DNA from: Gammaproteobacteria bacterium
GTDB taxonomy: Bacteria; Pseudomonadota; Gammaproteobacteria; Steroidobacterales; JABDKV01
Reading direction: 5' to 3'
Assembly (NCBI GenBank): GCA_013002045.1
Contig: JABDKV010000194.1
Span: 1 to 35,431, forward strand
DNA: 35,431 nucleotides
Positions 1 through 35,431 of the stretch are shown here, one piece after another. A model generated the notes under the pieces. The model saw only the letters and a list, made by a program, of their open reading frames with translations. It made no database searches and was not told the origin of the DNA. The position numbers were made by a program, and so were the translations under genes. The first letter of the stretch is position 1. Each line of letters opens with the position of its first letter.

Positions 1-741
1 ATCTTCCAGGAAACTGATCGCGTGGTAGGCGTGCACCCGGTGCACGGCGGCAGCGGCGACCCATCTCCGTTTACTGCTTACGGCACCTTACAGGGCATCA
101 AGGCCTGTCTTAACAAGCGCTATGGCAGCCCCGAAATCAAGGGCAAGACTTTCGCTGTGCAGGGTGTCGGCAGCGTTGGCTACAACCTGGTCAAGCTTAT
201 CGCCAAAGAAGGCGGTGTCATCTACGCCTGCGATATCAACGAAGAGCGCGTCAAGCGCGCCGCTGACGAGTTTGGCGTGCAACCGGTGCCGATGAACGAG
301 ATCTACGATGTCGACGCCAACGTGTTTGCCCCCTGTGCCCTCGGCGCCGTTATCAATGGCGAGACTGTTGATCGACTGCAGTGCGACATCGTGGCCGGTA
401 GCGCCAACAACCAGCTTGAATCCGAAGAATGGGGAACCGAGCTGGAAAGGCGCAATGTCGTTTACGCACCGGACTACGCTGTCAACGCCGGTGGCCTGGT
501 CAACGTTGCGATCGAATTACAGGGTTATAACCGCGAACGGGCATTTCAGGCGGTCAGCTCGATCTACAACAACATCGAGAATATATTCCGTATCGCCGAA
601 CGCGACGGCATACCTTCATGGCAGGCTGCCGATCGCATGGCGGTCGAACGTATCAACGCGATCAGCACTATCCGCCAGCCTTACAGCAAGCGTTTCAAGG
701 ATCGTCTGTCCGGTCGTTCGCCTAAAGTCAGTCATCACTGA
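1..741 (+). CDS. Leucine/valine (Glu/Leu/Phe/Val family) dehydrogenase, 3' part
   Basis: This is an NAD-dependent amino-acid dehydrogenase that oxidatively deaminates a branched-chain amino acid to its 2-oxo acid plus ammonia. The frame is open from base 1, so the N-terminal part with the catalytic lysine lies outside the window; 246 residues are visible. The first visible stretch carries the family segment [14 protein letters not shown] Rossmann NAD-binding domain follows, with the glycine pattern [10 protein letters not shown] and the acidic strand end YACDIN, then the conserved [10 protein letters not shown] and VAGSANNQL segments. The spacing fits leucine/valine dehydrogenases better than hexameric glutamate dehydrogenases, but the exact substrate is inferred. 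Its stop overlaps the isovaleryl-CoA dehydrogenase start (TGATG), so the two are translationally coupled. That placement makes leucine the likeliest substrate. Confidence 0.88.
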
Positions 742-1904
742 TGGCTCAATTCAACACACGCATCAACGACGAGCTCGACATGCTGCGCGAGTCAGTGCAG
801 CGATTTGTCGAGGCGGAAATCGCGCCCCGGGCGGAGCAAATCGACAGGGACAACGAGTTCCCGCAACCGTTGTGGAAAAAGCTCGGTGATATGGGCTTGT
901 TGGGGATGACCATCCCCGAACAATACGGTGGTTCCGATCTCGGTTACCTGGCGCATGTCGTCGCCATGGAAGAGATCTCGCGCGGCTCTGCCTCGGTTGG
1001 CCTGTCGTACGGTGCGCATTCCAACCTGTGCCTGAACAACCTTTACCTCAACGGCACGGACGAACAACGCGAGCGTTTCGTTCCCGGACTGGTGTCGGGT
1101 GAGCGGGTCGGCGCGCTGGCCATGTCCGAACCCGGAGCCGGCTCCGATGTTGTTGGTTCGATGAGCTGTCGTGCCGAGCGCGTCGGTAACGAATGGATCG
1201 CCAATGGTTCGAAAATGTGGATCACCAACGGGCCCGAGGCCGATGTGTTGCTGGTCTACATGCGGACGGCACCGCGTGATGCCGGCTCGCGCGCGATGAC
1301 AGCATTCATAGTCGAAAAAGGTATGCCCGGCTTCTCGACCGCACAGAAACTCGACAAACTCGGCATGCGCGGTTCGAATACCTGCGAGCTGGTATTTGAA
1401 GACTGTCGTATACCCGATGCCAACCGGCTCGGCGAAGTCGATCGTGGCGTTTATATCTTGATGCGCGGACTCGATTCCGAACGCCTGGTCCTGTCAGGCG
1501 GACCCATCGGCATCATGCAGTCCTGCATGGATATCGTGCTGCCTTACGTACAGGAACGCGAGCAGTTTGGCCGCCCGATCGGAAGTTTCGGACTGATGCA
1601 GGGCAAGCTGGCCGACATGTATACGGCGCTGCAGGCTTCGCGGGCATTTGCTTATCGCACAGCCGAACAATTCGACCGTGGCGAACCCACCCGTCAGGAT
1701 GCGGCAGCCGTGTTGCTGCTGGCCGCACAATCGGCTGTGACCGTCGCACTCGAGGCAATACAATGCCTCGGTGGCAATGGCTACATTAACGAGTACGCCA
1801 CCGGGCGCCTGCTTCGCGATGCCAAGCTTTATGAGATCGGTGCCGGCACCAGTGAGATTCGCCGCATGCTGATCGGGCGCGAGCTGGTCGCCGGTAACGA
1901 CTGA
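741..1904 (+). CDS. liuA: Isovaleryl-CoA dehydrogenase
   Basis: This 387-residue FAD enzyme oxidises isovaleryl-CoA to 3-methylcrotonyl-CoA in leucine breakdown and passes electrons to ETF, which is coded downstream. The acyl-CoA dehydrogenase signature [10 protein letters not shown] lies near residues 127-136. The protein has the features that set isovaleryl-CoA dehydrogenase apart from other family members: the catalytic base is the Glu in [12 protein letters not shown] (E247), and the usual second position reads [12 protein letters not shown], with no Glu at the standard site. The length is normal for the family. The ATG overlaps the upstream stop by one base, and 38 bp separate it from the thiolase. 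Confidence 0.95.
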
Positions 1905-1932
1905 CAGCGGCGATCGCAACAGCTAAAGAGAC

Positions 1933-1937
1933 GAGGA
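1933..1937 (+). promoter_or_regulatory. Ribosome binding site of the thiolase gene
   Basis: GAGGA sits 5 bases before the ATG at 1943 and supports that start. Most neighbouring genes in this operon rely on stop/start overlap instead. Confidence 0.6.
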
Positions 1938-1942
1938 ATAGC

Positions 1943-3132
1943 ATGACGACAGATCAGATAGTCATCGTGGCGGCACGCCGCACACCCATCGGTGCCTTCC
2001 AGGGCGCGCTGTCCGCGGTTGCCGCACCGGAACTTGGCGCCAATGCCATCGCCGCGGCACTGGCCGATTGCGGCGTCGAAGGCAGTGACGTCAATGAAGT
2101 TATTTTTGGCTGCGTGCTGCCCGCCGGGCTGGGGCAGGCACCGGCACGCCAGGCTGCACTGGCAGCCGACATTCCAAAATCGGTTGGCTGCACCACGATC
2201 AACAAGGTGTGTGGTTCCGGCATGAAGGCGGCGATGCTGGCCCATGACCTGATCCGTGCCGGGTCGGCCGACATTGTCGTCGCCGGTGGTATGGAATCGA
2301 TGAGTAACGCCCCATACCTGTTACCGAAAGCGCGCGGCGGTTACCGCATGGGTCACCAGGAAGTCCTCGATCACATGTTCTATGACGGCCTGCAGAACCC
2401 GTATGACAAGAACATGATGGGGCATTTCGCCGAACTGACCGCAGACAAATACAGTTTTACCCGCGAGGCACAGGACGAGTTTTCAACCGCCTCGGTCCGA
2501 CGTGCAATTAACGCCTGCGAAAGCGGCGCTTTTGCCAACGAAATCACCCCGGTCACGGTACGCAGTCGTCGCAGCGAGACGGTTGTCGATACTGACGAAG
2601 AACCGTTCAAGGCCGACATCGACCGGATCCCGACGATGCGACCCGCGTTCCGCCGCGACGGTGGCACCGTTACCGCTGCGAGTTCATCGTCTATATCCGA
2701 CGGTGCCGCAGCCCTGGTACTGATGCGTGCCAGCGAGGCCGCCAGCCGCGGTCTCGAACCACTGGCGACCATAGCCGGACATAGCGGCTATGCCCACGAG
2801 CCGGAATGGTTTACCACCGCACCGGTACACGCCATCGCGTCGCTACATGACATGCTTGACTGGTCACCGGGGAGTATCGACCTGTACGAGATCAACGAAG
2901 CCTTTGCGGTGGTGACTATGGCCGCCATGCATGATCTCGGTCTCGATCATGAACGTGTCAACGTCAACGGCGGGGCCTGTGCTTTGGGGCATCCGATTGG
3001 TGCCACCGGCGCGCGGCTGATGGTGACACTGGTGCACGCCATGAAGCAGCGACATGGAGAACGCGGTATTGCTTCGCTCTGTATCGGAGGCGGCGAAGCA
3101 ACTGCAATCGGATTGACCCGCGGGAACGGCTG

Positions 3133-3133
<1 letters not shown>
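1943..3133 (+). CDS. Acetyl-CoA acetyltransferase (thiolase)
   Basis: A 396-residue thiolase that joins or cleaves acetyl units, most likely cleaving acetoacetyl-CoA to two acetyl-CoA. The nucleophilic cysteine is C90 in [10 protein letters not shown]. The NEAF segment, the histidine H350 in GHPIGATGA and the second cysteine C380 in CIGGGEATA complete the active site. Length and motifs match biosynthetic/degradative acetoacetyl-CoA thiolases. It lies between the isovaleryl-CoA dehydrogenase and carboxylase genes. That position suggests it finishes leucine breakdown once acetoacetate has been activated by the acetoacetyl-CoA synthetase coded at 12728. A role in cleaving 2-methylacetoacetyl-CoA from isoleucine is also possible. 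Its stop overlaps the next start as TGATG. Confidence 0.93.
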
Positions 3134-4740
<1,607 letters not shown>

Positions 4741-4789
4741 TCATTTTCCCGTCTATACTCAAAAGTATCAGCACAAACCCGAGCACGCC

Positions 4790-5581
4790 TTGCCAGACTC
4801 GATCCTCCAGCACCTGAGCGACGACGGGGTTTTCACACTGACCCTGAACCGCCCCGACGTGCACAACGCGTTCGATGACACCACGATTGCGCTCATCACG
4901 GGTGTGTTGCTCAGTGCCAGCCGCGATCCCGCAGTGCGGGTCGTCGTCATAACCGGATCGGGCAATACATTTTGCGCCGGTGGCGACGTCAACTGGATGC
5001 GCCGCATGGCCGAGTACGACATGGGCGAGAACTACGAAGACGCATTGCGGCTCGCAGAACTGATGTCGGTACTCAATTCGCTGGGCAAGCCGACTATCGC
5101 CAAGGTCAATGGCGGGGCTTTCGGTGGCGGGGTCGGCCTGGTTGCCTGTTGCGATATTGCAGTTAGTGCGGCTTCGACCAAATATGCGCTGAGCGAAGTA
5201 CGTCTGGGCCTGGTACCGGCGGTTATCTCACCCTATGTCGTCGCTGCAATGGGGACACGCCAGGCGCGCCGCTACATGCTGACCGGTGAGCGCTTCGATG
5301 CGCAGACGGCGCTGGCGACCGGACTCATTCATGAAGTATGCGCAGACGATGAGCTCGACAGTGGCGTCAAACGGATCACCCACGAATTGTTACAGGGTGG
5401 TCCGCAGGCGCTGCGCGAAAGCAAGGAACTCATTGCGCTGGTCAGTCATACCGACCGATCGTCCAACGAAACCATCTCTCGCCGCAGTGCGGAAATCATT
5501 GCCCAGCTGCGGGTCTCACCCGAGGGCCAGGAAGGCCTGGGCGCTTTTCTGGAGAAACGCAGGCCTAGCTGGCAACATTAG
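4790..5581 (+). CDS. liuC: Methylglutaconyl-CoA hydratase (crotonase family)
   Basis: This crotonase-family enzyme hydrates 3-methylglutaconyl-CoA to HMG-CoA. The oxyanion-hole segments are NRPDVHNAF and FCAGGDVNWM, followed by GGAFGGGVGLVACCDIA and SEVRLGLVPAVISPYVV. The last two match bacterial LiuC proteins, which have glycine rather than glutamate at the first catalytic-glutamate position and keep the second, in SEVRLG. The start is uncertain. Homology begins just after the TTG at 4790, giving 263 residues. An ATG at 4721, preceded by AGGG and overlapping the liuB end by 20 bases, would add 23 residues that look unlike the family. I prefer 4790 on family length. The gene sits between the two carboxylase subunit genes. 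Confidence 0.88.
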   Translation: MPDSILQHLSDDGVFTLTLNRPDVHNAFDDTTIALITGVLLSASRDPAVRVVVITGSGNTFCAGGDVNWMRRMAEYDMGENYEDALRLAELMSVLNSLGKPTIAKVNGGAFGGGVGLVACCDIAVSAASTKYALSEVRLGLVPAVISPYVVAAMGTRQARRYMLTGERFDAQTALATGLIHEVCADDELDSGVKRITHELLQGGPQALRESKELIALVSHTDRSSNETISRRSAEIIAQLRVSPEGQEGLGAFLEKRRPSWQH

Positions 5582-5632
5582 CGCCCGGAACCGGCCGTGT
5601 GAGCCGGCAGTAACCCGAAAGCCAGGTCCCTG

Positions 5633-7648
5633 ATGCTCGAGAAGGTTCTCATTGCCAATCGCGGCGAAATCGCCTGCCGCGTGATTTCTACCTGCAGACG
5701 ACTCGGAGTCGCTACCGTCGCGATCTATTCCGATGCCGATAGCGGTGCGCGTCATGTGCGCCTCGCTGACGAGGCTGTCCATATCGGATCGTCACCCGCC
5801 ACGCAGTCATACCTGGACATCGATGCGGTTGTAGCGGCAGCGCGTGCTACCGGTGCCACGGCGGTGCATCCCGGTTACGGTTTTCTTGCCGAGAATGCGG
5901 CATTCGCCCGGGCGTGTGCGGCCGCCGGCATCACCTTTATCGGGCCATCCGCAGACACTATAGCTGTGATGGGCTCGAAAGCCGAAGCCAAGCGATTAAT
6001 GGAACAGGCCGGGGTGCCAACCATTCCGGGTTACCACGGTGACGACCAGTCGGATGCCACGCTGGTTGCCGCAGCCAAAGACATCGGCCTGCCGCTGCTG
6101 GTCAAAGCCAGCGCCGGAGGCGGTGGCAAGGGGATGCGTATCGTGCGCAAGACCGCCGACCTCGAAGCGGCGTTGGCCGCCGCCCGCCGCGAAGCGCGCA
6201 GCGCATTTGGTGACGATCACCTGATACTTGAACGATTCCTCGAACGGCCACGTCACATTGAGTACCAGGTTTTTGGTGACAACCATGGCAATGTCGTGCA
6301 CCTGTTCGAGCGCGAGTGCTCGATTCAACGGCGCTACCAGAAAATCATCGAGGAAAGCCCGTCACCGTTTCTCACCGATGAATTGCGTTCGCAGATGGGC
6401 GCTGCAGCCGTCGCCGCCGCCAGCGCAGTCGATTACAGCAACGCCGGCACCATCGAGTTCATCGTCAGTGCCGAACGAGAGTTTTTCTTTCTCGAGATGA
6501 ACACACGCCTGCAGGTCGAACACCCGGTGACCGAAGCAACCACGGGTCTGGACCTGGTCGAGTGGCAGCTGCGCATTGCGGCAGGCGAGCCATTGCCATT
6601 GCAACAGGAACAGATCAGCCAGACAGGTCATGCTATCGAGGCACGCATCTATGCCGAGAACCCGGCACAGGATTTCATGCCCTCTACAGGAACCATTGAT
6701 CGGTTCTCCGCGCCGGCCGATGAGCCGGGTGTGCGTCTCGACACCGGCTATGACAGTGGTGACGAAGTCACGATTCATTACGACCCGATGCTGGCCAAGC
6801 TGATCTGTTTTGCCGACGATCGCGGCGCAGCGCTGGCACGGCTGCGACAGGCGCTGGCGCGCACCGCTGTGTTTGGCCCGCAGACCAACCTGGCACTGTT
6901 GCGTGAGATTGCACACGACCCCGTTTTTGCCGCCGGCGAAGCCGACACGAGTTATATCGATCGCCACCTCGATGATTTGCTCGCGCCGCAGACACCACCG
7001 CAACGAGTTTACTTTGCGGCAGCCTGTGGCCAGATGCTTGGGCGCGAGAGCGACTGGTCGACGGAATGGTCACCGTGGGACATCGCTGACGGCTGGCAGG
7101 CCAATGGCATGAGCAGCAACCTGCTGGCGCTGTCCGCACCGGGTGCTGACACCCAACGCCTGCGTATCAGTGGTCGCCGTGGTGACTACACGATTACCGA
7201 CGAAAGCGGCAACAGGTCGCCAGTACAGGCTTCCATCTCTGAATTCGGACATTTCAACCCCGACGGCACGCCAGCTTCCATCCTGCTGGATTCGGATGAC
7301 GACAATACGGTTGCGGGCCTGCTGCGCAATGACGCAACGCTGCAGGTTGTCATGGGTGATCGCGCCTGGACCCTGCATTTCGACGACCCCTACCCCGGCG
7401 CCGAAGCCACTACCGATGATGCAACACACCCGGGTTCGCCCATGCCCGGGCGGATCGTGGCACTGCATGTCAGTGCCGGCGACCGGGTCGAGGAAGGACA
7501 GCCGCTGGTAGTGCTCGAAGGCATGAAAATGGAAGTCACTGTGGCCGCCCGGGTCGCGGGCATTGTGCAGCGCGTGTTGTATGCTGAAGGCGATAATGTA
7601 GAAGCCGAGGTCCCGCTGATCGATATCGAACCGGCAGCAACTAACTGA
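5633..7648 (+). CDS. liuD: Methylcrotonyl-CoA carboxylase, biotin carboxylase/carrier (alpha) subunit
   Basis: This 671-residue subunit carboxylates its own biotin with ATP and bicarbonate and serves the beta subunit coded at 3133. The order is a biotin carboxylase N-domain starting LIANRGEIACRV, an ATP-grasp domain with KASAGGGGKGM and FLERPRHIEYQV, and the carboxylase C-domain with EMNTRLQVEHPVTE. A less conserved linker domain follows, then a C-terminal biotinyl domain with EGMKMEV, whose lysine K632 is the biotin site. Length and domain order match methylcrotonyl-CoA and related acyl-CoA carboxylase alpha subunits; the neighbours fix the substrate. It starts 51 bp after liuC and its stop overlaps the HMG-CoA lyase start as TGATG. 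Confidence 0.95.
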   Translation: MLEKVLIANRGEIACRVISTCRRLGVATVAIYSDADSGARHVRLADEAVHIGSSPATQSYLDIDAVVAAARATGATAVHPGYGFLAENAAFARACAAAGITFIGPSADTIAVMGSKAEAKRLMEQAGVPTIPGYHGDDQSDATLVAAAKDIGLPLLVKASAGGGGKGMRIVRKTADLEAALAAARREARSAFGDDHLILERFLERPRHIEYQVFGDNHGNVVHLFERECSIQRRYQKIIEESPSPFLTDELRSQMGAAAVAAASAVDYSNAGTIEFIVSAEREFFFLEMNTRLQVEHPVTEATTGLDLVEWQLRIAAGEPLPLQQEQISQTGHAIEARIYAENPAQDFMPSTGTIDRFSAPADEPGVRLDTGYDSGDEVTIHYDPMLAKLICFADDRGAALARLRQALARTAVFGPQTNLALLREIAHDPVFAAGEADTSYIDRHLDDLLAPQTPPQRVYFAAACGQMLGRESDWSTEWSPWDIADGWQANGMSSNLLALSAPGADTQRLRISGRRGDYTITDESGNRSPVQASISEFGHFNPDGTPASILLDSDDDNTVAGLLRNDATLQVVMGDRAWTLHFDDPYPGAEATTDDATHPGSPMPGRIVALHVSAGDRVEEGQPLVVLEGMKMEVTVAARVAGIVQRVLYAEGDNVEAEVPLIDIEPAATN

Positions 7649-8568
7649 TGCAGTTCCCGACCACCGTCAAAGTGGTGGAAGTCGGGCCACGCGACGGGTT
7701 ACAGAACGAACCCGACCCGGTACCGACGCCGACCAAGATCGAGTTCATCGACCGGCTGTCGCGTACCGGCCTGCGTTGTATAGAGCCAACCAGTTTCGTC
7801 AGTCCACGCTGGATTCCACAACTCGCTGACGCCGCCGATGTTATCGATGGCATGCAACGTCCGACCGGTGTCGTGTACCCGGTTCTGGTGCCGAACAAAC
7901 GCGGCATGGAGCGGGCGCTGGAGGCAGGCGTCGACACCATCGCCATTTTCGTCGCGGCGACAGAGACTTTTAATCAGCGCAACATCAATGCCTCGCTGGC
8001 GGTGTCCATGACCCGACTGGGCGAGGTGGCCGAACTGGCCCGCCAGCATGATGTCAGCATGCGGGGCTATGTCTCGTGTGTACTCGGCTGCCCCTACGAG
8101 GGCGCGGTCGAGGCACAATCGGTTGCCACCATTGCACGTGAACTGCACGACATGGGTTGTTACGAGATCTCGCTGGGCGACACCATTGGGGTTGGCACGC
8201 CGGTGGCGGCGCGTGAGCTGATCGAGACCACCGCCGCACAGGTGCCATTGCAGAGACTGGCCGTGCACTTTCACGACACGCGTGGCCAGGCGCTGGCCAA
8301 TGTGCTGGCCTGCCTCGGTTGCGGCATCGATACGGTCGATGCCTCGGTGGCCGGTCTGGGGGGATGCCCATACGCCGACGGCGCCAGTGGCAACCTCGCC
8401 ACCGAGGATCTCGTCTATATGCTGCATGGCATGGGCATAGAGACTGGAATTGACCTCGATGCGCTGATCGCCGCCGGTCGCTACATCTGCGCCGCCATGG
8501 GGCGGTCGCCGGGTAGTCGCCTCGGGCTGATCCCGCGACATCGACGCGCACCGCGATTTTCGACCTGA
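7648..8568 (+). CDS. liuE: Hydroxymethylglutaryl-CoA lyase
   Basis: A 306-residue lyase that splits HMG-CoA into acetyl-CoA and acetoacetate, the last reaction of this leucine operon. The TIM-barrel start has VEVGPRDGLQNE, the metal- and substrate-binding opening of the family. SFVSPRWIPQ follows, and the lyase signature with the catalytic cysteine is VAGLGGCPYADGASGN (C240). The metal-binding HFHDTRG segment is also present. Length is normal. It overlaps liuD by one base and is the last gene before an 80-bp gap with a candidate promoter. Acetoacetate made here is the substrate of the synthetase coded at 12728. Confidence 0.95.
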   Translation: MQFPTTVKVVEVGPRDGLQNEPDPVPTPTKIEFIDRLSRTGLRCIEPTSFVSPRWIPQLADAADVIDGMQRPTGVVYPVLVPNKRGMERALEAGVDTIAIFVAATETFNQRNINASLAVSMTRLGEVAELARQHDVSMRGYVSCVLGCPYEGAVEAQSVATIARELHDMGCYEISLGDTIGVGTPVAARELIETTAAQVPLQRLAVHFHDTRGQALANVLACLGCGIDTVDASVAGLGGCPYADGASGNLATEDLVYMLHGMGIETGIDLDALIAAGRYICAAMGRSPGSRLGLIPRHRRAPRFST

Positions 8569-8591
8569 ACGGGCTTCGTGGCGTACGGATT

Positions 8592-8600
8592 TGCTAGAAT
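8592..8600 (+). promoter_or_regulatory. Candidate extended -10 promoter for the SDR-ETF operon
   Basis: In the 80-bp gap after HMG-CoA lyase, TGCTAGAAT forms an extended -10 (TGn plus TAGAAT, five of six to consensus). No clear -35 is seen, as extended -10 promoters often allow. It lies 48 bp before the ATG at 8649. AGGAG at 8638-8642 is a good ribosome binding site for that ATG. Confidence 0.4.
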
Positions 8601-8648
8601 GGTGGGTCTTTGCCGTGCACTCGTCGCGGTTCGATCCAGGAGTAAAAG

Positions 8649-9416
8649 ATGATTCTCGAAAGTGCGAAGGCCGTCGTCAGTGGCGGCGCCTCCGGTCTGG
8701 GACGCGCCGTGGCGCAGCGGATCGTGGACACAGGCGGCCAGGTCGCCCTGCTCGACGTCAATGACGAGGCCGGCCACGCGGCGGTCGAGGCGCTCGGTGA
8801 GCGCGCTTTCTATATCACGACCGACGTCAGCAATGAGCAACAGGTCGATGCGGCCGTCGCCGCCGCCAACGAACGCTTCGGTGGCGTGACGCTTGCGGTG
8901 AATTGCGCCGGGATCCTCGGTGCCGGTCGTGTACTGGGGCGCGACGGGCCGATGCCCGGCGAACAGTTCGCACGTGTTATCCAGGTCAACCTGATCGGGA
9001 GTTTCCTGCTGGCCAAGGCCGCCGCAGCGGTCATGGCGGAAAATCCGGAAAATGTCGAAGGCGAGCGCGGTGTCATCGTCAATACCGCCTCGGTGGCAGC
9101 CTACGAGGGCCAGATTGGCCAGGCCGCCTATGCCGCCTCCAAGGCGGGCGTCGCCGGTATGACCTTGCCAATGGCGCGGGAATTTGCCCGTATCGGTGTT
9201 CGGGTCGTCACCATCGCGCCGGGCCTGTTCCACACACCGATGATGGATGGCATGCCCGAGCACGTGCGCGAATCTCTCGGCCAGCAGGTGCCGTTCCCGT
9301 CGCGACTGGGCAAGCCCGATGAATACGCCCAGATGGTCGCTGCCGTCTATGCCAATCCGATGCTGAATGGCACAACCATCCGGCTCGATGGTGCAATCCG
9401 GATGCAACCGAAGTAA
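8649..9416 (+). CDS. Short-chain dehydrogenase, HSD10-like 3-hydroxyacyl-CoA dehydrogenase
   Basis: A 255-residue short-chain dehydrogenase/reductase. The NAD(H) binding loop is GGASGLGRA near residues 12-20, with an acidic LLDVND strand end favouring NAD over NADP. The active site is S148, Y161 and K165 (NTAS and YAASK). The segments NCAGI and IGVRVVTIAPGLFHTPMM resemble type 2 3-hydroxyacyl-CoA dehydrogenase (HSD17B10), which oxidises 2-methyl-3-hydroxybutyryl-CoA in isoleucine breakdown and other short 3-hydroxyacyl-CoAs. That assignment is by family resemblance and neighbours, not proven. It is probably the first gene of the operon, with AGGAG 6 bases before its ATG, and the ETF-quinone oxidoreductase gene follows after 7 bp. 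Confidence 0.85.
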   Translation: MILESAKAVVSGGASGLGRAVAQRIVDTGGQVALLDVNDEAGHAAVEALGERAFYITTDVSNEQQVDAAVAAANERFGGVTLAVNCAGILGAGRVLGRDGPMPGEQFARVIQVNLIGSFLLAKAAAAVMAENPENVEGERGVIVNTASVAAYEGQIGQAAYAASKAGVAGMTLPMAREFARIGVRVVTIAPGLFHTPMMDGMPEHVRESLGQQVPFPSRLGKPDEYAQMVAAVYANPMLNGTTIRLDGAIRMQPK

Positions 9417-9423
9417 CACAATC

Positions 9424-11025
9424 ATGACCGATCGCGATGTAATGCAATATGACGTAGTCATCGTCGGTGCCGGCCCGGCCGGACTGGCGTGCGCGATTCG
9501 TCTCCGGCAACGCAATGCGGATTTATCAGTCTGCGTTCTGGAAAAGGCATCCGAGGTCGGTCAGCACAGTTTGTCCGGCGCGGTCATCGAACCCGGCCCG
9601 CTCGAAGCACTGTTGCCGGACTGGCTCGATAATCCGCCCGAGATCTGTGTTCCCGCCGGTCGCGATCGCTTCGAGTTTCTAACCGCTAAACGCAGCATCC
9701 GTATGCCGACACCGCCGCAGATGCATAACAACGGTAATTACGTCATTTCCCTTGGCGGTCTGTGCCGTCGCCTGGCCGAACGCGCCGAAGCGCTCGAAGT
9801 CGACGTGTTTGCCGGCTTTGCTGCCGATGATGCGCTGTTCGATGACGACGGTAAGGTCATCGGTGTTCGTACCGGCGACATGGGTATCGAGCGCGACGGC
9901 TCGCCCGGTCCGAATTACGCCGCCGGTGTCGATATCCACGCCAGGCATACGATCCTGGCGGAAGGCTGTCGTGGCAGTATCTCCAAGCGACTCATTGCGC
10001 ATTACGGGCTCGACCAGGATCGGTCTCCGCAAACCTATGGGATTGGCTTTAAGGAGCTGTGGCAGTTACCTGAAGGCCGTGCCGAAGCAGGACTGATCAA
10101 GCACACAATTGGCTGGCCGCTGCCACGTGATGTCTATGGCGGCAGTTTTCTCTACCACCTGGACCAGGACCGCGTTTACGTTGGTTTCGTCTGCGGTCTC
10201 GATTATCCCGACCCGTTGTTCAGTCCGTTCGAGGCGTTCCAGCAGTACAAGCACCACCCCAGTGTGCACGCGTTGCTCGAAGGCGGCGAGATTATTTCTG
10301 CCGGTACCCGAGCGCTGATCGAAGGCGGTCTGCAATCGTTACCTCGGCTGGAAATGCCGGGGGCAATGTTGATCGGTGATGCGGCGGGTACGCTCAATGT
10401 ACCCAAGATCAAGGGTGTGCACATGGCGATTCGCTGTGGCAGCGATGCCGCTGACTTTATTGCCGACAATGACACCAGTGCCGGTTTCGACGCTTACTTC
10501 CGCGCCAATGCCGGTGGTCGCGAACTGCGCAAGGTGCGCAACATCCGACCTGGCTTCAAAGCCGGTTTATGGGCCGGCCTCGCCAATGCGGCGCTGGAGA
10601 CGGTGGCCTTTGGCAAAACACCGTGGACACTCGACAACCACGCCGACTGGTCGAGTCTCGACAAACTCGATGAACGCGACGACAACGGCCCGGAGAAAGT
10701 CGCCCGTGACCTGCCGCCACGCGACCGTCTGGCGTCGGTTTACCATGCTGCGATCCACCATGAGGAGAACCAGCCGGTTCATCTCAAGGTACGCGACACT
10801 TCCATCTGCGCCACACGCTGCGCGGTTGAATACGATAACCCGTGCACGCGGTTTTGCCCGGCCGGCGTTTACGAGATGGTCGACGATGGCGAGGGTGGCA
10901 AGCGTCTGCAGATCAATGCCGCCAATTGCCTGCACTGCAAGGTGTGCGATATCAAGGATCCATACGAAATCATTGACTGGGTCACCCCCGAAGGTGGCTC
11001 GGGTCCCAATTACCAGAACCTGTAA
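9424..11025 (+). CDS. Electron transfer flavoprotein-ubiquinone oxidoreductase
   Basis: This membrane-associated flavo-iron-sulfur enzyme takes electrons from reduced ETF and gives them to ubiquinone, linking acyl-CoA dehydrogenases to respiration. From the ATG at 9424 it has 533 residues. The FAD dinucleotide-binding motif is VGAGPAGLACA near residue 14. The substrate and quinone domains follow, with IGDAAGTLNVPKIKGVHMA in the FAD domain. The C-terminal 4Fe-4S ligands are C478 (FCPAGVYE) and C502, C505 and C508 (CLHCKVCDIKDP), the expected ETF-QO spacing. The frame stays open upstream into the SDR gene, but the family N-terminus fits 9424; an ATG at 9442 is a possible later start. The ETF genes follow 15 bp downstream. 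Confidence 0.95.
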   Translation: MTDRDVMQYDVVIVGAGPAGLACAIRLRQRNADLSVCVLEKASEVGQHSLSGAVIEPGPLEALLPDWLDNPPEICVPAGRDRFEFLTAKRSIRMPTPPQMHNNGNYVISLGGLCRRLAERAEALEVDVFAGFAADDALFDDDGKVIGVRTGDMGIERDGSPGPNYAAGVDIHARHTILAEGCRGSISKRLIAHYGLDQDRSPQTYGIGFKELWQLPEGRAEAGLIKHTIGWPLPRDVYGGSFLYHLDQDRVYVGFVCGLDYPDPLFSPFEAFQQYKHHPSVHALLEGGEIISAGTRALIEGGLQSLPRLEMPGAMLIGDAAGTLNVPKIKGVHMAIRCGSDAADFIADNDTSAGFDAYFRANAGGRELRKVRNIRPGFKAGLWAGLANAALETVAFGKTPWTLDNHADWSSLDKLDERDDNGPEKVARDLPPRDRLASVYHAAIHHEENQPVHLKVRDTSICATRCAVEYDNPCTRFCPAGVYEMVDDGEGGKRLQINAANCLHCKVCDIKDPYEIIDWVTPEGGSGPNYQNL

Positions 11026-11040
11026 GGACGAAGACCGCGC

Positions 11041-11787
11041 ATGAAAATACTGGTGTGTGCCAAACGTGTTATCGACTACAACGTCAAGGTACAAATCAAT
11101 CGTGAAGGTGACGGAGTGGTCACTGACGGTGTGAAAATGTCGATTAACCCGTTCGACGAAATCGCTATCGAGGAAGCATTGCGCATTCGCGATCGTGGTG
11201 AAGCCGACGAAGTCGTCGTTGCCAGCATTGGCCCCGGCAGTGCGCAGCAACAGCTGCGAACGGCACTGGCGATGGGCGCCGACCGTGCCATCCTGATCGA
11301 GACCGACGCGGCTATCCAGCCACTGGGCGCGGCACGCATCTTCATGCAGCTGGTCGAGACAGAACAACCCGGACTGGTGCTGATGGGCAAGCAGGCCATT
11401 GATGACGACTCCAACCAGACCGGCCAGATGCTGGCGGCGCTGTGGCACAAACCGCAAGCCACCTTCGTGTCCAAGCTGGAATTGGCCGATGGCAAAGCGA
11501 CGGCGACACGCGAGGTCGACGCCGGGCTGGAGACGATCGAGGTCGACTTGCCTGCCGTGGTGACGACGGATTTGCGACTCAACGAGCCACGCTTCGTCAA
11601 GATGCCCGACATCATGAAAGCCAAACGCAAACCGCTTGAGACGACGGCGCTGGCGGAACTCGACGTCGATCTCGGACCGCAACTGGCCGTCGCTAACTAC
11701 TCCCCACCACCGCAACGACAGGCGGGTGTCATGGTCGAGAGTGTCGACGAACTGGTAGCCGCATTACGTGACAAGGGGGTGATCTGA
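11041..11787 (+). CDS. etfB: Electron transfer flavoprotein beta subunit
   Basis: This 248-residue subunit forms the soluble FAD/AMP-containing ETF dimer with the next gene product. ETF accepts electrons from isovaleryl-CoA dehydrogenase and other acyl-CoA dehydrogenases. The start MKILVCAKRVIDYNVKVQ, the NPFDEIAIEEALR segment and MGADRAILIET are typical of ETF beta. So is GKQAIDDDSNQTGQMLA, which is the AMP-binding region. An AAGGA-type ribosome binding site overlaps the upstream stop. Its own stop overlaps the etfA start (TGATG), consistent with equal production of both subunits. Confidence 0.96.
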   Translation: MKILVCAKRVIDYNVKVQINREGDGVVTDGVKMSINPFDEIAIEEALRIRDRGEADEVVVASIGPGSAQQQLRTALAMGADRAILIETDAAIQPLGAARIFMQLVETEQPGLVLMGKQAIDDDSNQTGQMLAALWHKPQATFVSKLELADGKATATREVDAGLETIEVDLPAVVTTDLRLNEPRFVKMPDIMKAKRKPLETTALAELDVDLGPQLAVANYSPPPQRQAGVMVESVDELVAALRDKGVI

Positions 11788-12725
11788 TGGCCGAAGTACT
11801 ATTGGTTGCCGAGCATGCCGGCGGCAAGCTCAATCCGTCGACCGCCAAGTCAGTAACTTGCGCAGCTGCAATCGGGACCGTCACTGTTGCGGTGTTTACC
11901 GATTCCGACGACGGTGTCGCCAGTGCCGCCGCGCAACTCGACGGCGTCAGCAAAGTGCTGCTTGTCGAGTCGGCGCAAAATGCACAGGCGCTGGCCGCCG
12001 TGCTGGCCCCACAGGTCGTAGCTCTTGCCAGCAACTACACGCATGTACTGGCGCCTTCGACGACCTTCGGTAAAGACCTGTTGCCCCGCGTCGCAGCGCG
12101 TCTCGGTGTGCCCCAGGTCAGTGACATCATGACGGTGAAAAGTGAGCGCCAGTTCGGTCGCCCGATCTATGCCGGTAATGTCCTGGTCGAGGTCACGGTG
12201 CCCGATGACGTTACGGTCGTCGGCACAGTGCGTACTGCCTCGTTCAGTGCCGCCGCCACCGGCGACACAGCTGCGATAGAAAAAACCAGTGTCGATGCCG
12301 ATATACCGGATCACACCCGCTACGTCGGACTGGAAAGTCACGGCGGCGAGCGCCCGGACCTGCAATCGGCAAACCGCGTCGTCTCAGGCGGCCGCGGTGT
12401 CGGCAGTGCCGAGAATTTTGCCCTGATCTATAACCTGGCCGACAAGCTCGGTGCCGCTGCCGGCGCCTCACGTGCCGCAGTGGACGCCGGCTTCGTACCG
12501 AACGACATGCAGGTAGGACAGACAGGCAAGATTATCGCGCCCGATCTCTATATCGCGATCGGTATCTCGGGTGCCATCCAGCACATCACCGGTATCAAGG
12601 ATGCCGGTACCATCGTGGCCATCAACAAGGACGCCGACGCCCCGATTTTTGCGGTAGCGGATATCGGTCTCGCCGGGGATCTGTTCGAGATCGTCCCACA
12701 ACTGGAACAGGCACTGGACAGCTGA
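11787..12725 (+). CDS. etfA: Electron transfer flavoprotein alpha subunit
   Basis: This 312-residue subunit carries most of the FAD-binding site of ETF. The C-terminal FAD domain is clear: [14 protein letters not shown], then [23 protein letters not shown], then [15 protein letters not shown] and [15 protein letters not shown]. The N-terminal domain is less conserved, as usual. It starts inside the etfB stop and ends 2 bp before the acetoacetyl-CoA synthetase GTG. Position and pairing leave little doubt about its role as electron carrier for the acyl-CoA dehydrogenases in this window. Confidence 0.96.
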
Positions 12726-12727
12726 CG

Positions 12728-14668
12728 GTGGCTGCACCGGTCTGGAGACCGTCTCCCGAGGAGACCCGCAAGACGCAAATGGCGCAGTTCGCGCACTATG
12801 CGCACCTGCGTACCGGTCGCCGCTTCGACGATTACGACAGCCTGTGGCAGTGGTCGGTCGACCAGCCCGATGTCTTCTGGCCGACGGTCTGGGACTTTTG
12901 CGGCATCAAGGCCGAGAGCAGCTGGGACACCGTGCTGGAGAATCCCGATGCAATGCCGGGCGCTCGCTGGTTCGTTGGCAGCAAACTCAATTTCGCCGCC
13001 AACCTGCTGCGTCACCGCGGTCCCGACCCGGCCATCATTTTCCGTAGCGAGTCTGGGCAGCGACGTGAACTATCCCGCGACCAGCTGTGGCGTGAAGTAG
13101 CCCGGGTAGCGAGCGCATTGCGTGCGGCCGGTGTCAGCGCGGAAGATCGCGTCGCCGCTTACATGCCCAATATTCCCGAAACCGTGATCGCAATGCTGGC
13201 TGCATCCAGCATTGGTGCCACCTTTAGCTCATGCTCACCCGATTTCGGTGTGCAGGGCGTGCTCGACCGCTTTGGGCAAATCGAGCCCAAAGTCCTGTTT
13301 ACGGTCGATGGTTACCACTACAACGGCAAGGCGATACCGCTTGGCGACCGACTCGAAAAACTGGCGCAAAAACTGCCCAGTGTCGAACGCATAATTGTGA
13401 CTGAATTTCTCGGCGACACACCGGTGCCGCTGGACAATGCAATCGGCTGGGACGAATTCGGTAACCCAACCGATAAAATAGAATTTGCCGCGCTGCCATT
13501 CGATCATCCGCTGTACATCATGTATTCGTCTGGTACCACGGGCGCACCAAAGTGCATCGTGCACGGTGCTGGCGGTACATTGCTGCAGCACCTTAAAGAG
13601 CTGGTCCTGCACACCGATCTTGGACCACGCGACCGGATTTTTTACTTCACCACCTGTGGCTGGATGATGTGGAACTGGCTGGTCAGTTCGCTGGCCAGCG
13701 GCGCCACTATCGTGCTCTACGACGGCTCACCGTTCCATCCCGACCCCGAAGTATTATGGCGGCTGGCCGCAGACGAAGAGCTGACTGTTTTTGGCACCAG
13801 TGCAAAATACCTGGCAGCGCTGGAGAAAGCCGGCGTCCGGCCACGTCAACGGTTTGACCTGCGCAACCTGCGCGCGGTCCTGTCCACCGGCTCGCCGCTG
13901 GCGCCGGAGAGCTACGATTACGTTTATCGCGAGATCAGCGACAACCTGCAACTGTCTTCGATTTCCGGCGGCACCGACATCATCTCCTGTTTTGCCCTCG
14001 GCAACCCGGTGCTGCCGGTTCGACGTGGCGAATTACAGTGTCGTGGCCTGGGTATGGCTGTCCAGATTTATAACGATGCCGGGCAACCGGTCGAGAACGA
14101 GAAAGGCGAACTCGTCTGCACCCGGCCGTTCCCATCGATGCCGCTGGGTTTTTTCAACGATCCCGATGGCAGTCGTTACCACGCCGCCTACTTCGATCGG
14201 TTTGCGAATACATGGTGGCATGGCGATTACGCCCTGTTGACCAGGCACAACGGAGTCGTCATCTATGGTCGATCGGATGCTGTCCTCAACCCCGGTGGCG
14301 TGCGTATCGGTACGGCGGAAATCTATCGCCAGGTAGAAAAGCTGGACTTCGTACTCGAATCGATCGCTGTTGGCCAGGACTGGCGCGATGACCAGCGTGT
14401 CGTGCTGTTCGTGCGACTGCGTGACGGTGAGCTGACCGATGAACGACGGCAGGCAATACGCGACATTATTCGCAGCAACACCACGCCACGTCATGTGCCG
14501 GCCGTGATGGTTGCGGTCGAGGACATCCCGCGAACCATCAGCGGCAAGATAGTCGAGCTGGCCGTGCAGAACGTAATTCACGGCCGCGAGGTAACCAATA
14601 CCGAAGCATTGGCGAATCCCGAAGCGCTGGCGCTTTACCGCGACCTGCCCGAGCTGCAAGCAGACTGA
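12728..14668 (+). CDS. aacS: Acetoacetyl-CoA synthetase
   Basis: This 646-residue acyl-adenylate-forming ligase activates acetoacetate to acetoacetyl-CoA with ATP. It connects HMG-CoA lyase (7648) with the thiolase (1943). The N-terminal segment with VWRPS and the WQWSVDQPDVFWPTVWDF stretch are typical of acetoacetate-CoA ligases and distinguish them from acetyl-CoA synthetases. The ATP loop YSSGTTGAPK is at residues 266-275, SISGGTDIISCF follows, and the C-terminal catalytic lysine is K607 in RTISGKIVE. The start is GTG, only 2 bp after the etfA stop, and the length fits the family. Translation is probably coupled to etfA. Confidence 0.95.
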   Translation: MAAPVWRPSPEETRKTQMAQFAHYAHLRTGRRFDDYDSLWQWSVDQPDVFWPTVWDFCGIKAESSWDTVLENPDAMPGARWFVGSKLNFAANLLRHRGPDPAIIFRSESGQRRELSRDQLWREVARVASALRAAGVSAEDRVAAYMPNIPETVIAMLAASSIGATFSSCSPDFGVQGVLDRFGQIEPKVLFTVDGYHYNGKAIPLGDRLEKLAQKLPSVERIIVTEFLGDTPVPLDNAIGWDEFGNPTDKIEFAALPFDHPLYIMYSSGTTGAPKCIVHGAGGTLLQHLKELVLHTDLGPRDRIFYFTTCGWMMWNWLVSSLASGATIVLYDGSPFHPDPEVLWRLAADEELTVFGTSAKYLAALEKAGVRPRQRFDLRNLRAVLSTGSPLAPESYDYVYREISDNLQLSSISGGTDIISCFALGNPVLPVRRGELQCRGLGMAVQIYNDAGQPVENEKGELVCTRPFPSMPLGFFNDPDGSRYHAAYFDRFANTWWHGDYALLTRHNGVVIYGRSDAVLNPGGVRIGTAEIYRQVEKLDFVLESIAVGQDWRDDQRVVLFVRLRDGELTDERRQAIRDIIRSNTTPRHVPAVMVAVEDIPRTISGKIVELAVQNVIHGREVTNTEALANPEALALYRDLPELQAD

Positions 14669-14673
14669 GCCGC

Positions 14674-15762
14674 GTGGACCAGCTCGATCTGAGCCCCTGC
14701 TTCCGGGATGCGCTGGACCGTAGCGGGTATACCCTGGACACCGGCCAACGGAAAGCGGTCACCGCTCTTGACCGGCTGGCGCGGGCATTGACCAACCCGT
14801 CCCCCCGTTCACTTTTTCAACGTTGGCGGCGCATGACAAAAAAGCCCCCGCGTGGTCTGTACCTGCACGGTGGTGTCGGGCGGGGAAAAACATTCCTGAT
14901 GGACCTGTTCTTTGACTGCGTCGCAGTGGAACAAAAACGCCGCAGTCATTTTCACCAGTTCATGCAGGACACCCAGGACCAGCTTGGCGCGCTGGCTGAC
15001 CGTCGCGATCCTCTGCAACTAATCGCGCAACGAATCGCAGCCAACACCCGGGTTTTGTGTTTCGATGAATTCTACGTGTCCGACATTGGCGACGCGATGA
15101 TCCTGGGCACATTGCTCGAGGGGTTGTTCAGCCACGGCGTGACGCTGGTTGCCACATCCAACGTCGCACCAACAGAGTTGTATCGTGATGGGCTGCAACG
15201 CCAGCGCTTCGTGCCCGCCATAGAATTGTTGCAACAACACACCCGTGTTATGTACATCGGTGATGGCGACGACTATCGCCTGCGCTTGCTGGAATCAGCC
15301 GAGATTTTTCACACACCGGCCGACAACGAGGCGGACCGGGCGCTGGCGAGGTACTTCGACGAAATTGCACCCGACCGGGGTCGCAGTGGCATCATGCTGC
15401 AGATCGCCAATCGCCTGGTTGCGGCGCGCCGCGCCGCTGATGGTGTCGCCTGGTTCGATTTTGCCGAAATTTGCACGGCACCGCGCAGTGCTGCCGACTA
15501 TCTGGAGATCGCACGGCTTTATCACACTGTCCTGGTTTCGGGTGTGCCGTTGCTCGATGACACCCGTAACGACGACGCACGGCGCTTTATCTCGCTGGTC
15601 GATGTACTCTACGATCATCGCGTCAAGCTGATACTGTCAGCTGAGACTGAGCTGGAAACGATCTATCGCGGCGAACGATTGGCATTCGAATTCGAACGTA
15701 CCCGTAGTCGTTTACGTGAAATGCAGCAAACCGCCTATCTCGGTCAGGCCCACATTCCCTGA
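14674..15762 (+). CDS. zapE: AFG1/ZapE-family ATPase
   Basis: A 362-residue P-loop ATPase of the AFG1/LACE1/ZapE family, which in E. coli binds FtsZ and acts in cell division under stress; the mitochondrial relatives act in protein quality control. The Walker A motif is GGVGRGKT (residues 66-73) and the Walker B is CFDEFYVSDIGDA (D131, E132). TSNVAPTELYRDGLQR and the C-terminal RTRSRLREMQ stretch also match the family. It begins with GTG 5 bp after aacS and so shares the catabolic transcript, although its known role is unrelated to acyl-CoA metabolism. The length is typical. Confidence 0.93.
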   Translation: MDQLDLSPCFRDALDRSGYTLDTGQRKAVTALDRLARALTNPSPRSLFQRWRRMTKKPPRGLYLHGGVGRGKTFLMDLFFDCVAVEQKRRSHFHQFMQDTQDQLGALADRRDPLQLIAQRIAANTRVLCFDEFYVSDIGDAMILGTLLEGLFSHGVTLVATSNVAPTELYRDGLQRQRFVPAIELLQQHTRVMYIGDGDDYRLRLLESAEIFHTPADNEADRALARYFDEIAPDRGRSGIMLQIANRLVAARRAADGVAWFDFAEICTAPRSAADYLEIARLYHTVLVSGVPLLDDTRNDDARRFISLVDVLYDHRVKLILSAETELETIYRGERLAFEFERTRSRLREMQQTAYLGQAHIP

Positions 15763-15829
15763 GAAAAATTAAACCTTCATGAGCCAGCAACCCTCTAACG
15801 CGGAAACCCGTCAATACGAGACAATTTAT

Positions 15830-18070
15830 ATGCGCTGCAGCAGACTGCCTTCAGCTCTGGTCATGGTCCTGTTGGTGGGCCAGGTAGGTTGGGCTAACGA
15901 CTGCGACATAGCAGCGGCACCCGGGTCAGACCTGCCACATATACCGCGGGTCGATGGCGCCATCCGGGTAGATGGTGTGCTCGACGAGGCCCTGTGGCAG
16001 CAAGCCTGGCTGACAGAACTCGAACACGAAACCCAGCCTGGCGAGAACATCGCGCCCCCCGTGCAAACCGAGGTGCGCGTGGCGGAGAACGGTTCTCACC
16101 TGTACGTCGCGTTCAGCGCCCACGATCCGGATCCATCACAGATACGCGCCTACATTCGCGATCGCGACCAGTCCTACGATGACGATTTTGTCGGCATCGT
16201 GGTCGACACTTTCAACGATGAGCGCTTTGCCTTTGAGTTCTTCGCCAACCCCTATGGCGCGCAGATGGACCTGACCTACGATGATGTCGGCCAGAACGAA
16301 GACGATTCCTGGGATGCAATCTGGGACTCGGCAGGTCGCATTACCGCCAGCGGTTATAACATCGAGATGGCCATCCCACTGCAACAGCTACGTTTCCCAA
16401 AGTCGCAGGGTGTGCAGACCTGGGGCATCGACCTGGTGCGCAATTATCCACGCAGCAAACGTCACAGGATTGCAAACAATATCCAGGATCGCAGTCGTGA
16501 CTGCTATCTGTGCCAGTTACAGAAAGTCACCGGCTTCGCCTGTGCCGAGCCTGGCCGTAACCTGGTCGTGGCACCGACACTGACAGCGAATCGGAGCGAG
16601 TCCCGACCCGACACCGCTGCACCGCTGAGTGATCCGCAAACCGATATAGACCCAGGCCTCGACGTGCGCTGGGGTATTACACCGGACCTGACACTCAGTG
16701 GCACCATCAACCCCGATTTCTCGCAGGTCGAGGCCGATGTCGCGCAGCTGTCGATCAATGAGCGTTTTGAATTATTTTTTCCCGAGAAGAGACCGTTCTT
16801 CCTCGAAGGTGCGGATTTCTTCGATACCCGTGTCGATGCGGTCTTTACCCGTACCATTGCTGACCCGGACGTCGGGCTGAAGCTGGTCGGCAAACTCGAC
16901 AGCCACAACATTGGCGTCTTCGCAGCACGCGACACCAAGACCAATTACCTGTTTCCCGGGTCGCAGGGGTCGGGGACCGACACCAGTGACGAGGCCAATA
17001 ACGCCCTCGTTGCGCGCTACCGCTACGATGTCGGCCAGACCTCGGCGCTTGGCCTGCTGGTCACCGGGCGCGATGGCGCCGATTACAGCAACTGGGTAAC
17101 CAGCGTGGATGGCCGCTACCGTTTTACAGAGGCGGACAGCTTTAATTTCCAGTATCTCGATACACGTACGGAATACCCGGCCGCCATCGCTGCGGCCAAT
17201 GACCAGCCGCAGTCGCTCTCGGGCTCAGGAATCGATCTGGCCTATGATCATCGCTCACGCGAATGGCGTGGCTACCTGCGTTATTTCGAGCGCGATGACG
17301 AGTTTCGCGCCGACCTCGGTTTTATCACCCAGGTGGGCATCGACCGCAGTATCGTCGGTCTGCGTCGCAACTGGTATCCCGGCGAACGCTTTTCGCGAGT
17401 CAATGTGGGCGGTGACTGGGATATAACGCACGATTCACAGGGGCGGGTACTGGAGCGCGAAATCGAGGGCAGCATCTGGGCCGAAGGACCGATGCAGTCG
17501 TTTCTGGAAGCCGGGCTGGGCCAGCGCGATCGACTGTTCGGCGATACCCAGTACAACGAAAACTTCCAGTTTCTCTATGGCGAGTTCCAGCCACGGGGGG
17601 GTGTTGAAATCGAGATGTCCGCTTTGACCGGTGACCTGATCGATTTCGACAACGCCCGGCTCGCCGATTTGCTGCGACTGCGAGGCGAGCTCGAACTGAA
17701 TCTCGGGCGTCACCTCGCGCTTGACCTGCGTCACACCTACCAGGCACTGGACAGGCTCGACGATGGTTCATCGATCTTTGTCGCCAATCTCAGCGATGCG
17801 CGCGTCACCTGGCAGTTCAGTGTGCGCAGCTTCCTGCGGCTGGTCGTCCAGCACCAGGATATCGACCGCAATCTGGCCAACTACATCGACGATGTCGACA
17901 GCCGCTCACGCTCACTGGCGACCCAATTGCTCTATTCCTACAAGATCAATCCGCAAACCGTCCTTTTTCTCGGCTACTCGGACGCTTCCATCGATGGCGA
18001 TGAGTTGACCAGTTTCACCCGCATGGATCGCACGCTGTTTGCCAAGATTGGTTACGCCTGGCTGCCTTGA
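15830..18070 (+). CDS. DUF5916-type outer-membrane/secreted protein with CBM9-like N-terminal domain
   Basis: A 746-residue exported protein. From the ATG at 15830 it opens with a signal peptide: MRCSRLP, a hydrophobic stretch, then a cleavage site near GWA-ND. An in-frame ATG at 15779 would put 17 polar residues ahead of this, so I prefer 15830, with GAGA about 9 bases upstream. The N-terminal third is CBM9/DOMON-like (IRVDGVLDEALWQQAW; a strand-rich sandwich up to about residue 190). The rest matches DUF5916: DFSQVEADVAQLSINERFE and FFPEKRPFFLEGADFF, then many alternating strands ending in an aromatic-containing tail, as in an outer-membrane barrel. The function is unknown; transport or binding of a surface polymer is a guess. 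It is probably monocistronic or paired with the small gene after it. Confidence 0.85.
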   Translation: MRCSRLPSALVMVLLVGQVGWANDCDIAAAPGSDLPHIPRVDGAIRVDGVLDEALWQQAWLTELEHETQPGENIAPPVQTEVRVAENGSHLYVAFSAHDPDPSQIRAYIRDRDQSYDDDFVGIVVDTFNDERFAFEFFANPYGAQMDLTYDDVGQNEDDSWDAIWDSAGRITASGYNIEMAIPLQQLRFPKSQGVQTWGIDLVRNYPRSKRHRIANNIQDRSRDCYLCQLQKVTGFACAEPGRNLVVAPTLTANRSESRPDTAAPLSDPQTDIDPGLDVRWGITPDLTLSGTINPDFSQVEADVAQLSINERFELFFPEKRPFFLEGADFFDTRVDAVFTRTIADPDVGLKLVGKLDSHNIGVFAARDTKTNYLFPGSQGSGTDTSDEANNALVARYRYDVGQTSALGLLVTGRDGADYSNWVTSVDGRYRFTEADSFNFQYLDTRTEYPAAIAAANDQPQSLSGSGIDLAYDHRSREWRGYLRYFERDDEFRADLGFITQVGIDRSIVGLRRNWYPGERFSRVNVGGDWDITHDSQGRVLEREIEGSIWAEGPMQSFLEAGLGQRDRLFGDTQYNENFQFLYGEFQPRGGVEIEMSALTGDLIDFDNARLADLLRLRGELELNLGRHLALDLRHTYQALDRLDDGSSIFVANLSDARVTWQFSVRSFLRLVVQHQDIDRNLANYIDDVDSRSRSLATQLLYSYKINPQTVLFLGYSDASIDGDELTSFTRMDRTLFAKIGYAWLP

Positions 18071-18137
18071 ATCCGGGGCATGCGGCGACTACAGTCAGTT
18101 AGATAGCCACATAGTCGACGCCACAGCGGGAGACGAC

Positions 18138-18500
18138 ATGAACGAAGAAGTAAGCGCCATCAGCAAAGATGAACGCACATGGGGGATGCTCTGCCACCTT
18201 AGTGTCCTGACCGGGCTGTTCACCGGTGGATTCGGTTCGATCATTGCCCCGCTGGTAATCTGGCTCATCAAGAAAGAGGAAATGCCATTCGTCGACGACC
18301 AGGGCAAAGAAGCGCTGAACTTCCAGATCACAATGATGATTGCCTGCTTCGTCTCGGCTCTGCTGATGATCGTGCTGATCGGGTTCCTGCTGTTGCCACT
18401 GGTACTGATTTTCGACCTGGTGATGGTCATCATCGCATCAATAAAGGCTAACGACGGTGAGCGTTACCGCTATCCATTGACGCTGCGGCTATTGAATTAG
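18138..18500 (+). CDS. DUF4870 small membrane protein
   Basis: A 120-residue integral membrane protein of the DUF4870 family, function unknown. The family opening WGMLCHLSVLTG is at residues 17-28. A first hydrophobic span follows (about 20-45), then the conserved cytoplasmic segment FVDDQGKEALNFQ. Two close hydrophobic spans run from about 75 to 108. The ATG at 18138 is supported by GGGAGA about 7 bases upstream. The frame stays open to 18039, overlapping the preceding gene, but that extension has no family resemblance. Its stop is 1 bp from the stop of the convergent DCC-family gene. Confidence 0.88.
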   Translation: MNEEVSAISKDERTWGMLCHLSVLTGLFTGGFGSIIAPLVIWLIKKEEMPFVDDQGKEALNFQITMMIACFVSALLMIVLIGFLLLPLVLIFDLVMVIIASIKANDGERYRYPLTLRLLN

Positions 18501-18501
18501 T

Positions 18502-18924
18502 CTAGAAACGCTCGTTATCGGCGAGGCCGAGGTTGTTGATACGCGAGCGACCCAGCATCTTCAGTAACAGGTTGCGACCGGCCTTGAGTACCGGGTAGAG
18601 CACAGCTGAAAGGGTCTTCGACTTGAAGACGAGATAATTGAGCCGGTTAAAGAAACCGGAACGGCTGCTCATCAGCGACAAGGCGTGAATCGCATCACTG
18701 CCGTAATAGAGCTGCTCACCAGCGATCAGCACCATGCCCTCGTCGACATCGAGGCCGCGCGCGGTCAGGTCTTCCACTATCGGCCCGCCCTCGCGGGCAT
18801 CGTAAAGACGCAAGTCGCCGGCAGCTTCGCGGATACGCACCATGCGGCAGTAAGCGTTGCACATCGGGCAATCGCCGTCGTAAACGAGCACCAGGTCATC
18901 GTTGTCAGTCGCTGCCATAATCAT
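18502..18924 (-). CDS. DCC-family (DUF393) thiol-disulfide oxidoreductase-like protein
   Basis: A 140-residue protein of the DCC/DUF393 family, named for its thioredoxin-like motif, here YDGDCPMC with C19 and C22. The conserved segment YYGSDAIHAL follows near the middle. The C-terminal half is hydrophobic or basic and may touch the membrane. The biochemical role is not established; a thiol-disulfide exchange function is inferred from CPMC. Its start overlaps the end of the fadE-like gene by 20 bp (ATG at 18924), or 14 bp with the ATG at 18918, so it is the last gene of the minus-strand operon. Confidence 0.85.
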   Translation of the reverse strand: MIMAATDNDDLVLVYDGDCPMCNAYCRMVRIREAAGDLRLYDAREGGPIVEDLTARGLDVDEGMVLIAGEQLYYGSDAIHALSLMSSRSGFFNRLNYLVFKSKTLSAVLYPVLKAGRNLLLKMLGRSRINNLGLADNERF

Positions 18925-21337
18925 CTACCCGTAACGCTTGCCGACGAATACGCTCAGCCTCGGTCAAGGCAGCGATTTCATCGGCATCCAACACCTTCTG
19001 GCCGCAGGCGCTGTCTAACCACTGGGTCACGTTGTGACCGCTGATCAGGCGTACTGCGCAGGCCTCCTCCAGTTTACGATACAGCGGCTTGCAATCGACC
19101 ACCCTGGCGTGCGCCTGCTCGAGGATATTGAACGGGGCCTGTGGGTCGGCGGGCAGGCAAATGCCACCTGTCAGGCGGTTACGCGAACCCGACGGCACCA
19201 GAATCAACCCGGCAACCGCCGATGCAACAGAATCCGAGGGGCGCTTGTAGGGACGGCCAAACGGAAATACCAGCCGGCGCAACAACCATCCCGGCAGCGG
19301 CGGCAGGTTCTCGAACAACGCATCGAATCGGGTCTGGATCTCCCACAGGCTCCCGGCAAGGGCGAACTCGACCAATGGCCGATCTTCATTCGGGCTGTCC
19401 TGGTCACGGTAGAACTTGAGGATTGCCGTGGCCGTGTACAGCTGGCCGATAATCTCGGCCATACGTGCCGATTCGCACTGCCGGTCTTTCAGGTTGCCTC
19501 CAAAAATCGCCAGCAACGCGTCGTTGGTAAACGCAAACGCAGCAGTCATGCGGCTCAGGCGACGGAACCAGCGCCTTGTCCAGCCAGCCCGCAGCGGTGT
19601 TGGAGCGAGACGGCTGCCGCCGATCGACAGCATAAGCGTCTTCACCAGGTTACTGACGGCGAAAGCAATATGCTGCCCAAACAATTGATCGAATCTTTCT
19701 TCGCCGCGCAGACGATCATCATCGCGCACCGCTTCGAGCTCGCGTACGACAAACGGATGCGAGCGCATCAGACCCTGACCATAAATACGCAGGTTGCGTG
19801 ACACCAGGTTTGGGCCATCGATATGTAACGCCAGCGCCGGCAGGTTCAGATAAGGCTCAAGCAGGTTGTTCGGTCCGCGGCACAATGCCTTGGCACCGAG
19901 AACTTCGGTCGCATCGTTTACCAGCAGACGCAGTCGTTCGGCGCACTGGTACTTGGTGATGGCGGCAACGACGGCGGGCTCCTTACCTGCAGCGAACGCC
20001 GATAATGTCACCCGGCGCAAGGCTTCGATGCCGTAGGTGGCCGAGGCCATGCGTGCCAGGTATTGCTGCACCCCTGGCAGGAACCCGATCGGGTCGGGAT
20101 GCTGGAAGCGGATGCGCGCATGGGCGCCGGCGACCCGGGTAATGCGTTTTGCGGCACCCGAACTGGCCGCCGGCACACCGAGTACGCGCATGGCAGACTG
20201 CGCGTCGCTGAGCATTTGCCAGCCACGCCCTACCCCGTCAGCACCACCGAGCACATCGTCGATCCCCAGTTGCACGGCGGTGCCAATGAGCGGGCCCTGG
20301 GAAAAATAAGCATCTATGCAATGGTGACGTCCACCGCGTTGCACACCGATTGCTGTGGCTGGCACCACGAACAGGGTCAGCCCCGGCTCCGGCCCCTGGC
20401 CCAGGCAACCCTCAGGGTCGCGTAAGCGCGCTGCGACGATAAAGACACTCGCCTCCGTTGCCAACGTGACATGTCGCTTGGCAAAGGTCAGCAAAATCCT
20501 GGGGTGACCGTTATTGCTCTCGGCCACCGCCTCGTCTGACATCGCTGCAAGGTCGCTTCCGGTATCGGCGCCGCTGAGGGCCAGGGCACCGGTTTGCTGG
20601 CCCGTTGCCAGTTCCGGCAGCAAGGCGTCTTTCTGACCGTCGGTACCAAAACGCATCAGTAGTTCGGGAACTGACATCGCCGCCGCCACTGTCAATGCCA
20701 GTGCCGGGTGACGGGTGGCCAGACGGGTCAGAACCGCCGACACACCGGCGCGACTGAATCCGAGGCCGGTATAACGTGGTGAGACTGGCAGGCCGAAAAA
20801 CTTTTCACGACCCAGCCGTTCCAGCACTTCCGCAGGAATCCCGGTATCGTTGTTGGCATAGTCGTCGATTGCATCGCACAACGCGGGGACGTTTTGCTTC
20901 AGGAAGCGTCTCTCGGAGTCGCTCAATTGCGCCGTCTCGGTAGCCAACAGCGTGCGCCAGCCCGGCTTACCGGCAAAGAACGCACTTTCCCACCATGTGT
21001 GGCCGCTACGCAGTGTCAGCAATTCGGCACGCGTGAGCTCGGGAACGCGCGCGCGCAGATGCTCGAGCACACCGTGACTGATGAGACGGCGACGAATCAG
21101 TGGCAACGACAGCACTGCCCACGGCAACAACAGGACCGGCCAGGCGATTACCCGCGTCCAGACCGGAGCCGCGCTGGCGTAAGCAGAAAAGACCAGCAAC
21201 ATGACACCCAGTACGGCCAGCCAGACCCAGCGACTGACATTGAGATAGGCCAATACCAGCACAGCCAGCAGCAGCGCGCTCCACCAGAAAGGCGCCGTCA
21301 GCGTGATCTCATACAGGGTAGTCAGGCTTTCGCTCAC
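18905..21337 (-). CDS. fadE: FadE-type acyl-CoA dehydrogenase
   Basis: An 810-residue membrane-anchored acyl-CoA dehydrogenase of the FadE type (E. coli FadE is of nearly equal length), doing the first step of fatty-acid beta-oxidation. It has two to three N-terminal membrane spans (about 15-50 and 63-82), the dehydrogenase core (150-535) and the C-terminal FadE-specific extension, with LVKTLM, IFGGNLKDRQ and FPFGRPYKRPSD. The start is GTG. Where E. coli FadE has VEGAN, carrying the catalytic Glu, this protein has IDGPN with D507. LSGADTGSD also departs from the usual flavin-side motif. It may therefore be slow, altered in substrate or regulatory rather than a housekeeping FadE. It lies 69 bp after maiA and probably shares its transcript. 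Confidence 0.88.
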   Translation of the reverse strand: MSESLTTLYEITLTAPFWWSALLLAVLVLAYLNVSRWVWLAVLGVMLLVFSAYASAAPVWTRVIAWPVLLLPWAVLSLPLIRRRLISHGVLEHLRARVPELTRAELLTLRSGHTWWESAFFAGKPGWRTLLATETAQLSDSERRFLKQNVPALCDAIDDYANNDTGIPAEVLERLGREKFFGLPVSPRYTGLGFSRAGVSAVLTRLATRHPALALTVAAAMSVPELLMRFGTDGQKDALLPELATGQQTGALALSGADTGSDLAAMSDEAVAESNNGHPRILLTFAKRHVTLATEASVFIVAARLRDPEGCLGQGPEPGLTLFVVPATAIGVQRGGRHHCIDAYFSQGPLIGTAVQLGIDDVLGGADGVGRGWQMLSDAQSAMRVLGVPAASSGAAKRITRVAGAHARIRFQHPDPIGFLPGVQQYLARMASATYGIEALRRVTLSAFAAGKEPAVVAAITKYQCAERLRLLVNDATEVLGAKALCRGPNNLLEPYLNLPALALHIDGPNLVSRNLRIYGQGLMRSHPFVVRELEAVRDDDRLRGEERFDQLFGQHIAFAVSNLVKTLMLSIGGSRLAPTPLRAGWTRRWFRRLSRMTAAFAFTNDALLAIFGGNLKDRQCESARMAEIIGQLYTATAILKFYRDQDSPNEDRPLVEFALAGSLWEIQTRFDALFENLPPLPGWLLRRLVFPFGRPYKRPSDSVASAVAGLILVPSGSRNRLTGGICLPADPQAPFNILEQAHARVVDCKPLYRKLEEACAVRLISGHNVTQWLDSACGQKVLDADEIAALTEAERIRRQALRVDDYGSD

Positions 21338-21406
21338 TGCTGCTGCCGTTGCCCGGGACAGTCTTCACCCTAACCGATTTGCGACGCGAGTCCAGCGCAA
21401 TGCGGT

Positions 21407-22045
21407 TCAGCTCGCGTCGGCCTGGCGCTCGGGTGAGGCATCGGTGAACGCATCCAGAGCCAGGCAGGCAGCTTCTACCGCCCGAATGCGCGGATAGGCA
21501 TCGAGATCGCATTCGAAGCGCCGTGCATTGTAAACCTGCGGTATGAGACAGACATCGGCAAGACCGGGCTGATCGCCATGACAAAAATCGCCGGCTCGCG
21601 GATCTTCAAGCATTTTTTCGAAGGCGCTGAAACCGGTAGCGACCCAGTGATGGTACCAGGCCCGTTTTTCCTGCTCCCCTGCGCCGAGCGGGTCCACAAG
21701 ATACTTGAGAACGCGCAGGTTATTGAGCGGGTGTATGTCACAGGCGATCAATTGCGCCATGGCCCGAACCCGGGCCACATCGACCGGGTCAGCCGGCAAC
21801 AGGCGCCGCGGTGGAAACATCTCTTCGAGATACTCAATGATCGCCAACGACTGAGTAAGATGACGACCGTCGTGTTCGAGCACCGGCACCAGCCCCTGTG
21901 GATTGCGCCTGGCATGGGAGGCATCGGCGTGTTCGCCCCGGGCAAGGTCTATCGCGACACTGTCGTAATTGAGCTCCTTGAGATTGAGTGCAATACGAAC
22001 CCGATACGCAGCACTGCTGCGCCAATAGTCGTATAGCCTTAGCAT
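21407..22045 (-). CDS. maiA: Maleylacetoacetate isomerase (zeta-class GST)
   Basis: A 212-residue glutathione transferase of the zeta class that converts maleylacetoacetate to fumarylacetoacetate in tyrosine/homogentisate breakdown. The glutathione-site motif is DYWRSSAAYRVRIAL near residues 6-20, with the SSxxxR pattern of the class. NPQGLVPVLE follows, then TQSLAIIEYLEE at the thioredoxin-fold end. The helical C-terminal domain includes CDIHPLNNLRVLKYL and GDQPGLADVCLIPQ. A strong ribosome binding site (GAGGAG about 8 bases before the ATG) lies inside the end of the upstream fumarylacetoacetate hydrolase gene, whose stop is 2 bp from this start. The pair strongly suggests consecutive enzymatic steps. 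Confidence 0.94.
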   Translation of the reverse strand: MLRLYDYWRSSAAYRVRIALNLKELNYDSVAIDLARGEHADASHARRNPQGLVPVLEHDGRHLTQSLAIIEYLEEMFPPRRLLPADPVDVARVRAMAQLIACDIHPLNNLRVLKYLVDPLGAGEQEKRAWYHHWVATGFSAFEKMLEDPRAGDFCHGDQPGLADVCLIPQVYNARRFECDLDAYPRIRAVEAACLALDAFTDASPERQADAS

Positions 22046-22047
22046 GG

Positions 22048-23031
22048 TCAGATCTCCTCAGGGATGATGCGCTGATCGATGGCACCGAAAATACTGTTGC
22101 CATCGGCGTCGTGCATCTCAATGCGGATCTTGTCGCCAAATCGCATGAATGGGGTTTTCGCCTCACCATCGGCGATCACTTCCAGCACCCGTTTTTCGGC
22201 CAGGCAGGACGAACCGCGAGCCATATCCTGGTTGGCAATGGTACCGGAGCCGACAATGGTCCCGGCAGCCAATGGCCGCGTTTTGGCCGCATGCGCGATC
22301 AGCTCGTGAAAACTGAACTGCATATCGACACCGCACTCGGGATTGCCGAACCACTCCCCGTTGTAGGTCGTTTCCAGTGGCAAGTGCACCTTGCCATCGC
22401 GCCAGGCGTCCCCCAATTCGTCTGGCGTAACAAATACCGGTGACAGCGCCGAACGTGGTTTACCCTGCAGGAAACCAAATTGCTTACCGAGTTCGGCGGG
22501 AATCAGGTTGCGTAACGAAACATCGTTAATCAGGCACAGCAGCTTGACGTGATGCGCGGCCTGCTCAGCACTGACTCCCATCGGCACGTCGTCGGTGATG
22601 ACACCGACTTCAGACTCGAAGTCGATACCAAAGCTCTCATCTGCGACCGCGACTTCGTCGCGTGGACCGAGGAAGTGATCGCTGACGGCCTGGTACATCA
22701 ACGGATCGTTGAGAAAACTCGGCGGCATCTCGGCACCTCGTGCCTTGCGCACGCGTTCGACATGCGCCAGGTAGGCGCTGCCGTCGAGAAACTGGAACGC
22801 CCGCGGCAGTGGCGCTGCCAGCGCATCGACTTCGATATCGAATGCATCATCTTCGCGCCCGGCCTCGAGGTTGTCGGCCACAACCGCCAGCTTGGGAGCG
22901 CATTGATGCCAATCGTCCAGTGCCGCCTGCATGGTCGGTGCGATATAAGGCACACGCACGGCACGTGAGAGATCACGTGAGACGACGATCAGCTGGCCAT
23001 CACGGCCATTGCGTAGGGAACCGAGTTTCAT
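22048..23031 (-). CDS. Fumarylacetoacetate hydrolase-family protein
   Basis: A 327-residue enzyme of the fumarylacetoacetate hydrolase superfamily. The metal site shows DFESEVGVI (E139, E141) and INDVSLRN (D170), and the core has GKQFGFLQGKPRSALSP and GSGTIANQD. With maiA 2 bp downstream, the expected job is hydrolysis of fumarylacetoacetate to fumarate and acetoacetate, the end of tyrosine breakdown. It is shorter than the animal enzyme (about 420 residues) and matches the 320-340 residue bacterial type. Another acylpyruvate substrate cannot be excluded, because no homogentisate dioxygenase is coded here. GGAGA lies about 7 bases upstream of the ATG. Confidence 0.88.
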   Translation of the reverse strand: MKLGSLRNGRDGQLIVVSRDLSRAVRVPYIAPTMQAALDDWHQCAPKLAVVADNLEAGREDDAFDIEVDALAAPLPRAFQFLDGSAYLAHVERVRKARGAEMPPSFLNDPLMYQAVSDHFLGPRDEVAVADESFGIDFESEVGVITDDVPMGVSAEQAAHHVKLLCLINDVSLRNLIPAELGKQFGFLQGKPRSALSPVFVTPDELGDAWRDGKVHLPLETTYNGEWFGNPECGVDMQFSFHELIAHAAKTRPLAAGTIVGSGTIANQDMARGSSCLAEKRVLEVIADGEAKTPFMRFGDKIRIEMHDADGNSIFGAIDQRIIPEEI

Positions 23032-23108
23032 TCACTGGTCTCCGAAAAACAGGTTGGGTTAATCTGGCGAAAACGACTGTCATCGCCTTTCACCTAGTAT
23101 AACCCCGG

Positions 23109-23945
23109 CTAGATACGTGTACGTACTTCCAGTAATTCCGGGAAAAACGAGATATTGACGGCCTTGCGCAGGAATTTCACACCCGATGAGCCACCGGTAC
23201 CGCTCTTGTAGCCGATAATGCGCTCGACCGTCTTGACATGACGAAAGCGCCACAGCTGGAAGTTCTCTTCGAAGTCGACCAGTTTTTCGCACATGTCATA
23301 AGCATCCCAGTACTGGTCCGGGTTTTGATAAATCTCCAGCAAGGCGTCTACCACACCGGGATGCGATTCGTAGGGCAATTGCCAATCGCGCTCGAGTCTT
23401 TCCGCCGGGATGGGCAGACCGCGACGATGCAGGTAGCGCAGGAATTCGTCATAAACACTGGGATTCTCAAGTATCCCGGCCAGTGCACGACCATTGGCGG
23501 TATCGGTGCCGTGGATCTTCAGTACCTGGGCATCCTTGTTCCCGAGAATGAATTCGAGCGAACGGTACTGCAGCGACTGGAACCCCGATGCGGTACGCAG
23601 GACATGCCGCATCTGCGAGTACTCGCTCGGTGTCAGCGTTTCCAGCACCGCCCACTGGTTGAACAGCTGTTGCTGGACCAGCTTGACCCGGGCGATGATT
23701 TTCGTGCAGCGCTCGACATCGTCGCGGCGAATAAAGTCAATAGCGGCGCTGAGCTCATGCAACATGAGCTTGAACCACAGCTCCGAAACCTGGTGCTGGA
23801 TTATGAACAGCATCTCGTCGTGATGGGGGGGATCGGCCAGTGGATTCTGCGCCGTCAATACCTTGTCAAGACCGAGATAATCGCTGTAGGTCAACTCCTG
23901 GGTCTCAACCCGGGCCATGCCCTTTTCGAGCTTGCGTTTTGTCAT
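23109..23945 (-). CDS. kynA: Tryptophan 2,3-dioxygenase
   Basis: A 278-residue heme dioxygenase that opens the indole ring of tryptophan to N-formylkynurenine. The substrate base is H51 in [14 protein letters not shown], the [16 protein letters not shown] region holds the substrate arginine, and the heme ligand is H236 in [15 protein letters not shown]. The substrate loop GTGGSSG follows. The ATG at 23945 gives the usual bacterial length and lies about 40 bp after a candidate promoter. The frame stays open to 24101 but that part is unlike the family, and an ATG at 23918 is possible. It heads an operon with tyrosine-pathway genes rather than with kynureninase or kynurenine formamidase genes. 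Confidence 0.95.
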
Positions 23946-23986
23946 AGTTACCAGTGTAAACGGCCGGCGACCGGCATGGGGCGAGG

Positions 23987-24014
23987 ATTCTACGCGGCTT
24001 GTGGCAGCGCACAA
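23987..24014 (-). promoter_or_regulatory. Candidate promoter of the tryptophan dioxygenase operon
   Basis: On the minus strand TTGTGC (complement of 24009-24014) and TAGAAT (complement of 23987-23992) are 16 bp apart. The -10 matches five of six bases, the -35 only three of six. It would start transcription about 35-40 bp before the ATG at 23945. Confidence 0.4.
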
Positions 24015-24035
24015 GGTATGTTGCGGCGCATACGG

Positions 24036-24041
24036 TATAAT
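24036..24041 (+). promoter_or_regulatory. Perfect -10 box upstream of the 2-oxo acid dehydrogenase operon
   Basis: TATAAT lies about 97 bp before the TTG start at 24138, in the divergent region. No good -35 is found at 16-18 bp, so an activator may be needed. It is back-to-back with the minus-strand promoter candidate. Confidence 0.35.
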
Positions 24042-24125
24042 GCCGCGCGCCGCCGGGCCGTCCACACGCCCCCGCAACGGCCCAACCCAGCAACAAAACA
24101 CGCCGTGGCACTAAAGCCCCGGCAA

Positions 24126-24130
24126 AGAGG
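24126..24130 (+). promoter_or_regulatory. Ribosome binding site fixing a TTG start
   Basis: AGAGG lies 7 bases before the TTG at 24138. No in-frame ATG is better placed, and the protein similarity begins a few residues after this point. It decides the unusual start codon of the E1 alpha gene. Confidence 0.65.
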
Positions 24131-24137
24131 TATCGCC

Positions 24138-25223
24138 TTGAAAAAGACAGTCGCTGAATATCGCATCGAGCACCTGCAGGTACTTGATCCGCAGGGCGAG
24201 CTGGTCAGTGATCTGCCGGACTTTGCCCGCGATCCAGAGCAGCTGCTATCGATGTACCGGCTCATGACCCTGACCCGGACCTTTGACACCAAAGCCATTA
24301 ACCTGCAACGCACCGGCAAGCTCGGCACTTACGCATCGTCACTTGGCCACGAGGCGGCCCACGTCGGTATTGGATCGGCAATGCGCGATGAGGACATTTT
24401 CGCGCCGATGTATCGCGAATACGGTGCGCAGTTGTGGCGTGGCGTCAAAATGTCGGAAGTGTTGCTTTACTGGGGTGGAGATGAACGCGGCAACGACTTC
24501 TCCGGTCCACGTCACGACTTTCCGTGGTGTGTTCCGATTGCGACGCAGTGCCTGCATGCTGCCGGTGCCGCGATGGCCTGCAAATTGCGCGGCGAAAAAC
24601 GCTGTGCCGTGACCGTGATCGGCGATGGTGGCACATCGGAAGGCGCATTCTACGAAGCACTTAACCTGGCGGGCGCACAACGCCTACCGATGATGTTCGT
24701 CGTCGTCAACAACAAGTGGGCTATCTCGGTACCGCTGCACCTGCAGACTGCCGCGGAGACGCTGGCGCAGAAAGGTATCGCTGCCGGTATTCGCTGTGTG
24801 CAGGTCGATGGCAACGATGTGCTGGCGGTGCGTGCCGCCTCCGAGGAAGCACTGGCCCGGGCACGTGCCGGTGAAGGTGCGACCCTGATGGAAGCGGTCA
24901 CTTACAGACTCAGCGATCATACGACCGCCGATGATGCCACCCGCTACCGACCGAAAGAGGAAGTCGAAGAGGCCTGGGAATTCGAACCGTTGTTGCGTAT
25001 CCGCAAGTACCTGCAATCGCAGGGTATGTGGGATGAACAACGCGAGGAAGACCTGTTACGCGAATGTGCCAACAAGGTCGACGCGGCAGTCGAGGAATAC
25101 CTGAACACGGCGCGCATGCCTGTATCGGCGATGTTCGACCACATGTATGACGAGATGCCCGAGAGCCTGCAGGAACAACGCGAGATCGCAATCCGCTACG
25201 AAGGCTCGGGAGGTGGTCACTAA
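24138..25223 (+). CDS. 2-oxo acid dehydrogenase E1 component alpha subunit (pyruvate or branched-chain type)
   Basis: A 361-residue thiamine-diphosphate subunit that decarboxylates a 2-oxo acid and transfers the acyl group to the lipoyl E2. The thiamine motif runs from GDGGTSEG (residues 162-169) to NNKWAIS (191-197). MYRLMTLTRTFDTKAINL and YREYGAQLWRG, upstream of it, resemble the PdhA type, and TYRLSDHTTADDATRYR forms the phosphorylation-loop region. By sequence I lean to pyruvate-type E1. The leucine genes in the window make a branched-chain substrate plausible, and neither can be excluded. The frame is open far upstream across the tryptophan dioxygenase gene, but that is antisense shadow; the TTG at 24138 has a good ribosome binding site. 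Confidence 0.88.
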   Translation: MKKTVAEYRIEHLQVLDPQGELVSDLPDFARDPEQLLSMYRLMTLTRTFDTKAINLQRTGKLGTYASSLGHEAAHVGIGSAMRDEDIFAPMYREYGAQLWRGVKMSEVLLYWGGDERGNDFSGPRHDFPWCVPIATQCLHAAGAAMACKLRGEKRCAVTVIGDGGTSEGAFYEALNLAGAQRLPMMFVVVNNKWAISVPLHLQTAAETLAQKGIAAGIRCVQVDGNDVLAVRAASEEALARARAGEGATLMEAVTYRLSDHTTADDATRYRPKEEVEEAWEFEPLLRIRKYLQSQGMWDEQREEDLLRECANKVDAAVEEYLNTARMPVSAMFDHMYDEMPESLQEQREIAIRYEGSGGGH

Positions 25224-26200
25224 TGCCACGCATAACGTTGATCGAGGGCGTCACCATGGCCCTCGCCCACGAACTGGAGAAAGACGATCGGGTCGTCGTG
25301 CTTGGCGAGGATGTCGGCGTCAATGGCGGTGTGTTCCGCGCCACCGCCGGACTGCAGCAGCGCTTTGGCGCCGAACGGGTCATGGATACGCCGCTGGCCG
25401 AGAGCATGATTGCCGGCATGTCGGTGGGTATGGCTGCGCAGGGTATGCGCCCTGTTCCTGAAATCCAGTTTATGGGCTTTATCTACCCGGCCGTCGACCA
25501 GATGATCAGTCACGCCGGGCGCCTGCGTCACCGTACCCGCGGCCGATTGCAGTGCCCGATGGTCCTGCGTGCGCCCTATGGCGGCGGCATTCACGCACCC
25601 GAGCATCATTCCGAGAGCACTGAAGCGATGTTTGCGCATATGCCGGGTGTCCGTGTCGTGATTCCTTCGTCGCCGACCCGCGCCTATGGCCTGCTGCTGG
25701 CATCGATACGCTGCCCCGACCCGGTTGTGTTTCTTGAGCCGAAACGGATTTACCGCCTCGCCAAGCAGGAAGTCGAGGACAATGGCGAGGCCTTGCCGCT
25801 CGATGTCTGTTACATCCTGCGAGAAGGCACAGATGCAACCATCGTGACCTGGGGTGCAATGACCCACGAAACCATGAAAGCGGCAAATGAGCTCGACCAG
25901 AAAGGTATCAGTTGCGAAGTCATCGACCTGGCGACAATCAGTCCGATCGACTTCGATACCATTCTCGAATCCGTGGAAAAAACCGGGCGACTGATCATTG
26001 TGCACGAGGCGCCGAATAACTGCGGCGTCGGCGCCGAGGTTGCCGCGACGGTTGCCGAGAAAGGCATCTACGACTTAAAGGCCCCGATACGGCGGGTTAC
26101 CGGTTACGACACGGTCATGCCATTATTCCGCCTGGAAATGGAATATCTGCCCAGTGTCAGGCGTATTGCCGACGCTGTAGTCGAGACCCTCGAGGACTGA
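25223..26200 (+). CDS. 2-oxo acid dehydrogenase E1 component beta subunit
   Basis: A 325-residue partner of the alpha subunit, forming the alpha2-beta2 E1. It has the pyrimidine-binding domain with LGEDVGVNGGVFRATAGL and the DTPLAESMIAG segment. PYGGGIHAPEHHSES carries the loop histidines typical of the E1 beta active site, and FLEPKRIYR follows. The transketolase C-terminal domain (about 195-320) contains TIVTWGAMTHE and HEAPNNCGVGAEVAA. The ATG overlaps the alpha stop by one base (TAATG) and is preceded by GGGAGG, fitting balanced production. The substrate question is the same as for the alpha subunit. E2 follows after 3 bp. Confidence 0.92.
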   Translation: MPRITLIEGVTMALAHELEKDDRVVVLGEDVGVNGGVFRATAGLQQRFGAERVMDTPLAESMIAGMSVGMAAQGMRPVPEIQFMGFIYPAVDQMISHAGRLRHRTRGRLQCPMVLRAPYGGGIHAPEHHSESTEAMFAHMPGVRVVIPSSPTRAYGLLLASIRCPDPVVFLEPKRIYRLAKQEVEDNGEALPLDVCYILREGTDATIVTWGAMTHETMKAANELDQKGISCEVIDLATISPIDFDTILESVEKTGRLIIVHEAPNNCGVGAEVAATVAEKGIYDLKAPIRRVTGYDTVMPLFRLEMEYLPSVRRIADAVVETLED

Positions 26201-26203
26201 TGA

Positions 26204-27436
26204 ATGAGCACATTTAATCTGCCAGACCTGGGTGAAGGCCTGCCGGAAGCGGAAATCGTTACCTGGCACGTAGCCGAGGGCGACACCGTCAAGGTCGATC
26301 AACCACTGGTGTCGGTCGAAACCGCCAAGGCCGTGGTCGAAGTACCTTCACCACAAAGCGGCGTGATTGCGAAGCTGTACGCGCCCGAAGGGGGAATCGT
26401 CGAGACCGGCAAGCCGCTGGTCGATTTTGCCGATGGCTCGGCACCGCGCATGACCGCTGCCGCAGACACTGCCGAACAACCTCAGCCGCAGAAAGAAGCA
26501 GCGGGCGGTGACAGCGGCACCGTTGTCGGCAGTATGCCCACCAGTGATGAGGTCACCGTGGAAACGGCGGTGGCCGGCGGCAGCCGGCGACGCCGACGCG
26601 GGCGCGTCAAGGCAACACCCGCCGTTCGCATGATGGCTAAACGCCATGGTGTCGATCTCGCCCGGGTAGAACCCAGCGGCAACCATGGCCAGGTCACACC
26701 CGCCGACTTGCAGGGTTTCGTCGACAGCGGTGATAGCGCTGCGGCGCCGGCCGCGCGCCCTGCCACTCCGCCACCGCCACCACGAACCGATATCGATTTC
26801 GGTACGGCACAGCCTTTGCGCGGACCCCGACGGGCCATGGCGCAAAGCATGAGCGCCTCACGTGACCAGGTCACGCAGTGCACATTATTCGACGATGCCG
26901 ACATTCACGACTGGGCCCGCGGCCAGGACATTACCACCCGCATCGTGCGTGCGATCGTAGCCGGTTGTCGCGCTGAGCCTGGACTCAACGCCTGGTTCGA
27001 TGGTGAAAATAACAGTCGTGTGATGCACGAACACATCGACCTGGCAATGGCAGTAGACACGCCCGATGGATTGATCGTGCCGGTGCTGCGCGATGTCGGC
27101 AACAAGAACAGTACGCAGCTACGGGCAGCCGTCAACGACATCAAGGTTGCTACGCGCAATCGCACCGTGTCGCCGGCCGATATGAAAGACCCGACCATCA
27201 CATTGTCCAACTTCGGCATGATGGCCGGTCGTTACGCGACCCCGGTCATTGTCCCGCCGATGGTGACAATTCTGGGAACGGGTGGCCTGCGCCACGACGT
27301 CGTCGCCGTGATGGGGGGGATCGAGGTGCACAAGCGCATTCCGTTGTCACTGACCTTCGATCACCGCTGCATCACCGGTGGCGAGGCGTGCCGCTTCCTG
27401 GCGGCGGTCATCGACGACCTGCGCAAGCCCGACTAG
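26204..27436 (+). CDS. 2-oxo acid dehydrogenase E2 component (dihydrolipoamide acyltransferase)
   Basis: A 410-residue core acyltransferase of the complex. It has one lipoyl domain (1-77) with the lipoylated lysine K42 in VETAKAVVEV, then an Ala/Glu-rich linker. The E1/E3-binding domain (about 130-172) starts in an arginine-rich run and continues TPAVRMMAKRHGVDLARVEPSG. The catalytic domain (about 195-410) has TLSNFGMMAGRYATPVIVPP. The active-site motif reads DHRCITGG: the histidine H387 is kept, but the Asp of the usual DHRxxDG is replaced by T391. The protein is complete in length. No E3 (lipoamide dehydrogenase) gene is in the window, so E3 must be coded elsewhere. Confidence 0.92.
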   Translation: MSTFNLPDLGEGLPEAEIVTWHVAEGDTVKVDQPLVSVETAKAVVEVPSPQSGVIAKLYAPEGGIVETGKPLVDFADGSAPRMTAAADTAEQPQPQKEAAGGDSGTVVGSMPTSDEVTVETAVAGGSRRRRRGRVKATPAVRMMAKRHGVDLARVEPSGNHGQVTPADLQGFVDSGDSAAAPAARPATPPPPPRTDIDFGTAQPLRGPRRAMAQSMSASRDQVTQCTLFDDADIHDWARGQDITTRIVRAIVAGCRAEPGLNAWFDGENNSRVMHEHIDLAMAVDTPDGLIVPVLRDVGNKNSTQLRAAVNDIKVATRNRTVSPADMKDPTITLSNFGMMAGRYATPVIVPPMVTILGTGGLRHDVVAVMGGIEVHKRIPLSLTFDHRCITGGEACRFLAAVIDDLRKPD

Positions 27437-27450
27437 GGCGGCGCAGCAGT

Positions 27451-27478
27451 CTTGCGCAAGCTGACTTTGTAAGCACAA
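27451..27478 (+). repeat. Direct repeat, copy A (imperfect)
   Basis: This 28-bp stretch starts CTTGCG and contains AGCTGACTTTGT. It matches 27616-27643 at about 23 of 28 positions. It starts 15 bp after the E2 stop, before the REP-like palindromes. Confidence 0.65.
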
Positions 27479-27479
27479 G

Positions 27480-27573
27480 GGCGGCGCAGCCGCCGTAGGA
27501 GGGGCTTCAGCCCCGACTCTTCCCGGCTGTCCGGGCTGTTCAGCGGAAGAAACGCAGCTGAAGCCGCTCTCAC
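27480..27573. repeat. REP/BIME-like palindromic repeat pair
   Basis: A hairpin GGCGGC-GCA-GCCGCC (27480-27494) is followed by GTAGGAGGGGCTTCAGCCCC (27495-27514). The second part resembles REP sequences of Pseudomonas and Xanthomonas relatives (GTAGGAG plus a GGCTTCAGCC stem). A divergent inverted partner, CAGCTGAAGCCGCTCTCAC, lies at 27555-27573. Paired inverted REPs form a BIME. Such elements are moved by RAYT transposases coded elsewhere and can halt RNA decay or act at transcript ends. No RAYT gene is in the window. Assignment is by recall of the motif, not by search. Confidence 0.6.
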
Positions 27574-27615
27574 GATAGCGTCTGCGATGCGACCCGACGT
27601 CTGCTGATCCCCAAT

Positions 27616-27643
27616 CTTGCGATAGCTGACTTTGTGGGCACAT
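27616..27643 (+). repeat. Direct repeat, copy B
   Basis: This is the second direct copy of the 27451-27478 sequence. It overlaps the left arm of the 144-bp element. The right arm of that element is a third, inverted copy of the core AGCTGACTTTGT. Confidence 0.65.
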
Positions 27644-27767
27644 GCCTTTCGAGGCGTCGTGCGCGACGAGTGAAGCAGGACGCCCGAACGAGGCGCGCCC
27701 GATTCTGTCAGGCCATGGATGGCCTGACAGATTTAGCCGCGAAAGGCATGTGCCCACAAAGTCAGCT
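27624..27767. repeat. 144-bp element with perfect 28-bp inverted arms and nested hairpins
   Basis: Arms at 27624-27651 and 27740-27767 are exact reverse complements over 28 bases (the left arm starts AGCTGACTTTGTGGGC). Inside are a small hairpin (CGTCG/CGACG, 27655-27668) and a 13-bp-arm hairpin with a 2-base loop (27704-27731, TCTGTCAGGCCAT then ATGGCCTGACAGA). As RNA or extruded DNA this would form a three-way branched structure. No flanking target-site duplication is obvious. It could be a MITE-like or REP-related mobile palindrome, or a structured 3' end of the E2 transcript. Confidence 0.75.
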
Positions 27768-27988
27768 CTCTCCCGAAGCCGTTTTCCATCCGAAATCGCT
27801 GCCAAAGCACTCCGGCTTCCCTTGTACGGCGACTGATGCGGCGTTGCGCCCAAGCCACCCCCAGACTCCCTGGCACGGAGGCTGTTGCGCGTGGGCGGCC
27901 GCAACCGCCCTAAAGCTGGCAGGCACGCGGCGGCTCAGGTGTTTATAATTCCGATAGCGTCCCGCCCGCAACAGAATAAGGCACGGAT
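27768..27988. other. Rest of the E2-gdhB intergenic region
   Basis: No gene is seen here. A short GGGCGG/CCGCCC hairpin with a 6-base loop lies at 27893-27910, just upstream of the TATAAT box at 27944. Nothing else in this stretch is recognised. Confidence 0.4.
27944..27949 (+). promoter_or_regulatory. -10 box of the glutamate dehydrogenase gene
   Basis: A perfect TATAAT lies 39 bp before the ATG at 27989. There is no good -35 at 16-18 bp; CTGGCA at 27916-27921 is too far away. AAGG at 27978-27981 is the likely ribosome binding site. Confidence 0.45.
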
Positions 27989-30900
27989 ATGAGCAGCACG
28001 CCCGCCGACTCTCACCGGCAACAACCCAGCGGATTCATGCGCCGCCTCAGCGACGCAAGAGAGAAGCTGCTCGACAAGATCGTCGATGCTGCAGCCGAGT
28101 TTGATCACGTACCGGCTGACATCGATGTCGGGCGATTCCTGCGGCACTATTACAGCAATGTCGCTGCTGACGACCTGCGTGAACGCAAAGCCCGTGATCT
28201 CGCCGGCCAGGCACTGTCGCACCTGTTGTTTGCCCGCGAACGCAAGCCGGGCGACTCGCTGATCCGCATATTCAACCCGGACCCGGCCGAGGATGGCTGG
28301 ACCTCGACCCACACCATCGTGCAGATGGTCAACGACGACCGACCTTTCCTGGTTGATTCACTGGCCATGGTCCTGAACCGGCAAGGACTGACCATTCACC
28401 TGACCATACACCCGGTCATCCGCGTCCGCCGTAATGACGACAACGTGCTGACTGGTATCGCCGGCATCGATGACGATACGGGCAGTCCCGAGTCGTTTAT
28501 TGGTGTCGAAGTCGATCGCGAGACTGACCAGCAGATACTCGAGGGTATCCGGGTCATTATTGAACAGTCGATGGACGATGTTCGCGCCGCGACAGAGGAC
28601 TGGCGCGCAATGCGGCAAAAGCTCGACGAGATAGCGACCGAGACACGTAAGTCGCCGCCACCGCTTCCCGACGAGGTCGTTGATGAAAGCATCGAAATGA
28701 TGCGTTGGATGGCCGACGATAACTTCACGTTCCTCGGGTACCGAGAGTATGAGCTGCGCCGCGTGGGTAGCGACGATGTGCTGCATTCCATCCCCGACAC
28801 CGGTATGGGGATCCTGCGCAGGAACGAACCGTCGAGTACCAAGCAACCGACACCGCAAGTGTTGCGAGCGGTGCGCCGAATGGCGAAATCATCCAACCTG
28901 CTGATAATCACCAAGGCCAATTCGCAGGCAACAGTGCACCGGCCTGCTTATCTCGACTATGTCGGTATCAAGACATACGACGACCGTGGCCGTGTGACGG
29001 GTGAAAAACGGTTTCTCGGACTGTTCACCTCGATCGCCTACAGTCGCAGCCCGCGCGACATTCCGTTGCTTCGTCACAAGGTACGCCAGGTTTTTGCCCG
29101 CTCCAATCTCAGGCTGGACAGTCATGCCGGCAAGGCACTGATGCACATCCTCGAGAATTTTCCCCGCGATGAATTATTCCAGTCGTCGATAGACGACCTG
29201 ACCCGCATCAGTCGCGGTATCCTCAGCCTGCAGGAACGCCAGCGGGTGAAGTTATTCGTGCGTCGCGATGCGTTTCGTCGCTTTGTCTCGTGCCTGGTCT
29301 ACGTCCCTCGCGAGAAGTACAACACAAAGATCCGGCAGCGCATACAGGAGTTACTGCAGGAAGGCTTTGGCGGGGCATCCGTCGAATCGACTGTCTTCCT
29401 GTCCGAGTCAACACTGGCGCGCCTGCATGTCATCGTGCGCACGCCACCAGGGAGTACACCCAAGCACGAGGTACGCACGATTGAGCGTCAAATCGTCGAT
29501 GCTGTGCGTACCTGGGACGATCGCCTGCGGGATGTCGTTGTCTCGCGCTTTGGAGAGGCAGATGGGCTGCGCTCCTATCGTCACTATCGCGAAAGCTTCC
29601 CGGCTGCCTATCGCGAAGATGTAACCCCGCGAGCCGCTTCTTACGACATCGAGACGATTTCGCGTCTCGACGACGCTACCGACGATTTGCAGATAAGCCT
29701 CTATCGACCACACGGTGCACCCGACAATCACCTGCAGTTAAAGCTTTTCCGCCGCAAGGAACCTATTCCTTTGTCCGATGCGCTGCCCATGCTCGAAAAC
29801 ATGGGACTACGGATCATCAGTGAACGGCCCTACGAACTCGATACCGAGCAAGGCCAGGTATGGATGCAGGATTTCGAAATGGTGTTCTTCCGTGACACCG
29901 CAATCGACCCGCGCAAGTACACCGATGTTTTTCATGACGGCTTTAAAAAAATCTGGCAGGGCGCAGCCGAAAACGATGGCTTCAACAAGCTGATCCTGCT
30001 GGAGCGGCTGACCTGTCGAGAAGTGACCCTGTTGCGGGCTATCTGCAAGTACCTGTTGCAAACGGGTATACCTTTCAGCCAGTCCTATATCGAAGAGACC
30101 CTGTGTCGATACTCTAATATTGCACAACTACTGGTGCGCGCATTCGAGGCTCGGTTCGATCCCAACTGCGGACCCCGCACCTTGCAACGTCGCGCACTGG
30201 CCAATGCCCAGGCGCTCGATGACCAGCTCGACCGGGTCGAGACACTCGATGGTGATCGTATTCTACGCGCCTACCTTGCGATCATACGCAACACCTTACG
30301 CACCAATTTTTACCAGGATGACGAGCACGGAAACGCCAAGGGCTATGTTTCCTTTAAGCTCGACTCCGGCAAGATTCCGGACCTGCCACTGCCACGACCG
30401 CGGTTCGAGATTTTTGTTTACGCCCCCTGGGTTGAAGGTGTACATCTGCGTGGCGGGCGTATCGCCCGAGGCGGATTGCGATGGTCCGACCGGCGCGAGG
30501 ATTTCCGTACTGAAGTCCTTGGGTTGATGAAAGCACAAACCGTCAAGAACACACTCATTGTTCCGACTGGCGCCAAGGGCGGCTTCGTTCTCAAGGGCGA
30601 TGGCGGTACAGATGATGTGCGCCAACGTGTCAGTCGTGGCTATCGCGACTTCCTGCGAGGATTGCTCGACATCACCGATAACCTGGTTGATGGTGAAGTA
30701 GTTCCACCGCAACAGGTCCTGCGGCACGATGACGACGATCCCTACCTGGTCGTAGCGGCTGACAAGGGCACGGCAACCTTCTCTGACACTGCCAATGCGA
30801 TCGCCGCCGAGTACAACTTCTGGATGGGCGATGCTTTTGCCTCGGGTGGATCCGCCGGTTATGACCACAAGGGCATGGGCATCACCGCCAAGGGGGCCTG

Positions 30901-32854
30901 GGAGGCAGTCAAACGGCACTTTCGCGAAGTTGGCGTGGATGTGCAGAACGATCCATTTACGGTCGCCGGTATTGGCGACATGTCGGGCGATGTCTTTGGC
31001 AACGGCATGCTGTTATCGCGTTGTATCCGTTTGCAGGCTGCGTTCAACCACATGCATATTTTCCTCGATCCCAACCCGGATCCGGAACGCAGCTATATCG
31101 AACGGGAACGCCTGTTCAACCTGCCACGCTCGACCTGGATGGACTACGACAGCGAGCTTATTTCCGAAGGCGGTGGCGTCTATTCGCGCCAGGACAAATA
31201 CATTGAGCTGTCGCCCGAAGTTTGCGCGATGCTCGATATCGACACGCCCCGTTTGGCACCGCACGACCTGATCAAGGCGATCCTGCGCAGTCCCGTAGAT
31301 CTGCTGTGGAATGGCGGCATCGGCACCTATGTCAAAGCCGCGACCGAATCGCAGGGCGATGCCGGTGATCGCGCCAACGACCCGGTTCGGGTCAATGGCC
31401 ATGACCTGCGTTGCAAAGTTGTCGGTGAAGGCGGCAACCTCGGGTTAACCCAGCTCGGCCGCATCGAATATGCCCTTAACGGTGGTCGGGTTAATACCGA
31501 CTTCATCGACAACTCTGCCGGGGTCGATTGTTCCGACCACGAGGTCAACATCAAGATCCTGTTGAACCTGGCGCTACAGAAGGAGCGACTTGCTGCCAGC
31601 GAGCGCGAGGACCTGCTTGCCGGGATGACGGACGAGGTCGAAGTCCTGGTTTTACGCAATAACTACCTGCAGACCCAGGCCATTAGCATGGCCGAGTCGA
31701 CCGCACCCGGTCGGCTGGCCGAGCACGCGCACCTGTTGCGCGAGTTGGAAAAGCGCGACGAAATCGACCGCAGCCTCGAGTTCCTGCCTGACGAGGAAAT
31801 GATTCGCGACAGGCGCAAGACTGGCCTGGGCTTCACGCGACCAGAGCTGGCAGTCCTGTTGTCGTACTCAAAGATCAGCCTTTACGCCAGGTTGTCACGC
31901 TCCGATGTCGCCACCGATCCTTACCTGTCACAGGAACTGGAGCGGTATTTTCCGGGACCGCTGCAACAGCGTTACGCCGACTTTATGAATGAGCATCGGC
32001 TGCGTAATGAGATCATTGCAACCCAGGTCACCAACAGCATCATCAATCGCATGGGGCCGACTTTCGCCAACCGCACCTTCGAAGAAACCGGCGTCAGTGC
32101 CGGGAACCTGGCGCGGGCCTATACGATTGCACGCGAGTCCTTGTCGATGCGTGAAATATGGGAAAGCATCGAGGCGCTGGACAATGAAGTGCCGGCGCCA
32201 GCGCAATACGCCATGATGATCCAGACTGCCCGGCTGCTACGCCGCGCTACGCTCTGGTTGCTCGACCATGAACTGACCGGGCTCGGAATCGCCAACGCAA
32301 TCGAACGCTTTCAGGCGGGTATCTCCACTATCGGCGGGCAAATGCCCGAATTGTTAAGCGGGCAGGAGTTGCGAGGATTCGAGGATTCGATTGTCGCTTA
32401 CACCGACCTGGGTCTGCCACAGTCGCTGGCGACAAGGATGGCAGGCTTGCCATCGTTGTATTCCGGGTTCGATATAGTTGATGTCGCTCGTCGTCATGAC
32501 TCAGACGTGGCCACTATCGCGGCGATCTATTATCGCCTGGCTGCCGGACTCAAGCTCGACTGGTTACGCGAGCAAATTGAGCATCTTAAGGTGGACGGAC
32601 GCTGGCAGGCGATGGCACGCAATACGCTGCGTGACAATCTTTATGAGCTGAATCGTACGCTGGCGGAGAACATCGTCGGTGACAAAAAGCCGGAGAACCC
32701 TGCTGTCGCGGTCAGTGATTGGCTCGAAAAACACACTGATCGTATTCGGCGCACGCAAAATACACTCGAGGACATGCGTGTAGCAGGTACACTCGACTTC
32801 GCTACCTTATCCGTTGCCTTGCAGGAAATACGCAAGCTGACCCACTCAGCCTGA
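27989..32854 (+). CDS. gdhB: NAD-specific glutamate dehydrogenase, large (L_180) type
   Basis: A 1621-residue catabolic glutamate dehydrogenase that deaminates glutamate to 2-oxoglutarate and ammonia with NAD. The length and the segment order match the large bacterial class described in Streptomyces, Pseudomonas and Caulobacter. A long N-terminal region (about 1-700) has ACT-like regulatory segments, for example MVNDDRPFLVDSLAMVLNRQ. The catalytic core follows, with GGLRWSDRREDFRTEVLGLM and PTGAKGGFVLKG (catalytic lysine about K863). NAD-domain segments include GDMSGDVFGNGML and VVGEGGNLGLTQLGRIEYA, and a long helical C-terminal region ends the protein. It has its own TATAAT box and would collect amino groups moved onto glutamate during amino-acid breakdown. 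Confidence 0.95.
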   Translation: MSSTPADSHRQQPSGFMRRLSDAREKLLDKIVDAAAEFDHVPADIDVGRFLRHYYSNVAADDLRERKARDLAGQALSHLLFARERKPGDSLIRIFNPDPAEDGWTSTHTIVQMVNDDRPFLVDSLAMVLNRQGLTIHLTIHPVIRVRRNDDNVLTGIAGIDDDTGSPESFIGVEVDRETDQQILEGIRVIIEQSMDDVRAATEDWRAMRQKLDEIATETRKSPPPLPDEVVDESIEMMRWMADDNFTFLGYREYELRRVGSDDVLHSIPDTGMGILRRNEPSSTKQPTPQVLRAVRRMAKSSNLLIITKANSQATVHRPAYLDYVGIKTYDDRGRVTGEKRFLGLFTSIAYSRSPRDIPLLRHKVRQVFARSNLRLDSHAGKALMHILENFPRDELFQSSIDDLTRISRGILSLQERQRVKLFVRRDAFRRFVSCLVYVPREKYNTKIRQRIQELLQEGFGGASVESTVFLSESTLARLHVIVRTPPGSTPKHEVRTIERQIVDAVRTWDDRLRDVVVSRFGEADGLRSYRHYRESFPAAYREDVTPRAASYDIETISRLDDATDDLQISLYRPHGAPDNHLQLKLFRRKEPIPLSDALPMLENMGLRIISERPYELDTEQGQVWMQDFEMVFFRDTAIDPRKYTDVFHDGFKKIWQGAAENDGFNKLILLERLTCREVTLLRAICKYLLQTGIPFSQSYIEETLCRYSNIAQLLVRAFEARFDPNCGPRTLQRRALANAQALDDQLDRVETLDGDRILRAYLAIIRNTLRTNFYQDDEHGNAKGYVSFKLDSGKIPDLPLPRPRFEIFVYAPWVEGVHLRGGRIARGGLRWSDRREDFRTEVLGLMKAQTVKNTLIVPTGAKGGFVLKGDGGTDDVRQRVSRGYRDFLRGLLDITDNLVDGEVVPPQQVLRHDDDDPYLVVAADKGTATFSDTANAIAAEYNFWMGDAFASGGSAGYDHKGMGITAKGAWEAVKRHFREVGVDVQNDPFTVAGIGDMSGDVFGNGMLLSRCIRLQAAFNHMHIFLDPNPDPERSYIERERLFNLPRSTWMDYDSELISEGGGVYSRQDKYIELSPEVCAMLDIDTPRLAPHDLIKAILRSPVDLLWNGGIGTYVKAATESQGDAGDRANDPVRVNGHDLRCKVVGEGGNLGLTQLGRIEYALNGGRVNTDFIDNSAGVDCSDHEVNIKILLNLALQKERLAASEREDLLAGMTDEVEVLVLRNNYLQTQAISMAESTAPGRLAEHAHLLRELEKRDEIDRSLEFLPDEEMIRDRRKTGLGFTRPELAVLLSYSKISLYARLSRSDVATDPYLSQELERYFPGPLQQRYADFMNEHRLRNEIIATQVTNSIINRMGPTFANRTFEETGVSAGNLARAYTIARESLSMREIWESIEALDNEVPAPAQYAMMIQTARLLRRATLWLLDHELTGLGIANAIERFQAGISTIGGQMPELLSGQELRGFEDSIVAYTDLGLPQSLATRMAGLPSLYSGFDIVDVARRHDSDVATIAAIYYRLAAGLKLDWLREQIEHLKVDGRWQAMARNTLRDNLYELNRTLAENIVGDKKPENPAVAVSDWLEKHTDRIRRTQNTLEDMRVAGTLDFATLSVALQEIRKLTHSA

Positions 32855-32875
32855 AACCCGGAGAACCAAACACTC

Positions 32876-33619
32876 ATGGCGCAAGAACCACTCATTGCGG
32901 TATTTATCGATTACGAGAACCTGGCAATCGGCGCCAAGGACATGAAACGCAAGTTTCAGGTCGATCTCATCATGAAACGACTGCTGGAAAAGGGCCGCAT
33001 CGTCTATAAGCGAGCGTACTGTGACTGGAGCACCTATCGTGGCGCCGAGCGTGACATGCACACACTCGGCATCGAGTTAATGGATATACCGCGCTCCAAG
33101 ATAAGCGGCAAGAACAGCGCCGACATTCGCATGGTCGTCGATGCACTGGACTTGTGCTACTCGAAAGATCACATCGACACCTTTGCGCTCATTTCCGGCG
33201 ACAGTGATTTCTCGCCGCTGGTATCCAAGCTAAAAGAGAATCACAAGCGGGTTATCGGTTGTGGCATCAAGAGTTCGACATCGGACCTGTTGATAGCCAA
33301 CTGTGATGAGTTCATCTACTACGACGATCTCGTACGCAGTCGCAAATCGAGTAAAAAGAAAAGCTCTCAGAAAAAGGACAAGAAAAGCGAGGCACTGGAA
33401 CTGGCGCTGGAAACCGTGCAGTCACTGGAAAGCGATTACGATCCGGTATGGGGCTCACTGGTAAAACAAACCCTGCGCCGCGTGCACCCCGGCTTCAATG
33501 AAGGATATTACGGCTACCGCACCTTTAATGACCTGCTCGAGGATGCCGCCAAGCGCAAGATACTGCGTATCGATTACGACGAAAGCCGCGGCAATTACAA
33601 GGTCGGATCGGCCGGCTGA
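32876..33619 (+). CDS. NYN-domain (PIN-like nuclease fold) protein with C-terminal LOTUS/OST-HTH domain
   Basis: A 247-residue protein. The N-terminal NYN domain (about 5-150) has the acidic residues of a metal-dependent PIN-like RNase: FIDYEN (D12), SADIRMVVDAL and SGDSDFSPLV. A lysine/serine-rich linker (about 155-172) follows. The C-terminal region (about 195-245; DPVWGSLVKQTLRRVHPGF, YGYRTFNDLLEDA) resembles a LOTUS/OST-HTH RNA-binding domain. The domain pair suggests an RNA-cleaving or RNA-binding protein; its target is unknown. It starts 21 bp after gdhB and may be cotranscribed with it. Its TGA abuts directly, with no gap, the stop of the convergent crotonase gene. Confidence 0.88.
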   Translation: MAQEPLIAVFIDYENLAIGAKDMKRKFQVDLIMKRLLEKGRIVYKRAYCDWSTYRGAERDMHTLGIELMDIPRSKISGKNSADIRMVVDALDLCYSKDHIDTFALISGDSDFSPLVSKLKENHKRVIGCGIKSSTSDLLIANCDEFIYYDDLVRSRKSSKKKSSQKKDKKSEALELALETVQSLESDYDPVWGSLVKQTLRRVHPGFNEGYYGYRTFNDLLEDAAKRKILRIDYDESRGNYKVGSAG

Positions 33620-34402
33620 TCAGGTCCAGCGAGGCTCACGCTTTTCGAATTGCGCGCGTACCGCTTCGACCTGGTTTGGGCTGAACAACAACTGGCGCTG
33701 CAGTTGTTCCTCCAGTTCGAGACCGGACTGTTCGTCGGCATGCCAGCTGCGATTGAGTAGTTGCTTGATGGCCCGGATAGCATCGGGCGAACGCTTTGTA
33801 ATTTCGCCTGCCATATCCATGGCTGCATCACGCGGCTCCTCGGCGATGCCGGCGCCAAGACCGAGCCTCACCGCCTCACCTGCCTCGACAATCCGGCCGG
33901 TGAAACACAATTCCTTGGCAACATCGAGGGATACGAGCGCACGCAGCGTCTGGGTGATCCCCATATCCGGGACGATTCCCCAGCGCACTTCCATAACCGA
34001 CAATTTCGCATCGGCGGCAAACAGCCGGATATCGGCACCGAGCGCGATTTGCATACCGCCACCGAAGGCCGCGCCATGGACTGCAGCAATAACCGGCACC
34101 GGCAGGCGCTGCCAGCCAAGTGCAACGCGTTGTACCCGATTCAGTCCGTCATCGCCGCGCTGCAGCAGCGGGTTCGTGGCCTCGGGGCCTCCAGCAAAAC
34201 TGGCAATATCGAGGCCGGAGCAAAAAGCCGGCCCTTCCCCGCTTAGTACGACCACACGCAGGTTGCGCTCTGCATTCAAGGCTGCCAACGCATCTTCAAT
34301 CGCCGTGAACATCCCGGCGTCGATCGCATTGTGCTTTTCCGGACGTGCCAGCCGGACATCGGCTATACCGTTGTCGATCGCAATCGTGACTCTGTCTGAC
34401 AT
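33620..34402 (-). CDS. Enoyl-CoA hydratase/isomerase-family protein (crotonase)
   Basis: A 260-residue crotonase. Oxyanion-hole segments are ARPEKHNAI and FCSGLDIASF, then HGAAFGGGMQIALGADIR and MEVRWGIVPDMG. The second catalytic glutamate is kept (MEVRWG), but the first, GGGxE in classical hydratases, is glutamine here. This favours an isomerase or another crotonase reaction rather than plain hydration. The ATG at 34402 has CAGG just upstream and fits the family N-terminus. An ATG at 34435 would add 11 residues of low plausibility. The substrate is unknown. It stands alone on the minus strand, 77 bp from the next minus-strand gene. Confidence 0.87.
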   Translation of the reverse strand: MSDRVTIAIDNGIADVRLARPEKHNAIDAGMFTAIEDALAALNAERNLRVVVLSGEGPAFCSGLDIASFAGGPEATNPLLQRGDDGLNRVQRVALGWQRLPVPVIAAVHGAAFGGGMQIALGADIRLFAADAKLSVMEVRWGIVPDMGITQTLRALVSLDVAKELCFTGRIVEAGEAVRLGLGAGIAEEPRDAAMDMAGEITKRSPDAIRAIKQLLNRSWHADEQSGLELEEQLQRQLLFSPNQVEAVRAQFEKREPRWT

Positions 34403-34479
34403 CCTGATCCCCCGTCCGGTCTGTGAAACCGGCATCCTAGCAGCGTCGCCCCATCTCGGGCGAGCGCGACGGGCGATAA

Positions 34480-35079
34480 CTAGTCGACGCGGATGCGCTT
34501 GAGCCGACGCTCTTTCTCGGCCTGCTTACGCCAGCGGACTTCGGTATTGGGATGAAATGTCATCGTTAATTGCAGCGGATCGCCACCGATGGCCCCACCC
34601 AGGCCACCACCGACCTGCCAGGCAGCCGGATCCAGGACACGTGAAACGAATTGCAATAACCGCGTGGAAAGTCGCTGGCTGACGGGCAACAGCTGACCAT
34701 CGAACCAATCGATCAGTCGCGCCACGTCGCCGCTATGCTGACCCGGTCGTGCCGCGATAAACCGCAGGCGGCCATTAAACGCAGACAGTTCTGTGGCCAG
34801 CACACCTGATGCGGTTAGCATGCGCAGGGCGGACCAGTGCAATTGCCGATCGAATTCGTTTTCGATGAATTCATTGAGTTGCCCGATGATTTCTTCGCGC
34901 GCATCGCTGACCCGGGTCACCAGGTCACCCCACTCCCCTTCACCGATGACAACTACAGAGTCATCGTCAGTGAAACCCAACCGGAACTTGCGCGGGACCA
35001 GCTCCATGCTGGTATGCATTGCGCCGAGATCGCCAGTGATACGGCGAACCTCGCCGACCAGCCAGGGATGATGATCCAT
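34480..35079 (-). CDS. Hypothetical protein, 199 residues
   Basis: I do not recognise this family. The protein is soluble-looking, with no signal peptide or membrane span. A strand-rich N-terminal half (about 20-55, SMELVPRKFRLGFTDDDSVVVIGEG) leads into amphipathic helices (about 55-150). A glycine-rich segment WQVGGGLGGAIGGDPLQL (about 160-177) and a basic tail KQAEKERRLKRIRVD follow. GGAG lies about 7 bases upstream of the ATG, and the codon use matches neighbours, so it is probably a real gene. It ends 77 bp before the crotonase gene start and may be cotranscribed with it. No function is proposed. Confidence 0.75.
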   Translation of the reverse strand: MDHHPWLVGEVRRITGDLGAMHTSMELVPRKFRLGFTDDDSVVVIGEGEWGDLVTRVSDAREEIIGQLNEFIENEFDRQLHWSALRMLTASGVLATELSAFNGRLRFIAARPGQHSGDVARLIDWFDGQLLPVSQRLSTRLLQFVSRVLDPAAWQVGGGLGGAIGGDPLQLTMTFHPNTEVRWRKQAEKERRLKRIRVD

Positions 35080-35187
35080 TTTGGAACTCCAATGGGGTCT
35101 TACCTGGAGACGACGTTAGCAACCCGGGATCCAGGATGCCGCGAACCAGTCCCCATTCCGTGCGGGGGGCAGTAGCTGGTTTTCCGC

Positions 35188-35215
35188 TATATAGATATTT
35201 TGAGCGGTTTCGGAA
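35188..35215 (-). promoter_or_regulatory. Weak candidate promoter for the 199-residue protein gene
   Basis: On the minus strand TTCCGA (complement of 35210-35215) and TATATA (35188-35193) are 16 bp apart. The -35 is a poor match. This is the only AT-rich spot in the 187-bp gap, and it would leave a 5' leader of about 100 bases. Confidence 0.2.
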
Positions 35216-35266
35216 GACCGGAATGCTGGATTATGTCTGGTGTGGCCAGTCTATAGCGCGTATCGA

Positions 35267-35431
35267 TCAGAGATCGGGGGCGGGCGGCAGGTCGAGTTCG
35301 GTCTCGTGAATATGGTTGAAAAGGTTTGAAATGGTCTTCTGCGCCATTATGGTCACGATCTCGGCGATGTGCTCGTCGCCATATCCGGCGTCGCGAAAGG
35401 CGGCAATGTCCTCGTCACTGACATAGCCTCG
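35267..35431 (-). CDS. Carboxymuconolactone decarboxylase/AhpD-family protein, C-terminal part
   Basis: The frame is open from the window edge, so 54 C-terminal residues are visible and the start lies beyond base 35431. The visible segment reads DEDIAAFRDAGYGDEHIAEI, then VTIMAQKTISNLFNHI, then ETELDLPPAPDL. This is the usual C-terminal end of CMD/AhpD-like peroxidase-related proteins, in which the helix with the NLFNH pattern packs on the active site. The CxxC-type catalytic motif would be in the missing part. A peroxidase-like or structural role is not determinable from this fragment. Confidence 0.72.
   Translation of the reverse strand, partial: RGYVSDEDIAAFRDAGYGDEHIAEIVTIMAQKTISNLFNHIHETELDLPPAPDL

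Follow-up and report, generated by a model that had tools for sequence, protein, structure and literature searches.

The locus studied here lies in a window of 35,431 nucleotides (the whole stretch of DNA that was analysed) from a gammaproteobacterial draft genome, and raises the question of what a long palindrome is doing in the spacer that runs from the stop codon of an acyltransferase E2 gene (27436) to the start of an NAD-glutamate dehydrogenase gene (gdhB, 27989). The gdhB gene lies downstream on the same strand and starts 221 bp past the end of the element. A sequence-only reading of the window had offered two answers, a new non-autonomous mobile palindrome or a structured RNA.

Fold of the element in the window

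The 28-bp arms reported by that reading are exact, 27624-27651 and 27740-27767 on the plus strand being complementary throughout, and both positions are also paired in other copies. When mismatches are allowed, the pairing extends to 27621-27655 with 27736-27770 (35 nt, 94 %). The chance of perfect 28-bp arms occurring within about 200 nt in 35 kb was estimated at less than 1e-8, in agreement with the statement that chance could not explain them. Above this basal stem, GGC at 27653-27655 pairs with GCC at 27736-27738 (columns 38-40 and 122-124 of the own-genome alignment) and closes a three-way junction carrying the two nested hairpins noticed earlier, each delimited here by pairing, compensatory changes and a loop census. 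Hairpin 1 (27659-27700, plus strand) has purine-rich internal loops and a pentaloop, AGGAC (27677-27681), closed by C27676-G27682. Hairpin 2 (27704-27731, plus strand) is, as DNA, the palindrome of 13-bp arms and a 2-base loop that had been described, with GG at its centre; as RNA it is instead an 11-bp stem with the hexaloop AUGGAU (27715-27720), which is a C-ANGGAY-G site. In hairpin 1 the alignment places G-A and A-G opposites at 27668-27669/27690-27691 and 27672-27673/27686-27687, where tandem G-A pairs are predicted to form, and in relatives the same stem positions often hold G-A opposites instead of Watson-Crick pairs. An alternative pairing of hairpin 1 (GCGUC with GACGC), present in some folds, was discarded as it is broken in copies L045 and L051. 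Both strands were folded, a check proposed with the original observation. The RNA has a folding energy of -101.9 kcal/mol, whereas shuffled sequences average -55.3 (z -10.5; no shuffle was as low), and the minus strand folded as DNA has z -12.3.

Other features were observed around the element. The left flank and a remnant of the 5' arm of a truncated second copy are present at 27447-27477 on the plus strand (84 % identity, E 0.02; repeat D1). A REP-like hairpin pair, to which no strand was assigned, occupies 27494-27574 (inverted repeat I2) and consists of GTAGGAGGGGCTTCAGCCCCGA and a decayed inverted partner; such hairpins also flank many other copies. A TATAAT sequence at 27944-27949, about 40 bp 5' of the gdhB start, lies between the element and gdhB, which may therefore be transcribed from a promoter of its own, 3' of the element. 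Elsewhere in the window, the translation of an open reading frame at 23109-24101 (minus strand) resembles tryptophan 2,3-dioxygenase, as judged from its sequence.

Copies, covariation and loop conservation

The search of the genome and its relatives that had been suggested showed a multicopy element, with about 28 copies in its own genome and 1 to 21 in related genomes, which clearly excludes the adverse outcome that the sequence-only reading had allowed for, a unique sequence without other copies. The draft genome (3.1 Mb, 339 contigs) contains no fewer than 26 copies, and probably about 28: a whole-genome search, leaving out hits between the elements' own arms, found 29 related places, two of which may be halves of one copy, and 28 matches were obtained with the covariance model R2. 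These figures may be underestimates, because many copies run into the end of a contig. Among the own-genome copies, at least three types of arm and one further divergent copy can be told apart; what they have in common is the core, not the arms. Two copies (L015 and L020), both near contig ends, combine a left arm of one type with a right arm of another; they were set aside as probable misassemblies through the shared core. Carriage as phage or plasmid cargo was rejected, since the element had no match in the phage and plasmid collections and its core pattern no hit in viral contigs.

In a sample of the order, 17 of 97 genomes, including its own, contained matches. Related genomes carry from 1-3 copies up to 7 (G340), 15 (G341) and 21 (G358, a single contig), and such widely differing numbers indicate that amplification probably happened more than once. 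Among named relatives, convincing copies occur mostly in uncultured Woeseiaceae and otherwise in metagenome-assembled genomes (MAGs) named only as proteobacteria; a Thiogranum MAG has a weaker copy. A class-wide search with R1 was too insensitive. Pattern hits in actinobacteria, Paraburkholderia, Rhizobium and Planctomycetota do not form the structure and were taken as chance, and nine weak hits in G016 (for example L052) look like a different dispersed family of long palindromes. In five Woeseiaceae copies (L094, L105, L114, L116 and L118), the element is preceded at about 40-150 nt by a further conserved domain that appears to be structured (AGTCGCTCGGACA... and CTCGCTTTGTG...). In G358, several copies have another hairpin element, with AGGGAY loops, about 100-300 nt upstream and often in the opposite orientation, and one copy has a c-di-GMP-I-GGC riboswitch (71.8 bits; L191:2453-2543, plus strand) about 230 nt downstream.

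Compensatory changes were found in all three helices, at 32 of 54 pairs, in a plain MAFFT alignment of the own-genome copies (0 of 500 shuffles were as high), and at 41 of 48 pairs in a plain MAFFT alignment of 20 diverse members. An alignment of 51 distinct members, which was fitted to the model and so leans towards it, has them at 44 of 48 pairs, with a covariation score of 0.707 against 0.170 when shuffled. The compensatory signal of shuffled and slid controls was far lower than that of the real helices. In the basal stem of the 51 members, 22 of 24 pairs have changes on both sides; the arms vary yet covary. On the sense strand, G·U outnumbers A·C in the arms by 35 to 4 in alignment A5, 27 to 3 in members retrieved with an arm-independent pattern, and 56 to 11 in the widest set, these counts coming partly from related, non-independent copies and the own-genome copies alone giving a small excess. 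Folding of the sense strand as RNA would be expected to leave such an excess, which therefore speaks for a folded RNA; folding of single-stranded DNA, which could also favour G-T over A-C, is less likely. The earlier argument that perfect arms imply recent origin or selection is upheld for selection, which the strong compensatory changes and strand-specific G-U pairs favour, while the origin need not be recent, since the arms differ in divergent copies and are still paired there.

The conserved part of the element is the loops and not the arms, a point that the sequence-only reading had missed, as it had the presence of many copies. Hairpin 1 has the loop ANGGAY in 25 and AGGAY in another 25 of the 51 distinct members, and the last (CATGGATTG) has an AUGGAU loop that is not closed by the usual pair; hairpin 2 has ANGGAN in 45 and AGGAN in 6. 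In 50 of the 51, both loops are ANGGAN or AGGAN closed by C-G, and every base occurs at the position N between A and GGA. Genomes G358 and G341 have hexaloops in hairpin 1, though most training rows of the model have a pentaloop there.

Relation to TwoAYGGAY and CsrA

TwoAYGGAY is an RNA that has been without a known function since 2010. Its Rfam model (RF01731) matched 27618-27773 on the plus strand at 39.6 bits, below the gathering score of 43, and two other own-genome copies at 44.6 and 43.1 bits, above it; none of 14 control genomes had a match. The likeness lies in a long variable external stem, two hairpins with GGA loops and possible tandem G-A pairs in a stem. In the element, the external stem is long and poorly conserved, its arms varying and covarying, the tandem G-A pairs are read from the alignment alone, and hairpin 2 is GCC-AUGGAU-GGC. 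The presence of AYGGAY in both hairpins, which characterizes TwoAYGGAY, is seen in some relatives (for example L051 and the G341 copies) but not in the window copy, where hairpin 2 has AUGGAU and hairpin 1 has AGGAC. The element further differs from TwoAYGGAY in the AGGAC of hairpin 1 throughout its own genome, in being GC-rich, and in its 15-28 copies in some genomes. As the architecture is shared but RF01731 leaves most of the wider family in relatives unrecognised, the element is, as judged from its predicted structure, a TwoAYGGAY-like variant rather than a member.

The loops correspond to a protein-binding motif. A review of CsrA gives an ANGGAN hexaloop for RsmE and a SELEX consensus, RUACARGGAUGU, found mostly in hexaloops; most of the published SELEX ligands have short stems (PMC7652899), so very stable hairpins may bind CsrA less well. 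The CsrA reading, arrived at here from the loop sequence, had already been put forward for the Rfam TwoAYGGAY RNA in 2014 (PMC4333381). Across the 51 members the element has what is usual in CsrA-binding RNAs, ANGGAN loops closed by C-G and arranged as paired sites, with hairpin 1 of the window one nucleotide short (a loop of 5 nt against the preferred 6). The small RNAs that sequester CsrA (CsrB/CsrC and RsmX/Y/Z) likewise bear GGA motifs in hairpin loops, expected to fill both sites of the CsrA dimer, but they carry many sites in one RNA, whereas the element, as a putative RNA, has two sites per locus, a long handle and many loci. A csrA gene is present in the same genome (G000:C255:30831-30986, E 1.3e-25) and was matched in 31 of the 39 genomes searched. 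Three element-bearing relatives among those 39 (G001, G003 and G004) lacked a csrA match; the adjacent aspartokinase gene is not fully matched in them either, so that an assembly gap is likely, and their lack of csrA was not taken as counter-evidence.

We consider it probable that the element is an amplified, TwoAYGGAY-like structured RNA that would bind CsrA from intergenic, mostly 3'-end sites. The plus strand would fold so that the long, sequence-variable basal stem displays the two GGA-loop hairpins side by side. The structured RNA envisaged by the sequence-only reading is supported as to RNA-like structure by the compensatory changes and strand-specific G-U pairs. In the proposed mechanism it would be transcribed either as a small RNA of its own or together with the upstream dehydrogenase operon, in whose 3' untranslated region it would lie. 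The two loops (C-ANGGAY-G or C-AGGAY-G) could then bind one CsrA dimer, and the many copies could jointly titrate or buffer CsrA, or tag their own transcripts for CsrA-dependent stability.

Genomic location, dispersal and rival explanations

Neighbouring genes were convergent at 34, tandem at 26 and divergent at 5 of 65 copies, those for which an ad hoc gene caller resolved both neighbours, three loci that had been fetched twice being counted once. The element favours intergenic regions other than divergent ones, mostly in 3'-end positions. A sense-strand bias relative to upstream genes was considered and dropped, since strand cannot be read from convergent contexts and the two orientations are balanced in tandem ones. 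The E2-gdhB spacer of the relative G001 is short and without the element, an empty site of the kind that the sequence-only reading had suggested looking for, and the gltA junction of G010 has an insert that contains the element and is missing from its congeners; copies have thus been gained or lost. Some copies are vertically inherited, as the Woeseiaceae copies L095 and L113 have both neighbouring genes in common between species. Outer inverted repeats enclosing the element and upstream sequence were observed in G010 (about 38 bp; L152, at the gltA junction) and G341 (about 24 bp), so the full unit may be 330-480 nt.

This dispersal could also be that of a selfish or neutral palindromic repeat of the ERIC, REP/BIME or MITE kind, in which the hairpin would serve mobilisation of single-stranded DNA by an enzyme acting in trans and the loops would be the recognition sites of that enzyme. 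Multicopy dispersal, presence and absence between relatives, the REP-like hairpins among which copies lie, the larger outer inverted repeats and the one Y1 transposase gene of the genome are all in keeping with such a repeat, which we nevertheless regard as unlikely. The single Y1_Tnp gene (L031:1200-2000) is flanked by GTCACTGTCCCC repeats unrelated to the element, visual inspection of printed flanks revealed no target-site duplication, the arms covary freely where terminal repeats would be conserved, and the loops have, in consensus, exactly the sequence of an RNA-protein recognition motif. The specific search for an autonomous element, which covered Y1_Tnp, found no transposase with matching ends. 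The mobile palindrome first suggested is therefore borne out in its dispersed copies and its absence from the same junction in a relative, but not by any target-site duplication or transposase link. ERIC, nemis/Correia and YPAL are palindromic, intergenic, multicopy elements of 100-200 bp, and the element is alike in these respects; it differs in that its arms covary and are not conserved, its conserved sequence is in the loops and it has no common terminal repeat. The common terminal inverted repeats and target-site duplications of MITEs are likewise missing, since the arms differ between copies. Like REP/BIME associated with RAYT transposases, the element comprises hairpins dispersed between genes, and typical REP hairpins adjoin many copies, but it is about 140 nt long with a three-way junction. 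In the assembly, which is 91 % complete, no RAYT gene flanked by the same hairpin was found, and a RAYT/REP origin was rejected, the only Y1 transposase gene having a different flanking repeat.

Rather less probable is a 3'-end element whose long stem stabilises or ends the transcripts of neighbouring genes without CsrA. About half of the resolved intergenic contexts are convergent, divergent ones are rare and the stem is extremely stable, as such an element would have it; against this, the 3' arm is not followed by a U-tract in the window copy or in most others, and a pure stabiliser would need neither invariant loops nor a three-way junction. A cis-acting leader controlling gdhB is very improbable, for although the element lies upstream on the same strand and TwoAYGGAY is listed as cis-regulatory in Rfam, 221 bp and the TATAAT sequence separate it from the gdhB start, other copies adjoin unrelated genes, mostly at their 3' ends, and the E2-gdhB spacer of a relative is without it.

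Beyond a CsrA-binding RNA, a wider proposal is put forward more tentatively, with somewhat less than even confidence: the copies may form a dispersed CsrA decoy system of tens of loci, spread by a repeat family and separately amplified in several families of one gammaproteobacterial order, with stems that diverge but stay paired. The link of TwoAYGGAY to CsrA was proposed from motif matches, and we know of no experimental test of it. The family described here has many members with the C-ANGGAY-G loop, any base at N, and 15-28 copies in some genomes, which makes the CsrA hypothesis directly testable. Repeats between genes might, on this view, serve as a distributed sponge for the global regulator CsrA, and the bacterium from which the window comes may carry dozens of dispersed, putative CsrA-binding RNAs.
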